64,000 nucleotides of DNA from NCBI GenBank assembly GCA_946406035.1, contig CAMJJG010000006.1, positions 1-64,000 of the forward strand, given 5' to 3'. Below the pieces are notes generated by a model, which saw only the letters and a program-made list of their open reading frames with translations, ran no database searches and was not told the origin of the DNA. This stretch comes from an uncultured Prevotellaceae bacterium. GTDB lineage: Bacteria; Bacteroidota; Bacteroidia; Bacteroidales; Muribaculaceae. Below are positions 1 to 64,000 of the stretch, in pieces. Position 1 is the stretch's first letter; the number at the start of each line of letters is the position of its first letter. Made by a program: the position numbers and the translations under genes.

Positions 1-39
1 ATAAACGTGTTTAACGTCTAACTTTTTGGGGGCACTTCA
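1..39. mobile_element. Probable end of an insertion sequence (IS3-like, partial)
   Basis: Read on the minus strand the sequence begins TGAAGTGCCCCCAAAAAGTT. A terminus of this shape (5'-TG, a run of C, then AAAAAGTT) resembles ends of IS3-family elements; this is recollection plus inference, because the transposase lies outside the window. The boundary is placed at the CA at 38-39, and a signal-peptide reading frame is cut off immediately beyond it. Confidence 0.35.
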
Positions 40-93
40 TTATGACACACCCTCTAGTGCTGCCATAGCAGCGATGAGTAACAATTTCTTCAT
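40..93 (-). pseudogene. Signal-peptide stub of a gene cut by the IS end
   Basis: The minus strand reads MKKLLLIAAMAALEGVS followed by a stop. The first 13 residues are a typical secretion signal (two lysines, then a hydrophobic run). The last few residues and the stop abut the putative IS terminus at position 39. The simplest reading is that an insertion separated the start of an exported-protein gene from its body. A free 17-residue peptide is possible but less likely. No function can be given. Confidence 0.4.
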
Positions 94-321
94 AACTTAG
101 ATAGAATTTTTAAAACGGTTAATAGGATGAATATTGTGGTTATGTCTTAATCTATTCAATGATGAAAATTTTGCACCTTTTCTAACTCGCAGATATAATA
201 AAATAAAATGAAAATCACAAATAATATTATTTTTTGTCGTAATTTGATGGAAAATTACTGAAAATCATAACGTTTTTGCGATCATGTCTATGCCTTGTTA
301 ACAAAAATAATTGAATTGTGC
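94..321. other. AT-rich intergenic DNA, no gene seen
   Basis: This stretch between the truncated signal-peptide stub and the aldolase promoter is AT-rich and carries stops in all frames. I see no RNA gene, repeat or coding potential in it. It presumably holds the leader of the disrupted minus-strand gene. Confidence 0.5.
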
Positions 322-352
322 TTTGCAAGACAATAAAAAACACTTATCTTTG
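322..352 (+). promoter_or_regulatory. Bacteroidetes-type promoter for the aldolase gene
   Basis: TTTG at 322-325 and TATCTTTG at 345-352 are 19 bases apart, matching the Bacteroidetes primary-sigma consensus. The start codon lies 49 bases downstream. Confidence 0.8.
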
Positions 353-401
353 CAGCAAATATCCAACCAAAAGGTTTTTCCGATAATATTGATAAAGAAT
401 T

Positions 402-1403
402 ATGGTAAATTACAAGGATTTAGGTCTCGTGAACACACGCGAGATGTTTGCTAAGGCAATCGATGGCGGCTATGCCATTCCTGCATTCAACTTCAACAAC
501 ATGGAGCAGTTACAGGCTATCATCAAGGCATGTGCCGAGACAAAGTCGCCTGTTATTCTGCAAGTTTCCAGCGGCGCACGCAAGTATGCCAACCAGACGC
601 TGTTGCGCTACATGGCCGAGGGCGCTGTAGAGTATGCCAAGGAGTTGGGCTGGGAGCATCCCCAGATTTGCCTCCATCTGGACCATGGTGACACCTTTGA
701 ACTGTGCAAGTCATGTGTTGACTTCGGTTTCTCGTCGGTCATGATCGACGGCTCATCGCTCCCCTACGAGGAGAATATCGCCCTGACCAAGAAGGTCGTT
801 GAGTATGCCCACCAGTATGACGTGACCGTTGAGGCCGAGTTGGGTGTTCTCGCTGGCGTTGAGGACGACGTGGTTGCCGAGGAATCCCACTACACCAAGC
901 CCGAAGAGGTGATCGACTTCGCCACCCGCACGGGTTGTGACTCACTGGCCATCAGCATCGGCACCAGCCACGGCGCTTACAAGTTCAAGCCCGAGCAGTG
1001 CACCCGTGACCCGAAGACCGGTAAACTCGTTCCTCCTCCCCTGGCATTTGACGTGCTCGAGGAGGTAGAGAAGAAACTCCCCGGCTTCCCCATCGTGCTG
1101 CACGGCTCGTCGAGCGTGCCCCAGGAGTATGTTGACATCATCAACACCTACGGCGGCAACATGCCCGATGCTGTAGGCGTTCCCGAGGATCAGTTGCGCA
1201 AGGCTTCCAAGAGTGCTGTTTGCAAGATCAATATCGACAGTGACAGCCGTCTGGCCTTTACTGCTGCCGTGCGCAAGGTGCTGGCCGAGAAGCCTGGTGA
1301 GTTTGACCCCCGCAAGTACTGCGGTCCCGCCCGTGACGAGATGGTTAAGCTCTACAAGCACAAGATTATCGACGTGCTGGGTAGTGACGGCAAGGCCGAG
1401 TAA
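402..1403 (+). CDS. fba: Class II fructose-bisphosphate aldolase
   Basis: Zinc-dependent aldolase that interconverts fructose 1,6-bisphosphate with dihydroxyacetone phosphate and glyceraldehyde 3-phosphate in cytosolic glycolysis and gluconeogenesis. The 333-residue protein has both class II signatures: LHLDHG around residues 91-96 (zinc histidine and catalytic aspartate) and VEAELG around 143-148. GTSHG (about 187-191) and LHGSSS (about 233-238) supply further zinc and phosphate contacts. The length and the long insert after the second signature fit the FbaA-like group. It is monocistronic, with its own promoter and a strong terminator. The sequence begins with a normal ATG. Confidence 0.95.
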   Translation: MVNYKDLGLVNTREMFAKAIDGGYAIPAFNFNNMEQLQAIIKACAETKSPVILQVSSGARKYANQTLLRYMAEGAVEYAKELGWEHPQICLHLDHGDTFELCKSCVDFGFSSVMIDGSSLPYEENIALTKKVVEYAHQYDVTVEAELGVLAGVEDDVVAEESHYTKPEEVIDFATRTGCDSLAISIGTSHGAYKFKPEQCTRDPKTGKLVPPPLAFDVLEEVEKKLPGFPIVLHGSSSVPQEYVDIINTYGGNMPDAVGVPEDQLRKASKSAVCKINIDSDSRLAFTAAVRKVLAEKPGEFDPRKYCGPARDEMVKLYKHKIIDVLGSDGKAE

Positions 1404-1425
1404 TCATTACAGCTGACCGAATCCT

Positions 1426-1472
1426 GCAAGGTCCCATGTCGATGCGGCATGTGGCCTTGCTTGCTTTTTTTT
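1426..1472 (+). terminator. Rho-independent terminator of fba
   Basis: GCAAGG and CCTTGC close a hairpin whose upper stem also pairs (CCATG with CATGT), followed by eight T at 1465-1472. It lies 22 bases after the fba stop. Confidence 0.8.
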
Positions 1473-1552
1473 GTCACATTTTGGTAATTATTTGATTATC
1501 AGTGGTGACAGATGACAGGTCGAAAATATTTTTAAAAAAAGTTACCGAAAAA

Positions 1553-1584
1553 TTTGGTCAGTTTGTGAAACGGCATTACCTTTG
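1553..1584 (+). promoter_or_regulatory. Promoter of tRNA-Pro
   Basis: TTTG at 1553-1556 and TACCTTTG at 1577-1584 with 20 bases between. Transcription would start about 30 bases before the mature tRNA. Confidence 0.75.
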
Positions 1585-1623
1585 CACCGCTTTACGAAAC
1601 AAATGCGTTTCGCATAGTGCGAT

Positions 1624-1698
1624 CGGGGTGTAGCTCAGTCCGGTTAGAGTACGCGTCTGGGGGGCGTGGGGTCGCTAGTTCGAATCTAGTCACCCCGA
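1624..1698 (+). tRNA. tRNA-Pro (anticodon GGG)
   Basis: Cloverleaf folded by eye: acceptor CGGGGTG pairs perfectly with CACCCCG. The D-arm is GCTC/GAGT (one wobble). The anticodon arm CGCGT/GCGTG encloses CTGGGGG, which gives GGG at positions 34-36. The T-arm is GCTAG/CTAGT. The discriminator is A at 1698 and no CCA is encoded, so the tail must be added by nucleotidyltransferase. The 88-residue ORF called across it is a shadow. Confidence 0.93.
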
Positions 1699-1773
1699 CA
1701 TCGCAAAAAGTGCTGATAGTCATTGATTATCGGCACTTTTTTAATTGTTGTAAAACTAATATTCAAGTAAAGA

Positions 1774-2868
1774 ATGAAGAAACAGGTACTGCTACTGGTG
1801 TTGGCGCTGCAATCGGTTATGACGGTCATGGCTCACTCATGGCTTGGCGGCGATATCTCGATGATGACATCCAACGCACGTAATGGCGTGATTTACAAGG
1901 ACTCGTGCGGCGTGACTGTTGACCCCTATGACCTGTTCAGGCAGCAGGGGTGGAACATGATGCGTGTGCGACTGTTTGTGGATCCGCAGAATGCTCCTGG
2001 CCGTCACCACGACGAGGGCGTGTGCCAGGACTTGGATTATGTTATCGACCTGTGTCGCACGATCAAGTCGCGTGGCTTTGAGGTCATGCTCGATTTTCAC
2101 TATAGTGACACATGGGCCGACCCCGCCAAGCAATTCACGCCCAAGCGCTGGGACGGACTGAATGGGAAAGCTCTGGCCGACAGCATCTACCGCTATACCC
2201 GCCATTGCCTCATGTCGCTCAAGGCGGCTGGCGTCGAGCCGGCCACTATCCAGGTGGGCAACGAGGTCACCTTCGGCATGGACTGGCCTGTGGGCCGTGT
2301 TGACCCGATGAGGGCTGACAACTGGGATGTCTTTACGCGTCTGCTCCAGGCTGGATGCAAGGCTTGCCGCGAGGTGTGCCCCAGTGCGGGAATCATTATC
2401 CACACCGAGAAGGCCGGCGTGTGGGAGATGACCCGCAACTACTATGAGCGCCTCGAGCAGGGTGGGGTGGACTATGACATCATCGGCTTGAGCTACTATC
2501 CCATGTGGCATGGTACGATTCCCAACCTGGGCGCCACGCTCGACTCGCTGGCCGTGCGTTTCCCCGACAAACCCGTGATGATGGTCGAGGCTGCCTATTA
2601 TTACCTGCACGACGGCGTGAACCGCGGTGAGGAGGACTTCTCCCACTGCCTGCCCGGCACTATCGAGGGGCAACGGCAGTTCACAGCCCAATTGGTTCAG
2701 GAACTGAACCGTCATGATAATGTGACGGGCCTCTTCTGGTGGTATCCCGAGGAGAACCGCTACGGGACACCGTGGCAAGGGCACGGGGGCTTGAACCGTG
2801 GCTTGTTTAACAGTGCCAACGGCCAGGCCTTGCCTGCTCTCTACGAGATGGCACGCTTCAAGCATTGA
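1774..2868 (+). CDS. Secreted GH53 endo-beta-1,4-galactanase
   Basis: Glycoside hydrolase family 53 enzyme that cleaves beta-1,4-galactan side chains of pectin (arabinogalactan I). Residues 1-20 are a signal peptide ending VMA-HS, so the product is exported. GWNMMRVRLFVDP (about 59-71) is the family's N-terminal signature. The clan GH-A catalytic pair is visible: acid/base Glu in VGNE (about 164) and nucleophile Glu in VEAAYY (about 272). YYPMWHG (about 241-247) lines the site. The length (364 residues) is normal for a single-domain GH53. The gene stands outside any SusCD locus, 27 bases before an EamA-type transporter, and may be co-transcribed with it. Confidence 0.93.
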   Translation: MKKQVLLLVLALQSVMTVMAHSWLGGDISMMTSNARNGVIYKDSCGVTVDPYDLFRQQGWNMMRVRLFVDPQNAPGRHHDEGVCQDLDYVIDLCRTIKSRGFEVMLDFHYSDTWADPAKQFTPKRWDGLNGKALADSIYRYTRHCLMSLKAAGVEPATIQVGNEVTFGMDWPVGRVDPMRADNWDVFTRLLQAGCKACREVCPSAGIIIHTEKAGVWEMTRNYYERLEQGGVDYDIIGLSYYPMWHGTIPNLGATLDSLAVRFPDKPVMMVEAAYYYLHDGVNRGEEDFSHCLPGTIEGQRQFTAQLVQELNRHDNVTGLFWWYPEENRYGTPWQGHGGLNRGLFNSANGQALPALYEMARFKH

Positions 2869-2895
2869 TATCACTCACACAGTCGATAAAAACAC

Positions 2896-3846
2896 ATGAA
2901 CACGATCAATAACGTCAAGAATACCGGTAAAAAACACGTGGGCATCCTGTGCGCCATCCTGTCGGCGGTGTGCTACGGCACCAACCCCTTCGGCGCTCTG
3001 CCGCTCTATGACGAGGGCGTGAACACGGCTACGGTGCTGTCCCACCGCTTTGGGCTTGCCGTCGTGCTGCTGGCACTGGTCATGCTCGTCAAGCGAGTGG
3101 ACTTCAGGGTCACGCGTCGCGAGTTCAAGGTGCTGTTCTCGCTGGGCATCCTGTTTGCCGCATCCAGCATCACCTATTACCAGAGCTTCCACTTCATGGA
3201 CGCGGGCATCGCCTCGACCATCCTGTTTGTCTATCCGGTGATGGTGGCGGTGATCATGGCGTTGTTTTTCAAGGAGCGCGTCACCGCCATGACGGTCGTC
3301 GCCATCGTGCTGGCGCTCGTGGGCATCGGCCTGCTGTATAGAGGAGGGGACGGAGCCTCGATCAGTGCTGTGGGCATCGTGTTGTGTGTGCTCTCGTCGC
3401 TGGCCTATGCCGTCTATATCGTCGTGGTCAACCAGTCCGACATCAGGATGTCCTCGTTCAAGGTCACCTTCTATGCCATGCTGGTGTGTGAGGTCACGCT
3501 GGTGCTCTACTCATTCACCTCGCCCGACCTGTATCTGCACGCCCTGCCGTCGGCGCGCGCCTGGGCCTATGCCTGCTGGCTGGGATTGGTGCCCACGGTA
3601 CTCTCGCTGGTGCTCATGACGGTTGCTGTCAACCACGTGGGAGCCACGCCCACCGCTATCCTAGGCGCCTTGGAGCCCCTCACAGCGGTGGCTATCGGCG
3701 TGATGGTTTTCGGCGAGACGTTGACGCTGCGCCTTGTTGTCGGCATTGTGTTCATCCTTGCTGCCGTGATGCTCGTCGTCCTGGGCAAGGACCTGCACCT
3801 GCGCACCATCACCCATGCTGTGTCCCGCCTGTGGCACTGGAAGTAG
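2896..3846 (+). CDS. EamA-family (drug/metabolite) transporter
   Basis: Inner-membrane permease of the DMT superfamily with about ten hydrophobic segments arranged as two EamA repeats; the second begins around residue 155. The repeat ends are recognisable as GAT/LG-ALEPLTAVAIGVMVFGE (roughly 250-275), where the ALEP motif is typical. Substrates in this family range from amino acids to nucleotide sugars, and none can be assigned here. It lies 27 bases after the GH53 gene, which only weakly hints at a sugar-related role. Its 3' end faces a minus-strand gene across a long hairpin. Confidence 0.85.
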   Translation: MNTINNVKNTGKKHVGILCAILSAVCYGTNPFGALPLYDEGVNTATVLSHRFGLAVVLLALVMLVKRVDFRVTRREFKVLFSLGILFAASSITYYQSFHFMDAGIASTILFVYPVMVAVIMALFFKERVTAMTVVAIVLALVGIGLLYRGGDGASISAVGIVLCVLSSLAYAVYIVVVNQSDIRMSSFKVTFYAMLVCEVTLVLYSFTSPDLYLHALPSARAWAYACWLGLVPTVLSLVLMTVAVNHVGATPTAILGALEPLTAVAIGVMVFGETLTLRLVVGIVFILAAVMLVVLGKDLHLRTITHAVSRLWHWK

Positions 3847-3896
3847 CCCTCCGCTCTCTCATGGGGTGAGCCGCCTGTGGCCCCATCGAATTAAAT

Positions 3897-3940
3897 ACAA
3901 CCACCCCGCAGCTATTGTTGAAAAGCTGCGGGGTGGTTGT
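3897..3940. terminator. Long hairpin at a convergent junction
   Basis: A 17-bp perfect stem (3897-3913 with 3924-3940, core CCACCCCGCAGCT) around a ten-base loop, lying between the 3' ends of the EamA gene and the minus-strand barrel gene. There is no clear T tract on either side. A bidirectional terminator is the likely role. Confidence 0.75.
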
Positions 3941-3958
3941 TATAATCGGTATTCAAGT

Positions 3959-4435
3959 CTAAAAGGTGTACTTCAGGCCGAGCAAGGTAACCGACTGATT
4001 CCAGTCCTTCAAGATCTGAAAACGCTGCTCGGTGAAGAAGTGTAGCTGCTCCTTGATTCTGTATTGTGCACCAATGCCGATGTTGGCGCCACAACGGCTG
4101 CTGGAAGAATCGACCCACTTGCTGTCAAACATGAAATGGCTAAAAGTGAATCCAGCCATCGGATAGAGTGCAAATGAGTTGCTGGTTGGAATCACATAGT
4201 GGATGTTCAAGTTGGCATTAAGTGCGCTCATGCCGTCATTCTTGAGGTAATAGATGAATTCGGGTGCGATTCTCCAGTTGGTTATGGGCTCGATTTGTAC
4301 CTGCAAGCCCAATCCTGCCATGGAGTTCTTGCTGCCATAGGCAAATTGCCCTGCTACAGCGATGTCGCGAGCCTCGGCGTGGGCGCCGATGGCTGTTACT
4401 AATGCCAAAATGGCAAAAAATAAATACTTTTTCAT
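3959..4435 (-). CDS. Small outer-membrane beta-barrel protein
   Basis: A 158-residue exported protein. Residues 1-20 form a signal peptide ending AHA-EA. The rest alternates aromatic and polar residues in short strands with glycine-rich turns (QFAYGSKN, GLGLQVQIE, ANIGIGAQY). It ends LLGLKYTF with the C-terminal phenylalanine typical of BAM substrates. The size suits an eight-stranded OmpW/OmpX-like barrel. It is the last gene of a minus-strand run after aroB (64-base gap). The function is unknown and no catalytic motif is seen. Confidence 0.75.
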   Translation of the reverse strand: MKKYLFFAILALVTAIGAHAEARDIAVAGQFAYGSKNSMAGLGLQVQIEPITNWRIAPEFIYYLKNDGMSALNANLNIHYVIPTSNSFALYPMAGFTFSHFMFDSKWVDSSSSRCGANIGIGAQYRIKEQLHFFTEQRFQILKDWNQSVTLLGLKYTF

Positions 4436-4498
4436 AATTCTCTGTTCATTATTAGTTTTCTGCTTTTTTTCAATGCATTTATTCGCCTCCGTTAGCTG

Positions 4499-5533
4499 TT
4501 ACATTCCCAGCAGGTCGCGCAGGATGTCGAGGGCGGCGGTGACGTCGTCGGTGCCGACAGTCTGGTCGATGCGGTAGTCGCCGATGGCTGCCAGCAGCGT
4601 GCAGGTGATCTCGCCATCCTTGCTTTTCTTGTCGTGTCGCATCAGGGCCAGCAACTCATCATAGTCGTCGCAGGTAAAGGGGAAACCGCGGTAATTGTCG
4701 CGCACAAACTGTCCCAGCCGGTGCACGTCCTCGCTGGGAAATTTCAACAGCAGGTGCGACAGGACGGCCTCGGTGACCAGACCCCAGGCCACCGCATAGC
4801 CATGAGGCACGGGTTTGCCGCGCTGCATGGCCAGGCTCTCCAGCGCATGTCCCACGGTGTGTCCCAGGTTGAGGGCCTTGCGCTCGCCCTGCTCGTTGGG
4901 GTCGCGGGTGACGATATCGACCTTGACCTGCACCGAGTGGCGCAGCCGTTGCAGCATGGCAGCATGATCGATGGGGGCATCAAAGTCGTGTTCCAGCAAC
5001 CGCAGCAGTTCATTGCGATCGCTCAGCATGGCATGCTTGATGACCTCGGCATAGCCCGATTTTATCTCTTCGACAGGCAGAGTGTCTAGGAATCGCGTCG
5101 AGATGACCACGTCGCTGGCAGGGGCAAAGGCCCCGATCTCGTTTTTCAGTCCATGATAATTGAACCCCGTCTTGCCACCCACGGCGGCATCGACGGCCCC
5201 CAGAAGGGTGGTGGGCACATTGATGAACCTCACGCCGCGCTTGAACGTCGCCGCGGCAAATCCGCCCAGGTCGCACACCATGCCGCCGCCCAGGTTGATG
5301 ACCAGCGAATGACGGGTTACCCCCAAGCGCTCCATCTCGTCCCACACGTGGCACACGGCCTCTAGCGTCTTGCCGGCGTCACCGTCGGCGACGATGATGA
5401 GGTTTTCTCGGCTTGGGGCAAAGCGAGCTGTGTTGACGTCAGCGATGACCACTGTCAGGTTGTGGTCGCGGCTTGCCGTCAAGCGCCCGATTGCCGCTTC
5501 GACATCGTTGGTGAAGATGAGGTTCTGGTTCAT
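4499..5533 (-). CDS. aroB: 3-dehydroquinate synthase
   Basis: Converts DAHP to 3-dehydroquinate in the shikimate pathway, in the cytosol, using NAD and a divalent metal. The 344-residue protein shows the NAD-binding stretch NLGGGMVCDLGGF (about 102-114). It also has VPTTLLGAVDAAVGGKTGFN (about 128-147) and metal or substrate ligands in KSGYAEVIKH, LNLGHTVGHALE and PHGYAVAWG. The length is normal. It is flanked by a HAD phosphatase (64 bases upstream) and a small barrel gene, a mixed minus-strand operon with no other aromatic-pathway gene in the window. Confidence 0.95.
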   Translation of the reverse strand: MNQNLIFTNDVEAAIGRLTASRDHNLTVVIADVNTARFAPSRENLIIVADGDAGKTLEAVCHVWDEMERLGVTRHSLVINLGGGMVCDLGGFAAATFKRGVRFINVPTTLLGAVDAAVGGKTGFNYHGLKNEIGAFAPASDVVISTRFLDTLPVEEIKSGYAEVIKHAMLSDRNELLRLLEHDFDAPIDHAAMLQRLRHSVQVKVDIVTRDPNEQGERKALNLGHTVGHALESLAMQRGKPVPHGYAVAWGLVTEAVLSHLLLKFPSEDVHRLGQFVRDNYRGFPFTCDDYDELLALMRHDKKSKDGEITCTLLAAIGDYRIDQTVGTDDVTAALDILRDLLGM

Positions 5534-5597
5534 GAGGAAATGATTCTCGGAGCACTCAGTGGCCTCAGAGGCCTCGTGGAGTGCCCCGAGTGATAAT

Positions 5598-6338
5598 TTA
5601 AGCTTTGACGATGCTCAGTGCAACGAGCAGGGCGGGCAGGGCGGCAGCCAGTTCGTCCATGTTCTTGTAGACGAGGTCGGCGCCAGCCTTGACGAGATCC
5701 TTCTCGGGAATCGGGCCCGTGGTCACGCCGATGGTGAAGCACCCGGCTGCATGAGCTGCCTGAACGCCAAGGGGCGCATTCTCGATAACGATGCACTGGT
5801 TGGATTTCTTTCCTGATTTGGCCATACCCTTCAAGTAAGGCTCGGGATTGGGCTTGCCGTGGCGCACGTCGTGGCCCGTGACCTTCACCTCGCCGAACAG
5901 ATCGGGAAAATCATTGTCGATGCGTTGCAGCAGGGCATCTTGCTGTGAGCCGGTCACGAGCACGCGCTCGATTCCATATTCCTTGAGCGTCTCGAGCACT
6001 CGTTTGGCACCAGGCATGACAGGAGCCTCGCCCAGTTCCTTGAAGTATCGGGTTTTCACGCCATACAATGCGTGAGCCTCGTCGTCGGTAATGTTTTTCC
6101 CGGCTCCACTCTTGAACTTTGTCTTGATGATTTCGGTACCGGTCATACCCTCCATGGCATAAAACTCATCGCGCGTGCACTTGATGCCGTTTTTCTTCAT
6201 GAGTTTTACCCAGGCCTGGGTGTGGAGTTTCATTGAGTCATAGAGAATGCCGTCACAGTCGATGAGTGCGGCACTGATGTCAAAGCCCTTGTGACCTGTA
6301 TATTTCAGGTACTCGGCTATGGTCTGTTGTAGGGTCAT
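5598..6338 (-). CDS. HAD-family phosphatase (beta-phosphoglucomutase-like)
   Basis: HAD hydrolase of subclass IA. Motif I is LIDCDGILYDS (about 26-36) with the nucleophilic and acid/base aspartates. A helical cap follows (about 40-110). Motif II is LVTGSQ, motif III is the lysine in HGKPNPEPYL, and motif IV is IENAPLGVQAAHAAG. Members dephosphorylate sugar phosphates or isomerise beta-glucose 1-phosphate, and the substrate cannot be told from the sequence. It sits 31 bases after the DUF5715-like gene and 64 before aroB, so co-transcription is likely. Confidence 0.85.
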   Translation of the reverse strand: MTLQQTIAEYLKYTGHKGFDISAALIDCDGILYDSMKLHTQAWVKLMKKNGIKCTRDEFYAMEGMTGTEIIKTKFKSGAGKNITDDEAHALYGVKTRYFKELGEAPVMPGAKRVLETLKEYGIERVLVTGSQQDALLQRIDNDFPDLFGEVKVTGHDVRHGKPNPEPYLKGMAKSGKKSNQCIVIENAPLGVQAAHAAGCFTIGVTTGPIPEKDLVKAGADLVYKNMDELAAALPALLVALSIVKA

Positions 6339-6369
6339 TGGATTGAAACTTTTATAGTATTTATAATAT

Positions 6370-7128
6370 TTATCTCACTGTGATGTGTAAGCAGCCTGAC
6401 TTGCGCTCAAAGATGGCATAGCATCGGCCACGTTGGCGAAAGTCCTGCACGACCTCGGCCAGAATATTCTTCAAGTCCTCGAGCGAAACGACCATTGTGG
6501 GGTCCATGCAGTCAAACTTGACCCAGCTGATGTCGAACGTCGTGCCATAGCGGTGGCAGGAGTTCTCGGTGGCGGCGCGGTTGCGCTTCATGAGCTTGCC
6601 CACGCTATAGACCGTGCGTGTCACGCTGGTGACCTTGATGCGATAGGCCTTGCCGCCCCGTTTCTTGATCGTGTCCTGGAAGGCATATCCGATCTCCTTG
6701 AGCAACTGTGCGGCCTTGGGCACGAGATAGGGGACCGACGCCGTCAAGTCATCGAGCATATAGGCGTCACAGGAGTAGATCCTGATCAACGGCCGGTCGA
6801 TGTTGTAGGCGTCGCGCAGGCTCGTTATGGGCTTGAAGCCGTTTTTCCCGGCTGCAACGAGTTGCAGCGCATTGCTGTCGTTGAAGATTTGTTTGAGCGG
6901 GCGTTGCTCGATATAGGTGGGCAGGCGATGAATCTCGGCATTGTCGATGAGGCCCATGCTGTCGCCGGTGATGCTGCGGTTGATGGGCAATGCCGGTGGC
7001 GCCTTGTAATCCCATGCCGTTGTATCTTGTTGCTCCTTGTTGCCGTGCCCGCCGCATGAGGTGACACTTGCCAGGGCAAGTCCCATCAGCAGCAACATCG
7101 GCAGCAGGCTCAAGAGGTATCGGTTCAT
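6370..7128 (-). CDS. DUF5715-like lipoprotein with an M15-type zinc site
   Basis: Lipoprotein: hydrophobic N-terminus and lipobox SVTSC with Cys about residue 25. The C-terminal half carries SCHRYGTTFDIS (His192, Asp199) and near the end GCLHIT (His248). The H-x6-D plus late His pattern matches zinc ligands of M15-type D-Ala-D-Ala peptidases, so a periplasmic murein or peptide hydrolase is plausible (inference). Family naming as DUF5715 is from memory. It is first in the minus-strand run toward aroB and has its own upstream promoter. Confidence 0.7.
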   Translation of the reverse strand: MNRYLLSLLPMLLLMGLALASVTSCGGHGNKEQQDTTAWDYKAPPALPINRSITGDSMGLIDNAEIHRLPTYIEQRPLKQIFNDSNALQLVAAGKNGFKPITSLRDAYNIDRPLIRIYSCDAYMLDDLTASVPYLVPKAAQLLKEIGYAFQDTIKKRGGKAYRIKVTSVTRTVYSVGKLMKRNRAATENSCHRYGTTFDISWVKFDCMDPTMVVSLEDLKNILAEVVQDFRQRGRCYAIFERKSGCLHITVR

Positions 7129-7165
7129 CTCTCCTATTTAAATGGTAGTGTCTTGTTTCGGCTAG

Positions 7166-7173
7166 CAAAGTTA
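7166..7173 (-). promoter_or_regulatory. -7 box for the DUF5715-like operon
   Basis: Minus-strand TAACTTTG, 38 bases upstream of the start codon. The -33 element is not clear. Confidence 0.55.
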
Positions 7174-7249
7174 CATATAAATAATGAAAAAAGGCCTTTC
7201 AGTAAGCTCAATTTTCCAACTTTTTTTGTAATATTGCGCCTTCAAAACG

Positions 7250-7741
7250 ATGGAACCTTTGAGATATAGTATTCTTTTTGTGTGTCTGGGCAATATTTGC
7301 CGTTCGCCGGCGGCCCAGGCGGTGATGCAGCGACTGGTCGATGAGAGGGGGGTGAGTGACCGCTTCTATATCGACTCGGCAGGGACGGGCGGCTGGCACA
7401 TCGGTGACCTGCCCGACAAGCGCATGCGCGTGCATGCCAGGCCACGCGGCTACGAGTTGACCCACAGGGCCCGCAAGGTGCAGCACAGCGACTTTGAGGA
7501 CTTTGACCTGATTGTGGGGATGGATGCCGCCAACGTCGATGACCTGTGCCGCATGGCTGCGACCATCGAGCAGGAGCGCAAGGTGGTGATGATGGGTGAC
7601 TACATCCGCCAGTTCCCGAACTATGATTATGTGCCCGACCCCTATTATGAGGGTAGTGAGGGCTTTGAGCTTGTGCTCGATCTGCTGGAAGACGCCTGTG
7701 ACAACCTGCTGGACAAGATTATCCAACAAAACGATATATGA
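7250..7741 (+). CDS. Low-molecular-weight protein-tyrosine phosphatase
   Basis: Cytosolic phosphatase with the CX5R loop at the N-terminus, CLGNICRS (Cys12 to Arg18), and the general-acid DPYY motif (about residue 128). The length of 163 residues is typical. Such enzymes act on tyrosine-phosphorylated proteins, often bacterial tyrosine kinases of capsule export, but no kinase or capsule gene is present here. Its stop overlaps the first possible start of the GH20 gene (ATGA), so the two are probably translated in sequence. Confidence 0.93.
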   Translation: MEPLRYSILFVCLGNICRSPAAQAVMQRLVDERGVSDRFYIDSAGTGGWHIGDLPDKRMRVHARPRGYELTHRARKVQHSDFEDFDLIVGMDAANVDDLCRMAATIEQERKVVMMGDYIRQFPNYDYVPDPYYEGSEGFELVLDLLEDACDNLLDKIIQQNDI

Positions 7742-10221
7742 TAATGAAAACAATTAAGCTAATGACAATCACAGCCCTTGCCGTGACCGCCATGTCGATG
7801 AGCGCCCAATCGCCCATCGCCGTGGACTGGCACATGGGGCAGAACAACAGCGCGGCAGGCAATTACAGTTCGCGCTTTGTTATTAAAAATGTATCAAAAC
7901 AGCAGTTGGGCAGCGACTGGGAGTTTTTCTTCAACCAGTTCTCCCGCTCGGTGACGTTGCCCGCTGGCTCCCCTGTCGATATTGATGAGGTCTCGACGAC
8001 CTATTACCGCGTTAAGCCCAACGGCAATTACAAACCTCTTGCCGCAGGCGACTCGCTGGTACTGGACATGCTGATGAGCGGTGCCGTCATCAACAAGTGT
8101 TACATGCCCGCCGGTGGCCACGTGGTGCTCGGGGGTGACATGACCCATCCCCAGGTTGTCAACATCAACCGCATGCCGCTCGACAAGCCAGGGCAGTGGC
8201 GTGACCACAAGGCTTATCCCGACGGCAACTACATGTATGGCTATAACGAGATGATCAACGGCTTTGGCGACGGCTACACGGGTAACGACTATGACATCTT
8301 CCCGACCCCCAAGCAGGTGGATATCGAGGACGGCTTTACCCAGGTGGGTAGTCTCGTGACCATCAAGACGGGCAAGTTGTTCCAGTGGGGTGGCTATCGC
8401 CGTGCCAAGAATCTGCTCACCAGTGAGTTGCAGAAGCGCGGCATCTATGCCAGCAGTGGCCAGAATACGGTGATTCAGCTCTTGCTTGACAAGAAACTGA
8501 GCGATAACCGCGAGTATTACAGCCTGCGCGTCCATGATGGCAAGATCACTATCCTGGGTGTGACCCAAGCCGCGTTGATGAATGGCGTGAAGACGCTGAT
8601 TGCCGCACTGGACCACAGCAAGGGTCACCGCTTGCAGAATTGCTTCGTCATCGACTGGCCCGACTTTGGCTACCGTGGCGTGATGCTCGACATCGCGCGC
8701 AACTTTGTCATCAGGCCTGCCGACTACAAGCGCACCATCGATCTGCTGGCCTACTACAAGATGAATGTCATCCAGTTCCACTTCACCGACGATGAGGCAT
8801 GGCGACTGGAGATTCCCGGTTTCCCCGAGCTGACCCAGGTAGCCTCGCGCCGCGGTGCCACGCTCGACGAGAAAGGGTACCTGGCCCAGATTTTTGACGG
8901 CAATGGCAATCCCGATGACCTCTCGCAGAGCGCCAATGGCTACTTTACCCGCAGCGAGTTCATCGAGATGCTGCGCTACGCCTGGTCTCGCGGTATCCGC
9001 GTGATTCCCGAGATTGAGACGCCTGGCCATGCCCGTGCCGCCATCATGGCGATGAAAAGCCGTGCAGCAAACAATCCCACGGCCGAACAATTCCGCCTGT
9101 GGGATGAGAAAAACGAGAGTGTCTATACCTCGGCCCAGAGCTATCATGACAATGTGCTCAACGTTGCAAGCGACGACGTTTACCGCTTTGTCGATCGCGT
9201 GGTGGCCGAGTTAGAGAAGATGTACAAGGAGGCTGGACTGAAACTCGAGATCGTCCACTTGGGTGGCGACGAGGTGGCCCGTGGCGCATGGGACAAGAGC
9301 CCCGACGTGCAGGCGCTCATGCAGCGCGAGGGCCTCAAGACCCAGCACGACGTGCATGCCTATTACCTCAAGCGCATCAGCGCCCTGCTAGAGGTCCGCA
9401 AGATACGCATCGAGGGTTGGCAGGAGATAGGCCTCGACAACACACCAGAATATGATGCCCTGATGACCCCGCGCGTGGCCGGCGTGAACGCCTGGAGCAC
9501 CGTGGGCTCGCGTGCCGACGTCCCCTACCGACTGGCCAATGCTGGATACCCCGTGATTCTGTCGAATGTGACCAATTTCTACATGGACATGGGCTACAGC
9601 TGGCACCAAAACGAGCAAGGACTGCACTGGGGCGGAAAAGTCGATGAGTTTGACTCGTGGAGTGCGCTGCCGGCCAACATCTATGCCAGCGCTCGCACAG
9701 CTGTTGACGGCACTCCCATCAACATCACTACTGCCGGCGATGGTAAGGCGCAACTCGAGAAACCTGAGAACATCATCGGCGTGCAGGCACAGTTGTGGGG
9801 TGAGACCCTGCGCAGCTATGATGAGGTGCAGTACCTGCTGTTGCCCAAGATGATGGGCGTGAGCGAGAGAGCATGGACCGCCGTCCCCGAGTGGAGTAAG
9901 GACCTGACCGACATCAAGGCCTATAATGAGGCCCGTCACCAGTATAACCTCAAGATTGGCACACGCGAGTTGCCGTTGCTGCGAGGCATGGGCTACAACT
10001 TCCGTGTGGGTCCCCCGGGCATCAAGCTGGCCGATGGCAAGTTGCTCATCAACACCCAGTATCCCGATGAGCTGGTGACTTATACCCTCGATGGCAGTGA
10101 GCCCACTATCGATTCACCCCGCTGGACGGCACCGGTTCCCGTCAAGGACCAGCCCCAGGTGATCAAGGCCAAGGCCTTCTATCTGGGTCACGAGAGCGTG
10201 ACGACCTACCTGTTCAAGTAA
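7738..10221 (+). CDS. Exported GH20 beta-N-acetylhexosaminidase
   Basis: Removes terminal beta-GlcNAc or GalNAc from glycans. The 827 residues carry a signal peptide (to about SMSAQ), then an N-terminal chitobiase-type carbohydrate-binding domain (about 25-170). A GH20b domain follows (about 185-305), then the catalytic barrel (about 308-700) with HLGGDEV near 504-510 holding the Asp-Glu pair for substrate-assisted catalysis. A C-terminal Fn3-like domain has the TLDGSEPTIDSP motif. The start may instead be the ATG at 7744 (MKTIKLM), which gives a neater signal peptide. NagA later in the window could use the released GlcNAc after phosphorylation. Confidence 0.95.
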   Translation: MIMKTIKLMTITALAVTAMSMSAQSPIAVDWHMGQNNSAAGNYSSRFVIKNVSKQQLGSDWEFFFNQFSRSVTLPAGSPVDIDEVSTTYYRVKPNGNYKPLAAGDSLVLDMLMSGAVINKCYMPAGGHVVLGGDMTHPQVVNINRMPLDKPGQWRDHKAYPDGNYMYGYNEMINGFGDGYTGNDYDIFPTPKQVDIEDGFTQVGSLVTIKTGKLFQWGGYRRAKNLLTSELQKRGIYASSGQNTVIQLLLDKKLSDNREYYSLRVHDGKITILGVTQAALMNGVKTLIAALDHSKGHRLQNCFVIDWPDFGYRGVMLDIARNFVIRPADYKRTIDLLAYYKMNVIQFHFTDDEAWRLEIPGFPELTQVASRRGATLDEKGYLAQIFDGNGNPDDLSQSANGYFTRSEFIEMLRYAWSRGIRVIPEIETPGHARAAIMAMKSRAANNPTAEQFRLWDEKNESVYTSAQSYHDNVLNVASDDVYRFVDRVVAELEKMYKEAGLKLEIVHLGGDEVARGAWDKSPDVQALMQREGLKTQHDVHAYYLKRISALLEVRKIRIEGWQEIGLDNTPEYDALMTPRVAGVNAWSTVGSRADVPYRLANAGYPVILSNVTNFYMDMGYSWHQNEQGLHWGGKVDEFDSWSALPANIYASARTAVDGTPINITTAGDGKAQLEKPENIIGVQAQLWGETLRSYDEVQYLLLPKMMGVSERAWTAVPEWSKDLTDIKAYNEARHQYNLKIGTRELPLLRGMGYNFRVGPPGIKLADGKLLINTQYPDELVTYTLDGSEPTIDSPRWTAPVPVKDQPQVIKAKAFYLGHESVTTYLFK

Positions 10222-10249
10222 AAAAAACTGCTTTTGAGCCCTTGGATTG

Positions 10250-10283
10250 CTCGGAGTTCTCGGATTTTTACGAGGGCTCCGAG
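10250..10283 (+). terminator. Hairpin after the GH20 gene
   Basis: CTCGGAGTTCTCG pairs along its whole length (two G-T wobbles) with CGAGGGCTCCGAG around an eight-base loop. The T content downstream is weak. Confidence 0.6.
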
Positions 10284-10397
10284 TGTTATTATATGTGTAT
10301 GTGTGAAATTTCAAGGAAATGATTGATGAAAAGTGAAAAACATAAATTTCTCGTGATAAAATGTGACGATTTGTTTTATAATTGAAAAAATAATGTG

Positions 10398-10405
10398 TAA
10401 ATTTG
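10398..10405 (+). promoter_or_regulatory. Possible -7 box for the broken secreted-protein gene
   Basis: TAAATTTG, about 70 bases before the ATG at 10474. A TTTG lies at 10370-10373, but the spacing of 24 is long. Confidence 0.35.
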
Positions 10406-10473
10406 TAGTTCCAAGCATAACCAAACCAACTTTTTGAAAAAATTATCGCTTAATCATAAAAACCTAACGAGAA

Positions 10474-10691
10474 ATGAGAAAATAGTTACTATTGCTATTC
10501 TGCCTATGCCTCTTGTCGCTGCCGGGCCTGGCCCGTGTAGTGACGGTTTCCGTGCCGCCACGACCGAGAAGACCTATACCACAGGCCTCTATTACTTCAA
10601 TCCCGATGACGGCAAGGTGTATAACTTCAACGGCAACCAGGACAAGATCCTGGGTGTGTGCATCAACCCGCGATTGACCCATCTGTTCTAG
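10474..10691 (+). pseudogene. Broken small secreted-protein gene (stop plus frameshift)
   Basis: From the ATG at 10474 the frame reads MRK, a TAG at 10483, then LLLLFCLCLLSLPGLA, a clear signal peptide. After that the same frame turns into arginine/serine/proline-rich noise. A neighbouring frame instead becomes protein-like: TTGLYYFNPDDGKVYNFNG, ending at 10691. One nonsense codon and one frameshift therefore separate a signal peptide from its mature part. The ORF track shows these as two overlapping ORFs (from 10434 and 10492). Programmed recoding is conceivable but unsupported. The mature part matches no family I recognise. Confidence 0.55.
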
Positions 10692-10692
10692 T

Positions 10693-10760
10693 GTCGACAG
10701 GGACTTGAAGCTATGAACGAGAGCATCTCTGTCGACGGTCGCCGCCAGAAATGCTCTCGT
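10693..10760 (+). other. Two interleaved perfect stems (pseudoknot topology)
   Basis: Stem A pairs GTCGACAG (10693-10700) with CTGTCGAC (10729-10736). Stem B pairs ACGAGAGCAT (10717-10726) with ATGCTCTCGT (10751-10760). The left arm of B lies inside the loop of A and its right arm outside, so the stems either form an H-type pseudoknot or exclude each other. The element lies just upstream of the cotH promoter. Confidence 0.5.
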
Positions 10761-10788
10761 CGATAAGGGTGGTGTTCCAAGTTTTTTA

Positions 10789-10796
10789 TACCTTTG
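10789..10796 (+). promoter_or_regulatory. -7 box immediately before cotH
   Basis: TACCTTTG ends only ten bases before the ATG at 10806, so the predicted transcript would be almost leaderless. No good -33 element is seen. Confidence 0.5.
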
Positions 10797-10805
10797 TGGT
10801 CTTGA

Positions 10806-12221
10806 ATGAACCGTTTATTGCCCATAGTGACCTTGTTGCTGCTGGTGCTGGTGGCCATGGCCTGCCGTCGCGAGACCGTGAATTATCCTCCTCAAGCGCG
10901 AGTGACGCTCACCTCGACCAACCTGCCCATTGTGTGGATTGAGGTAAAGGGGCGCGTCATCAGCCGTGAAGAACGCATCGAGGCGCGCATCAAGGTCATT
11001 GATAATGGCAAGGGGCGCTTGAACTATGCCGACACCGTGCGCCACCCGGGGCAGCGTGTCGATTACGAGGGTTATGTGGCCCTGCGTTATCGCGGCAACT
11101 CGTCGCTGAACGTGAGCCCCAAGAAGCCTTACTCCTTCCGCACGCTTGATGGTCCCATGAAGTGGGCGACAAAGAAAAAGGCCAAGATTCTGGGCATGGG
11201 CAAGGACGACAACTGGGCCCTGCTGGCACCCTACAGCGACAAGAGCATGATCAGGGACCTGCTGGCATTTGAGATTTCCCGCCCGTGGATGGAATATGTG
11301 CCTCAAGGCCGTTTTTGTGAGGTTTTCCTTGATGGCACCTACTATGGGGTGTATATCCTGTGCGAGGTGGTATCCAAGGGGAAGCACCGCTTGAATCTGG
11401 CCAAACCTGGCAAGTCGGGCGACGCCTTAACGGGCGATTACCTGATTGAGGTGGACTATGATGATGACGTGCACTACCGGAGCAAGCATCACCCCCTGGA
11501 TGGTAATGGCAACGAGTTGATCGACAGGTTTATCCACATCCAGTTCAAGTCGCCCGATCATGACGAGATGAAGGAGCAGCACATTCATTACATCACCCAG
11601 CACATCGATCAGATGGAGGCTGCACTCGCCGCTCCCTGGTATCAAGATCCCGTCAAGGGCTACAGGAAGTATATCGATGTGATGTCGTTTATCGATTACC
11701 AGATTGCCCAGGAACTGGCTCATAACATCGACGCCTATCGCAAGAGCTGCAAACTCTACAAGCGCCGTGACAGCGTCGATGGGCGTTTCAAGGCAGTGGT
11801 GTGGGACATGAATCTGGCTTATGGCAACTGCAAGTTGAACGGCTCCTGGCGGACCGACACCTGGGCCTACCAGAACAACGACTCGCTCTATAGCAGTGGC
11901 GAGGACTATCTGGTGCCCTTCTGGTGGCCTCGACTCAACAGCGACGAGGCCTACACGGCGATGCTGCGCGACCGATGGGCGCAATACCGCCGTTACAACC
12001 TGGAGGAGGGGCGGCTCATGGCGGTGATCGACTCGATGGCGACGGTGTTGACCAGCCATGGCGCGATAGACCGTGACAGCCAGGCATGGCCCCACTGGGG
12101 AGTGTACGTCTGGTGCAACTACTATGTCTCTAAGGATTTTGCCGACGAGATCGCCTACCTCAAGCGTTGGCTCAGGGAGCGTATCGCCTGGATGGATGAA
12201 CAGTTGAAATTGGATAATTAA
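10806..12221 (+). CDS. CotH-family (kinase-like) lipoprotein
   Basis: Surface or periplasmic lipoprotein with lipobox VAMAC (Cys about 20) and a CotH domain. CotH proteins have a protein-kinase-like fold and in Bacillus phosphorylate spore-coat proteins; the role in Bacteroidetes is not settled. Family hallmarks are the RYRGNSS motif (about 97-103), KKPYSFR, GMGKDDNWALLAPYSDKSMIRD (about 136-157) and the late VVWDMNLAYGN (about 336-346), where the Asp would bind metal. The length of 471 is usual. It lies between a broken gene and a dockerin-like mini-protein gene; many Bacteroidetes CotH proteins occur with extracellular modules, so a link is possible. Confidence 0.85.
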   Translation: MNRLLPIVTLLLLVLVAMACRRETVNYPPQARVTLTSTNLPIVWIEVKGRVISREERIEARIKVIDNGKGRLNYADTVRHPGQRVDYEGYVALRYRGNSSLNVSPKKPYSFRTLDGPMKWATKKKAKILGMGKDDNWALLAPYSDKSMIRDLLAFEISRPWMEYVPQGRFCEVFLDGTYYGVYILCEVVSKGKHRLNLAKPGKSGDALTGDYLIEVDYDDDVHYRSKHHPLDGNGNELIDRFIHIQFKSPDHDEMKEQHIHYITQHIDQMEAALAAPWYQDPVKGYRKYIDVMSFIDYQIAQELAHNIDAYRKSCKLYKRRDSVDGRFKAVVWDMNLAYGNCKLNGSWRTDTWAYQNNDSLYSSGEDYLVPFWWPRLNSDEAYTAMLRDRWAQYRRYNLEEGRLMAVIDSMATVLTSHGAIDRDSQAWPHWGVYVWCNYYVSKDFADEIAYLKRWLRERIAWMDEQLKLDN

Positions 12222-12257
12222 TAATAATTTGCGGTTTTTTGTGCAAAAAAACCTTTG

Positions 12258-12284
12258 CTCTCACTTTGAGAGTCGTGTTTTTTT
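12258..12284 (+). terminator. Terminator of the CotH gene
   Basis: CTCTCA and TGAGAG form a six-bp stem with a three-base loop, followed within four bases by seven T. Confidence 0.6.
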
Positions 12285-12353
12285 GTTACTTTGCTATTTT
12301 CAAGAATAGTGCATCTAATCAATTTTAATGAATAAACTGATAACCAACTTGTT

Positions 12354-12476
12354 ATGAAAAAAATTTTACTCTTCTTGTTTTTGACGGCATCATTTGTTAC
12401 TGGTGCCCGTGCCGCAACCGACGGCGAGGTAAACATCGCCGACGTTAACACCGTCATCTCCATCATCCTTAGTTAA
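12354..12476 (+). CDS. 40-residue exported mini-protein with a dockerin-like half repeat
   Basis: Not in the ORF track because it is short. The ATG is followed by MKKILLFLFLTASFVTGARA, a complete signal peptide. The mature part is ATDGEVNIADVNTVISIILS and then a stop. DGEVNIADVNTVISIIL is the calcium-loop-plus-helix half of a type I dockerin-like repeat (DVNGDGxVNIADVNxVIxxIL), which in Bacteroidales usually ends large secreted proteins. Here the signal peptide joins it directly. It could be the deletion scar of a larger gene or a genuine secreted tag or peptide. A candidate promoter (TTACTTTG at 12286-12293) precedes it and a hairpin follows it. Confidence 0.6.
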   Translation: MKKILLFLFLTASFVTGARAATDGEVNIADVNTVISIILS

Positions 12477-12510
12477 AGGCCCACCATCCAATATAGCGCG
12501 GACAGTATCA

Positions 12511-12547
12511 AGCAAGCCGCCAGATATGCGACATCTGGCGGCTTGCT
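12511..12547. terminator. 15-bp hairpin at a convergent junction
   Basis: AGCAAGCCGCCAGAT pairs perfectly with ATCTGGCGGCTTGCT around a seven-base loop, between the mini-protein and the DUF4332 gene. There is no T tract on either side. Confidence 0.65.
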
Positions 12548-12573
12548 CATAGTGGTGTGTGGGGAAAGTTGAA

Positions 12574-12981
12574 TCAATAGGTCATGCGGGGAGGAAGTTC
12601 CTTGGCCTGATCGATCATGCGTTGAATTTCGGCCTCGGCAGGCACACGGCCACACAGGTGTTTCTCGTCGTTGACCTCGACCAGCTTGGCGGCAAGGTTG
12701 GCGGCAACGCGATGGCGCAGCTCCTTGACCGTGTCGACACCAGCAGCCTCGAGCAACTCGGCGAACTGCGGGCCGATGCCGTTGATGCGGAACAGGTCGG
12801 CGTGATTGGTCCACGTGAGAATCAGCTTCTCGCTAATTCCCGTCTTCTGGGCAAGGGCTTTGCGTCCTGCGGGAGTGTCACAGGCATCAAGCAGTTGCTC
12901 AACGGTCTCAATGCCCTCGGCAATCAATTTGGGCGCATAGGCCTTACCAATGCCCTCGATGTCAATAATCTTGTAGTTCAT
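12574..12981 (-). CDS. DUF4332 (helix-hairpin-helix) protein
   Basis: A 135-residue cytosolic protein made of two helix-hairpin-helix-like segments: IEGIGKAYAPKLIAEGIETV (near the N-terminus) and INGIGPQFAELLEAAGVDTV (about 66-85). This is the pattern of DUF4332, related to the HhH of DNA polymerases and ribosomal S13-type folds, so nucleic-acid binding is likely but unproven. It follows the aquaporin gene by 45 bases on the same strand and is probably co-transcribed. I know no reason linking the two functions. Confidence 0.8.
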   Translation of the reverse strand: MNYKIIDIEGIGKAYAPKLIAEGIETVEQLLDACDTPAGRKALAQKTGISEKLILTWTNHADLFRINGIGPQFAELLEAAGVDTVKELRHRVAANLAAKLVEVNDEKHLCGRVPAEAEIQRMIDQAKELPPRMTY

Positions 12982-13026
12982 AACTGATTTTTACTTGATT
13001 AAATGGTTATTATGAAAACGGGAGTT

Positions 13027-13719
13027 TTACTCCTCAACTTTCTTGTCGCAGTTGCAGTCGATGATCTTCCAGATGCATGCTGCCAGAGCGCCGCCAACAA
13101 ACGGGCCGACGATAAAGATCCACAGGTTGGCCAGTGCGGTGCCGCCCTGGAAGATGGCGGGAGCGATCGAGCGGGCGGGATTGACCGATGTGCCCGTGTA
13201 GCGGATGCAGACGAGGTGAACAAGTACCAGCGACAGACCGATGGCCAGTCCAGCAAAGTTGTTGGTGGCGCCATTGGTCTTGGCAGTTGCGCCCAGTACA
13301 ACGAGGACAAAGACGCAGGTAAAGATGATCTCGGCCAGCAGTCCGCCCATTACCGAGACGCCCTCTTGCAGGTCGTTGGCACCAGTGCCGTCCATCCCCA
13401 TCACGTTAGAGGTGAGCAGGTAAAGCAAAGCCGAGCCGATGAAGGCGCCGATCACCTGGAAAATCATGTACATGCCGCAATCCTTAGCGCTCATGCGACC
13501 GCTCAGGAAGCAGCCCAGAGTGATGGCGGGGTTGATGTGGCAGCCGCTGATGCCGCCGATGGTGTAGGCCATAGCCACTACAGCCAGTCCAAAAGCCAAT
13601 GCTGTGCCGACAACCGCGGGGATGTTGGTGATGGGGTTGCACCCAAGACTCACTGCGACGCCACAGCCCATGAGTACCAAGACCATCGTGCCGACCATTT
13701 CTGCTAAATACTTTTTCAT
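13027..13719 (-). CDS. aqpZ: Aquaporin / MIP-family channel
   Basis: Inner-membrane channel of 230 residues with six hydrophobic helices and both half-helix NPA motifs: GCHINPAITLG (about 59-69) and GTSVNPARSIAP (about 176-187). The residue two before the second NPA and the short loops favour the water-selective AqpZ group over glycerol facilitators (inference). The C-terminus is lysine/cysteine-rich (DCNCDKKVEE). It is transcribed divergently from the ugd-like gene, with its own -33/-7 promoter. Confidence 0.92.
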   Translation of the reverse strand: MKKYLAEMVGTMVLVLMGCGVAVSLGCNPITNIPAVVGTALAFGLAVVAMAYTIGGISGCHINPAITLGCFLSGRMSAKDCGMYMIFQVIGAFIGSALLYLLTSNVMGMDGTGANDLQEGVSVMGGLLAEIIFTCVFVLVVLGATAKTNGATNNFAGLAIGLSLVLVHLVCIRYTGTSVNPARSIAPAIFQGGTALANLWIFIVGPFVGGALAACIWKIIDCNCDKKVEE

Positions 13720-13796
13720 AATGTAAAGAATTGATTTTTATTAGTTAAACAAGTTGATTGATTGGCGATAGAATAGATAATTGCCGATTGCAATGG

Positions 13797-13827
13797 CAAA
13801 CTTAGCAATTTTTAATGAAAAACGCAA
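13797..13827 (-). promoter_or_regulatory. Promoter of the aquaporin gene
   Basis: Minus-strand TAAGTTTG (13797-13804) with TTG about 20 bases upstream (13825-13827). It is back to back with the ugd-side promoter. Confidence 0.65.
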
Positions 13828-13848
13828 GAAATTTTTAATAAATCTTCG

Positions 13849-13856
13849 TATATTTG
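13849..13856 (+). promoter_or_regulatory. -7 box for the Ugd-like gene
   Basis: TATATTTG, 48 bases before the ATG. The -33 element is weak. Confidence 0.55.
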
Positions 13857-13904
13857 CAAATTAAATACATCAGAAGAACCTGAAATGTCTTAAAATCAGT
13901 TGCA

Positions 13905-15221
13905 ATGAATATATCGATAGTAGGAACAGGATATGTGGGTCTGGTGAGCGGCACGTGCTTTGCCGACCTGGGTGTTAACGTGACATGCGTTGACCGTGAT
14001 AGCCAGAAGATCAACCGCCTGGTCTATGGTGCCATCCCCATCTATGAGCCTGGACTTGATAACATGATCAACCGCAACGTCAGCGACAAGCGGTTGACCT
14101 TCTCGAGCGATTACAGACAGGGATTTGTGGATCGGGATTTTGTCTTCTGTGCCATCGACACCACTGCTGACGAGGATGGCTTGACCGACCTGGGGCCGAT
14201 CCTGGATATCGCCAAGGATTTTGCCGACAACATCACCCGATACAGCGTGTTTGTCATCAAGTCGACTGTTCCCGTGGGCACGACTCAGCATGTGGCCAAA
14301 ATCATCGGCGAAGCCCTTGAGGCAAGGGGCGCCGGTGATATCAAGTTTGATGTGGCCTGCAATCCCGACTTCTTGACCGAGGGCAATGGCATCAAGGACT
14401 TCATGAAGCCCGACCGCATTGTCATCGGCACCGAGACGACCACAGCCCGGCAGGCCATGGAGCGACTGTATCGCACGATCCTGATGCACAATAACCGGAC
14501 GGTGATCTATACCGACACGCGTACTGCCGAGATGATCAAATATGCCGCCACGTCGATGCTGGCGACCCGTGTGAGCTTCATGAACGAGATTGCCAACTTG
14601 TGCGAGATTGTCGGGGCCGACGTGAACGTTGTTAGGCACGGTGTGGGCACTGATAGCCGCATCGGGCCCAAATACATCTTCCCTGGCTGTGGCTATGGCG
14701 GCACGCTCTTCCCCCAGGACATCAATGATTTGATCAAGATAGGCAGCGAGCACAACCATGACATGGAGATACTCAAAGCGGTGGAGAATGTAAACAACCG
14801 CCAGAAACGCATCCTGTTCAAGAAACTTAACAACCACTTCAAGGGAGACCTTGAGGGCAAGACGGTTGCCCTGTGGGGCTTGAGTTTCAAGCCCGAGACC
14901 GATGACATGACCGCCGCACCATCCATCGACACCATCAACCTGCTGATGGAGGCCGGCTGCCATGTGCGGGTGTATGACCCGGTAGCCATGAATGCCACCA
15001 AGCGCCGCTGGAGCACAGTGTATTGCGGCTTGGACATGTATGACGCCGTGAAGGGTGCCGATGCCGTGCTGCTGCTCACCGAGTGGCGCCAGTTCCGCAT
15101 CCCGGCATGGCAGGTTGTCAAGAACTTGATGAACTCACCTGTCGTGATCGATGGTCGCAACGTGTATGACGGCGATGAGCTTGAGGAGATGGGCTTCTCT
15201 TACTACTGCATCGGCCGATAA
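13905..15221 (+). CDS. UDP-glucose 6-dehydrogenase-like protein with an altered active site
   Basis: The fold is that of nucleotide-sugar dehydrogenases. It has an N-terminal Rossmann motif GTGYVGL, KSTVPVGTT (about 115-123), a central helix with EMIKYAATSMLATRVSFMNE (about 206-225) and a C-terminal UDP-binding domain with LWGLSFKPETDDM. UDP-glucose dehydrogenases oxidise twice through a thioester on a cysteine in GYGGSCFPKD. Here the stretch is GYGGTLFPQD (264-272): the cysteine is Leu268 and the lysine is Gln271. The usual KYAAN asparagine is Thr, and NPEF is NPDF. The fold and substrate domains look intact, so full UGDH activity is doubtful. No capsule genes are nearby. The length (438) is normal. 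Confidence 0.85.
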   Translation: MNISIVGTGYVGLVSGTCFADLGVNVTCVDRDSQKINRLVYGAIPIYEPGLDNMINRNVSDKRLTFSSDYRQGFVDRDFVFCAIDTTADEDGLTDLGPILDIAKDFADNITRYSVFVIKSTVPVGTTQHVAKIIGEALEARGAGDIKFDVACNPDFLTEGNGIKDFMKPDRIVIGTETTTARQAMERLYRTILMHNNRTVIYTDTRTAEMIKYAATSMLATRVSFMNEIANLCEIVGADVNVVRHGVGTDSRIGPKYIFPGCGYGGTLFPQDINDLIKIGSEHNHDMEILKAVENVNNRQKRILFKKLNNHFKGDLEGKTVALWGLSFKPETDDMTAAPSIDTINLLMEAGCHVRVYDPVAMNATKRRWSTVYCGLDMYDAVKGADAVLLLTEWRQFRIPAWQVVKNLMNSPVVIDGRNVYDGDELEEMGFSYYCIGR

Positions 15222-15251
15222 ACACTACTAACAAAGATATAATACCCCCCA

Positions 15252-15285
15252 AAAAAAAGCCGCCTCCTTTGCGAGGCGGTTTTTT
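15252..15285. terminator. Bidirectional terminator between ugd-like and porE-like genes
   Basis: AAAAGCCGCCTC pairs with GAGGCGGTTTTTT, giving about 12 bp with one G-T, and A/T tracts suit both strands. Confidence 0.85.
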
Positions 15286-15291
15286 AAGTTT

Positions 15292-17283
15292 TTAGTACTG
15301 GTACTCGGTGTCGATGACCTCAAACTCGGTGCGGCGGTTGATTTGGTCGGCCGCTTGCTGATCCTCCTTGCTCAGCTTCTTGATGAACTCCTCGGTGAGC
15401 GTCACGCCTTCCTCAAACTGTGGGTACTGGCTGTGGATGCGCTTGGTTACCGTCTTGGGTCGCGACTCGCCGTAGCCAGCGGGACGCAGCCGCTCCTTGG
15501 GGATGCCGTTCTCGATGAGGTAGTCCACCACACTCTGGGCTCGACGCTGCGAGAGCCCCTGGTTGTACTTGGCGCTGCCCACGCGGTCGGTGTGGGAGGC
15601 CATCTCGATGACGATGTTGGGATGGTCCTTGAGGAGCATCACCATGCTGTCAAGGGCGAGTTTGGACTCGTCGCGCAGGACAGCCTTGTCAAAATCATAG
15701 AAGATATTCTCGATAATCTGGGCCTTGAACATGGCGGCCAAGATAAAGTCCACGTTATACTCGGCATCCTCCTCGGTGCTGTCGCTCTCAAACTCCTGGC
15801 GGGCGTTCAAGTATCCATCGGCACTGGCTTGCATGGCATATTTCACGCCCCTCTGCAGGTCAAAGCGGAAGGAACCGTCGGGCTTGGCGGCGGTCTTCTG
15901 GTTGCTGCCGTCGTCACCCACGATGCGGATGACGGCATTGGGTACGGGCTCATCGTCCTTATCGACGACATAGCCCGAGATCCAAATCTGCAAATCGGGC
16001 TTGATGAAGCTGAAGATGTGGTCATAGCCACGGGCATCGCCACGGTTGCTCGAGAACAGTCCGCTCTCGCCCTGGCCGAAGGTGAGCCCAAAGTCGTCGG
16101 CCGCGGAATTCATCGGCACGCCCATGTTCTCGATCACCCAGCGGTCCATCGACACGTTGTCGCCCTCTTCGCGGGGCTGCAAGGTGGCTCTGAACAAGTC
16201 CAGACCGCCCATGCCGGGATGGCCGTCGCTCGAGAAGTACAGGAGGCTGTCGGTGCGCATGTTGGGGCAGCGCTCGTTGCCCTTGGTGTTGATCTGCATG
16301 CCCAGGTTCTCGAGTGTGCCGTGCTTGTCCTTGAGGTTGATGCGCCAGATGTCGGTGCCTCCTTGTCCGCCGGGCATGTCGCTGGCGAAGTATAACCATT
16401 GCCCGTCGGGGCTGACAAAGGGGTCAGAATAGTTGCTCAGCGTGTCGGCAGTGATCTCAAACTTCTGTGGAGCGCCCCACTTGGCCTCGCTGCGGCTGCT
16501 GGTATAGATTTCAACGTTGGTGGGCCAGTCCTGCCGCACGGCGCGGGCCAGATACATTGTCGAGCCGTCGGGCGAGAATGCTGCGGCGCCCTCGTCATGC
16601 TCGGTGTTCAAGCCTCCGTCCACAATCTCGGGGCGTGACCACTTGCCGTTCTCGTCCTTCTTCATGAAGTAGATGTCCCCCTTCTTGGTGCCCAGGATCT
16701 CGCTGCGCAACTCGCCAGTTGATTTCTCGTTGGTCGAGGTGAAGTACAGGTACTCCATGTTTTTGTCGAGGTACATCGGGCAGTAGTCGGCGCGGCGGGA
16801 GCCGTAGAATGGCTTGACGATATATCGCGAGCCCTCCTCTTTCAACTGGGGTGCCAACTCGCATCCGCGCAGGCCCACCATCGCCTCCCAACTGCCGGGA
16901 GCGATTTCCAGGTACTGGTTATAGCTGCTGATGGCTGCAGCATACTGACCCTCGCGTTGTTGGGCCTGGGCCAGGCGCAACAGCAGGGTGGTGTCCTCAT
17001 ACTCGTAGCGGATGGCATTCTGGAAAGCAGCCGCGGCGCGGTTGCCCTGGTTGAGTTTCAGGTGGCACATGCCCAACTGGAATGCCAGTTCGCCACGCAA
17101 CCAGGCGTCCTCCTTGCGGTTGTAGCGGTTATAGAGCTTGCGGTAGATGGCCGCCGCATCAAAGTACTCGCCGCGGTCATAGGCCTCGTCAGCATCCTTG
17201 AGTTTGGGTCCCTTGCAAGATGTCATCGACAGCGTCATCGATGCCACCATCAGTCCCACAACGATAAATAGAATCCGTTTCAT
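15292..17283 (-). CDS. PorE-like OmpA-family lipoprotein
   Basis: Lipoprotein (SMTSC, Cys about 23) with four modules in order. These are TPR repeats (about 30-130) and a PD40 beta-propeller (about 155-430, e.g. FSPDGSTMYLAR, VSPDGQWLYFAS, YFSSDGHPGMGG). A carboxypeptidase-regulatory-like domain follows (about 440-520, PNAVIRIVGDDG) and an OmpA peptidoglycan-binding domain (about 540-655, SHTDRVGSAKYNQGLSQRRA). This order and the 663-residue length match PorE of Porphyromonas gingivalis, which anchors the type IX secretion system to peptidoglycan. Whether this genome has T9SS cannot be seen here; other TPR-PD40-OmpA proteins exist. Confidence 0.75.
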   Translation of the reverse strand: MKRILFIVVGLMVASMTLSMTSCKGPKLKDADEAYDRGEYFDAAAIYRKLYNRYNRKEDAWLRGELAFQLGMCHLKLNQGNRAAAAFQNAIRYEYEDTTLLLRLAQAQQREGQYAAAISSYNQYLEIAPGSWEAMVGLRGCELAPQLKEEGSRYIVKPFYGSRRADYCPMYLDKNMEYLYFTSTNEKSTGELRSEILGTKKGDIYFMKKDENGKWSRPEIVDGGLNTEHDEGAAAFSPDGSTMYLARAVRQDWPTNVEIYTSSRSEAKWGAPQKFEITADTLSNYSDPFVSPDGQWLYFASDMPGGQGGTDIWRINLKDKHGTLENLGMQINTKGNERCPNMRTDSLLYFSSDGHPGMGGLDLFRATLQPREEGDNVSMDRWVIENMGVPMNSAADDFGLTFGQGESGLFSSNRGDARGYDHIFSFIKPDLQIWISGYVVDKDDEPVPNAVIRIVGDDGSNQKTAAKPDGSFRFDLQRGVKYAMQASADGYLNARQEFESDSTEEDAEYNVDFILAAMFKAQIIENIFYDFDKAVLRDESKLALDSMVMLLKDHPNIVIEMASHTDRVGSAKYNQGLSQRRAQSVVDYLIENGIPKERLRPAGYGESRPKTVTKRIHSQYPQFEEGVTLTEEFIKKLSKEDQQAADQINRRTEFEVIDTEYQY

Positions 17284-17361
17284 GAAAATGCGTTGCTATA
17301 AGAGCTTTAACATTAAAAACGATAAAGCCGCCACATTTATTGTATCTATAGAGGGTAAACC

Positions 17362-18192
17362 CTATCTATACTCCCTGGTGATCGTCATCTGGTGCTTACC
17401 GTCGAGGGCGATGCTCACGCGGGTGTAGCGACCGTGGGTGTCGATGTCGTAGTCAAACGTGCGCTCATGCACCACGTCGGTGCCCTTCAACTCCTTGATG
17501 GCGATGAGGAATTTCTTGCCAGTGGCGGTGTCAAAGTCGTAGTGATAGCGAAGGACCTTGCCGCCTGCCTCCTCGCGCACGATGTAGCCGTCCTGATAGA
17601 CCAGGGTGCGCTTCTCGCCCTTGGCCGATGTGGTGACCAGCTTGGTGAGGTGCCCGTTCTCGTTGTAGCTGTAGTCATGACGGCTGCCATTGTCGCCCTT
17701 GACGATGGCGCGGCGGCCATGCTCGTCAAATAGCGAGACATAGTTGATCGTCCGCGCCTTGCTCTTGCTCTGCTTGAGCGAGAAGCTGGTGTGGCTGTCA
17801 TAGGAGTAGCTGTAATTGACCGTGGTTTTGGCGCCCTTGCTGCCCTGGATGATGGACTGGGTGAGCAATCCCTGATTGTTGAAGATGAACACGTTGTCGC
17901 GCTTGCTGCCGTCGGCCATGTCCACATGCTCGTCAACGCGGCCGGTACAGCCGTTGAAGCCCAGGTCAAGGTGCTCGATGCGGTAGCTGTGTGTGGGATT
18001 GTTGACCAGGTTGGCATAGAATGTCTTTACCCGCGGGTCAATCGTGCGCATGGTGTCCATGTAGGAGGTCAATTTCTCGAGTGTCACGTTCTCGTTGCAG
18101 TAGGGTGCGCTGTCACTGGCAGCCAGTTGTCCCCACGTGGTCCCTATCGTCATTGCTGCCACACAGGCCAGCATTAAAAATCGCTTCATCAT
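17362..18192 (-). CDS. Secreted YD-repeat-like protein of unknown function
   Basis: The track ORF starts too early. The ATG at 18192 (MMKRFLMLACVAAMTIG) follows a consensus promoter and begins a proper signal peptide, leaving 276 residues. The mature part has aromatic, glycine/asparagine-turn strands resembling YD/RHS-type repeats (YSYDSHTSFSLK, HDYSYNENGHLTKLV, YHYDFDTATGKK, FDYDIDTHGRYTRV). It probably forms a beta-sheet wrap in the periplasm or outside. No toxin or enzyme motif is seen. It lies 78 bases upstream of the porE-like gene on the same strand. Confidence 0.65.
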   Translation of the reverse strand: MMKRFLMLACVAAMTIGTTWGQLAASDSAPYCNENVTLEKLTSYMDTMRTIDPRVKTFYANLVNNPTHSYRIEHLDLGFNGCTGRVDEHVDMADGSKRDNVFIFNNQGLLTQSIIQGSKGAKTTVNYSYSYDSHTSFSLKQSKSKARTINYVSLFDEHGRRAIVKGDNGSRHDYSYNENGHLTKLVTTSAKGEKRTLVYQDGYIVREEAGGKVLRYHYDFDTATGKKFLIAIKELKGTDVVHERTFDYDIDTHGRYTRVSIALDGKHQMTITREYR

Positions 18193-18223
18193 AAAAAAAG
18201 TTATCGCTTTAGTGTTTGCCCTG

Positions 18224-18254
18224 CAAAGATAATTAAAAACTTCAATCTTACAAA
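18224..18254 (-). promoter_or_regulatory. Promoter of the YD-like gene
   Basis: Minus-strand TTTG (18251-18254) and TATCTTTG (18224-18231) with 19 bases between. It decides the start at 18192 rather than the track's 18288. Confidence 0.8.
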
Positions 18255-18367
18255 AAATCAAACATTTCGCCCGATTGATAGTGAACATTTGTCGTTTTTT
18301 GCCTACCTTCGCAGTTTGTTAACCTGTCTAAAACAACATAATTAACAAAATAATCACATTAGTTTTT

Positions 18368-20335
18368 ATGAAAGACGAAGAAATCATTGTTCAACCCTCT
18401 CAGCAAGACGAGATCGCACTGCCCGAGAACGCCGCGCGCGAGCTCAAGCCGGGGGAGAAGTATGTACCCATCCTCAAGCCCGACAAGACTTATCCCGAGA
18501 TTACTCCCTACTCGGTGTCGCTGGGCTTGATTATGGCGGTCATCTTCAGTGCTGCTGCGGCCTACTTGGGTCTCAAGGTGGGCCAAGTGTTTGAGGCTGC
18601 CATCCCCATTGCCATCATCGCTGCGGGCATCGGCGCCGTGACCAAGCGCAAGAACTCGCTGGGCGAGAATGTCATCATCCAGTCGATTGGTGCTGCATCG
18701 GGCATTATTGTGGCTGGTGCCATCTTCACGCTGCCGGCCTTGTATATCCTGCAAGCCGAGTATCCCGAGATCACCGTCAGCTTCCTTGAGGTGTTCCTCA
18801 GCTCGCTGCTGGGCGGAATCCTGGGCATCCTGTTCTTTATCCCCTTCCGCAAGTACTTTGTGAGCGACATGCACGGCAAGTTCCCGTTCCCCGAGGCTAC
18901 CGCGACCACCCAGGTGCTCGTCAGTGGCCAGAAGGGCGGCGACCAGGCACGTCCGTTGCTCATCGCCGGTCTGGTGGGTGGTCTGTATGACTTCCTGCTC
19001 TCGACCTTCGGCTGGTGGAAAGAGGTGCTCACCACGGCAGCCATCCCTGCCATGCAGAATTTCACCGACCATGTTAAGATGATCTTCAAGATCAACACCG
19101 GTGCCGCAGTGCTCGGCCTGGGTTACATCATCGGCCTGCCCTATGCGTTCATCATCTTTGCCGGTAGCGCCTTCATCTGGTGGGTGATCGTGCCCCTGCT
19201 GGGCATGAATCCCGACTTTGCCCAGATGAGCCCCGACGAAATCTTTGCCGGCGGTGCCCGTTACATCGGCATCGGCGGTATCGCCATGAGCGGTATCATC
19301 GGCATCGTCAAGTCGTGGGGCGTGATCAAGAATGCTGCCGGCCTGGCTGGCCAGGCCTTTAAAGGGCAGGATCAAAACGTGCAGGTGGAGCGCCACCAGC
19401 GTGACATCTCGATGAAGGTGCTCGTGTTTGCCCTGCTGGCAGCCCTGCTGGTGACTTTTGTATTCTTCTACATCGGCGTGATCCATAATCTGATGCAGAC
19501 GATTGTAGCCTTCCTCGTCGTTCTCGTTATCGCGTTCCTCTTCACCACCGTGGCTGCCAATGCTATTGCCATTGTGGGCAGCAATCCCGTGAGCGGCATG
19601 ACGTTGATGACCCTGATCGTGGCCAGTGTGATCTTTGTGGCTATTGGCCTTAATGGTTCCAAGGGTATCGTGGCAGCCATGGTCATTGGCGGCGTGGTGT
19701 GCACCGCACTGTCGATGGCAGGAGGCATGGTGACCGACATGAAGATCGGTTACTGGATCGGTACCACTCCTGCCAAGCAGCAGACCTGGAAGTTTGTCGG
19801 CACCCTCGTGTCGGCAGCAACCGTTGGCGGTGTGATGATTATCCTCAACAAGGCCTATGGCTTCGTTGGCGAGAACGCCCTTGTTGCTCCCCAGGCCAAC
19901 GCTATGGCAGCGGTGATCAAGCCCCTGATGATGGGTGGCGAGACCCCGTGGCTGCTCTATGGTGTGGGTGCAATCCTGGCCCTGCTGCTCAACTGGTTGA
20001 AGGTTCCTGCCCTGCCTTTCTCGCTGGGTATGTTCATCCCCTTGCAGCTCAATGCACCGCTGCTCGTTGGCGCCATCATCAGCTGGTTTGTGGGCAGCCG
20101 TAGCAAGGACGAGAAGGTCAACAACGCCCGCAAGGAGCGCGGCACGTTGCTCGCCAGCGGCTTCATCGCCGGTGGTGCCCTCATGGGAGTCGTGAGCGCT
20201 GCTATGATCTTCTTCGGCTTCAAGTACACCAGTCCGCTGGGCGACACAGCCAGCAACATCCTGGCCATCGTTATGTACATCGCCCTCATCCTGTTCCTGG
20301 CCATTTCTTGCCTGCGCGCCAAGAAAGAGGACTAA
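18368..20335 (+). CDS. OPT-family oligopeptide transporter
   Basis: Inner-membrane transporter of 655 residues with roughly 14-16 hydrophobic helices. Family features are the N-terminal EITPYSVSLGLIMAVIFSAAAAYLGLKVGQ region, the KFPFPEATATTQVL motif (about 170-185), SNPVSGMTLMTL (about 408-419) and the GLPYAFIIFAGSAFIWW segment. OPT members carry peptides or metal-peptide complexes by proton symport, and bacterial ones are poorly characterised. The gene is transcribed divergently from the YD-like gene and ends at a strong terminator, so it is probably monocistronic. Confidence 0.92.
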   Translation: MKDEEIIVQPSQQDEIALPENAARELKPGEKYVPILKPDKTYPEITPYSVSLGLIMAVIFSAAAAYLGLKVGQVFEAAIPIAIIAAGIGAVTKRKNSLGENVIIQSIGAASGIIVAGAIFTLPALYILQAEYPEITVSFLEVFLSSLLGGILGILFFIPFRKYFVSDMHGKFPFPEATATTQVLVSGQKGGDQARPLLIAGLVGGLYDFLLSTFGWWKEVLTTAAIPAMQNFTDHVKMIFKINTGAAVLGLGYIIGLPYAFIIFAGSAFIWWVIVPLLGMNPDFAQMSPDEIFAGGARYIGIGGIAMSGIIGIVKSWGVIKNAAGLAGQAFKGQDQNVQVERHQRDISMKVLVFALLAALLVTFVFFYIGVIHNLMQTIVAFLVVLVIAFLFTTVAANAIAIVGSNPVSGMTLMTLIVASVIFVAIGLNGSKGIVAAMVIGGVVCTALSMAGGMVTDMKIGYWIGTTPAKQQTWKFVGTLVSAATVGGVMIILNKAYGFVGENALVAPQANAMAAVIKPLMMGGETPWLLYGVGAILALLLNWLKVPALPFSLGMFIPLQLNAPLLVGAIISWFVGSRSKDEKVNNARKERGTLLASGFIAGGALMGVVSAAMIFFGFKYTSPLGDTASNILAIVMYIALILFLAISCLRAKKED

Positions 20336-20365
20336 ATCGGCGAGAAGATAATTGATACCCACACA

Positions 20366-20419
20366 ACCTGCGGGAGCCTGCCACTGGAGACGGGGATGGG
20401 CTGCCGCAGGTCGTTTTTT
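20366..20419 (+). terminator. Terminator of the OPT gene
   Basis: ACCTGCGG pairs with CCGCAGGT, AGCC/GGCT extends the inner stem, and six T follow at 20414-20419. Confidence 0.75.
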
Positions 20420-20556
20420 GTGGGCCGATATCAGCGCACCTATGCCAGGGTGTTACTAAAAATGTGGAGTTTTGTGATACATGGATTTGGCAGGGTCGGA
20501 AAAAAAGAGTAATTTCGCACGTTTTTTAAACAATAATAACTTCACGACAAGCAAGT

Positions 20557-21639
20557 ATGAAAAAATTATTCTTGATGATGATAGCCGTCATGGCGTTGAC
20601 GGCCTGCAATGGCAACAAGTTCCATGTCGATGGTGTTGTTGAGGGCGCCAACGACTCGACGACCCTGATTCTCGAGCAGTCAAGCAATGGCGAGTGGTTT
20701 ATCCTGGACACGGTTAGGGTCGATAACAGCGGCAAGTTCAGTGTGAGTGCCGAAGCCCCCGAGGTGCCTAGCATCTATCAGCTGCGCTATGGCGACCAGG
20801 TCATCTGCTTCCCCATCGACAGCCTTGACCACCTCACCATCAATTCCAAGCTTCCTCACTTTGCGACCGATTATACCATCGCTGGCAGTGATCATGCCCT
20901 GCAGGTCATGGCCATCGACAAGGAGGCCATGAAATTTGCCGGTGGCAAGGGTACCGATGCCGAGCTCCAGGCATGGAAGGACCAATTGGCCCACCAGATT
21001 GTTGCCGACCCCAGCGGCATCGTCGCTTACTATACCATCAACAAGTATATCAACGGCAAGCCCTTGTTCGACCCGTTGAACGACAATGACCTGCGCATCA
21101 TCGGTGCTGTGGCCAATTCCTTTAACTCATTCCGCCCTGATGACCCCCGCACCGATTATCTGGTCAATCTGTTGCTTGATGGCCAGCGCCGTCGCCGCTC
21201 GTTGACCGCGCCCACCGACACCGTCTATGCCGACGTGGCCTCGATCATCGACATCAAGCTGCAAGACTACAACGGCAAGGAGTACAGCTTGACCAAGGTG
21301 GCTGCCGACAACCGTGTCGTGCTGCTCGACTTTACCATTTATCAGACCGAGTACTCGCCGCAGATCAACAAGTTGCTCAACGACATCTATCAGTCCTATC
21401 ACAGCCGTGGACTCACCATCTATCAGGTAAGTCTCGACCAGGACAATGTGGCATGGCGGCAGGCTGCCCAGAATCTGCCCTGGATCACGGTGTTTGATCC
21501 CCGCAGTGTCAATTCGCAGTATGTAGGCGCCTATAATGTGACTGGCATGCCCACGACGTTTATCATTCGCAACGGGGAGATTGTTGAGCGTGTCGAGGAC
21601 ATCACCCGGCTCAAGGCTGCTGTGGCCAAGTACATGTAA
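20557..21639 (+). CDS. Thioredoxin-fold lipoprotein without CXXC (DUF4369-like)
   Basis: Lipoprotein (ALTAC, Cys about 17). Residues 20-120 form a DUF4369-type beta domain (VDGVVEGANDSTTLILE). The C-terminal third is a TlpA/AhpC thioredoxin fold: VVLLDFTIYQTEYSPQ where TlpA has DFWATWCGPC, and the cis-proline motif GMPTTFII is retained. With both redox cysteines absent it cannot work as a thiol oxidoreductase and may be a binding or structural protein. It precedes an lrp gene by 270 bases. The family name is from memory. Confidence 0.8.
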   Translation: MKKLFLMMIAVMALTACNGNKFHVDGVVEGANDSTTLILEQSSNGEWFILDTVRVDNSGKFSVSAEAPEVPSIYQLRYGDQVICFPIDSLDHLTINSKLPHFATDYTIAGSDHALQVMAIDKEAMKFAGGKGTDAELQAWKDQLAHQIVADPSGIVAYYTINKYINGKPLFDPLNDNDLRIIGAVANSFNSFRPDDPRTDYLVNLLLDGQRRRRSLTAPTDTVYADVASIIDIKLQDYNGKEYSLTKVAADNRVVLLDFTIYQTEYSPQINKLLNDIYQSYHSRGLTIYQVSLDQDNVAWRQAAQNLPWITVFDPRSVNSQYVGAYNVTGMPTTFIIRNGEIVERVEDITRLKAAVAKYM

Positions 21640-21793
21640 CCTCACGGTTTTCTTGCATGAATTGATAGTCCCTTGCCTGAATGAGGAATGTTAAATAGGT
21701 GCAATCAGCAACGCTTGAGCGCTATTTTCGTTTAATTTTTGAAGAAATTTGTAAAAATTCCTTATGAATTGTCATTTTCTCGAAAATATTTTG

Positions 21794-21801
21794 TAATTTT
21801 G
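21794..21801 (+). promoter_or_regulatory. -7 box for the lrp gene
   Basis: TAATTTTG, 110 bases before the start, which implies a leader of about 100 bases. No riboswitch fold is recognised in the leader. Confidence 0.5.
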
Positions 21802-21910
21802 CACTCTGAAAATGTTCTAGGCTATCTTGAATAAAGATTCCTATATTACTTTTATCAGTCATTAGTAACTCGTTTTTTATATAAGGATATAGATTAAATA
21901 ACTATAAATT

Positions 21911-22393
21911 ATGGCAACTAAACTTGATTCACTAGATTACAAGATCTTGAAAATGCTGTCGCTGAATGCGCGCAAGCCTTATCTGGAGATCGCTCGAGCA
22001 TGTAACGTATCGGGGGCGGCAATTCATCAACGCATCCAGAAACTATATAACATGGGCGTTATCAAGGGCTCAATCTCATTGATCAACCCTTCGTCGGTAG
22101 GCTATGAGACGTGTGCCTATATTGGCTTTTTCCTGAATGACCCCTCTAAGTTTGATGAAGTTGTATCCAGGCTCAAAACGGTGCCCGAGGTTGTGGAGTG
22201 CTACTTCACCACAGGCAAGTATGATATGTTTGTCAAGCTTTATGCACAGAACAACGACCACTTGCTGCAGATAATCCATGACCGTTTCTTGAAGATGGGA
22301 TTGGGCCGCAGCGAGACGTTGATAACCTTCAAGGAAGTGTTCAAGCGTCAGATTCCCATCGAGCCCGAGGGCACTGGAGAGCTGAAGGATTAA
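21911..22393 (+). CDS. Lrp/AsnC-family transcriptional regulator
   Basis: DNA-binding regulator of 160 residues. The N-terminal winged helix-turn-helix (about 5-60) reads LDYKILKMLSLNARKPYLEI with recognition-helix region VSGAAIHQRIQKL. The C-terminal RAM domain (about 68-150) shows VPEVVECYFTTGKYDMFVKLY, where the ligand-binding glycine/aspartate turn is present. Lrp proteins respond to amino acids and can act globally. It is monocistronic with a clear terminator. The target genes are not evident. Confidence 0.92.
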   Translation: MATKLDSLDYKILKMLSLNARKPYLEIARACNVSGAAIHQRIQKLYNMGVIKGSISLINPSSVGYETCAYIGFFLNDPSKFDEVVSRLKTVPEVVECYFTTGKYDMFVKLYAQNNDHLLQIIHDRFLKMGLGRSETLITFKEVFKRQIPIEPEGTGELKD

Positions 22394-22403
22394 AAAACAT
22401 TGT

Positions 22404-22427
22404 GGGAGCGCCTGTCGCTCCCTTTTT
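22404..22427 (+). terminator. Terminator of lrp
   Basis: GGGAGCG and CGCTCCC with a five-base loop, then five T. Confidence 0.85.
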
Positions 22428-22460
22428 AATGGATAATGGTTTCTACATAATAATATAATC

Positions 22461-22467
22461 AGGAGGT
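22461..22467 (+). promoter_or_regulatory. Consensus Shine-Dalgarno before the inositol monophosphatase gene
   Basis: AGGAGGT with seven bases to the ATG at 22475. Canonical SD sequences are rare in this phylum, and no other gene in the window shows one this strong. Confidence 0.7.
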
Positions 22468-22474
22468 AAAAAAG

Positions 22475-23284
22475 ATGAATTCAGACTATGAAAAAATGTT
22501 ACCAGACCACTTGACCGCCCAGGAGCGGCAGTGGTGCCTTGCCGCGCGCCAGATGGGTCACGACGCGGCAGTGGTGTTGAAGAGAAACTTTCGTCGTCGC
22601 GACCTGTCGATTGAGGACAAGGGCAACGCGTTTGACATTGTCACCGAGGCCGACAAGGGCAGCGAGCGCATCATCCTCGACTATCTGCACCGCCATTTTG
22701 CCGATCATGCCATCCTCAGCGAGGAGAGTGGTGATGATCACCGCCAGGCCCGTTATCAGTGGGTCATCGATCCGCTTGACGGTACGGTGAACTACAGCGC
22801 GGGCATTGCGACCTATTGCATCTCGATTGGGCTCAAGGTGGATGGACAGACCTGTATGGGATATGTCTATGCCCCGACGCTCGACGAGGAGTTCTGGGCC
22901 ATCAGGGGCAAGGGCGCTTATGGGCCCTACGGGCGCTTGCAGGCCAAGGCGACCGTTGAGTTGGCCAGGTCGGTCATCTCGACCGGCTTCCCCTATGACA
23001 AGGCCACCAATGCCGACAACAACCTGGATCGCGTCGCCCGCGTGATGCCCCGCGTGAGGGGACTGCGCCGGCTAGGGTCAGCAGCGATGGATCTGTGCTA
23101 TGTCGCCGCCGGTTGGCTTGACGGCTACTGGGAGCTGAACCTCAAGGAGTGGGATGCCTGTGCCGGTGAGCTCATCGCCCAGGAGGCCGGAGCCTTCGTC
23201 AAGCGTTACCGCAACGACCACGGCATCTGCATCCTCGCCGCCTGCCCCGGCATCGCCAGCGAGTTGCTGGAACTGGTAGAGTAA
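22475..23284 (+). CDS. suhB: Inositol monophosphatase family protein
   Basis: Mg-dependent phosphatase of the IMPase/FBPase superfamily, 269 residues. The metal site is complete: EESG (about 87-90), WVIDPLDGTVNYS (about 97-109) and WDACAGELIAQEAG (about 227-240). DIVTEADKGSE (about 52-62) is the first conserved block. Substrates may be inositol phosphate, PAP or fructose 1,6-bisphosphate; these are not distinguishable by eye, so the symbol is provisional. An unusually strong Shine-Dalgarno sequence fixes the start. Confidence 0.88.
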   Translation: MNSDYEKMLPDHLTAQERQWCLAARQMGHDAAVVLKRNFRRRDLSIEDKGNAFDIVTEADKGSERIILDYLHRHFADHAILSEESGDDHRQARYQWVIDPLDGTVNYSAGIATYCISIGLKVDGQTCMGYVYAPTLDEEFWAIRGKGAYGPYGRLQAKATVELARSVISTGFPYDKATNADNNLDRVARVMPRVRGLRRLGSAAMDLCYVAAGWLDGYWELNLKEWDACAGELIAQEAGAFVKRYRNDHGICILAACPGIASELLELVE

Positions 23285-23349
23285 GATTATAAAAGGGCGT
23301 TATCAACTAAAAACTAGGAACTGTGGGCAGGAAACTGAAAACTATTTAG

Positions 23350-23357
23350 TAACTTTG
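23350..23357 (+). promoter_or_regulatory. -7 box for trpS
   Basis: TAACTTTG, 35 bases before the ATG. The upstream DNA is a run of degenerate AACTNNNAAAC words and has no clear -33. Confidence 0.55.
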
Positions 23358-23391
23358 CACCCATTGAAATAAAAATTACCGGAATTTGAAT

Positions 23392-24471
23392 ATGGATAAC
23401 AATAGAAAGATTGTTTTGAGCGGTATACGTCCCACGGGGCAGTTGCATCTGGGCAACTACCTGGGCGCGTTGAGTAACTTTGTGAAGATGCAGAACGAGG
23501 GCAAGTATGACAGCTACTACTTCATCGCCGACCTGCATGCACTCACCACCAACCCCGACCCCAAGGAACTGCACACCAACGTGCGTCACATCCTGGCCGA
23601 GTATCTGGCCGCAGGGCTTGACCCCGAGAAGTCGACCATCTTTGTGCAGAGCGATGTGCCCGAGGTGAGCGAGATGTACCTGCTGCTCAACATGCACGTG
23701 GGCATCGGCGAGCTGATGCGCACGGCCGCCTTCAAGGACAAGGCCCGCAAGGCGCTGGGCATCAGCGCTCCCACCCAGGGCGATGATGACGAGGACGTGG
23801 CCAAGGAAATCATCGGTGCCAGCACCAACAAGCGTGTCAATGCCGGCCTGCTGACCTATCCCACGCTGATGGCCGTCGACATCCTTATCCAGCGTGCCGA
23901 CTTTGTGCCCGTGGGTAAGGACCAGGAGCAGCACCTGGAGCTGACACGCAGGTTTGCCCGCCGCTTCAACTCGTTCTACAAGACCGAGTACTTCAATGAG
24001 CCGCAGAACTTCAACTTCGGCAGCGCGCCCGTGAAGGTGCCCGGCCTGGATGGCAGCGGCAAGATGGGCAAGAGCGAGGGCAACTGCATCTATCTGGTGG
24101 ACGACGAGAAGACCATCCGCAAGAAGGTGATGCGCGCCGTGACCGACGGTGGCCCCACCGAGCCCAACCAGCCCATGGCCGAGCCGGTGCAGAACCTCTT
24201 CACTATTCTCAAGCTCGTCGGCACCCCCGACAAGGTGGAATTCTTCACCGAGGCCTATAACAACTGCTCCATCCGCTACGGCGACCTCAAGAAGGAGATT
24301 GCCGAGGACATCGTGGCCATGACCACCCCCATCCGCGAGCGCATCCTGGACATCGAGAACGACAGTGCCTACCTGCACCGCGTCCTCGAGATGGGTGCCG
24401 AGCGTGCCCGTGCCCGTGCCGGCAAGACGCTGGCCGACGTGCGCGAGATCATGGGCATCACTAAGTTCTGA
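23392..24471 (+). CDS. trpS: Tryptophanyl-tRNA synthetase
   Basis: Charges tRNA-Trp in the cytosol. The track begins at a TTG (23386); the ATG at 23392 (MDNNRKIVLSG) is the better start and gives 359 residues. The class I signature is PTGQLHLGNYLGA (HIGH variant, about 12-24) and KMGKSEGN (KMSKS variant with Gly, about 225-232). The long insert between them, with the DDDEDVAKE acidic stretch, is a lineage feature. It follows the inositol monophosphatase gene and precedes the YgjP-like gene. Confidence 0.95.
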   Translation: MDNNRKIVLSGIRPTGQLHLGNYLGALSNFVKMQNEGKYDSYYFIADLHALTTNPDPKELHTNVRHILAEYLAAGLDPEKSTIFVQSDVPEVSEMYLLLNMHVGIGELMRTAAFKDKARKALGISAPTQGDDDEDVAKEIIGASTNKRVNAGLLTYPTLMAVDILIQRADFVPVGKDQEQHLELTRRFARRFNSFYKTEYFNEPQNFNFGSAPVKVPGLDGSGKMGKSEGNCIYLVDDEKTIRKKVMRAVTDGGPTEPNQPMAEPVQNLFTILKLVGTPDKVEFFTEAYNNCSIRYGDLKKEIAEDIVAMTTPIRERILDIENDSAYLHRVLEMGAERARARAGKTLADVREIMGITKF

Positions 24472-24483
24472 CACCCCCCTAAG

Positions 24484-24519
24484 GTCTTTAAAGTCCTTAA
24501 GGTCCTTATCGTGCTTAAA
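24484..24519 (+). repeat. Four tandem degenerate 9-mers
   Basis: GTCTTTAAA, GTCCTTAAG, GTCCTTATC and GTGCTTAAA follow each other without gaps between trpS and the next start codon. Confidence 0.7.
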
Positions 24520-24526
24520 AGAAAAA

Positions 24527-25237
24527 ATGAAAGGCTATATCGAGGACCGTGAGTTCGGGAAGATATATGTGGAACTGCGCCGGGGCATGACCTCGGTGCG
24601 GTTCACTTATCATGCCGACGGGCATCTGCTCATGCGCGCCCCGCTGGGTGTGCCGGTGAGCGAGCTGCAGCGCGTCGTGGAGCGTGACCGTGAGCGCCTG
24701 CGGCAGCTGCCGCGCCCACAGTCGTTGTCCTTCAGCGTGGGGCAGGTCATTGAGTGTTACAAGTGCCGTGTTGTCATCGAGGCGCAAAACAGGATGCCGG
24801 GCTACATCCTCAACCACTGGGAAGGGGACACACTGCACCTGCAGGTGTACGTGAGTGCCGACCTTGATGATGAAGCCGTCAAGCGGACAATCTCGAGTGC
24901 CATCGGCCGCGCGATGGATGTCCAGGCCCATGCGTCGTTGCTGCCGCTAGCCCGTCAGGTGGCCAGTGAGTTAGGATTGCAGCCTGCAGGCTTTGAAATC
25001 GGCCGTGGCATGCGCAAACTGGGGCATTGCACCAGTAAAAAGGTCATCCAGCTCTCCCGTAACCTCATGTTCATGCCCGAGGAATTGATCCGTTACATTA
25101 TCTGCCACGAGCTGGCCCACCTCACCCACATGAACCACTCGCCCCAGTTCCATGCCCTGGTCGATGAGTACACCGGCGGCCGCGAGAAAGAACTGGAACG
25201 CCAATTGCGCCAGTTCCGCTTCCCCATCGCCAGGTAG
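24527..25237 (+). CDS. YgjP-like metallopeptidase domain protein (DUF45)
   Basis: The track ORF from 24365 overlaps trpS; the ATG at 24527 (MKGYIEDREFG) is the sensible start and gives 236 residues. The C-terminal part contains CHELAHLTHMNHSPQF, the HExxH-type gluzincin motif of the YgjP/WLM group with its downstream histidines. It also has GHCTSKKVIQLSRNLMFMP, normally GSCS in the family. These proteins are soluble and their substrates are unknown. The gene probably shares the trpS transcript. Confidence 0.85.
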   Translation: MKGYIEDREFGKIYVELRRGMTSVRFTYHADGHLLMRAPLGVPVSELQRVVERDRERLRQLPRPQSLSFSVGQVIECYKCRVVIEAQNRMPGYILNHWEGDTLHLQVYVSADLDDEAVKRTISSAIGRAMDVQAHASLLPLARQVASELGLQPAGFEIGRGMRKLGHCTSKKVIQLSRNLMFMPEELIRYIICHELAHLTHMNHSPQFHALVDEYTGGREKELERQLRQFRFPIAR

Positions 25238-25241
25238 TCCC

Positions 25242-25276
25242 TTTTTCCAGACAACCCTCTTCTTTTTTCAGACAAC
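25242..25276 (+). repeat. Two copies of a TTTTTCAGACAAC motif
   Basis: TTTTTCCAGACAAC at 25242-25255 and TTTTTTCAGACAAC at 25263-25276. Further copies lie after the AAA/DUF4143 gene, direct at about 26656-26670 and inverted at about 26731-26743. Confidence 0.65.
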
Positions 25277-25356
25277 CATGACAACATGATTGACAACCAC
25301 TACAACCTTTTTGGTTGATTGACATCATTTGACAGTCGCTTGTTGGCGCACCACGT

Positions 25357-25431
25357 ACTTTAAATTTACACAAAAACCTTGCAAATTTAAAATCCAACTT
25401 TAAATTTACACAACTTTCTTGCAAATTTAAA
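25357..25431 (+). repeat. Pair of 35-bp direct repeats before the AAA/DUF4143 gene
   Basis: ACTTTAAATTTACACAA, four or so variable bases, then CTTGCAAATTTAAA, occurs at 25357-25391 and again at 25397-25431, a 40-base period. Each unit has TTTAAATTT/AAATTTAAA symmetry. The second copy contains the -33 element of the gene's promoter, so the pair may be an operator. Confidence 0.8.
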
Positions 25432-25449
25432 GTTAATGAAGTAACTTTG
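25419..25449 (+). promoter_or_regulatory. Promoter of the AAA/DUF4143 gene
   Basis: TTG (25419-25421) and TAACTTTG (25442-25449) with 20 bases between. The -33 lies inside the second 35-bp repeat. Confidence 0.7.
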
Positions 25450-25462
25450 CGCTCAAAACAAA

Positions 25463-26632
25463 ATGAATATGATAGACCGCACCCTTCAATCAACACTTGA
25501 GCGACTTGCCACCAAGTATCCTGTCATTACCCTGACGGGACCACGACAGTCCGGAAAATCGACACTGTTGAAACATGCCTTTCCCACTTACAGGTATATC
25601 TCCCTTGAGGATCTTGATATGAGGGAATTTGCTGCCAATGACCCTCGTGGTTTTCTCAATTCCTTTCCTCATCATGTGATTCTTGATGAGGCACAACGCG
25701 TTCCCCAGTTATTTTCTTATATTCAAACCCATGTGGATGAACAAGATGAGGCTGGCATGTATCTCTTGGCGGGTTCGCACAATTTCTTGCTCATGGAGAG
25801 TGTTAACCAGTCCCTCGCTGGCCGTACTGCCATTCTGAAATTACTGCCTTTCTCCCGTCAAGAAATGAAAAATGGCGCAGTGTTACCCGCTAGCATTAAT
25901 GAACAGATCTATCATGGTTCCTATCCGCGATTGTATGACAAAAACTTGTCTCCCAACGAGTTTTATCCTTATTATATCCAAACCTATGTTGAGCGGGATG
26001 TTAGGCAACTCAAGAACATCGGTGACCTGAGCAGATTCACTCGATTTATCAAATTATGCGCCGGACGGATTGGTCAACTACTCAACAATTCATCATTAGC
26101 TGTGGAATGCGGTGTATCAGTACCAACAATTACTTCATGGCTATCGGTGCTTGAAGCCAGCTACATCTGCTACTTGCTGCGGCCCGACTGGAATAATTTC
26201 GCCAAGCGACTGGTCAAAAGTCCAAAACTCTATTTCTATGACACGGGGCTTGCTTGCTCCTTGCTGGATATCAAGTCACCAGATCAGCTTGATCTTCACT
26301 TCTCTCGAGGAGCTTTATTCGAGAATATGGTAATTAACGAGTTTGTGAAAAAAGCCTGGAATCAAGGGCAAGAAACCGACCTTCGCTTCTGGCGCGACAG
26401 TCAAGGCAACGAGGTGGACTTGCTGGTTTATGATAGCGAGAGGCCTGTTGCCTATGAGATCAAGTCAGGCGAGACTTTCCACCAAGACTTTTTCAAGGGA
26501 CTGACCAAATGGGCGGATATCACCAGTGCCGATACGAATCATCTAAATGTCATCTACGGCGGATCAGAAGGTCTCGCGACTTCGGCAGGGCGGCTCATGA
26601 CACTCGACGACATTAACCGAGAGAAATTGTAA
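25463..26632 (+). CDS. AAA_14/DUF4143 ATP-binding protein
   Basis: A 389-residue protein with Walker A GPRQSGKST (26-34) and Walker B HVILDEAQ (71-78). Sensor-like GSHNFLL and a glutamine/arginine-rich linker follow, then a DUF4143 region (about 190-350). The C-terminal RFWRDSQGNEVDLLV...AYEIKSG has the E-V-D and E-I-K spacing of a PD-(D/E)XK nuclease-like core. Such proteins are common, strain-variable and functionally unresolved. Base composition is clearly more AT-rich than the neighbours, and the gene is bracketed by repeat motifs, which suggests acquisition as a cassette. Confidence 0.85.
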   Translation: MNMIDRTLQSTLERLATKYPVITLTGPRQSGKSTLLKHAFPTYRYISLEDLDMREFAANDPRGFLNSFPHHVILDEAQRVPQLFSYIQTHVDEQDEAGMYLLAGSHNFLLMESVNQSLAGRTAILKLLPFSRQEMKNGAVLPASINEQIYHGSYPRLYDKNLSPNEFYPYYIQTYVERDVRQLKNIGDLSRFTRFIKLCAGRIGQLLNNSSLAVECGVSVPTITSWLSVLEASYICYLLRPDWNNFAKRLVKSPKLYFYDTGLACSLLDIKSPDQLDLHFSRGALFENMVINEFVKKAWNQGQETDLRFWRDSQGNEVDLLVYDSERPVAYEIKSGETFHQDFFKGLTKWADITSADTNHLNVIYGGSEGLATSAGRLMTLDDINREKL

Positions 26633-26655
26633 AATCCAGGGCAACTGCATCAAAA

Positions 26656-26743
26656 CTTTTTTCAGACAACAAAAACAACTTGAACAACAATTATTTAAAA
26701 GTGTTGTTCAAGTTGTTTATTGTTGTTCAAGTTGTCTGAAAAA
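26656..26743. repeat. Repeat-rich hairpin after the AAA/DUF4143 gene
   Basis: AAACAACTTGAACAACA (26673-26689) pairs perfectly over 17 bp with 26702-26718. The right arm is then repeated directly at 26721-26735 (TGTTGTTCAAGTTGT). Outer CAGACAAC (26663-26670) and GTTGTCTG (26731-26738) also pair, so two alternative folds exist. It lies between convergent genes and probably also terminates both. Confidence 0.75.
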
Positions 26744-26752
26744 GAGGGTTCA

Positions 26753-27829
26753 TCAGTGGATGGTGACCTGGGTGGCGCCGAAGCCGTACTCGCGGAAGCT
26801 CGCGTCCTGGGCGGTGCAGCGCGGGTAGCGGCGCTTGAGCTCGCTCAGCAGGTGCTGGCGCAGCTTGCCCTCGCCCTTGCCGTGGATGAAGACGATGCGC
26901 TGTCCATGCTTGGCCAGGTTGGCATCCATCACCTCGCGGAACTTGTCCATCTGGTATTCCAGGATAGCGCCAGGCGTCATGCCGTTCAGGTTGTCCATCA
27001 GCGAGCTGATGTGCAGGTCCTGGACGATGATGCCGTTGGGGTCGGCCTTCTTCTGGACGGGCTTGCGCTGCGGGCGGTCGAGGCGCTTTTTCTCCTTCAT
27101 GGCGCGCTCGAGCTCGCCGCTGTCGATGCGCATCTGGCGGGCTGGACGGTCGTTGGTGACAATCTCCACGGCGATGACAGGCACGTCAAAGTAGGGATTC
27201 TCGTGGAAGCAATGCACCTTGTAGAACTTGGTGACGTCGAGGCGCTGCTCGATGAGGGCGGGATTCTTGAGCTTGAAGCCCTTGCCCTGCTTGAATGCCA
27301 CATACTGGACGGCCACATGGGTCATGCTGTTGAGGTCGTCGTGGCCGAACTCCTCGAGTTCGACCTGGATGTTGGGCTCGACGATGCCGTGGTAGCGGGT
27401 CTGCCACTCGCCGTCGCCGTCGCCGCGGGTCATATAGGTGAAATAGAGGAAGTAGTTGCTGTCGTTGACCAGCGTGGCATAGAAGGTGGTCGTGTTCAGG
27501 TGCTTGATCTCGCGCGCCTCATATCCCAGCACTACGTTGAGCACTTCGCCCTCGGGGGTCTCCTCGATGGGCAGGGTGGGCTCGGGGACGGGTTGAGGCC
27601 TGGGTGCGGGCTTGTCGGGCTCGACCTGGCGGGTGCGGATGTCGAGCGGACGCTCATAAGCCGAGGCCTTGGTGCCTGCCTGCCCCACAACGACCAGCTC
27701 CTTCTCCAGCGCGGGGCGCTCAAAGCCGTCCTGGTCCTCTACATAGACGGTCTTGCCGTCGATTCTGGAAACTCGGCCGCCTCCCACATCGTTGAGGAAG
27801 CGCACGATATCGTTGATTTTAACGTTCAT
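26753..27829 (-). CDS. DUF2027 protein with C-terminal Smr domain
   Basis: A 358-residue cytosolic protein. The N-terminus (about 1-70) is a small beta domain (DIVRFLNDVGGGRVSRIDGK), followed by a proline-rich linker (about 70-90). The DUF2027 core is at about 95-235 and a charged linker (KKRLDRPQRKPVQKK) follows. The Smr domain (about 275-358) has DLHISSL and the catalytic-type IHGKGEGKLRQHLL. Smr domains of MutS2 and SmrB are endonucleases acting on DNA or on mRNA at collided ribosomes. The fusion is a Bacteroidetes-typical architecture, with its exact role unknown. Confidence 0.85.
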   Translation of the reverse strand: MNVKINDIVRFLNDVGGGRVSRIDGKTVYVEDQDGFERPALEKELVVVGQAGTKASAYERPLDIRTRQVEPDKPAPRPQPVPEPTLPIEETPEGEVLNVVLGYEAREIKHLNTTTFYATLVNDSNYFLYFTYMTRGDGDGEWQTRYHGIVEPNIQVELEEFGHDDLNSMTHVAVQYVAFKQGKGFKLKNPALIEQRLDVTKFYKVHCFHENPYFDVPVIAVEIVTNDRPARQMRIDSGELERAMKEKKRLDRPQRKPVQKKADPNGIIVQDLHISSLMDNLNGMTPGAILEYQMDKFREVMDANLAKHGQRIVFIHGKGEGKLRQHLLSELKRRYPRCTAQDASFREYGFGATQVTIH

Positions 27830-27946
27830 GATGTAGTATCGTTTTTTTTTAGGCTGCGAAGTTACAAAAAATGCGGCACATGATGAAATAATGAAGGCTT
27901 TCCTTGCGTTTCATGTGAATGATAGAAACTATAAACATTAATCAAA

Positions 27947-28402
27947 ATGAAGAAGATCATATTAACATTGGCATTGATAGCTTCGTCAATGACCGTTATC
28001 GCGCAAGACGCAATTCAAGTCCCACCAGCACAGGTGAGTGAGGTTGAGGGTTTTAATCCCGCATCCAAGCGGGTCTATGCCTTGCTGTCCGGCTCACCCC
28101 AACTCTTCAGCAGCAAGGTCAAGGTGGCCATCGATTTTGGCCAGAGCACCTCATGGCTGGGAGCGATGAGCGAGTCGATGATTGTGGATGAAAACGGCAA
28201 GGAAATCAAGTTCAACTCAATGATTGACGCGATGAACTATCTGGGCCAGTTCGGCTGGAAGTTTGCACAAGCCTATGTGGTGCCTCATGGTGACAAGGGC
28301 GACATGAGTGGCACCGTTTACTGGATTCTCTACAAGGACGTTGACGATTACAGCCAGATTACCGAGGGATTTATCACCAAGCGTCAACAACGAGGGCACT
28401 AA
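27947..28402 (+). CDS. Small secreted protein, function unknown
   Basis: A 151-residue product with a clean signal peptide (MKKIILTLALIASSMTVIAQ). The mature part is mixed alpha/beta (VKVAIDFGQSTSW, AMNYLGQFGWKFAQAYVV, TVYWILYKDV) and has no cysteine or catalytic motif. The pattern resembles short Bacteroidales periplasmic proteins, but I recognise no family. It is transcribed divergently from the DUF2027-Smr gene and is monocistronic, bounded by a convergent hairpin. Confidence 0.65.
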   Translation: MKKIILTLALIASSMTVIAQDAIQVPPAQVSEVEGFNPASKRVYALLSGSPQLFSSKVKVAIDFGQSTSWLGAMSESMIVDENGKEIKFNSMIDAMNYLGQFGWKFAQAYVVPHGDKGDMSGTVYWILYKDVDDYSQITEGFITKRQQRGH

Positions 28403-28426
28403 CCCCCGGAGCCCCCTAGAAAGTAG

Positions 28427-28473
28427 AGTTATCGCCAACTAGAATCTTTAAAAAAAGACAGTTGGCGATAACT
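28427..28473. terminator. 14-bp hairpin at a convergent junction
   Basis: AGTTATCGCCAACT pairs perfectly with AGTTGGCGATAACT around a 19-base loop, between the small secreted protein and cydB. Confidence 0.7.
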
Positions 28474-28500
28474 TGTTGTTTTATAGTGTGTTGACGCTTG

Positions 28501-29640
28501 TCAATACTTGTGGTCGGTGTCGTCGAGTTCACGGGTAGTGAGACGTCGACGGTCCATCTTGTACCAGCAGTAGGCGATATAGGCCACGACAAAGGGAACG
28601 AGGATCGAGACCACACTCATCACCTTGAGGGTGAACTCGCTCGACGAGCTGTTGCGCAGCGTGAGCGAGCTCTGCACGTCGAGCAGCGACGGCAGGTAGG
28701 CGGTGTTGTTATAGCCCACGACCCAGAAGAGGGTCAACACGACCAGCACGGTACCGATGCCGGCGGGCCAGATGCCACGACGGTAGTCGGCCTTGATCAA
28801 CGACTTGCCGATGCCCAGCAACACCAGCACCACGCCAGCGAGCAGGATAACCAGAGCCCACCACATCGACAGGTAGTTCATCAGGTACTTATAGGGCACC
28901 CACTGGGCATTGCCGCTGTCGTCAACAGCCACTCCCGATGCCGTGAGGATGACCACCACCACAGCAATAAACAGGGGGACAAACACGCCAGCGTTGACTA
29001 GCAACAGGTGGCGCTGACTTGCATTCACCTCGTCATCGTCGATGTTGTTGATAAAGTAGAGCGACGCTAGCGTGCGCGCCAGGAAGAATACCATCACGCC
29101 AAACAGCAGGCATCTCCAGTTGGCGATAGCCTCGAGCCCATGATGAGGACCCCACTGCGAGATGGTCGCGGCCTGGACGTTGAGGATGTTGCTCTTGGTC
29201 ACCGTGAACTCGGCGCCAAAGAACATCGTTGCCACGGCCACGCCCAGCAACACGGGCCCCACGATGCCGTTGACGAGCAGCAGCGTGTCGTAGAACCGCG
29301 AGCCGTAGATGTTGCCCGGCTTGGAACGGTACTCATAGCTGATGGCCTGGATCACAAAACTGAACAGGATCAGCATCCACAGCCAGTAGGCACCGCCGAA
29401 ACTCGTGCTGTAAAACAGCGGGAACGAGGCAAAAAAGGCACCACCAAAGGTCACCAGCGTCGTGTAGGTCAGCTCCCACTTGCGCCCCATCGAGTTGATG
29501 AGCAACGCGCGTTTGTCGGGTTTGGCATAGTGGATGAGCATCGACTGGCCGCCCTGCACCATGAGCAGGAACACCAGCAGCGCACCCAGCACCGACATGA
29601 TGAACCACCAGTAATTCTGTAACAGATTGTATGTTGTCAT
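28501..29640 (-). CDS. cydB: Cytochrome bd ubiquinol oxidase subunit II
   Basis: Second subunit of the cytochrome bd quinol oxidase, an inner-membrane complex that reduces oxygen at high affinity and lets anaerobes scavenge trace oxygen. The 379 residues have eight or nine hydrophobic helices and begin YNLLQNYWWFIMSVLGALLVFLLMVQGGQSM, the family's N-terminal helix with the GG motif. It lies 15 bases after cydA and is the last gene of the DUF4492-cydA-cydB operon. Confidence 0.93.
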   Translation of the reverse strand: MTTYNLLQNYWWFIMSVLGALLVFLLMVQGGQSMLIHYAKPDKRALLINSMGRKWELTYTTLVTFGGAFFASFPLFYSTSFGGAYWLWMLILFSFVIQAISYEYRSKPGNIYGSRFYDTLLLVNGIVGPVLLGVAVATMFFGAEFTVTKSNILNVQAATISQWGPHHGLEAIANWRCLLFGVMVFFLARTLASLYFINNIDDDEVNASQRHLLLVNAGVFVPLFIAVVVVILTASGVAVDDSGNAQWVPYKYLMNYLSMWWALVILLAGVVLVLLGIGKSLIKADYRRGIWPAGIGTVLVVLTLFWVVGYNNTAYLPSLLDVQSSLTLRNSSSSEFTLKVMSVVSILVPFVVAYIAYCWYKMDRRRLTTRELDDTDHKY

Positions 29641-29655
29641 GATTTGGGCCCTCCT

Positions 29656-31239
29656 TTACTTTTTGTCATTATCAATGTCTAAATCGGTGAGCGATTTCTT
29701 GGAAATCTGCTTGCAGATGATGCTCACGTCGGCAATGAGCAATGCGGTGAACACCACGGCAAAGATCCAGAAAGTCGTCTGCACATAACCCGCACTCAGG
29801 TCACTGATGGCCACCTTGTTGGGCATCAGATCCTGGATGGTCCACGGCTGGCGTCCAACCTCGGCAACAACCCAGCCGCTCGCGCTGCACAGGTAGGTCA
29901 AGGGCATGGTGATAATGGCCAGGATGTACCACCAGCGAGCCCACTTGGCCTGGTTGAGAATCTGCGGTTTATAGACGAATAGCAGCGCCAACAGCAGGAA
30001 CAGGAGCAGGTAACCACCCACGGTCACCATGAAGTGGAACGTGTAGAACGTCAACGGCACGTTGGGGACCGCCTCCTCGGGCTTGTCGAGATAGGCGTAG
30101 CCAAAGTGCTTAAAGTCGGCATTGATGGCAGCTTTCAGGCTGTCGGTCAACATGGTGTTGCCACCGTTCATCACAGCGCTGTATTGTGCCATCATCTCCT
30201 GTAGTTGGTGTCCGCGTTTCATGCGTTCGGCATAGGGGACGGTGTTGATCTCGTTACCCTCGTTGTCATAGGTCACCCCATTGATGATATCCTCGATTCC
30301 GGGGACAAAAGCCTTGAAATCATGGGTGGCGAGGAACGACAGCCCATAGGGGATGCTGATGTCGAACAGATAAGGATCCTTGTCGTCAAAGGGCTGCTTG
30401 CCGGGGTTGAGGATACCAAAGGCCACGATCGACTGCCCGTGGTTGCCCTTGTACAAACCCTCCATCGCGGCCAGCTTCATGGGCTGATACTTGGCCACGG
30501 TGATGGCACTCGTGTCGCCGGTGATCATGGTGAGCACGATGCCAATGACGCCCACCCACGCGCCCACCTTGAGGCTGCGCTGGCAATGATCATAGTTGCG
30601 CTTCTTGAGCAGCATCCAGCCGCAAACGCCACACACAAAAGCCCCACCCAGCGTCCACGCGCTGAGCACGGTGTGGAAAAACTTGCTCACCGCCATGGGC
30701 GACAGTGCCACGGCGGCAAAACTGGTCATCTCGTTGCGCATGGTGGCAGGATTGAACTCGCAACCCGTGGGGTACTGCATCCACGCGTTGGCCACAAGAA
30801 TCCACAGGGCCGACAGGCTGGCGCCGATGGCAGTCAGCCACGTCGAGGCGAGGTGGAACTTGGGACTCACCTTTTTCCAGCCGAAGAACATCACCGCGAT
30901 GAACGTCGATTCCATAAAGAAGGCCAAAATGCCCTCAACGGCCAGCGGGGCACCAAAGATGTCGCCCACAAACCAGCTGTAGTTGGACCAGTTGGTGCCG
31001 AACTCAAACTCCAGGATGATGCCCGTGGCCACACCAATGGCGAAGTTCACGCCGAAGATTGTCATCCAGAACTTGGTCGTTGCCAGCCACTTCTCGCTGC
31101 GCGTGCGATAATAGATGGTCTCCATAACGGCGATGATGATGCCCAGGCCCAGTGTTAATGGCACAAAGAGCCAATGGTAAATCGCCGTCAGCGCAAATTG
31201 CGCTCGCGACCAGTCAACAACATTAGTTAATTCTTCCAT
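29656..31239 (-). CDS. cydA: Cytochrome bd ubiquinol oxidase subunit I
   Basis: Heme-bearing subunit of the bd oxidase, 527 residues. AIYHWLFVPLTLGLG (about 19-33) contains the heme b595 histidine. FFMESTFIAVMFFGW (about 107-121) carries the conserved glutamate. VAEVGRQPWTI near residue 450 is the GRQPW signature on the quinol side. The insert between helices VI and VII is long enough to hold a Q-loop. A DUF4492 gene precedes it and cydB follows, the standard Bacteroidetes arrangement. Confidence 0.95.
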   Translation of the reverse strand: MEELTNVVDWSRAQFALTAIYHWLFVPLTLGLGIIIAVMETIYYRTRSEKWLATTKFWMTIFGVNFAIGVATGIILEFEFGTNWSNYSWFVGDIFGAPLAVEGILAFFMESTFIAVMFFGWKKVSPKFHLASTWLTAIGASLSALWILVANAWMQYPTGCEFNPATMRNEMTSFAAVALSPMAVSKFFHTVLSAWTLGGAFVCGVCGWMLLKKRNYDHCQRSLKVGAWVGVIGIVLTMITGDTSAITVAKYQPMKLAAMEGLYKGNHGQSIVAFGILNPGKQPFDDKDPYLFDISIPYGLSFLATHDFKAFVPGIEDIINGVTYDNEGNEINTVPYAERMKRGHQLQEMMAQYSAVMNGGNTMLTDSLKAAINADFKHFGYAYLDKPEEAVPNVPLTFYTFHFMVTVGGYLLLFLLLALLFVYKPQILNQAKWARWWYILAIITMPLTYLCSASGWVVAEVGRQPWTIQDLMPNKVAISDLSAGYVQTTFWIFAVVFTALLIADVSIICKQISKKSLTDLDIDNDKK

Positions 31240-31303
31240 AATCAGATTTATTTATAGTTTATACTTGTCGTCGTTGAGTTTTCTTAGGGGGGCGGGCTGA
31301 CCG

Positions 31304-31537
31304 TTAGCGGTCAGCCAGTTGCTGACGCACGTACTCGGTCTTCTCCTGCTCGGTGTCACACTTGCTGTTCAGGAAATTGGGAAAGAACAGTATCTTGATG
31401 ATGACAAAGAAGATAAACAACTTGATGCCGATAATGAGCCACAGGGTCTTGCCTACAGTCATGCTGCGAAAGCCATCGTAGTAGAGATGGAATGCGCGCC
31501 ACCAGAAACCGTGGGAGTCGTCTTGATTCTTGCTCAT
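31304..31537 (-). CDS. DUF4492 protein, cytochrome bd-associated
   Basis: A 77-residue protein with one transmembrane helix (LWLIIGIKLFIFFVIIKILFF, about 32-52) after an aromatic amphipathic segment (FWWRAFHLYYDGFRSM), and a charged tail. Position as first gene of the cydAB operon and the sequence match DUF4492, which is regularly found there in Bacteroidetes. A role as small accessory subunit, analogous to CydX, is inference. Confidence 0.85.
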   Translation of the reverse strand: MSKNQDDSHGFWWRAFHLYYDGFRSMTVGKTLWLIIGIKLFIFFVIIKILFFPNFLNSKCDTEQEKTEYVRQQLADR

Positions 31538-31570
31538 GGTTTTGAAAAGAGGAATCGGTTAAACAATTCA

Positions 31571-31601
31571 CAAAGATAAAGATAAAAATCTAATTTCCAA
31601 A
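31571..31601 (-). promoter_or_regulatory. Promoter of the DUF4492-cydAB operon
   Basis: Minus-strand TTTG (31598-31601) and TATCTTTG (31571-31578), 19 bases apart, 33 bases before the start. The prmC promoter begins only 15 bases away on the other strand. Confidence 0.8.
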
Positions 31602-31615
31602 ACAATCGGCCTTTT

Positions 31616-31647
31616 TTTGACCAAAAGCGGGAAAAAGTGTACCTTTG
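31616..31647 (+). promoter_or_regulatory. Promoter of prmC
   Basis: TTTG (31616-31619) and TACCTTTG (31640-31647), 20 bases apart. It shows that the track's start at 31617 lies inside the promoter and that ATG 31665 is the real start. Confidence 0.85.
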
Positions 31648-31664
31648 CAAGAAAAGTCAAGATT

Positions 31665-32504
31665 ATGATACTCAAGCAAGCAATTGAACAACTCAAGAGC
31701 GGACTCGCGGGTGTTGCCGAGCCAGCCGAGGTACAGGCGATGATACGCGTTGTGTGTGAAGATGTTTTCAACTATGACCAGGTCGATATGGCCCTGCGTC
31801 AGGACAGTGAATTGCCCGATTTCGCGCCCCAGCGCGTCGAGGACATCATCGCGCGCCTGCGTCGTCACGAGCCGTTGCAGTATATTGTGGGCAGTGCACG
31901 GTTTCACGGCCACCGCTTCAAGGTAACCCCCGCCGTGCTCATTCCGCGGCCCGAGACCGAGCAACTGGTTGACCTCATTATCGACGAGAATCCCGGCAGC
32001 GACCTGCGTGTCCTGGACATGGGCACGGGCAGTGGATGCATCGCCATCTCGCTGGCCAGGGCACTGAAATTTGCTACAGTTGACGCGCTCGACGTCTCGC
32101 GCGATGCCCTGGCGGTTGCTCGAGAGAACGCCGCTGCGCTCAAGGTCAAGGTGCGCCTGTTTGAGAGCGACATGCTAGCGCCCCAGCCGCCGGCCACCTA
32201 TGATATCATCGTGAGCAACCCTCCCTACATCTGCTGGAGTGAGCGCGAGACGATGGATAGCAATGTCAAGGACTATGAGCCGAGTGCGGCGCTGTTTGTC
32301 CCCGACAATGACCCGTTGATGTTTTACAAGGCTATCGCGGCCTATGCCGCCCAGTCGCTGGGGCCTGGCGGCCGGTTGTATCTTGAGATCAATCAGCGCT
32401 TTGCCAATGAGATGAGGCGCCTGCTCGATGAGAACGGCTTTAACGATGTGCGCATCATCGATGACAGCTACGGCAAGCCGCGCTTTGCTGCTGCCAGAAC
32501 ATAA
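31665..32504 (+). CDS. prmC: Release factor glutamine methyltransferase
   Basis: Methylates the GGQ glutamine of release factors RF1 and RF2 using SAM, in the cytosol. From ATG 31665 the protein is 279 residues. A helical N-domain (about 1-75) precedes the Rossmann methyltransferase. Motif I is VLDMGTGSGCIAISLA (about 116-131) and the substrate-amide motif is NPPYICWSE (about 184-192). The PLQYIVG and IPRPETEQLVD blocks are typical of PrmC. It stands 74 bases before ribD, a pair often adjacent in Bacteroidales. Confidence 0.93.
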   Translation: MILKQAIEQLKSGLAGVAEPAEVQAMIRVVCEDVFNYDQVDMALRQDSELPDFAPQRVEDIIARLRRHEPLQYIVGSARFHGHRFKVTPAVLIPRPETEQLVDLIIDENPGSDLRVLDMGTGSGCIAISLARALKFATVDALDVSRDALAVARENAAALKVKVRLFESDMLAPQPPATYDIIVSNPPYICWSERETMDSNVKDYEPSAALFVPDNDPLMFYKAIAAYAAQSLGPGGRLYLEINQRFANEMRRLLDENGFNDVRIIDDSYGKPRFAAART

Positions 32505-32578
32505 CAATACATGCATCTCACTGATTTTTATAAAAGAATGCTGATGCTATACGTCACAATTGGCGCAATTGGTAGTTG

Positions 32579-33619
32579 ATGATGATTGACGAGAAATACA
32601 TGTGGCGCGCCTTGCAGTTGGCTCGCTTGGGAGCAGGACACACGTCACCCAACCCGATGGTGGGTGCTGTGATTGTCGGGCCCGATGGCGTGATCATTGG
32701 CGAGGGATGGCATCGCCGGTGTGGCCAGGCCCATGCCGAGGTTAATGCAGTGGCCAGCGTCGCCGACGCCACGCGATTGAGTAGCAGCACCCTGTATGTC
32801 ACTCTCGAGCCTTGCTCCCACTACGGCAAGACGCCGCCCTGTGCCAACCTGATTATCGAGCGTGGTATTCGGCGGGTGGTGGTCGGTACACTCGACCCGT
32901 TTGTCAAGGTGGCAGGACGGGGTGTGAGACTGTTGCAAGAGGCTGGGGTAGAGGTGACTGTTGGCGTTCTCGAGCAGCAGTGCCGTGAGTTGAACCGACG
33001 CTTTATCACCGCCCACACGACGGGTCGCCCGTGGGTGCAGCTCAAGTGGGCTCAGACGGCCGATGGCTTTATCGGCCTACCGCCCGAGGATGGCGAGAAC
33101 CCCCTGCACATGTCCACTCCAGTGACAATGCGGCTGATGCACCGTGAGCGATCGCTGTGTGACGCGATTGTCGTTGGTGCCGCCACAGCCCGCATCGACA
33201 ATCCCTCGTTGACGACCCGCTACTGGCCTGGCCACTCACCGTTGCGGGTGGTTTTGTCACATGAATTGTCGATTCCCGGCAACCTCAAGCTCTTGAACGA
33301 CGGTCACAACAGCATTGTCTATAACAGGGTAAAAAGCGATGTGCAAGGAGCCGTCGAGTATGTCAAAATTGAGACCACCGCTCCCCAGGCCTGGCTTGAG
33401 GACCTTTACCGCCGTGGCGTCACCAGCGTGATGGTCGAGGGTGGAGCCCAGGTGCTGCGGCAGCTCATCGGTGAAGGTCTGTGGGACGAGGCTCGTATCG
33501 AGGTCAGCCAGCGCAGGGCAAGCCATGGCGTCCCTGCCCCCGCCATCGACGGAGTGATCCACTCCCGTGTCGTGATCGACGGCAACATGATAACCACCCT
33601 GAGACGCATCAGCTTATAG
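32579..33619 (+). CDS. ribD: Bifunctional riboflavin deaminase/reductase
   Basis: Performs two riboflavin steps: deamination of the diaminopyrimidine, then NADPH reduction of the ribosyl side chain. The N-terminal deaminase (about 1-145) has zinc ligands HAEVNAV and EPCSHYGKTPPC. The C-terminal reductase (about 148-346) starts RPWVQLKWAQTADGFI and ends with VMVEGGAQVLRQLI. The track start is TTG; two ATGs follow at 32579 and 32582. No FMN riboswitch is visible upstream, and other rib genes are absent from the window. Confidence 0.95.
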   Translation: MMIDEKYMWRALQLARLGAGHTSPNPMVGAVIVGPDGVIIGEGWHRRCGQAHAEVNAVASVADATRLSSSTLYVTLEPCSHYGKTPPCANLIIERGIRRVVVGTLDPFVKVAGRGVRLLQEAGVEVTVGVLEQQCRELNRRFITAHTTGRPWVQLKWAQTADGFIGLPPEDGENPLHMSTPVTMRLMHRERSLCDAIVVGAATARIDNPSLTTRYWPGHSPLRVVLSHELSIPGNLKLLNDGHNSIVYNRVKSDVQGAVEYVKIETTAPQAWLEDLYRRGVTSVMVEGGAQVLRQLIGEGLWDEARIEVSQRRASHGVPAPAIDGVIHSRVVIDGNMITTLRRISL

Positions 33620-33960
33620 CCACTTGGCACCGCGCCGCTAAGATATTGTTTAGTGTTTTCCTGATTTTAGCTCTGGGCGATAAAGTAAATAAAGGGTCCC
33701 CAATAATATCTGTCTCATTAACAACACGATGGTCGGGAAATCATAGCGCCTGCGGGCGTGAGGTTTTGCGTCGCGCCGATTTACGGGACTGCTACTCTAG
33801 AGCGAGGGTGCGTTAAAAAGGTGTAAAATCGGCGATTTATCGTTTATTATCTTTAACGGTTGTATTCCGTATGGCTGTGTTGTACTATCTTTACACCCCA
33901 AAAATGGTGGTCGTGGACATTAATTATAGGGAAAAACCCCTGTATGACCGAATTTTTTTG
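33620..33960. other. Intergenic region with inverted repeats, no gene
   Basis: About 340 bases without a credible ORF. An imperfect inverted repeat, CGCCGATTTAC at 33774-33784 and GTAAAATCGGCG at 33823-33834, encloses a GC-rich part, and CGCC-TGC-GGGCG forms a small stem just before it. The rest is AT-rich leader DNA. Confidence 0.5.
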
Positions 33961-33968
33961 TAATTTTG
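33961..33968 (+). promoter_or_regulatory. -7 box for the DUF6242-like gene
   Basis: TAATTTTG, 31 bases before ATG 34000. It supports that start over the track's 33973. Confidence 0.6.
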
Positions 33969-33999
33969 CCGTTTGTATAAAAAGAACTGTAAAACGATA

Positions 34000-35505
34000 A
34001 TGACGAATAAAACGCTATTATACTCAATGCTGGTGATGTGTGTGATGATCACAACGTTGCCCATGCTCATGTCATGTAACAAGGATAAAGATGATGATGA
34101 CAGCACGGTCTATTCCTACAGTACCAGCGAGCAAACAACCCTGATTACCGCATTTGGACTCCAGGCCGATGCCGATGTGCTGGCCAGTTTGGACTCGGTG
34201 CATTTCACCATCGATTATGATAACGGATTGATTTATAATGCCGACTCGCTGCCCGTGGGGACCGACATCTCGAAGCTGAAGGTGACCGTCAAGTTCCTGA
34301 ATACGGTCAGTTCGGCGGTATTTAAGATCACTGGCGCTACCGAGCAGGCCGACACGAGCATCAACTACACGACCTCGATGACCCAAGCGCTGGATTTCAC
34401 CGGCAAGACGATACTCACGGTCACCTCGGTAGATAATTCTTGTGTCAAGGACTATGAAGTCAAGGTGCTGGTGCACAAAGTGACGCCCGACACCCTCATC
34501 TGGGACGAGTCATGGCGTCGTGACCTGCCTGGCTACCGCCATAGCGCCATCGGCCACAAGGCAGTGAAGCAAGGCGACACCTATCGCATCATGAACTATA
34601 ATAGCGCCCAAGAGTGCTACCTGTTCACCGCATCGGCTCCCAACCAGCCCACGTGGGACAAGCAATGGGTCAATCTGCCTTTTATCCCTCAGATTCCGTC
34701 TCTCACGGCAACCGATGCTGCCCTGTACATGCTGGATGCAGACGGTGTCCTCTATACCTCGGCCGATGGTCTGTCGTGGAATGGCTGTGGCGTGACGTGG
34801 TACAGCATGCTTGGCGCCTATAATGATTGCGTGCTGGGCATTGTGCGTGGCGATGACGGTTACTATTACGACCAGTATCCCCGTAGCGAGGACTTTGTTG
34901 CGACCCGGGTCGATGACAGTTTCCCCGTCAGCCATTCGTCTGACATGATTGTGACCAATAACACCTGGACTGTCTCCCAGCAGGCGATGATAGTCGGTGG
35001 CCTGGATAGCCAGGGACGCGCGGTGAGCGACGTGTGGGGTTTTGACGGCAGCAAGTGGGGTAAAATCAACAACGTCCACAGCACCGTGCTGCCGGCCTTG
35101 ACCGATGCCACCCTGTTTGCCTATTACACCTACAAGCCCGTTAGCGGCATCCGCCGTTACGCGCTGCAAGAGACATGGTATGTCATGGGCGGCAAACTCG
35201 CCGACGGCACCCTCAATGGCAATATCTATCTGTCCAGCACCCAGGGTATTACCTGGTATAAGAGTGATTCCACCATCGTTCAACCCGGTTTCATGCCCAA
35301 GTTCTATGGCGCCCAGGCATTTGTCAACATCGAGACCCTCACAGCCGCCAGCGGCAACTATCTTCCTCGCCGCATTCAGTCCCAGGTCACCTCGTGGGAG
35401 TGTCCTTACATCTACCTGTTTGGCGGTTATAACGACCAGGATGCGTTGTTGCCCTATGTGTGGCGTGGCGTATACAACCGCATGACCAATTATCCGGTTT
35501 ACTGA
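34000..35505 (+). CDS. Lipoprotein with kelch-like propeller (DUF6242-like)
   Basis: From ATG 34000 the 501-residue product has a lipobox LMSC (Cys about 26) followed by an acidic export-type stretch (NKDKDDDD), the kind of signal that directs surface lipoproteins in Bacteroidetes. The N-terminal domain (about 40-150) is Ig-like, with a cadherin-type VTSVDNSCVKDYEVKV ending. The remainder has repeated kelch-like blades (MIVGGLDSQGRAVSDVWGFD, YVMGGKLADGTLNGNIYLS, YIYLFGGYNDQDALL). DUF6242 naming is from memory. It precedes a barrel protein by 31 bases and probably shares its transcript. Confidence 0.75.
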   Translation: MTNKTLLYSMLVMCVMITTLPMLMSCNKDKDDDDSTVYSYSTSEQTTLITAFGLQADADVLASLDSVHFTIDYDNGLIYNADSLPVGTDISKLKVTVKFLNTVSSAVFKITGATEQADTSINYTTSMTQALDFTGKTILTVTSVDNSCVKDYEVKVLVHKVTPDTLIWDESWRRDLPGYRHSAIGHKAVKQGDTYRIMNYNSAQECYLFTASAPNQPTWDKQWVNLPFIPQIPSLTATDAALYMLDADGVLYTSADGLSWNGCGVTWYSMLGAYNDCVLGIVRGDDGYYYDQYPRSEDFVATRVDDSFPVSHSSDMIVTNNTWTVSQQAMIVGGLDSQGRAVSDVWGFDGSKWGKINNVHSTVLPALTDATLFAYYTYKPVSGIRRYALQETWYVMGGKLADGTLNGNIYLSSTQGITWYKSDSTIVQPGFMPKFYGAQAFVNIETLTAASGNYLPRRIQSQVTSWECPYIYLFGGYNDQDALLPYVWRGVYNRMTNYPVY

Positions 35506-35536
35506 TTCTGACTCCCGGGAGTGTTTATACAACAAG

Positions 35537-36208
35537 ATGATGAAAAAAACAGTGTTCATAGTCCTGTCCATGCTGCTGGTTGCCATGACGGCAACGGCAC
35601 AGCAGTACAAGTATGAGACGGGAGGTACACTCGGTGTCTCGGGATACCTGGGTGACGTGAACAATAGCAACCTGTTTAGGCATCCCGGCATTACGGGGGG
35701 CGGGTTGTTCCGTTATATCCACAATAGCCGCTGGGCCTTCAAGGCCAACTTGAATTATGCCAGCATCAGCGGCAACAGCAAGGATATCGAGCTGCAGTTC
35801 CCCGAGCAGGAGCAATTCAGCTTCTCGTCGAGCCTTATCGATCTGGGTCTCACTGCCGAGTTCAATTTCCTGAACTATGGTCGCGGCCCCCTTTACAAGA
35901 AGTACAAGCCCATCACGCCCTACATGGTCGCCGGCGTGGGATTTGTATTTGCCATCAGCAACGGGCACAACCAGGCTTCATTCACGGTACCCATCGGCAT
36001 CGGTGTGAAGTATAAATACAAGGACAGGTTGAACCTGGGCTTTGAATTCACGATGCGCAAGGAGTTCAGCGACCGCATCGACGGATTGAGCGACCTGTTT
36101 GGCATCAAGCACTCGTTTGCCAAGAATACCGACTGGTACTCGTTTGCCTCATTCTCGGTAACCTATGAGTTCGGCAAGCGGTGCATTAAGTGTAACTATA
36201 TAGAATAA
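35537..36208 (+). CDS. DUF6089-like outer-membrane beta-barrel protein
   Basis: A 223-residue protein with a signal peptide ending TATAQ, then regular barrel strands (YETGGTLGVSGYLGD, FKANLNYASISG, LIDLGLTAEFNFL, PYMVAGVGFVFAIS, FASFSVTYEF). It lies ten bases upstream of uppS in the same direction, a conserved Bacteroidetes arrangement next to bamA, so a role in envelope assembly is possible. The C-terminus has two cysteines (KRCIKCNYIE) after the last strand, unusual for a barrel. Confidence 0.78.
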   Translation: MMKKTVFIVLSMLLVAMTATAQQYKYETGGTLGVSGYLGDVNNSNLFRHPGITGGGLFRYIHNSRWAFKANLNYASISGNSKDIELQFPEQEQFSFSSSLIDLGLTAEFNFLNYGRGPLYKKYKPITPYMVAGVGFVFAISNGHNQASFTVPIGIGVKYKYKDRLNLGFEFTMRKEFSDRIDGLSDLFGIKHSFAKNTDWYSFASFSVTYEFGKRCIKCNYIE

Positions 36209-36217
36209 ATTATCGTC

Positions 36218-36979
36218 ATGTCATCACTTAGCGACAAGATACAGCAACTTGACACCACGCGCATCCCCCAGCACGTCGCCATCATCATGGACGGCAATGG
36301 GCGCTGGGCCAAACAACATGGCCACGAGCGCAGCTTTGGCCACGAGAATGGTGTCACCACCGTGCGACAAGTGACCGAGATAGCCAGCGAGTTGGGAGTG
36401 AAGTTCTTAACCCTCTACACCTTCTCGACCGAGAACTGGAACCGCCCGCAGGACGAGGTGGACGCGCTCATGAACCTCATCGTGGTCAGCATCGAGCAGC
36501 AGACGCCCGACCTGATCAAGAATAATGTGCGCCTGACCACCATCGGCGACATGGGGCGCATGCCCGCCTTTGCCGCCTCGAGGTTGCGCAAGTGCATGCA
36601 CGACACGAGCCATTGCACCGGCCTGGTCTTGTGCCTGGCACTGAGCTACTCGTCGCGATGGGAGATTGTCGAGGCGTGCCGGCAGTTGGCGCGTCAGGTG
36701 CAGGCAGGCTCCCTGTCGCCCGATGACATCAACGACGACAAGCTATCGGCTCATCTTGCCACTAGTGACATGCCCGACCCCGACCTGCTCATACGCACCG
36801 GTGGGGACCTGCGCGTGAGTAACTATCTGTTGTGGCAGATTGCTTATAGCGAGCTTTATTTTACTTCAAAATATTGGCCCGATTTCACCAAGGAGGACTT
36901 TGTCGAGGCGATTGTCGACTTCCAGGCGCGTGAGCGCCGCTATGGTAAAACGAGCGAACAGGTAAAAGACGAACAATGA
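36218..36979 (+). CDS. uppS: Isoprenyl transferase (undecaprenyl diphosphate synthase)
   Basis: Makes the C55 lipid carrier for peptidoglycan and O-antigen by adding isopentenyl units to farnesyl diphosphate. It has 253 residues: [12 protein letters not shown] (about 23-34) holds the Mg-binding Asp, FSTENWNRP (about 69-77) and SYSSRWEI follow. [23 protein letters not shown] (about 190-212) is the C-terminal signature. Its stop overlaps the bamA start (ATGA), which suggests coupled translation. Confidence 0.95.
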
Positions 36980-39645
36980 ACAGTAGAACAATGAATATCA
37001 AGCACACATTGCTGGCGATGGCTGCGATTGTCATGTTCGCACCACTGTCGGTGGTCAATGCCCAAGAATCGATAGCAGTCAACGATACGATCTATAACCC
37101 CAAGGTGGTGTTCACTGGTTCGCCCAACACCTACGAGATCGCGGGAATACGTGTCGAGGGTGTTGACAACTACGAGGAGAGCATCATTGTGGGCTACTCG
37201 GGGCTGGCCGTCGGTCAGCGTGTCGAGATCCCCGGTGAGGACCTCAAGGCGGCTGCCAAGCGCTTCTGGCGCCAGGGCTTGTTCTCCAAGGTGCAGATCA
37301 AGGTCGACAAGATCTACCATGACCAGGCTTGGCTGGTGTTTAACTTGCGCCAGCAGCCCCGTGTGTCCCAGGTCAACTATAACGGTGTGAGGGGTGGCGA
37401 GAAAAAAGACCTCATGGAGCGACTGAATTTCACTCCTGGCGGCCAGATGACACCCAACATTGCCGACCGCATCAAGATCATTGTCGAGAAATACTATGCC
37501 AACAAGGGCTTTGGCCAAGCTACATGCGAGGTCGTGCAGGTGCCCGACCTGAGCAAGCAGAACGAGGTCATCGTCAACATCAATATCGACAAGCACGAGA
37601 AAATCAAGGTGCACAAGATCTATATCGACGGCAACAAGGTGCTGAGCGACACCAAGCTCAAGCGCACCATGAAGAAGACCAACGAGAAAAAGAGCTTGTG
37701 GAAAATCTTCTCACAGAAGAAGTTCGTCCAGACCGACTACGAGGCCGACAAGCAGCTCATTATCGACAAGTATAATGAGAAGGGATACCGCGATGCCGTC
37801 ATCGTCAAGGACAGCGTGGTGCCCTATGACGAAAAGAGCGTGGACATCTATCTCACCGTGGATGAGGGCAAGCGCTACTATATCTCGGATATCAACTGGG
37901 TGGGTAACACGGTTTACCCGTCGATGATCCTCAACGAGGTCCTGGGTATCAAGAAGGGCGACGTTTATAACCAGAAACTGCTCAACAAGCGCACCCAGGA
38001 AGATGATGACGCCGTGGCTAACCTGTACCTCAACAATGGTTACCTCTTCTACCAGCTCATCCCCATCGAGACCAAGATCGAGGGCGACAGCATCGATCTG
38101 GAGATGCGCATGTTTGAGGGCAAGCAGGCGCGCATCAACAGGGTGGTCATCAACGGTAATGACCGCCTGTATGAGAAGGTGGTGCGCCGTGAGCTGCGCG
38201 TGCGCCCCGGTGACCTGTTCTCCAAGGATGACCTCATGCGCTCGGCCCGCGAAATTGCCCAGACAGGCCATTTCGACCCCGAGAAGATGGACATCCGTCC
38301 CGAACCCAATCCCGACAACGGTACCGTCGATATCATCCTCAACCTCGAGAGCAAGGCCAACGACCAGGTGGAGCTCAGCGCCGGCTGGGGACAGACTGGC
38401 GTCATCCTCAAGGCCTCGTTGAAGTTTACCAACTTCTCGATGCAGAACCTCTTTCACCCGTCGTCCTATAAGGGCCTCATCCCGCAGGGCGAGGGCCAGA
38501 CGTTTACCATCAGCGCCCAGACTAACGCCAAGTACTACCAGGCCTATAGCGTGTCATTCCTCGACCCGTGGTTTGGCGGCAAGCGTCCCAACTCGCTGTC
38601 GGTATCGGCATTCTATAGCCGCCAGACCGGTATCAACAACTCCTTCTACACCCAGCAGTTCCAGAACGCGATGTACAACTCGATGTACAATGGCTATGGT
38701 TACGGCTACGGCTATGGTTACGGTTATGGGGGATATGGATATAATGGATACAACTACTACGAGAACGCCTACGACCCCAACAAGTACTTGCAGATGGCCG
38801 GTGTGACGGTGGGATTCGGTAAGCGATTGAAGTGGCCCGACGACTACTTCACCTTCATGGCCAGCCTGAGCTACCAGTGGTACAGCCTCAAGAACTGGGA
38901 ATACCTGTGGTACATGAACAACGGCGTGTCCAACTCGATCGTGCTGGGATTTACCCTGTCGCGCAACAGTATCGACAACCCGCTATATACCCGCAAGGGT
39001 AGCTCCTTTACCCTGTCGTTAAACGCCACGCCACCGGCCAGCCTGTTCGGCAAGAAGAACTGGAAGGCCCTGAGCGAGAGCAACACCGACGCCGCCAAGA
39101 AGGAGCGCTACAAGTGGATCGAGTACTGGAAACTCAAGTTCCAGGCCCGCACCTACACGCCGCTCACCGATCCCGATGGCCGCTGGACTCTGGTGCTGAT
39201 GACACGAGCCGACTTCGGTCTGCTGGGTAGCTGGAACAAGTGGCTGAAGTCGCCGTTCGAGACCTTCTACGTCGGTGGTGACGGCATGTCGGGTTCCTAC
39301 ACCTATGCTACCGAGACCATCGCCCTGCGTGGCTATGAGAACGGTTCGCTCACCCCCCGCAGCGACGGTTATGCCTATGACCGCTTTGTAGTCGAGCTGC
39401 ACTTCCCGCTGATGCTGTCCCAAAGCGCCACCATCTACCCGCTCGTGTTTATCGAGGGCGGTAACGCGTGGACCGACATCAAGGACTTCAACCCGTTCGA
39501 CATCAAGCGCTCGGCAGGCGTGGGTGCCCGCATCTTCCTGCCCATGATCGGCATGATGGGTATCGACTGGGGCTACGGCTTTGACAATGTCTATGGCGAG
39601 AAGGGTGGCAGTCACTTCCACTTTGTACTCGGTCAAGAATTTTAA
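36976..39645 (+). CDS. bamA: Outer-membrane assembly factor BamA
   Basis: Inserts beta-barrel proteins into the outer membrane. A signal peptide (to about VVNA) is followed by about five POTRA domains (residues 40-455; e.g. [31 protein letters not shown]) and a 16-strand barrel (about 465-889). The barrel has the loop-6 motif [11 protein letters not shown] and ends [10 protein letters not shown] tyrosine/glycine run ([17 protein letters not shown]) sits near residues 574-592 in an extracellular loop. The length (889) is usual for Bacteroidetes. The start overlaps uppS; ATG 36991 is an alternative. Three OmpH genes follow. Confidence 0.93.
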
Positions 39646-39728
39646 CGATATTAAGTTAATCGAATAAACGATTTGGCCCTTTGCTAGTCTAAAAGTCGAA
39701 ATTTATCAACCAAATTATAGTTAGGAAT

Positions 39729-40241
39729 ATGAAAAGAATAGCTTTAACTGTAGTAGCGCTGGTAGCGGTCTTCATGGCTGCCCACGCGCAGAAGTTTGCT
39801 CTCATGGATATGGAATATGTCCTGAAGAACATTCCGGCCTATGAAATGGCTAACGAACAGCTCAACCAGGTGTCACAGCGCTGGCAACGTGAGGTCGATG
39901 AACTCAAGAAGGAGGCCGACACCATGTACAAGAACTACCAGAGCGATATGGTCTTCCTGACCGATGACCAGAAGAAGAAGAAAGAGACCGAGATCACCGA
40001 GAAGGAGAAAGAGGCCCAGCAACTGCAGTACAAGTACTTCGGCCCGCAGGGTGAACTCTTCAAGAAGCGCCAGTCGCTCATCAAGCCCATTCAGGACGAC
40101 ATCTACAACGCTTGCAAGAAGGTGTGTGAGGAACGTGGCTTCCAGGTCATCTTTGACCGCGCCAGCAGCCAGAGTATCATCTTTGCCTCGCCACGCATCG
40201 ACGTGAGCAACGAGATTCTCGAGAAGATGGGTTACAAGTAA
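39729..40241 (+). CDS. OmpH/Skp-family periplasmic chaperone (first of three)
   Basis: Periplasmic holdase for unfolded outer-membrane proteins on their way to BamA. The signal peptide ends AHAQ, then come beta strand KFALMDMEYVLKNIP and a long charged coiled-coil arm (about 45-115, QRWQREVDELKKEADTMYK). The closing strand is FQVIFDRASSQSIIFA. It has 170 residues, close to Skp. It is the most diverged of the three: it starts with a VLKNIP rather than the EIFNVMPEKATAE motif, and has a very lysine-rich middle (DDQKKKKETEI). Confidence 0.9.
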   Translation: MKRIALTVVALVAVFMAAHAQKFALMDMEYVLKNIPAYEMANEQLNQVSQRWQREVDELKKEADTMYKNYQSDMVFLTDDQKKKKETEITEKEKEAQQLQYKYFGPQGELFKKRQSLIKPIQDDIYNACKKVCEERGFQVIFDRASSQSIIFASPRIDVSNEILEKMGYK

Positions 40242-40314
40242 GCGACAGCTTGCACTCCCAGTATTGGAACAACAAGAACATTAGTATACTAACAAGAAAA
40301 TCAATTTTTTAGAC

Positions 40315-40827
40315 ATGTTTAAAAGATTTATGCTCTTAGCCGTAACGGCTACAATGATGTGCTTTGCCGCACAGGCTCAAAAGTTCGGTTACATCAACAC
40401 CACCGAGATTTTCAACGTCATGCCCGAGAAGGCTACTGCCGAGAATACCCTCAAGTCGGTGAGCGACAAGTATGAGACCGAGTTCAAGAACCTGCAAGAC
40501 GCTTTCCAGAAAAAGATGGCCGACTATGAGGCTGCTGACAAGGACGCCAGCACCCCCCAGGCTATCAAGGACCGCCATAACCAGGAACTGCAAGATGATT
40601 ACATGAAGATCCAGAATTTCCAGCAGACTGCTGCTCAGGACTTGCAGCGCCAGCAGGACACACTGCTCGCCCCCATCACCCAGAAGCTCCAGAACGCCAT
40701 CCAGGCTGTTGGCGCCGAGGGCGGCTACACCTTTATCTTTGACCAGGCTGCCGGCTCGATTCTCTACACGGGAACCAATGCCGAGGACATCAGCGCCAAG
40801 GTGAAGGCCAAGCTGAACATCAAGTAA
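40315..40827 (+). CDS. OmpH/Skp-family periplasmic chaperone (second of three)
   Basis: A 170-residue homologue of its neighbours with signal peptide MFKRFMLLAVTATMMCFAAQA. KFGYINTTEIFNVMPEKATAE (about 23-43) is shared almost word for word with the third copy. The arm region runs about 45-120, and GYTFIFDQAAGSILYTG is the last strand. A TTAGTATACTAA palindrome lies in the gap before it and a strong terminator follows, so genes one and two form a unit with bamA. Confidence 0.92.
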   Translation: MFKRFMLLAVTATMMCFAAQAQKFGYINTTEIFNVMPEKATAENTLKSVSDKYETEFKNLQDAFQKKMADYEAADKDASTPQAIKDRHNQELQDDYMKIQNFQQTAAQDLQRQQDTLLAPITQKLQNAIQAVGAEGGYTFIFDQAAGSILYTGTNAEDISAKVKAKLNIK

Positions 40828-40875
40828 GAAAAATGTGACAAGATACGCATTCAATCACGATTATTGAAAAGTAGG

Positions 40876-40925
40876 GAAGTCTCCTGCAATGGCACGCGCC
40901 AGCGGCAGGAGACTTCATTTTTTTT
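40876..40925 (+). terminator. Terminator after the second OmpH gene
   Basis: GAAGTCTCCTGC pairs perfectly with GCAGGAGACTTC (12 bp), followed by eight T. Confidence 0.9.
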
Positions 40926-40939
40926 AGGCCACGGTGGAG

Positions 40940-40970
40940 TTGCGTGAATGAAAAAAAGTCTCTACCTTTG
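40940..40970 (+). promoter_or_regulatory. Separate promoter for the third OmpH gene
   Basis: TTG (40940-40942) and TACCTTTG (40963-40970) with 20 bases between, just after the terminator. Confidence 0.75.
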
Positions 40971-41012
40971 TCCTTTGTAAAATATATAATGTATTGTCAC
41001 TAGTATAGAACG

Positions 41013-41516
41013 ATGAAACGATTTCTCATGATTGCTGTGGCCATGTTGCCACTGTTATTGATGGCCCAGGCCAGAATAGGTATTGTCAACTCGCAGCAGC
41101 TGTTTGACCTCATGCCCGAGAAGGCAACCGCCGAAGCCCAGCTCAAGGCCCTGAGCGACAAGTATCATGCCGAGTATGAACTGCTGCAAGCCGAGTTTAA
41201 CAAGAAATATGCCGACTATCAGACTGTCGCTGCCGATGCTGCGATGCCCGAGACCATCAAGGAACGCCGCGTGCACGAGTTGCAGGAGAGTGACAAGAAG
41301 ATGCGTGAGTTTGAGCGTCGAGCCGCCGATGACCTGGCTGCCAACCGCACGACCCTCACCAAACCCATCACCGACAAGATCCAGGCCGCGATTCGCCAGG
41401 CAGGCGCACAGGGCAACTTTGACGTCGTGCTAGATACCGCTGTCACCCCAGTGGCCTATGCCGGCCCTGCAACCGTCGACCTCATGCCTGTGGTCAAGAC
41501 CCTGCTGGGACTCTAA
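41013..41516 (+). CDS. OmpH/Skp-family periplasmic chaperone (third of three)
   Basis: A 167-residue Skp-like protein: signal peptide to LLMAQA, RIGIVNSQQLFDLMPEKATAE (about 21-41), a coiled-coil arm (about 45-120) and closing strand NFDVVLDTAVTPVAYAG. The resemblance to the second copy indicates a tandem duplication. Unlike it, this gene has its own promoter and lies beyond a terminator, so it can be expressed independently of bamA. Confidence 0.92.
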   Translation: MKRFLMIAVAMLPLLLMAQARIGIVNSQQLFDLMPEKATAEAQLKALSDKYHAEYELLQAEFNKKYADYQTVAADAAMPETIKERRVHELQESDKKMREFERRAADDLAANRTTLTKPITDKIQAAIRQAGAQGNFDVVLDTAVTPVAYAGPATVDLMPVVKTLLGL

Positions 41517-41528
41517 GTTCCAGGCGTG

Positions 41529-41706
41529 GGCGATGTCTGTTTGCCATTTTTATTGTAACCGTGCCCAGCGAGGTTACCTATAACGGCGTGACGACACTAT
41601 CGGCGATAATGCTTTCATGGGTTGTTCGGGATTGACCAGTGTGACCATACCTGCCTCGTGACTCACGTTGGCAGCACTGCCTTCCAAGCCTGTGACCACT
41701 TCTAAA
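41529..41706 (+). pseudogene. Remnant of a BspA-type leucine-rich-repeat (LRR_5) gene
   Basis: Across two frameshifts the DNA reads VTVPSEVTYNGVT, then TIGDNAFMGCSGLTSVTIPAS, then VTHVGSTAFQACDHF and a stop. This is the canonical opening of BspA-like surface proteins (VTVPSxVTYNG followed by IGxxAFxGCSGLTSVTIPxSV). Only about one and a half repeats remain and no frame is open, so it is a decayed fragment left between ompH and tRNA-His. DNA just upstream (41529-41554) may be the degraded N-terminal part. Confidence 0.7.
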
Positions 41707-41708
41707 TA

Positions 41709-41740
41709 AAAAAACCTGCATCGATCGATGCAGGTTTTTT
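41709..41740. terminator. Perfect 32-bp palindromic terminator
   Basis: AAAAAACCTGCATCGA is followed directly by its exact reverse complement. A and T tracts suit both strands. It lies between ompH/LRR remnant and the minus-strand tRNA-His. Confidence 0.85.
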
Positions 41741-41745
41741 ATTAA

Positions 41746-41823
<78 letters not shown>

Positions 41824-41945
41824 ATGTAAAATGCGTTTTCTCTCAAACGCGGGTGCAAAGATAATGCCAATTTTGCTACTGTGCAAGAATAACACCGAAA
41901 AAATGATTGATTTTTTATTTTTAGGCACTCGCAGTGGTGGCGGAA

Positions 41946-43136
41946 TTAGCGCTCAACAATCTCGGCAGGGGCGATGTGGTCGCTACCCTTGACAAACTCT
42001 CCCATCGAGAACACGCCGCGCAGGTTGATGTCGTTATCCAGTATCAGGATGTCGGCGTCCTTGCCGCGCTGGAGCGATCCCTTGCGGTCATAGATGCCCA
42101 TGATTCTGGCCGGAGTCTCGCTGGCCATGCGCACGGCATCCTGCAGCGGCACATCGACGACGCGCACCATCGTCTTGATCAGCCTGTCCATTGTCGCAAT
42201 GCTGCCCGCCAGGGCGCTGCGGTCCGAGAGCTTGCACACACCGTCCTCGATGATGACGCGTGGGTCAAAGGCATGCTCCGAGTCGCTGTCGGTCACCGCG
42301 AGCGCGTCGGTGCACAGGGCGGTGCGTTCAACCCCCTTCATGTGATAAACCAGGTTGAGCAGGGTCGATGGCACATGGATGCCATCGGCAATGACCTCGA
42401 CGGCCATGTCCTCGAGCAGATATACGCTCTCGACGGTGCCGGCGTGCTTGAACTCGCGCACGTTGTGGAATCCCGGCATGGCATTATAGAAGTGGGTTGC
42501 CAGCGTGTAGCCCGCGTCCCAGGCCGCCTTGACGCTGGGATACTCGGCGGCGGTGTGGCCAATGGCCGCGACGATGCCCTTGCTCGTGATATACTCGCCC
42601 ATCTCGATGGCTCCGGGCAACTCGGGCGCTGAGCTCCAGCGCCTCATGCAGTCAAAGTCCTCGACGATGTGCCGGTACTCGTTTGGGTCGGGAATGCGTA
42701 TGGTCTCGGGCATCTGGGCACCAGCCTTGCTGGGATTGAAGTAGGGACCCTCCATGTGCATGCCCATGATGGTCGAGCCGGGCTGTTTCATCAGCTCGTC
42801 ACACGTCTGGCAAGCCCGCTCCATCATGTCGAGCGGCGACGATGACAGCGTGGCATATATGGCTGTCGTGCCGTGGCGCAGGTGGGTGCGGGCAGCCGTC
42901 TCAAACGCTTCACTCGTGCACTCCTGGAAATCGCATCCGCCACCGCCGTGACAGTGCAGGTCAATGCCACCGGGCACCACGTGCATGCCGTGGGCGTCGA
43001 TGACCTTGTCCATGCCCTCCATTTGGCGGCTGCTCTTGCTCACCTCCTTGATGCGGCTGTCCTCAATGATGACCGAGCCGGCATTAATCCACCCCTCTGG
43101 AGTGAGTATATGGCCGTTGTAGATCTGAGTCAACAT
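41946..43136 (-). CDS. nagA: N-acetylglucosamine-6-phosphate deacetylase
   Basis: Cytosolic amidohydrolase that deacetylates GlcNAc-6-P to glucosamine-6-P during amino-sugar use and peptidoglycan recycling. The track starts at a TTG; ATG 43136 (MLTQIYNGHIL) is better and gives 396 residues. Visible motifs are DLHCHGGGG (about 59-67), HMEGPYFNPSKAGAQ, the metal ligand GHTAAEY and THFYNAMPGFHNVREF. CTDALAVTDSD holds the catalytic Asp. It may process GlcNAc released by the GH20 enzyme in this window. It has its own -7 box. Confidence 0.94.
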   Translation of the reverse strand: MLTQIYNGHILTPEGWINAGSVIIEDSRIKEVSKSSRQMEGMDKVIDAHGMHVVPGGIDLHCHGGGGCDFQECTSEAFETAARTHLRHGTTAIYATLSSSPLDMMERACQTCDELMKQPGSTIMGMHMEGPYFNPSKAGAQMPETIRIPDPNEYRHIVEDFDCMRRWSSAPELPGAIEMGEYITSKGIVAAIGHTAAEYPSVKAAWDAGYTLATHFYNAMPGFHNVREFKHAGTVESVYLLEDMAVEVIADGIHVPSTLLNLVYHMKGVERTALCTDALAVTDSDSEHAFDPRVIIEDGVCKLSDRSALAGSIATMDRLIKTMVRVVDVPLQDAVRMASETPARIMGIYDRKGSLQRGKDADILILDNDINLRGVFSMGEFVKGSDHIAPAEIVER

Positions 43137-43162
43137 TCCCAATCTTTTTTATCCTTGAAGTG

Positions 43163-43170
43163 CAAATATA
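43163..43170 (-). promoter_or_regulatory. -7 box for nagA
   Basis: Minus-strand TATATTTG, 27 bases before ATG 43136. This supports the shorter start. Confidence 0.55.
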
Positions 43171-43442
43171 CAGCGTTTTTCGTTTAGTTGTATATGGTAA
43201 ATACATTTTTTTTGATTTATTGACGATAATTTAGTATTCCGCTCAGGTGATATGTGTCATGCCTGGCTGTGAGCGCCCCGAATTGGTCTTGATTTTTGGC
43301 GCGTTTGTCAACGTGATTTGTCGATTGGTCACAACTTGACGACTTGGCGTTTTTTTAATTGGAAAATAATATTTTTCTTTGCGACGAGATCATTGATCTC
43401 AAGTAATTCACATTATTATTTTCAAAACACATTTATTAAGAG
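43171..43442. other. Divergent intergenic region with a 7-bp-arm palindrome
   Basis: This is the gap between nagA and the Spy-like gene. It is AT-rich and non-coding. GAGATCA-T-TGATCTC at 43386-43400 is a perfect inverted repeat in the leader of the Spy-like gene and could be an operator or a short stem. Nothing else is recognised. Confidence 0.5.
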
Positions 43443-43931
43443 ATGAATAAGATTGTTTTAGTATTGACGATTGCCCTGATGGGGCTTGTCGTGAACGCAC
43501 AGCCGCCTCGCCACCATCATCAAGGTTCCCCCGAGAAGATGATTGAAAATCGAGTTAACGGGCTTGAGAAGGCACTGGGGCTGACCGAGGTGCAGAAAGC
43601 TGCAATCACCCAGATTTACACTGAGGAGATGGAAGCTATGAGAAAGGGCCGCCAGGAGCAGGCAACTCAAGGCGACAAGCGCGAGAGGCCCGACAATGAG
43701 GCCATCAAGGCGCGCCACGAGAAGATGGACGCCCAGCGCGCTGCCACCGATGCCAAGATTGAGGCCTTGCTGACTCCCGATCAGCTTACTAAGTTTGCCG
43801 AGTTGAAGAAGCGGCACCAGGACAAGCGTGCTTTAGGTCGTCCCCATGGCGGCAAGAAGGGCCTCAAGAAAGGCCAGGCACCGGGTGAAAACTGCCCGCA
43901 GGGCCATGACTGCTGTAAGTCAGGAAAATGA
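43443..43931 (+). CDS. Spy/CpxP-like periplasmic protein (DUF4890-like)
   Basis: A 162-residue exported protein with signal peptide to VVNAQ and a histidine patch (PPRHHHQGS). The helical body has two LTxxQ-like motifs, LGLTEVQKAAI (about 46-56) and LLTPDQLTKF (about 108-117), as in Spy and CpxP, periplasmic chaperones or stress sensors. The C-terminus is lysine/glycine-rich with GENCPQGHDCC, so metal binding at the His and Cys clusters is possible. It stands alone between two long gaps. Confidence 0.75.
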   Translation: MNKIVLVLTIALMGLVVNAQPPRHHHQGSPEKMIENRVNGLEKALGLTEVQKAAITQIYTEEMEAMRKGRQEQATQGDKRERPDNEAIKARHEKMDAQRAATDAKIEALLTPDQLTKFAELKKRHQDKRALGRPHGGKKGLKKGQAPGENCPQGHDCCKSGK

Positions 43932-44167
43932 CGTTTTCTGAGAGAAAGAAACTTTAATCGTGTGTGTGTTTTGAATGAGGGAGGCATTTCCTGTTTGAAG
44001 GAAGTGTTTCCCTGTTTTTTGCCCCTGTTTTTACTACCTTAGGGCCGCTAAAGAAAAGTCGGCTAAATGCCGTCCAAAAAGATTAGAAGATGTTAAAAAG
44101 GGGTCATTTTTACTTAAAAAAGACCTTCATGGCTCAGAGAAATGATGCCAAAATGAAAAAAAAATGC

Positions 44168-44175
44168 TAACTTTG
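44168..44175 (+). promoter_or_regulatory. -7 box for the GT5 gene
   Basis: TAACTTTG, 25 bases before ATG 44201. Confidence 0.6.
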
Positions 44176-44200
44176 CATTATAAAAGTAGAAACAAGCAAC

Positions 44201-45004
44201 ATGGATGTAAAGAAAGTCTTATTTATATCGCAAGAAATCGCGCCCTATGTTCCAGAGCGACGATTGTCTCAGATTGGCCGCATCCTGCCTCAAGGCATTA
44301 AGGAACAGGGGATTGAAGAGCGCACGTTTATGCCCAAGTATGGCATGATTGCCGAGCGTAGTAATCAGTTGCACGAGATGATCAGATTATCGGGCATGAA
44401 TGTGATTATTGACGATACCGACCATCCGCTCATTATCAAGGTGGCCACCCTGCAACAGGCTCATTTTCAGGTTTATTTCATTTATAACGAGGACTACTTT
44501 GCCAGCAATCGCATCGATGAGCTGGAGATGAACTGCTCGACCAGCGATAACGATGAGCGCAGCATCTTCTTTGTGCGTGCCGTCATTGAGTCGATACGCA
44601 AGATGCGCTGGGTGCCCGATATCATACAGTGCACCGGCTGGATATCGGCGCTGGCACCGGTTTACATCCGCACGCTCTATGGCGACGACCCGTCGTTCCG
44701 CGACGCCAAGATTGTCTCTGCCCTGTTCAACGAGACCCTACCAGCTCCGCTGGACGCCCGTTTGGCCGAGAAGATGCACCAGGACGGCGTCCCCAAAAAC
44801 GCCCTCAAGCCCATCAACGGCAAGGAGTTGACCTATGATGAACTCATGGCCTATTCCCTGCGCTATACCGATGCCGTCATTGAGTGTGAACAAGGGGTGA
44901 GTGATGTTGTGCTCGAGGCGGCTGCCTCGTTGCCCAAGTTGCCGTTTATCGACGATGATGACGTCAACAAGGTGTCGCAGTTCTACGCTTCGCTGTTCGA
45001 CTAA
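44201..45004 (+). CDS. Stand-alone N-terminal starch/glycogen synthase domain (GT5)
   Basis: A 267-residue protein equal to the N-terminal Rossmann half of glycogen synthases. KKVLFISQEIAPYVPERRLSQIGRILPQ (about 4-31) occupies the place of the ADP-glucose-binding KxGGL motif, which is absent here. IQCTGWISALAPVYI (about 144-158) takes the place of the usual HDWHT region. The C-terminal GT half is missing, and the stop is clean, so this is a short family member common in Bacteroidetes rather than a fragment. Glycosyl transfer is doubtful. It lies 60 bases before a DUF4270 lipoprotein, a recurrent pairing. Confidence 0.8.
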   Translation: MDVKKVLFISQEIAPYVPERRLSQIGRILPQGIKEQGIEERTFMPKYGMIAERSNQLHEMIRLSGMNVIIDDTDHPLIIKVATLQQAHFQVYFIYNEDYFASNRIDELEMNCSTSDNDERSIFFVRAVIESIRKMRWVPDIIQCTGWISALAPVYIRTLYGDDPSFRDAKIVSALFNETLPAPLDARLAEKMHQDGVPKNALKPINGKELTYDELMAYSLRYTDAVIECEQGVSDVVLEAAASLPKLPFIDDDDVNKVSQFYASLFD

Positions 45005-45064
45005 TTGGGGCGTTCCCCCACGTTTTTCTGTCTATTCTTAAATCGATTTTTTCATTTCGGGAAT

Positions 45065-46474
45065 ATGAAGCAGTTTTTTAATGTGATACTGGCTGCTGCT
45101 GTGCTGCTCAGCCTGTACGCATGCACCGACGAGACCATCGGTGTGAGCATCACCGACGGCGTGTCGTCGATTATTGAGGATTCATCGTTTGTGATACAGG
45201 GGCACTCGGTGCGCAACGACCGTGTGCAGATGCGCACCTCCACCAAGATGCTGGGCCGCATCAGCGCCGAGGGCTTTGGCCAGCTCAGTGCCGATGCCGT
45301 GACCATGTGGATGCCTGCTGCAACCCTTGATACCACTGGGGTGAAAGAGGAGTGGATAGACTCGGTACGCTTGAAGTTGCGTTTGCCCTATCGCGACGGC
45401 TTTACTGGTGACTCGCTGGCACCGATGCGCTTGGATGTGTATCGCCTGAACCGTGCCCTGCCCAGTCCCATATACAGTGACTTTGACCCGACCGATTATT
45501 ATAACAGCAGTGACCTGCTCGCCTCCGAGTCCTATTCTCCTGTGTCGGGTTGGCTCGAGGTATCCAATTCCTATGTGACGGGCACTCTCCAGTTCGACAC
45601 CGTGCGAGTGATATCGGTACCCCTGCCTCAAGAGCTTGGCAAGGAATTGTACAGGGCCTATGTCAACGATCCCAGCAAGTTCTCAAGCCCCAAGGCGTTT
45701 GCCGAGGTCTTTCCCGGCATTTATATCACCAACAGTTACGGCAGTGGCCACGTGATGAACATCAAGGCCACCGAGCTTGATGTGTATTACCGCAAGCACG
45801 CTCAATTGAGTGAAACGACCGACACCATCTATCCGGCTCAGTGCCAGTCCTATCTGGCATCGACCCCCGAGGTGGTTTCCAACAACATCATCAGCTTCAA
45901 CATCGACGATGCCATTACCTCGATGGTCAATAGTGGTAGTGCGCTCATCGTGGCGCCGGCTGGCTATGACGTGGAGGTGCGTTTTCCCATTCAGGATATC
46001 ATCGACAAGTATCAGGCCAACGTGGGCAACAATCAGTCGATCATCAACAGCCTGTCGCTGGAGCTGCCGGTGAGCGTTCCCGAGACGCAATATGACATCC
46101 AGCCGCCTCAATACTTGCTCATGGTCAAGTCGTCCAAGAAGGCCGACTTCATCAATGGCGACAGCCTGACCAACAACAAGGACTCGTTCTATGCCACCTA
46201 TGACGCGACAACCAAGAAGTATGTTTTCTCGGGCCTGCGCAATTATATCCTCAACATCATCAACAATCAGGGTGGTATTGCCACCGAGGACGATATCAAC
46301 CTCACCATCACCCCAGTTGATGTGACCAACTACACCTATCAGCAATCCTACTACTACGGTTCGACGACCGTCGTTACCAAGATTTCGCCCATGGTGTCCC
46401 GTCCCGCGATAGCCAACCTGTTGCTCGACAAAGCCAAGATAAAGATAACCTATAGCAAACAAATTGTCAATTAA
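45065..46474 (+). CDS. DUF4270 lipoprotein
   Basis: From ATG 45065 (the track start is 60 bases too early) the protein is 469 residues with lipobox LYAC (Cys about 20). The mature part is all-beta, with strands such as LGRISAEGFGQLSADAVTMW and IDSVRLKLRLPY, and ends in a barrel-like SKQIVN tail. DUF4270 proteins are Bacteroidetes-specific surface or periplasmic lipoproteins without an established function. It follows the GT5 protein and probably shares its promoter. Confidence 0.82.
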   Translation: MKQFFNVILAAAVLLSLYACTDETIGVSITDGVSSIIEDSSFVIQGHSVRNDRVQMRTSTKMLGRISAEGFGQLSADAVTMWMPAATLDTTGVKEEWIDSVRLKLRLPYRDGFTGDSLAPMRLDVYRLNRALPSPIYSDFDPTDYYNSSDLLASESYSPVSGWLEVSNSYVTGTLQFDTVRVISVPLPQELGKELYRAYVNDPSKFSSPKAFAEVFPGIYITNSYGSGHVMNIKATELDVYYRKHAQLSETTDTIYPAQCQSYLASTPEVVSNNIISFNIDDAITSMVNSGSALIVAPAGYDVEVRFPIQDIIDKYQANVGNNQSIINSLSLELPVSVPETQYDIQPPQYLLMVKSSKKADFINGDSLTNNKDSFYATYDATTKKYVFSGLRNYILNIINNQGGIATEDDINLTITPVDVTNYTYQQSYYYGSTTVVTKISPMVSRPAIANLLLDKAKIKITYSKQIVN

Positions 46475-46476
46475 AG

Positions 46477-46508
46477 TTTGCTAGATTAGAAAATTAGTGC
46501 TACCTTTG
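46477..46508 (+). promoter_or_regulatory. Promoter of tRNA-Thr
   Basis: TTTG (46477-46480) and TACCTTTG (46501-46508), 20 bases apart. The -33 element begins two bases after the DUF4270 stop. Confidence 0.8.
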
Positions 46509-46540
46509 CACCCGCATTGCAAGTCATCGCAGTGCACCAA

Positions 46541-46616
46541 GCCGCAATAGCTCAGTCGGTAGAGCATTTCATTCGTAACGAAAAGGTCGCGGGTTCGAGT
46601 CCCGCTCGCGGCTCCA
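46541..46616 (+). tRNA. tRNA-Thr (anticodon CGT)
   Basis: Acceptor GCCGCAA pairs with TCGCGGC (one A-C mismatch). The D-arm is GCTC/GAGC. The anticodon arm TTTCA/CGAAA has one A-C mismatch next to loop TTCGTAA, which gives CGT. The T-arm is GCGGG/CCCGC with TTCGAGT. The discriminator is T and CCA is encoded (46614-46616). Confidence 0.93.
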
Positions 46617-46617
46617 G

Positions 46618-46649
46618 GACGGGAAACAATGTCGTTTTCCCGTCTTTTT
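46618..46649 (+). terminator. Terminator of tRNA-Thr
   Basis: GACGGGAAA pairs with TTTCCCGTC (9 bp), then five T. Confidence 0.85.
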
Positions 46650-46671
46650 AATATAAGAGAGAAAGAGAGTC

Positions 46672-47418
46672 ATGGAAATCAGCGTTAAGGATTACATGGA
46701 GCGCCAGCCAGGCAACCCCAGGGTGGCCGAGACCGACCAGTTCTACTTGTGGATAGCGCTCAGGCTTGCCAAGCTGTGGGATGAGTCGCCCTGGCTAAGC
46801 GAGCTGGATGATGAGTTGCGCCGCGACGTGGTGCTGGCTGTGACTGGCTATTACCAGGACGTTGTGGCCGACGGCGGCCTGTGGCGGTCGTTCACCCGCC
46901 TGCACGCCGAGCGTCATGGCACACCGCTACCCCATTATGGCCGCCGTGAGGAATATATTGACTATGAACTGAACGTTGATGATGTGCGCTTTGTCATCTG
47001 GTGGACGATAGTGGGGGAGCAGGGTATTGTAGCCCTTGACCCTCACAACGTCGAGCTCGAGGCGCTCGCCATGGCATTCCACAAGGTGCTTGACGAGGAA
47101 TATGAGGACGCGCCCATTCCCCGTCAGTTTTGCATTGCCAGTGAAGTCGACCTTGACAACCCGCTTGATGCACAGCGCATCTATGATTACGCCTATTGGC
47201 TATACTGGCGCAGTTTCCTGCTGCGTCCGTCATCCCAGGCCGTGATGGACCGTGCTATGCCCCAGGCCCATGCTATCATCGCCCGGGCCGGTGAGAGTGA
47301 TGCCCGCCCCTTGCTGCTCGAGCTCAACGAGCGCCTCATGTACAGCGAGCCGGCAGGCCCCATTCCCCTGACCACTGCCCAGTGGCTGCGCCTGATCATC
47401 GACGACCAGCTACCATGA
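46672..47418 (+). CDS. DUF3843-like cytosolic protein
   Basis: A 248-residue, mostly helical protein with no signal or membrane segment. The N-terminus reads SVKDYMERQPGNPRVAETDQFYLWIALRLAKLW, then VTGYYQDVVADGGLWRSF and a tryptophan-rich middle (FVIWWTIVGEQG). The pattern resembles Bacteroidetes DUF3843 proteins (from memory). It has no catalytic signature. It lies 23 bases after the tRNA-Thr terminator and I see no promoter of its own. Confidence 0.55.
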   Translation: MEISVKDYMERQPGNPRVAETDQFYLWIALRLAKLWDESPWLSELDDELRRDVVLAVTGYYQDVVADGGLWRSFTRLHAERHGTPLPHYGRREEYIDYELNVDDVRFVIWWTIVGEQGIVALDPHNVELEALAMAFHKVLDEEYEDAPIPRQFCIASEVDLDNPLDAQRIYDYAYWLYWRSFLLRPSSQAVMDRAMPQAHAIIARAGESDARPLLLELNERLMYSEPAGPIPLTTAQWLRLIIDDQLP

Positions 47419-47446
47419 GTTTCCGAGTATCAATATCGCCCCAAAA

Positions 47447-47495
47447 AGCGGTTATAATCGCGTGAAGAAGCTATAAAATCGCGACTATAACCGCT
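47447..47495. terminator. 16-bp hairpin at a convergent junction
   Basis: AGCGGTTATAATCGCG pairs with CGCGACTATAACCGCT with a single A-C mismatch, around a 17-base loop. There is no T tract. Confidence 0.65.
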
Positions 47496-47544
47496 GGGGA
47501 AACAGGTTTACTGTATTGTAGTGAAGATGGTTTTGCCCGTGGGC

Positions 47545-50232
47545 TTAACTGTCTTTTTTCTTGGCGTCGAGGTGGTAGGTGAACGAGATGCCGATGTAGT
47601 GGTGCAGCGTGTCCTGCCACTCGTTGGTCTGCTGATAGGCAGTCTGGCTACTCCAGCGGTAATCATCCTGGTTGAGAATGTCATCGGCGTAGAGCCTGAC
47701 TGTGCCCTTGTTCTTCAGGATCTTCCAAGCGACGGAGGCATCCCACAGCAGGCGGTTGCGGTTCATGCCGCTGGAGGCATAGCCGTGCCGCATGGCCTCG
47801 GTGAGGCTGGATGAGAAGACAAAGTTGCGGTAGTTGGCCTCAAACTCGATGCCGTAGTTGTTATCCCAGAGCGTGGTGTTCTGGATGGGCGACTGCGAGA
47901 AGCGCAACCGGTCGGCATTCACCTCGGCAAAGGCCGAGGCCTTGATCCAGTTGTGGTCAAATGACACGGTCAGCTTGTCCTTGGGATGGACGCTCGTCTG
48001 GCGGTTGAGGATGCGCTCCCCATGGGTGGGCAGCATGGTCAGGTAACCGTAGTACCGTCCGCCCATGACCTTGAGGTCGTTCTGCAGGCGGAAGTAGTTG
48101 CCCAGGCCGTGGTCATAGTTGAGGTTCACTTCCCACACGCGGTTGCCCGCCACGGTCTCGGGACGGCTGGTATAGACGTTGGTCACCGGGTCATAACTGA
48201 GGGCTGTGACGTTGCTGTGGTCGGCAGTGGTGTATTTGGCATTGAAGCCTATCGACAACTGCTTGCTCGGGACGATGGCCTTGTAGGCCAACTGAATCTG
48301 GTGAGAGTGGCTGTCTTTCAACAGGGGGTTGCCCTCGGTGATGAACAGCGGGTCGCTCAAGTCACGGTAGCCGATGGTCTGGAGCAGTTCGGGACGCGTG
48401 GTCTTGTAACTGTAATTCAACTCCAGGCTCATGCTGCGGTTCATTTTCCAGGAGGCCTTGAGTGATGGCTCGACCTTGAAGCGGTTCCTCACAGCTGCGG
48501 TGTCGAGCAGGGCTCGGCGGTAGTCCTGGTGCTCATGGTTCCATGTCATGGCGGCCTGGGGCTTCAGCTGCACCTGGCCGATGTTGAACGTTGAGCCAGC
48601 AATGACGGCATGGCTGGTGCTGCGGTAGCGGTTGTTGAACGAGTTGGCGGCATCGGCCATGCCGTCGGTGGTGAAGTCGCAGTCCGTCTTGTTGTTGTCG
48701 TAACCCAACTGATACTCCGCAGTGAGCAGCCAGCTCTTTGTCAGCCAGCGCTCTAGGGTCATGGTTGACACCAGATTAAACCGTGAGTAGGGCTCGATGG
48801 CCTGCTGGCTCAGGGTGGATAAGAGGCCACTGTGATGGTCGGTAATGGTGCGGTCGGCCCAGCGCTTGTTCTTGCCGTCGGTATAGTTCAGTCCCCCGCC
48901 GATCTTGAAGGTGCCGCCCTTGATCAAGTGTGTCCAGCTGCCCGAGGTGCTGATGCGGGTCTCGTGCCCGCGGGTGAGGGTGCCCACGTGCTGGTTGATC
49001 GTGGGCGCGTAGCCGTAGCCTGAATCGACCAGCTGCTCGGTCTCCCGTCGGCTGATGGAGCGGTTGTTGTCGTATTCGGCCTGCGCCCACAGGAAGAACG
49101 TGTTGGTCGAGTCGGGCCTCCAGCGCATCATGCCCAGGATGGTCGGGTTCAGCTGGTGGCTGCGGTCAAAGCCCTCCACCTTGTTGCGGCTCCGTGCCTC
49201 GCCGGGAAAGTAATTCTCGGTTTCGCTGCCCGAACTTTTCCACCGGTCATCATGTGCCAGTCCGCCGCTGATGCTGTAGAAACTCTTCAGGGGCTTGTCG
49301 CCCTGCTCGCGGCCCCAGTTGTGCTGGTATCCGCCCGAGATGCCTTGTTCCTGGCCCAGACCGTAGCCTGAATTGAGCGAGTATTGGCCCTGGTATCGCC
49401 TGTGCCGCTTGGCCACATTATTGGCGTCACCGAACACCATGACGGGGTCCGACTTGGACAGGCGGTTCATCGTCACCTCGGCCTCATAGTGGTCGCGGGT
49501 CCTGTAGCCCGCCATCGCGTCGCCATACCAGCGGTCGAGGAAGCCCGGCTTGACGGTCAGGTCCAGCACCATGTCCTCGCTGCCGTCGTCGTTGCCGGTG
49601 TGCTCCTTGAGTTCAGATGCCTTGTTGTAGGCCTTGATGTTCTGCACGGCCTCGGCGGGCAGTTGGCTCACCAGGTCGTTGCCGCCAAAGAGGCTCTCGC
49701 CGTCCATCGTCAGGCGGATGGGCTTGCCGTTCCACCACAGTTTGCCCTTGTCATCGACCTCCACGCCAGGCAGTTGCTTGATGAGTTCGTCGAGACGGGC
49801 CCCCTGCTGCAGCCTGAAAGCCGACGGGTTGAACACGATGGTGTCGCCGCGCATCGTGAACCGCCGTGCGTGCCCCGTGACCTCGACCATCTGCAGCATC
49901 TGGGAGGACATCTTCAGTTCGATGGCACCGATGTCGAGCGTGTCGCGGCGGCTGTCGGACAGCGCCATGACGTTTTTCTTCTTGTAGTAATAGCCCAGCA
50001 TCGACACCGTCAACTCAACGCGTCCATTGCAGTTGAACGAGAAGCGCCCAAGCGAGTCGGCAATCACGGTGCTGCCCGAATAACTGGTTTCACCGATTTG
50101 CTGCATGTACTTCACCGTCGCCCCGGGCAAGGTCTCCCGGGTATCGGCATCGATAACACGCCCGCTGATGATATCGGCTTGAGCGAAAAAGATATTGAAA
50201 ACCAGTAAGATAATTGTAATTAAGTATTTCAC
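47545..50232 (-). CDS. Large outer-membrane beta-barrel protein with plug-like domain
   Basis: An 895-residue exported protein: signal peptide to FAQA, a carboxypeptidase-regulatory-like domain (about 20-110, ISGRVIDADTRETLPGATV) and a TonB-receptor plug-like region (about 115-215, LDELIKQLPGVEVDDKGKLWWNGKP). A long barrel follows (about 230-890). It resembles the outer_membrane_b-brl_3 group of TonB-dependent-type receptors that lack SusD partners. It is the last gene of an operon starting with an ECF sigma factor, so it may be both the regulated product and the sensor (inference). Confidence 0.82.
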   Translation of the reverse strand: MKYLITIILLVFNIFFAQADIISGRVIDADTRETLPGATVKYMQQIGETSYSGSTVIADSLGRFSFNCNGRVELTVSMLGYYYKKKNVMALSDSRRDTLDIGAIELKMSSQMLQMVEVTGHARRFTMRGDTIVFNPSAFRLQQGARLDELIKQLPGVEVDDKGKLWWNGKPIRLTMDGESLFGGNDLVSQLPAEAVQNIKAYNKASELKEHTGNDDGSEDMVLDLTVKPGFLDRWYGDAMAGYRTRDHYEAEVTMNRLSKSDPVMVFGDANNVAKRHRRYQGQYSLNSGYGLGQEQGISGGYQHNWGREQGDKPLKSFYSISGGLAHDDRWKSSGSETENYFPGEARSRNKVEGFDRSHQLNPTILGMMRWRPDSTNTFFLWAQAEYDNNRSISRRETEQLVDSGYGYAPTINQHVGTLTRGHETRISTSGSWTHLIKGGTFKIGGGLNYTDGKNKRWADRTITDHHSGLLSTLSQQAIEPYSRFNLVSTMTLERWLTKSWLLTAEYQLGYDNNKTDCDFTTDGMADAANSFNNRYRSTSHAVIAGSTFNIGQVQLKPQAAMTWNHEHQDYRRALLDTAAVRNRFKVEPSLKASWKMNRSMSLELNYSYKTTRPELLQTIGYRDLSDPLFITEGNPLLKDSHSHQIQLAYKAIVPSKQLSIGFNAKYTTADHSNVTALSYDPVTNVYTSRPETVAGNRVWEVNLNYDHGLGNYFRLQNDLKVMGGRYYGYLTMLPTHGERILNRQTSVHPKDKLTVSFDHNWIKASAFAEVNADRLRFSQSPIQNTTLWDNNYGIEFEANYRNFVFSSSLTEAMRHGYASSGMNRNRLLWDASVAWKILKNKGTVRLYADDILNQDDYRWSSQTAYQQTNEWQDTLHHYIGISFTYHLDAKKKDS

Positions 50233-50311
50233 AATAGGGTATAGTTATGGCCGTTTCATGCATTATTCTACATGAAACAGTAGGTTAAACTTTAATCAAC
50301 TATAGTCAACT

Positions 50312-51358
50312 TTAATCTGGATTCCAAGAGTGGATACTCTTGGTTTTGTTCTCGAGGAGGTCGACCATGCTCTCGAGGAAGAGGAGTTCGTTTTCCTTGA
50401 GTTTTTTCTTGGCTTTGAGTTGCTTATAGACCGATGCCAGTTGCTGCATGCCGATTTTCAGGTCGGTCTGGTCCAGACCCTCGGTGTCCTTGCACAGTTC
50501 GTAGAGTTTGGACAAGTAGAGGTAGTTGTTGCCGTTCTCCTGCACCTTGTTGACGTAAAAGAGCAGTTTCTTCATCCAGTCCTTGCCATCGGTCTTGCTT
50601 GAAGATGAACTCGAGGAGGAGAAAGAGTACACATGGCTTTGGCCGTCCGAAAAACCGGAAAGCGCTCCCTGGGCCTTTTCCAGACTTCCCTGGGCTTTCT
50701 CCATGGCGCTCCGGTACTTCTCCATACCCTCCTGGTATTTCTCCATGCCTGCCTGGAATTGTTCCATATACTTGTCGTAGTCGTCGGGACTCATAACCAC
50801 CGAACTGATTCTCATGCCATCGGTCGCTTTGGGCTTGGTAGGGGCATAGGTGGTGATGATTCGACCATCGATGCTGTTGTCAACGTTTTCTTCCCACTCG
50901 ATGGTGTAGGTCGTGCGGTGCTGCTTGTCATCGGGGGCAATAAAGCCCACGGTGTAGCAGTGGTCACAGTCCAAGCCCACCGTGATGGCATTTTCGGGGC
51001 TGTAATAGAGTCGGTAGCCCTGGAAGGTACCATCATCGTTGTCATTCCACCACAGGGTGTAGATATCTGCCGAGCTGTTGCCATTGACCTGCTCATAGAC
51101 CCGCTTGGCGTCGTTAATCAGGTTCATGTTCTCGCTGTCGATGGTGAACTTGATCACGTCGAGTTGGCCTTCCTTGACTCCGGTCTCGGGGTCGGTATAG
51201 GTGGTGTGCATCTGGCTGAGGTCCTCAAGCGGCACGGCATTGGTGATGTTGTCGAATGCTTCTTTCAGGCGGTCCTCATAGACGTTGGCGCTGGCCGTTG
51301 CTGGCACGAGCAGGGCAATGAGCGCCGTGATGATAGTGATATGGCTGGTTGTTTTCAT
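50312..51358 (-). CDS. Periplasmic coiled-coil protein of unknown function
   Basis: A 348-residue exported protein (signal to TASA). The N-terminal half (about 25-190) is alpha/beta with a CDHC pair (LDCDHCYTVGF). Next come heptad-like repeats MEKYQEGMEKYRSAMEKAQG (about 205-235), a run of eight serines (about 253-260) and a C-terminal helical bundle. Its ATG overlaps the stop of the anti-sigma candidate gene (ATGA), so the two are translationally coupled. I recognise no family. Confidence 0.7.
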   Translation of the reverse strand: MKTTSHITIITALIALLVPATASANVYEDRLKEAFDNITNAVPLEDLSQMHTTYTDPETGVKEGQLDVIKFTIDSENMNLINDAKRVYEQVNGNSSADIYTLWWNDNDDGTFQGYRLYYSPENAITVGLDCDHCYTVGFIAPDDKQHRTTYTIEWEENVDNSIDGRIITTYAPTKPKATDGMRISSVVMSPDDYDKYMEQFQAGMEKYQEGMEKYRSAMEKAQGSLEKAQGALSGFSDGQSHVYSFSSSSSSSSKTDGKDWMKKLLFYVNKVQENGNNYLYLSKLYELCKDTEGLDQTDLKIGMQQLASVYKQLKAKKKLKENELLFLESMVDLLENKTKSIHSWNPD

Positions 51359-52062
51359 AATGCTGGAATATTGGTTGTGGGTTGGTTATTCAGATGGTTG
51401 TTCAATTCGTTCTCTAACTCTTGCTCAAGGTCGATGAGCACGATGCTGCCGTCCTCGTCCTGCACGGCACGGAAACCGTTGGCCTCCAGGTCGATGATGA
51501 AGGCGCGGCGCTTGAGGTCGGCCAGTTCGCGTTGCAGGCGCTCGTTCTCGCGGGCAAGTTTGGCATTCTCGGCCTGCAGGCGGCGGTTGCTGGAGGCTTG
51601 TCTCGTGGCCGAGGCAGAGCCTCGACCCACTGGACTTGCTGGCGTAGTTGCTGCCAGCTGCTGTGGCACGGTTTCCACAATGGGAGTGGTGGCTGGAACG
51701 GTGTCTTTGTCTATCTGGGCGGTAACGGCGGACTGCTCGGGCAGGGTGGGGGATGACGGTTGATGGAAAACGGCAGTCGCCACGATGGCGGCGGTGATGC
51801 AGGCTGCTGCCGCGATGCCCCACCAGCGGCGGCCCATCTGGGCAATGAATGGCGTGCGTTGGGGCTCCTGTGCAGGCAGGTTGCCGTCTTCCATGCCGTT
51901 GTCCAGATAGGTGAACATCACCTTGTAGTCCTGCCACTCGTCGGGGATGTCGTCATGGGTGCTGAAGTACCGACGCAGTGCGGCTTCCTCCTCCAGGGTG
52001 GTGAGGCCGTCCATGTATCTGTCGAGCAATGTGCCCGCTTGTTGTTGTGATAACTGTTTCAT
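51355..52062 (-). CDS. Candidate membrane-bound anti-sigma factor
   Basis: The track ORF starts in the sigma gene; ATG 52062 (MKQLSQQQAGTLLDRYMDG) is right and gives 235 residues. The N-terminal cytosolic part (about 1-80, LTTLEEEAALRRYFSTHDDIP) resembles FecR/anti-sigma leaders, without a zinc motif. One membrane helix follows (WWGIAAAACITAAIVATAVF, about 84-103). The periplasmic part has a Thr/Pro/Ala linker and a coiled coil (NRRLQAENAKLARENERLQR). It lies five bases after the sigma gene. The anti-sigma role is inferred from position and topology. Confidence 0.75.
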   Translation of the reverse strand: MKQLSQQQAGTLLDRYMDGLTTLEEEAALRRYFSTHDDIPDEWQDYKVMFTYLDNGMEDGNLPAQEPQRTPFIAQMGRRWWGIAAAACITAAIVATAVFHQPSSPTLPEQSAVTAQIDKDTVPATTPIVETVPQQLAATTPASPVGRGSASATRQASSNRRLQAENAKLARENERLQRELADLKRRAFIIDLEANGFRAVQDEDGSIVLIDLEQELENELNNHLNNQPTTNIPAL

Positions 52063-52067
52063 CGGTT

Positions 52068-52562
52068 TCAGTTCTTTCTTGATTGTTGAATTTCCTTGAG
52101 TAGTTGTCGTCGTGCCCTGGCCAGCAGGGTGTTCACGCTCGATGGCTGGATGCCCAGGATGGTGGCAATCTCCTCGTTGGAGCGGTGCTCCACCTCGCGC
52201 AGCCTGAGTATGGCGTGCTGGGTGTAGGGCAGGTTGCGGATGCGCCCTCTGAGCCATTGCTCGTCCTCGGCTTGCAGCATCAGGTCCAGTGGAGAGGGGA
52301 CCGTGAGTTCTGCAGCCTGGCGCTCATCGAGCGGTAACGGCGGCTTGTGGCGCAGCTGGTTCAGGGTCAGGTGGCGTGCAATCGTCGTGGCATAGCCCTC
52401 GGGATTGTAGAGGCGGGGATCGTCACGCATCTGCCACAAGCGCAGCATCGTCTCCTGGGCGACATCCTGGGCGGCGTCGCTGTCGGCACCCGCTGTCGCG
52501 GCCGCCTTCAGCGCCAGTTTCCTGAGCTGTGGAGCTTGCTGGTTAAATGCGTCTATCGTCAT
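52068..52562 (-). CDS. ECF-type RNA polymerase sigma factor
   Basis: A 164-residue sigma-70 family protein of group IV. Region 2 covers about 5-70 (DAAQDVAQETMLRLWQMRD). A short linker follows, then region 4 (about 105-160) with LRLREVEHRSNEEIATILGIQPSSVNTLLARARRQL. The track start is TTG; ATG 52562 is preferred. No TAnnTTTG box is visible upstream, which would fit autoregulation from an ECF promoter (inference). It heads a four-gene operon with an anti-sigma candidate, a periplasmic protein and an outer-membrane barrel. Confidence 0.92.
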   Translation of the reverse strand: MTIDAFNQQAPQLRKLALKAAATAGADSDAAQDVAQETMLRLWQMRDDPRLYNPEGYATTIARHLTLNQLRHKPPLPLDERQAAELTVPSPLDLMLQAEDEQWLRGRIRNLPYTQHAILRLREVEHRSNEEIATILGIQPSSVNTLLARARRQLLKEIQQSRKN

Positions 52563-52670
52563 CAATATCTCGTCGCTTGTATTGTTGTTACACTATCATA
52601 ACACACGACTACCCCATTTTTAAACAAGGAATCAATAAAAAATATTGTAATGGGCCGTTTTTTGATGGCA

Positions 52671-52705
52671 ACAGGCGTGTCAACCGTTGCGGTTAACACG
52701 CCTGT
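52671..52705. other. Hairpin between secA and the sigma operon
   Basis: ACAGGCGTGT pairs perfectly with ACACGCCTGT, with AACC/GGTT inside. It lies 23 bases after the secA stop in the direction of transcription, without a T tract on that strand. Confidence 0.5.
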
Positions 52706-52727
52706 CATTATTTTGGCGGAACGGGTC

Positions 52728-56063
<3,336 letters not shown>

Positions 56064-56102
56064 TTTTTGTTTTATATTTTGATTTTGTTTTTTTTCAAAC
56101 CG

Positions 56103-56110
56103 CAAAGTTA
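56103..56110 (-). promoter_or_regulatory. -7 box for secA
   Basis: Minus-strand TAACTTTG, 39 bases before ATG 56063. It overlaps the track's extended N-terminus and so supports the shorter start. Confidence 0.65.
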
Positions 56111-56218
56111 TAGTTTTTTGGTCGATTATGGGCTATTAATAATGTATAAATCACCCATGTGACACAAAAACTCGGTTTTTGGGGAGTGAGGAAAAGGTGT
56201 GTGGAGGGGGAGAGAGGT

Positions 56219-57490
56219 TCATGCACGGGTGGGGCCGCGGGTGGGTTTACTCAGGAGCCACACGTTGGCCACCGAGCGCATCACCAGCGCAGCCATCAGC
56301 GGGAAGAAGGCAATATTACCCACTTGAGGCTGCCATGGCCATGCCAGCATGAGCAGTGTAACGATGAGCGCATTTAGGGCATGGAGCCAACGGGCGGCAT
56401 GACGGGTTTTCTTGAACCAGGGCAGCACCGCCAGCAACAGCAGCAGCGGGTTGAGCCACAGGATGTTGATATTGGGAGACGTGGCCTCGTGGGTCGAGAA
56501 GCACATGAGGAAGAATAGGAGGCAACCTGCCAGGCCACCAGTGGCGAACAATATCGTGTCAAACCACTTGGACACATCGCTGCGCCTTGCATCACGGCAT
56601 GTCACGGCGATGGCCAACGCCAGCACGAGCAGAGCGACGGTCATGGGCGAGAGGTACCACGGCGTGGGCGGCCTCACGTTGCCCTCGGTGCTCTTGTCGA
56701 TGGGCACGGTGGTGGCTTTGACCAGTGGCATCGTCACGCTGTCGGTCGTGATGGTGGCTTCTGCTACGGCATCCATCAATAGCATTGGGATGAACATGGT
56801 GGCACGCTGGTCGAGTATTGTGTCGATGTTCCAGCCCAGCACCAGATCGATGCCAAAACGCTCCCATGCATAGTTGCGGCAGTAGTGTGCCAATATGTCA
56901 CGATAGGTGACAGCCGTATCGGTCATTGCGGGATATTGCAATCCCTCGCCCGCTGCCATCTCGATGATGTCGCGGGGACGGGTAGAGCAGTTGTCACTCA
57001 GGAACTTGTAGCGATAAGTGCGATTCTCGGGCTGGGCATTGTTCCACAGGAAGTCTCTGACGGCAATGGCTCTATCTTGGGGCAGATTGAGCTCTTGCTC
57101 GACCATGCGTCGCTCCTCCATGCCCATAGTGGCATAAAATCGGGGCACGGGCTGGCATATATAATCGGTTTCGCCCAGCATGAAACGCCACATGAACGCC
57201 GGCGCTTGAAAGTCAAATACGCCGTAATTGAAGTACAGGTCCACAGGACCTTGCTGAACGCGTATCTCGCTGTGTCCCCAGATGTTGTGTGGCTCACTGC
57301 CAGGATAGAACGTGACAAGACTCACCTTGACCGAATCCTCTTCTAAAGCCTCTTTGGGCATTGATTGGGGAAGTTCGGGCGCAGCCTCAAGTGTACCCGT
57401 TGCACACAGGGCACACAGCATCGTCGTCAGGCAGTAGTAGTGCAAACCGACTTTTGCCTTTTGGCAATATGTCTTCAACATTTGTTGCAT
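56219..57490 (-). CDS. DUF4105 (Lnb N-terminal-like) membrane protein
   Basis: The start is uncertain: the track begins at 57598, but ATG 57490 (MQQMLKTYCQKAK) leads into the likely signal segment LHYYCLTTMLCALCATGTLEA and gives 423 residues. The periplasmic domain (about 45-260) has GSEPHNIWGHSEIRV and FLSDNCSTRPRDIIE, where the His and Cys recall NlpC/P60-like or Lnb-type thiol catalysts (inference). Four or five transmembrane helices fill the C-terminal 150 residues. It lies downstream of rodA across a 600-base gap and ahead of secA, probably as its own unit. Confidence 0.75.
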   Translation of the reverse strand: MQQMLKTYCQKAKVGLHYYCLTTMLCALCATGTLEAAPELPQSMPKEALEEDSVKVSLVTFYPGSEPHNIWGHSEIRVQQGPVDLYFNYGVFDFQAPAFMWRFMLGETDYICQPVPRFYATMGMEERRMVEQELNLPQDRAIAVRDFLWNNAQPENRTYRYKFLSDNCSTRPRDIIEMAAGEGLQYPAMTDTAVTYRDILAHYCRNYAWERFGIDLVLGWNIDTILDQRATMFIPMLLMDAVAEATITTDSVTMPLVKATTVPIDKSTEGNVRPPTPWYLSPMTVALLVLALAIAVTCRDARRSDVSKWFDTILFATGGLAGCLLFFLMCFSTHEATSPNINILWLNPLLLLLAVLPWFKKTRHAARWLHALNALIVTLLMLAWPWQPQVGNIAFFPLMAALVMRSVANVWLLSKPTRGPTRA

Positions 57491-58089
57491 CAATACATTA
57501 TATAATATGGCAAAAACAATGCCAACCGTCATGTAACTAACGTGGAATTCCTCACTGATAGTATATTTGGGCATGAAAAGGATATGGTTCCTCACCAATG
57601 GTCAGGCAAACCGCATCTCATAGCCTGCCCTGTGCAAGCCCCTTCGACCCATCCTTGATAAAGGATTAACACGGCAATCATGGCAATTCTGGGCGCAATT
57701 TTTGTATATATTTTTTCCCGTGAATAGGGGCTTTCCCCCACCTAAAGTGGTAAAATATGCATTTTTTTAATCCTCATACCCTATATTTCTCGTTAAAAAT
57801 TTTGGTGTGTCAAAAATAATTCCGTTCTTTGCATCCGAAATCAAGAAGATATTGCACTTTTCTATACAGATTCTATTCATAAAATTTAAAGTCCCACTCG
57901 TGAGAGCCGGACTTTTCTTTTTGGGAAACGATAAAAGCATTTGGCCCCAGTAGTATTAAATGCTAATTTCGCTAAGAAAAACGTATTTCATTTAAAACTC
58001 TATTCGTGAAATACGCATTAGCCCCGCAGGGTTCGGGCCAACACCTATATCATTGCCTCTTTTTTTTGCCATGAGCGTGTAACCGGCGG
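57491..58089. other. 600-base intergenic region, possible small RNA
   Basis: No credible ORF. The middle is AT-rich. A terminator-like hairpin lies at 57888-57922 and an inverted repeat, GTATTTCA (57983-57990) with TGAAATAC (58007-58014), lies near the rodA 3' end. A short palindrome GTAACC-GGC-GGTTAC spans the rodA stop codon. Confidence 0.5.
57838..57922 (+). ncRNA. Candidate small RNA
   Basis: TTTG at 57801-57804 is 19 bases from a partial -7 box (GTTCTTTG, 57824-57831), which predicts a start near 57838. About 80 bases later AAAGTCC pairs with GGACTTT, with CTC/GAG inside, followed by a T-rich run. There is no start codon with a useful frame. It would be antisense to nothing annotated and opposite in direction to both neighbours. 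Confidence 0.3.
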
Positions 58090-59559
58090 TTACCAGGTGC
58101 CGTAGTTGCCGCGGTCGGCGTCGATGCGCAGCAGGATGAACAGCAGGATGGTGAAGCCCCACAGCGACGAGCCGCCGTAGCTGAAGAACGGCAACGGGAT
58201 GCCGATGACCGGACATAGCCCGATGACCATGCCGATGTTGATGGCTAGGTGGAAGATGAGATAGGATGCCACACAGTAGGCATACACGCGGGCAAACGTC
58301 GAGTGGTTGCGCTCGGCTAGCGTGATGATGCGCAGTATCAATGCCAGGAACAGCAAGAGCACCGCCACGCTGCCAATGAATCCCTGTTCCTCGCCGATGG
58401 TACAGAAGATGAAGTCGGTGTGTTGCTCGGGCACATACTTCAACTTGGTCTGGGTGCCGTTCAGGAATCCCTTACCAGTGATGCCGCCGCTGCCAATGGC
58501 GATTTTGCTCTGATTGACGTTGTAGCCGGCACCGCGTGGGTCATCGGCGATGCCCAGGGTGACCATGATGCGCTTTTGCTGGTGTGGCTCGAGCACCTTG
58601 TTAAATGCAATGTTGACAGTGAACATGAACAGGACCGATGCCGCGGCAAAACAGATGGTGATGAGCACCTTCTTCAAGTCGTCATGCAGCATGCCATAGA
58701 GCAGGTAGAGCAGCGACACGATGATCACCGTCAAGAAGAAGGCATAGCCATTGACGTGAACACCGGCCAGTTCCAGCCCACCGGCGATGGCTCCCGCCGC
58801 CAGGTAGCCCAGCAGCACGTTGCGTCCCAGTATCCATGAGCGGCAATAGACCAGCAGCATGCCCACGATGAGTGCCATGACCATGACAAAGGCGATGACC
58901 ATGCCCAGTGGTATGCCCATGAAGGTGATGGCGGCAAACTTGAGCACCACGACAAAATAGACAACGGCCATCAGGGCGGCAAACAGCACAAACCCCGACA
59001 TGCCCTCGCGGTAGAGCACAAACACCAGTGCCGTGTAAACCAGTGCCGAGCCGGTCTCCTTTTCTAGGATAATGCACAGTATGGGCAACACGATGATGCC
59101 AATGGCGATGGCATAGTTGCGCCACCCGTTAAGCGAGAAGCCGTAGGTGCTGAAGAGTTTGGCCAGGGCCAGGGCCGTGGCCGTCTTGGCAAACTCGGCC
59201 GGTTGCAGGCTCACCGGGCCAAACACCAGCCACGAGCGTGAACCCTTGATGTCGGGCGCGACAAAGATGGTGACTATCAGCAACAGGATCATGAACCCGT
59301 AGAGCGGGTAGGCATATGCCTCATAGATGCGCCTGTCAATCAACAGCAGCGAGAAGCCGATGAGGAACGATAGCCCTGCCCACAGGAATTGCTTGCCCGA
59401 GAACTCGCTCAGGTCGAACATGCTCGCCTTGTCATAGTCATAGGTGGCGGCATAGATGCTCACGGCGCCCGCCACGACCATGATCAGGTAGAGGACCAAC
59501 GTGAACCAGTCCACCGACCTCAATAGGTTGGTATTTTCATCTTCATTCCTGACTTCCAT
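58090..59559 (-). CDS. rodA: Rod shape-determining protein RodA (SEDS glycosyltransferase)
   Basis: Peptidoglycan polymerase of the elongasome, an integral membrane protein of 489 residues with about ten to twelve helices. Family blocks are KGSRSWLVFGPVSLQPAEFAKTATALALAK (about 108-137), LEKETGSALVYTALVFVLYREG and the C-terminal GLCPVIGIPLPFFSYGGSSL. It has an insert of several extra helices between these compared with E. coli RodA (370), as usual in Bacteroidetes. The start overlaps the PBP2 gene by 17 bases. Confidence 0.94.
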   Translation of the reverse strand: MEVRNEDENTNLLRSVDWFTLVLYLIMVVAGAVSIYAATYDYDKASMFDLSEFSGKQFLWAGLSFLIGFSLLLIDRRIYEAYAYPLYGFMILLLIVTIFVAPDIKGSRSWLVFGPVSLQPAEFAKTATALALAKLFSTYGFSLNGWRNYAIAIGIIVLPILCIILEKETGSALVYTALVFVLYREGMSGFVLFAALMAVVYFVVVLKFAAITFMGIPLGMVIAFVMVMALIVGMLLVYCRSWILGRNVLLGYLAAGAIAGGLELAGVHVNGYAFFLTVIIVSLLYLLYGMLHDDLKKVLITICFAAASVLFMFTVNIAFNKVLEPHQQKRIMVTLGIADDPRGAGYNVNQSKIAIGSGGITGKGFLNGTQTKLKYVPEQHTDFIFCTIGEEQGFIGSVAVLLLFLALILRIITLAERNHSTFARVYAYCVASYLIFHLAINIGMVIGLCPVIGIPLPFFSYGGSSLWGFTILLFILLRIDADRGNYGTW

Positions 59560-61465
59560 TGTTGTTTGACACGGGTTTGGATGGTTTCTTATTCTTGTCG
59601 GCCTGGGTGCCGGATGTCATTTTTTTAGCCTTGGGATAGCTGATGGTGTGGCGGCTTGCCATCGCGCGGCCTTGAGCTTGCAGGCCCGGCAGGTTGCCGC
59701 GCAGGTAGCGCTGTATCATTAATGCCCCGATGGGCACGCCATAGGTTGCGCCAAAACCAGCGTTCTCGACATACACGCAAACGGCAATCTTGGGGTCATT
59801 CATCGGCGCAAAGCCCATAAACACCGAGTGGTCACGGCCGTGCGGATTCTGGGCTGTGCCCGTCTTGCCACACACGTCCAGTCCAGGGATGTTGGCACCA
59901 GTGCAGGTGCCTCCCAGCACTGCCATGCGCATGCCCTCGACGATGGCGTTATAGTAGCGCTTGTCGATGTCGGTGTCGTGCCGCTCGAGGCTCTTCTTGA
60001 GCACGCCGACGCCCTCAATGTTCTTCACCACATGGGGCGTGATGTAGAAGCCCCGATTGGCGATGGTGGCGCTCAGGTTGGCGATTTGCAACGGTGTGGC
60101 CAGAATCTCGCCCTGGCCGATGGCGTCACTGATGATGGTCTGGCCGACCCACTTGCCCTCGCCGTAGATTTTGTCATAGAAGGCCGTGTTGGGGATGAAA
60201 CCGCGGCTCTCGCCTGGCATGTCGATGCCCAGCTTGTAGCCATAGCCCATCGATACCATGTGGTTTTTCCACACTTCAAAGGCCTTGCCCGTCGAGCCAT
60301 ACTTGCTGCGCTTGTCCATCATGTACTTGAATCCCCAGCAGAAGTAGGCGTTGCACGACGTCTGCAAGGCGGGCTTGAGCGGGATGGGGGAGCCATGCCC
60401 GTGGCAACCCACGCGCAGGCCGGCATTGACATATCCGCGATGGCACGGAAACACGGTGCTCGTGGTGATGATGCCCTCATCCAGGAAGATCAGGCCCTGT
60501 GTGGGCTTGAAAGTCGATCCAGGGGGGTAGGCCGCCATGATAGAGCGGTCATATAGGGGTTTCAATCGGTTATTGACCAGTTTCTGGTAATTCTTGCCTC
60601 GTTCCTTGCCCATGAGCAGCGACGGGTCAAAACTCGGGCTGGAAATCAATGCCAGAATCTCGCCCGTCTTGGGCTCGATGCACACAATGGCACCCACCTT
60701 GCCTTGCATGAGCAGCTCGCCATAGGCTTGCAGGCCGATGTCGATGCTCAACTTCAAGTTATTGCCGGCGACCGGAGCCACGTCGTCAGCGCCATCGTTG
60801 TAGCGGCCCTTGATCTTGCCAGTGGCGTCGCGGATGAGGATTTCCTTGCCCTTAACACCCCGTAGCCACTTCTCGTAGCTCTTCTCGATACCCAGGTCTC
60901 CGGTATAATCCCCAGGACGGTAGTAGTCATCATGCTCGATGTCGCGCGCATTGACCTCGCGTATGTCGCCCAGCACGTTGGCCGCGACGTGATAGTTGTA
61001 TTGCCTGAGGATGCGTTGCACGACAAAGAAGCCCGGGAAACGGTATAGCTTCTCTTGCAGCCGGCCGTAGTCCTCGGGGGTGAGGTGGTTCATGAACACC
61101 TGTTGGGTAAAGGCCGAGTAGCTGCGGCCCTTCTTCATCTCCAGCCACCGGCGGTCAAACTCCTCGCGGCTGATCTGCACCGTGTTACAGAAGTCGGTCG
61201 TGTCAAACGGGGTCACATCCTTGGGAATCAGCACCAGGTCATACTCGGGCACATTATACACCACCAGCGAGTCGTTACGGTCATAGATGAGGCCTCGCGA
61301 GGGATAGATGACCTTCTCCATGAACGCGTTATTGTCGGCATGGGCCTTATAGGTGCTATCGAGCACCTGCAACTGCACCAGGCGAACGATGTAGATGAGC
61401 ACAATCGCCACGATAAAGCCGCCGATGACCAGCTTGCGCTTCTCGAGGTTATAATCTTTTCTCAC
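59543..61465 (-). CDS. mrdA: Penicillin-binding protein 2 (elongation transpeptidase)
   Basis: Class B PBP that cross-links side-wall peptidoglycan with RodA. It has 640 residues: one N-terminal membrane anchor (LVIGGFIVAIVLIYIVRLVQLQVL), a dimerisation/pedestal domain (about 45-225) and the transpeptidase domain (about 260-610). The active-site motifs are PGSTFKP (SxxK serine), SCNAY (SxN) and KTGTAQNPHG (KTG). The tail is lysine/asparagine-rich. It overlaps both rodA and mreD by 17 bases, so translation of the set is probably coupled. Confidence 0.94.
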   Translation of the reverse strand: MRKDYNLEKRKLVIGGFIVAIVLIYIVRLVQLQVLDSTYKAHADNNAFMEKVIYPSRGLIYDRNDSLVVYNVPEYDLVLIPKDVTPFDTTDFCNTVQISREEFDRRWLEMKKGRSYSAFTQQVFMNHLTPEDYGRLQEKLYRFPGFFVVQRILRQYNYHVAANVLGDIREVNARDIEHDDYYRPGDYTGDLGIEKSYEKWLRGVKGKEILIRDATGKIKGRYNDGADDVAPVAGNNLKLSIDIGLQAYGELLMQGKVGAIVCIEPKTGEILALISSPSFDPSLLMGKERGKNYQKLVNNRLKPLYDRSIMAAYPPGSTFKPTQGLIFLDEGIITTSTVFPCHRGYVNAGLRVGCHGHGSPIPLKPALQTSCNAYFCWGFKYMMDKRSKYGSTGKAFEVWKNHMVSMGYGYKLGIDMPGESRGFIPNTAFYDKIYGEGKWVGQTIISDAIGQGEILATPLQIANLSATIANRGFYITPHVVKNIEGVGVLKKSLERHDTDIDKRYYNAIVEGMRMAVLGGTCTGANIPGLDVCGKTGTAQNPHGRDHSVFMGFAPMNDPKIAVCVYVENAGFGATYGVPIGALMIQRYLRGNLPGLQAQGRAMASRHTISYPKAKKMTSGTQADKNKKPSKPVSNNNGSQE

Positions 61466-61967
61466 GGCGAGTGCTGACTAGACTGTCCAACCCAAAAATG
61501 ATGATAATCGACAACAGGCTGCTGCCGGCGATGTGGGCCAGCGTGAGCGCCACGTTGTGCAGCGTGAAGGCCTGGATGAGGAAAATGAGCGTGCAGTAGA
61601 GCGTGACCAGTGTCGCCATGTACTTGAAATAATCGCCCACGCCCATCGAGTCGACCGATGGTATGGGGATGTTCATGTCGTTCTCTCGGGAGATGAACAT
61701 GTTGAACACCGGGCGCCGCACGGCAGCCATGATAGTACAAGCCAGAGCGTTCATGCCAGGCGTGTTGTTGAAGATGTCGATGAGCAAGCCCGAGAAGAAG
61801 GCTACAGTCAGCACCCATCCGCCATGCAGGTTGACGGGGAGTCTGAGGATCAGGTAGATGAACACCACGGGCATCGCGATGTTGAACAGCACGATCTTGT
61901 TGCACACGAGCTGCATCACCACCAGGGCCAGGAACAGAGCGATGAATTGGATTACGGTCTTGGTCAT
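61449..61967 (-). CDS. mreD: Rod shape-determining protein MreD
   Basis: Inner-membrane protein of the elongasome, 172 residues with about five hydrophobic helices. It is recognised by the central LPVNLHGGWVLTVAFFSGLLIDIFNNTPGMNALACTIMA, where the GLLxDIFxxxxGxNA pattern is typical, and by position between mreC and pbp2. It overlaps mreC by 4 bases and pbp2 by 17. Confidence 0.9.
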   Translation of the reverse strand: MTKTVIQFIALFLALVVMQLVCNKIVLFNIAMPVVFIYLILRLPVNLHGGWVLTVAFFSGLLIDIFNNTPGMNALACTIMAAVRRPVFNMFISRENDMNIPIPSVDSMGVGDYFKYMATLVTLYCTLIFLIQAFTLHNVALTLAHIAGSSLLSIIIIFGLDSLVSTRREKRL

Positions 61968-62983
61968 GGCTGTTCTTCTCCTTGTTCGGGCTCAACGGGT
62001 TGAGCGGATTGGACGGGCTGGGCGGGTAAGGCAGGCTGTGCCTGCTGGGCGGGCTTCTTGGGCTTCTCTTTTTGAGAGGGGGTGGGAACCACGTCGATGA
62101 TCTCGGGCTTGATTTCGGGACGCGTCTCGATGTTGGCCGCGGTGTCGATGCCTTGTTCGGCACGCTTGAGGGCGTCGATCTGATCCTTCATGCTATTGGT
62201 AATGACGCGCACGCTGCTCAGTTGGCCAAAGTTGGCCGTCAGCTTGATGCGCAACGACACGAAACTGTCGCTCATGTCGCGGGCAAGCCCTTCGACGGTG
62301 CCCACGATGATGCCCTCGGGAAATACTGCCGAGTAGCCGCTCGTGACAATGGTGTCACCCTTGTGGTAGGTGATGTGCTTGGGCAACTCCTCGAGCACGG
62401 CCAGTTGGGGACTCTTGCCGTCCCACACCAGCGACCCAAAGAAGCCGCTCCCCTTCAACTTGCAGGAGAGCCTCATGTGCGGGTTCAGGAACGATATCAC
62501 GCGTGCCGCGTGGGGCCCGACGACATTGACGATGCCCACGACGCCATTCTGGTCGATGACACCCATCTCGGGACTCACGCCGTCATAACTGCCGCGGTTG
62601 ATGGTGATGTAGTTGTTGGGCTGGGCGATGCTGTTGCTGATGACCTGGGCCATCACAAACGTGTACTGGCGCAGGGCCGGTTGCAGCAGCGAGTCGGGCG
62701 ACTGCAACGACATGTCACCCATGATGTTGCGCATCTCAATCAATTCCATCTCCAGCGCGGCGTTGCGTTCCTGCAGGCTCTCGTTGATGTCCCGCAGGTG
62801 AAAGTAGGACGTGACGCCGTTGAGCGCCTTGTACACCGCGGCACTCACCGAGTTGGCCGAGGTCAGATAGACGCTCTGCTGGTAGGGGTTATCCTTAAAC
62901 AACAGCACGAGGCTCAGTATCACATAGATAGCAAAAATGAACCACGCACTGTGCTTGACGAAAAAGTTGAGCAGATTATTCAT
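61964..62983 (-). CDS. mreC: Rod shape-determining protein MreC
   Basis: Bitopic scaffold that links MreB to PBP2/RodA. It has 339 residues: one N-terminal helix (SAWFIFAIYVILSLVLLF), a short coiled coil (SLQERNAALEMELIEMRNIM, about 65-85) and the beta domain (about 105-275) with ITINRGSYDGVSPEMGVIDQNGVVGIV. An unusual C-terminal extension (about 295-339) is rich in Pro, Gln, Ala and Glu (KPAQQAQPALPAQPVQSAQP). It is downstream of mreB by 112 bases, a gap with repeated AAAACTT-type words. Confidence 0.93.
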   Translation of the reverse strand: MNNLLNFFVKHSAWFIFAIYVILSLVLLFKDNPYQQSVYLTSANSVSAAVYKALNGVTSYFHLRDINESLQERNAALEMELIEMRNIMGDMSLQSPDSLLQPALRQYTFVMAQVISNSIAQPNNYITINRGSYDGVSPEMGVIDQNGVVGIVNVVGPHAARVISFLNPHMRLSCKLKGSGFFGSLVWDGKSPQLAVLEELPKHITYHKGDTIVTSGYSAVFPEGIIVGTVEGLARDMSDSFVSLRIKLTANFGQLSSVRVITNSMKDQIDALKRAEQGIDTAANIETRPEIKPEIIDVVPTPSQKEKPKKPAQQAQPALPAQPVQSAQPVEPEQGEEQP

Positions 62984-63095
62984 CGTGCCTTTATTAGTTG
63001 TAAGCTCTAGGTTTTATGTTGTAAGTACATTTACTGTCGCCTGGAAAAGTACTGTGTTGGCTAAAAAACTAAAAACTTAAAACTAAAAACCAGAG

Positions 63096-64000
63096 TTATC
63101 GCATCAGGAACTTGAAGTGCTTGATGTTCTTCAATGCGATGCCGGTACCCTTGGCAACAGCGTGCAGGGGATCCTCGGCAACATGGAACTCGATACCGAT
63201 CTTGTCGGTCAAGCGCTTGTCAAGGCCGCGCAGCAACGCACCACCACCGGTCAGGAAGATGCCGTTGTGAACGATGTCCTGGTACAGCTCGGGGGGAGTC
63301 TGCTCCAGGGCGCTCAGCACGGCAGCCTCGATCTTGGAGATCGATTTCTCGATGCAGTGGCACACCTCCTGATAGGTCACGGGCACCTCAAGGGGCAGCG
63401 AGTTGACCTGGTTGGGGCCGTGGATGATGAAGTCCTCGGGGGCGTCGGGACCCAGGTCGGTCAATGCCGAGCCGACGTTGATCTTGATGGCCTCGGCAGT
63501 GCGCTCACCCACGCGCACGTTGTGGGCGCGGCGCATGTGCTCCTGGATGTCCTCGGTCAGGTCGTCACCAGCGGTGCGGATGCTCTTGTTGCTCACGATG
63601 CCACCCAGCGAGATGACGGCGATCTCGGTCGTACCGCCACCGATGTCAACAATCATGTTGCCCTCGGGTGCCAGCACGTCAAGGCCGATACCCAGGGCGG
63701 CTGCCATGGGCTCGTAGATCATATAGACGTCGCGGCCACCGGCGTGCTCACTCGAGTCGCGCACGGCGCGGATCTCGACCTCGGTCGAGCCCGAGGGGAC
63801 ACACACGACCATGCGCAGCGAGGGGGAGAACCAGTGGTTCTTGGCGCTCACCTTCTTGATCATGCCGCGTATCATGTGCTCGGCGGCATTGAAGTCGGCA
63901 ATCACACCGTCGCTCAGGGGCCTCACGGTGCGGATGCCCTCGTGCACCTTGCCGTGCATCTCGCGGGCGCGCTCACCCACGGCGATGGGCTTGTTGGTCT
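63096..64000 (-). CDS. mreB: Rod shape-determining protein MreB (N-terminus beyond the window)
   Basis: Bacterial actin that organises the elongasome under the inner membrane. About 300 residues are in the window; the open frame continues past base 64000 (upstream residues read TNKPIAVGER). The track's first residue is a GTG inside the gene, not the start. Actin-fold motifs include VCVPSGSTEVEIRAVRDS (about 60-77), YEPMAAALGIG (phosphate region), DIGGGTTEIAVISLGGI and GGGALLRGLD. It is first of mreB-mreC-mreD-pbp2-rodA. The C-terminus is complete (KHFKFLMR). Confidence 0.95.
   Translation of the reverse strand, partial: TNKPIAVGERAREMHGKVHEGIRTVRPLSDGVIADFNAAEHMIRGMIKKVSAKNHWFSPSLRMVVCVPSGSTEVEIRAVRDSSEHAGGRDVYMIYEPMAAALGIGLDVLAPEGNMIVDIGGGTTEIAVISLGGIVSNKSIRTAGDDLTEDIQEHMRRAHNVRVGERTAEAIKINVGSALTDLGPDAPEDFIIHGPNQVNSLPLEVPVTYQEVCHCIEKSISKIEAAVLSALEQTPPELYQDIVHNGIFLTGGGALLRGLDKRLTDKIGIEFHVAEDPLHAVAKGTGIALKNIKHFKFLMR

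Follow-up and report, generated by a model that had tools for sequence, protein, structure and literature searches.

The window, which is the whole 64,000-nucleotide stretch of DNA that was analysed, encodes a homologue of UDP-glucose dehydrogenase (UGDH) that lacks the catalytic cysteine of the family and belongs to a clade of intact sequences, here termed L-type, in which this loss is shared by 59 of 60 members. In a survey of 229 NDP-sugar dehydrogenases, 18 residues were found to be invariant, with the catalytic Cys, Asn and Glu among them (PMC4794789). These three are gone from the window protein (E155D, N216T and C268L, corresponding to Glu141, Asn208 and Cys260 in S. pyogenes numbering, hereafter Sp), and the others are kept, including Lys204, Asp264, Thr118 and Lys320. 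A natural, selected clade without these residues offers a test of which residues are truly required for the first oxidation. The open-licence papers searched contained no account of a UGDH that naturally lacks the Cys. The window protein may best be explained as a UDP-sugar-binding pseudo-dehydrogenase and not as a maker of UDP-glucuronate, because Cys, Asn and Glu are lost and NAD+ contacts have been lost repeatedly, with the examined UDP-sugar residues remaining constant. We hold this explanation tentatively, at somewhat less than an even chance.

13905–15221, + strand: gene of the Cys-less UGDH homologue (L-type), 438 aa, with an ATG start, recognised from its Pfam domains, PDB match and AlphaFold2 model

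All three UDPG_MGDP_dh Pfam domains (PF03721, PF00984 and PF03720) are complete in the window protein, which scored 404.8 bits against TIGR03026 (cut-off, 189.8). Its best PDB match was P. gingivalis UGDH (3gg2; approximately 51% identity, with 49–52% to the individual chains of this entry). The AlphaFold2 model built from 55 sequences had a pLDDT of 93.9 and a TM of 0.93–0.97 to 3gg2, with a superposition of 1.0–1.4 Å; an earlier model from 12 sequences was poor (pLDDT 71). The protein is therefore a member of the NDP-sugar dehydrogenase superfamily by sequence and fold. Scores for the NCBIfam equivalogs TuaD (458.5 of 700) and AglM (346.9 of 670) fell below the cut-offs, which is not diagnostic because a canonical paralogue likewise fails TuaD (553). 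This paralogue (L002; G000:C32:6365–7681) was found when the same genome was checked for a second, canonical ugd, as the original prediction had proposed. It lies on another contig, has the same length as the window protein, is 55% identical to it and carries intact catalytic residues in the canonical motifs GYGGSCFPKD, NPEF and KYAAN.

Residues were counted in 60 distinct members of the clade and in 126 canonical homologues. The codons of the positions concerned with catalysis are as follows.

14706–14708, + strand: Leu268, at the position of the thioester Cys (Sp Cys260, human Cys276); Leu in 59/60 clade members, Cys in 126/126 canonical homologues
14550–14552, + strand: Thr216, at the position of the Asn contacting the C6 oxygen (Sp Asn208, human Asn224); Thr in 60/60, Asn in 126/126
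14367–14369, + strand: Asp155, at the position of the invariant Glu (Sp Glu141, human Glu161); Asp in 60/60, Glu in 126/126
14538–14540, + strand: Lys212 (Sp Lys204), kept in 60/60
14718–14720, + strand: Asp272 (Sp Asp264, general base), kept in 60/60

The reading frame and the alignment agreed with the earlier assignment of Leu268, Gln271, Thr216 (in KYAAT) and Asp155 (in NPDF). The motif GYGGTLFPQD is also present, but it spans residues 263–272 and not 264–272 as first given. The view that the family normally needs the missing Cys was supported, and the proposed alignment placed Leu268 as a conserved feature of a fully supported clade, in which a single member carries Cys at this position. 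A lone variant or an assembly error was rejected on the same count. The window protein has neither the GG.C signature of the thioester nor the Asn and Glu (Sp N208 and E141) expected of a UDP-glucose 6-dehydrogenase, and judged by these defining residues, it is not a member of that enzyme group. The thioester route as known is ruled out by the loss of the Cys. We infer from the replaced residues that the net four-electron oxidation has been lost, and L-type proteins probably no longer make glucuronic acid.

Other cysteines were considered as replacements. Cys262 (in PGCGYGG) was rejected because canonical proteins carry it too (66/126). Cys82 and Cys374 are mostly confined to the clade, but they are predicted to sit in a Rossmann strand and in the UDP domain, respectively, outside the catalytic loop.

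The pair associated with the first oxidation (Sp Lys204 and Asp264) is present throughout the clade as Lys212 and Asp272, and Thr121 (Sp Thr118) is retained in 59 of the 60 members. That Lys212 and Asp272 never change is the strongest argument against a pseudo-dehydrogenase, and it keeps alive the main rival, which we nevertheless consider unlikely. This is a two-electron enzyme that would oxidise C6 of UDP-glucose to the 6-aldehyde, or catalyse the reverse reduction. It would stop at the aldehyde, because no thioester is possible, and hand the product to another enzyme. The conserved Thr121 and the Leu219 typical of the UDP-glucose group suit such an enzyme, and the changes on the clade stem include residues of the covalent and hydrolytic steps, Cys and Glu. 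On the other side, the NAD+ contacts are eroding, and no aldehyde-consuming partner gene was linked at the loci examined. Moreover, unless the product is trapped, NAD+-linked oxidation of an alcohol to an aldehyde is thermodynamically unfavourable. The missing Asn (Sp Asn208) has itself been assigned to the first oxidation step (PMC4794789). As for the covalent steps, the human UGDH E161Q mutant is described in the title of PDB entry 3khu as trapped as a thiohemiacetal, and a Cys-to-Ala UGDH, as cited in PMC3184952, oxidises added aldehyde without completing the reaction from UDP-glucose.

Further replacements were found on the side that binds NAD+; of these, Thr336 and the changed TP motif are absent from the original prediction. 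In Sp, Arg327 forms a salt bridge with the NAD+ pyrophosphate and Lys263 contacts the nicotinamide ribose (PMC4794789).

14715–14717, + strand: Gln271, at the position of the Lys touching the nicotinamide ribose (Sp Lys263); Gln in 51/60, Lys in 126/126
14910–14912, + strand: Thr336, at the position of the Arg salt-bridging the NAD+ pyrophosphate (Sp Arg327); Thr or Ser in 48/60, Arg in 126/126
14163–14165, + strand: Thr87, at the Pro position of the TP motif beside Thr86 (Sp Thr83); Pro kept in 9/60, compared with 126/126

Thr336 of the window protein lies in DDMTAAPS, and the TP motif reads TT. Thr86 is gone in seven and Ser120 in six of the 60 members, each being present in 126/126 canonical homologues. 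The window protein retains GxGxxG, Asp30 (Sp Asp29, adenosine ribose) and Thr86, so the claim that the Rossmann motif and the UDP domain are kept stood for GxGxxG and the UDP-sugar contacts; it was incomplete for the NAD+ contacts, of which those at 336, 271 and 87, and in some members Thr86, are lost. All UDP-sugar-side residues examined (K329, R252, G265, G266, L219 and E159) are unchanged in 60/60; L219, R252 and K329 correspond to Sp Leu211, the intersubunit Arg244 and Lys320. Among columns conserved in the canonical group, 25 of 59 in the NAD domain vary within the clade, compared with 14 of 62 in the other two domains (Fisher p 0.03).

Three outcomes had been offered for the missing Cys: a stop at the aldehyde, action on another sugar or a non-catalytic protein. 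Since NAD+ contacts are lost (two of them repeatedly) and the examined UDP-sugar contacts are constant, weight shifts toward a protein that is non-catalytic or is not a normal NAD+ enzyme. Another sugar is weakened by Leu219, kept in 60/60, because Leu at this position (Sp Leu211) marks the UDP-glucose group as opposed to GDP-mannose and UDP-ManNAc enzymes (PMC4794789). This bears on an altered reaction, in which tightly bound NAD would serve redox-neutral chemistry or the substrate would be another UDP-sugar. At approximately 20 positions, the clade has a nearly fixed residue that differs from the canonical group, and several of these positions lie within or close to the active-site loop (D85, T94, Y257, T267, L268, I273 and D275). 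This pattern resembles re-tuning rather than drift; the Rossmann core and Asp30 are also retained. Retention of Leu219 and Arg252 argues against a new substrate, however, and the variability of R336 and T86 within the clade fits poorly with a tightly bound cofactor. We regard an altered reaction as distinctly unlikely.

The gene itself was described earlier as intact, with a full-length frame and a promoter, and this description held. The median dN/dS among 34 close clade members was 0.056, and the L-type gene is under strong purifying selection. Signals for transcription were located on both sides of the gene.

13849–13856, + strand: Bacteroidota-type -7 promoter element TATATTTG, 56 nt upstream of the gene, conserved as a block when close relatives are aligned
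15254–15285, + strand: intrinsic terminator 3' of the gene with a 13-bp stem, usable on either strand

TAnnTTTG was present at most 210 nt upstream of the ATG in all 26 clade genes checked, at 30–74 nt in 24 of them. The terminator is strong, would serve either strand and is thus common to the convergent gene downstream, which encodes a PorE family type IX secretion protein (15292–17283, - strand; NF052230, 866 bits against 600). A decaying or mis-assembled ugd copy, to which the loss of several catalytic residues might have pointed, is scarcely conceivable and was rejected in view of 60 distinct intact sequences, the dN/dS value, and the promoter and terminator.

The 60 clade members are 61–93% identical to the window protein and were found in a single genus of gut and rumen Bacteroidales. 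Support for the clade is 100% and its stem is long (0.53). It groups with canonical UGDHs from the family's other genera, not with the canonical copy of its own genus; the L-type may therefore be the native UGDH lineage of the genus. Motif scans of 396 genomes of the phylum and 297 of the family gave no homologous match outside the genus, and the homologues inspected from other genera (39 from the family and 73 named loci) were all canonical. One relative of the clade that carries the Cys, like L051 (see below), is found at G037:C140:1406–4710 (L062) and contains an in-frame TAA.

The Cys-less type is near-universal among 101 genomes of the genus. Among the 48 of high quality (at least 90% complete), 47 carry it, when copies are sorted by identity to the window protein (at least 61% for L-type and at most 56% for canonical): 26 show no canonical UGDH, 21 have both and one has the canonical copy only. 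Roughly half of the high-quality genomes thus have no close UGDH homologue other than the L-type, and 24 of the 26 L-type-only genomes were read to the residue. In one genome, G095 (98% complete), it is the only NDP-sugar dehydrogenase found. A heteromer dependent on the canonical paralogue is unlikely, because no such copy was shown in 26 of the 48 genomes and G095 holds no other NDP-sugar dehydrogenase. The same 26 genomes would suit a Cys-independent, full four-electron UGDH that would oxidise the aldehyde in its hydrated form and supply the genus with its own UDP-glucuronate. This explanation is improbable, yet not to be dismissed, because the Cys-to-Ala mutant cited in PMC3184952 does oxidise aldehyde. 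Arguing against it are the absence of three invariant residues, the loss of several NAD+ contacts and the canonical copy also kept in 21 of the 48 genomes. For UDP-xylose synthase, a consumer of UDP-glucuronate, 49 genomes of the genus gave no good match (best approximately 30% identity), a result that carries no information on demand for UDP-glucuronate.

The residues appear to have been lost in an order that can be read in outline, with intermediates that suggest a graded series. L051 (genome G078) has D155 and T216 with the Cys, Lys, Arg and TP still intact. In the FPKD subclade, Leu268 is present, Lys271 and TP are retained, and Arg336 is kept in all but one member. In the FPQD subclade, which includes the window protein, Lys271 and the Pro of TP are gone and Arg336 is mostly gone. 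On a tree built without the columns in question, positions 155, 216, 271 and 87 required one change each, R336 five and T86 three, indicating that the last two contacts were lost repeatedly. L051 is a long branch whose placement differs between the two trees, and three histories are therefore compatible: the Cys was lost once after L051 split off, was lost twice or was regained in L051.

A pseudo-dehydrogenase could have arisen along this series as follows. An ordinary UGDH would have retained its fold and UDP-hexose pocket. Glu and Asn, which sit toward C6, would have been lost on the clade stem and the thioester Cys would have gone as well; the contacts to the NAD+ pyrophosphate and ribose would have followed in the subclade of the window protein. 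The present protein would bind UDP-glucose, perhaps with NAD(H) weakly held, and act through its conformation or a binding partner as a UDP-sugar sensor or regulator. A pseudoenzyme would be expected to keep its ligand pocket, lose its catalytic residues and stay under selection; here, the pocket residues are kept and the gene is under selection, but Lys212 and Asp272 are still present. It is also not obvious why a pure sensor should need GxGxxG and Asp30, and nine of the 60 members retain both Lys271 and TP.

Both a sensing function and an output to osmotic state or the envelope are speculative. In favour of the pseudo-dehydrogenase, the gene stands alone, outside any glycan or polysaccharide cluster, and has a divergent neighbour.

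13027–13719, - strand: aquaporin gene (MIP, AqpZ-like), linked to the L-type gene in a large part of the clade

In the subclade of the window protein and in several related subclades, the aquaporin and L-type genes diverge over approximately 185 bp, and in most of the FPKD subclade, the L-type gene is divergent from glpA-glpB. This tie is one of gene order alone, and at several loci (L038, L041, L043–L045 and L047), neither aquaporin nor glpAB adjoins the gene. The fullest version of the pseudo-dehydrogenase explanation, namely that the genus converted the UGDH native to it into a protein dedicated to sensing UDP-sugars and tied to water and envelope homeostasis through the divergent aquaporin or glycerol-3-phosphate dehydrogenase (glpAB), that the chemistry was lost in a readable order and that many species dropped canonical UDP-glucuronate synthesis, is rather unlikely as a whole.

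Compared with UDP-glucose 6-dehydrogenases (EC 1.1.1.22; P. gingivalis 3gg2, B. cepacia BceC 2y0e and human UGDH), the window protein shares the three domains, UDP-sugar contacts, Lys212, Asp272, Tyr10 and GxGxxG, and it differs in having Leu for Cys, Thr for Asn, Asp for Glu, Thr and Gln for the Arg and Lys that contact NAD+, and TT for TP. The WecC/WbpA-type UDP-HexNAc dehydrogenases of the genus belong to the same superfamily (TIGR03026), but their Cys is intact (GVGGHC, GLGGHC or LVGGHC) and they score approximately 110–180 bits to the UGDH profile. The metabolic proteins OpgH, UgtP and OtsA have been reported to couple UDP-glucose-linked metabolism to cell form (PMC3723540, PMC5889556, PMC5685639). 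Precedents for regulators among such proteins include OpgH (PMC3723540) and OtsA, the latter in osmotic sensing (PMC5685639). These proteins are glycosyltransferases, and any likeness to the window protein would lie in the proposed role alone. The L-type may define a new UDP-sugar-binding regulator, and the annotation "UDP-glucose 6-dehydrogenase" in these gut and rumen bacteria need not imply UDP-glucuronate.

The canonical paralogue L002 has as neighbours a Wzc-type kinase and a cluster resembling inositol-phosphate synthase, and not an aquaporin. Canonical ugd genes of the genus (L261 on G000:C32, L263, L264, L269 and L271) lie beside a tyrosine kinase of the Wzc type. Also nearby are genes similar to those for myo-inositol-1-phosphate synthase, a nucleotidyltransferase, a HAD phosphatase and PdxA, surroundings that look like an inositol-lipid cluster when genes are named by sequence resemblance. 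FPKD loci with divergent glpA and glpB include L253, L255–L257 and L260, and at L253 the NCBIfam scores for GlpA (820.7 bits) and GlpB (386.0 bits) were above the cut-off. At L003–L031, the aquaporin at the same site is either 93–98% or 68–72% identical to the window copy, the adjoining UGDH homologue being 90–93% identical throughout; two aquaporin versions seem to have been exchanged at one locus. A DUF4332 helix-hairpin-helix protein gene (12574–12981, - strand) adjoins the aquaporin gene in many close relatives, and a CotH-kinase-like protein (PF08757) is encoded at 10806–12221 (+ strand) of the window.
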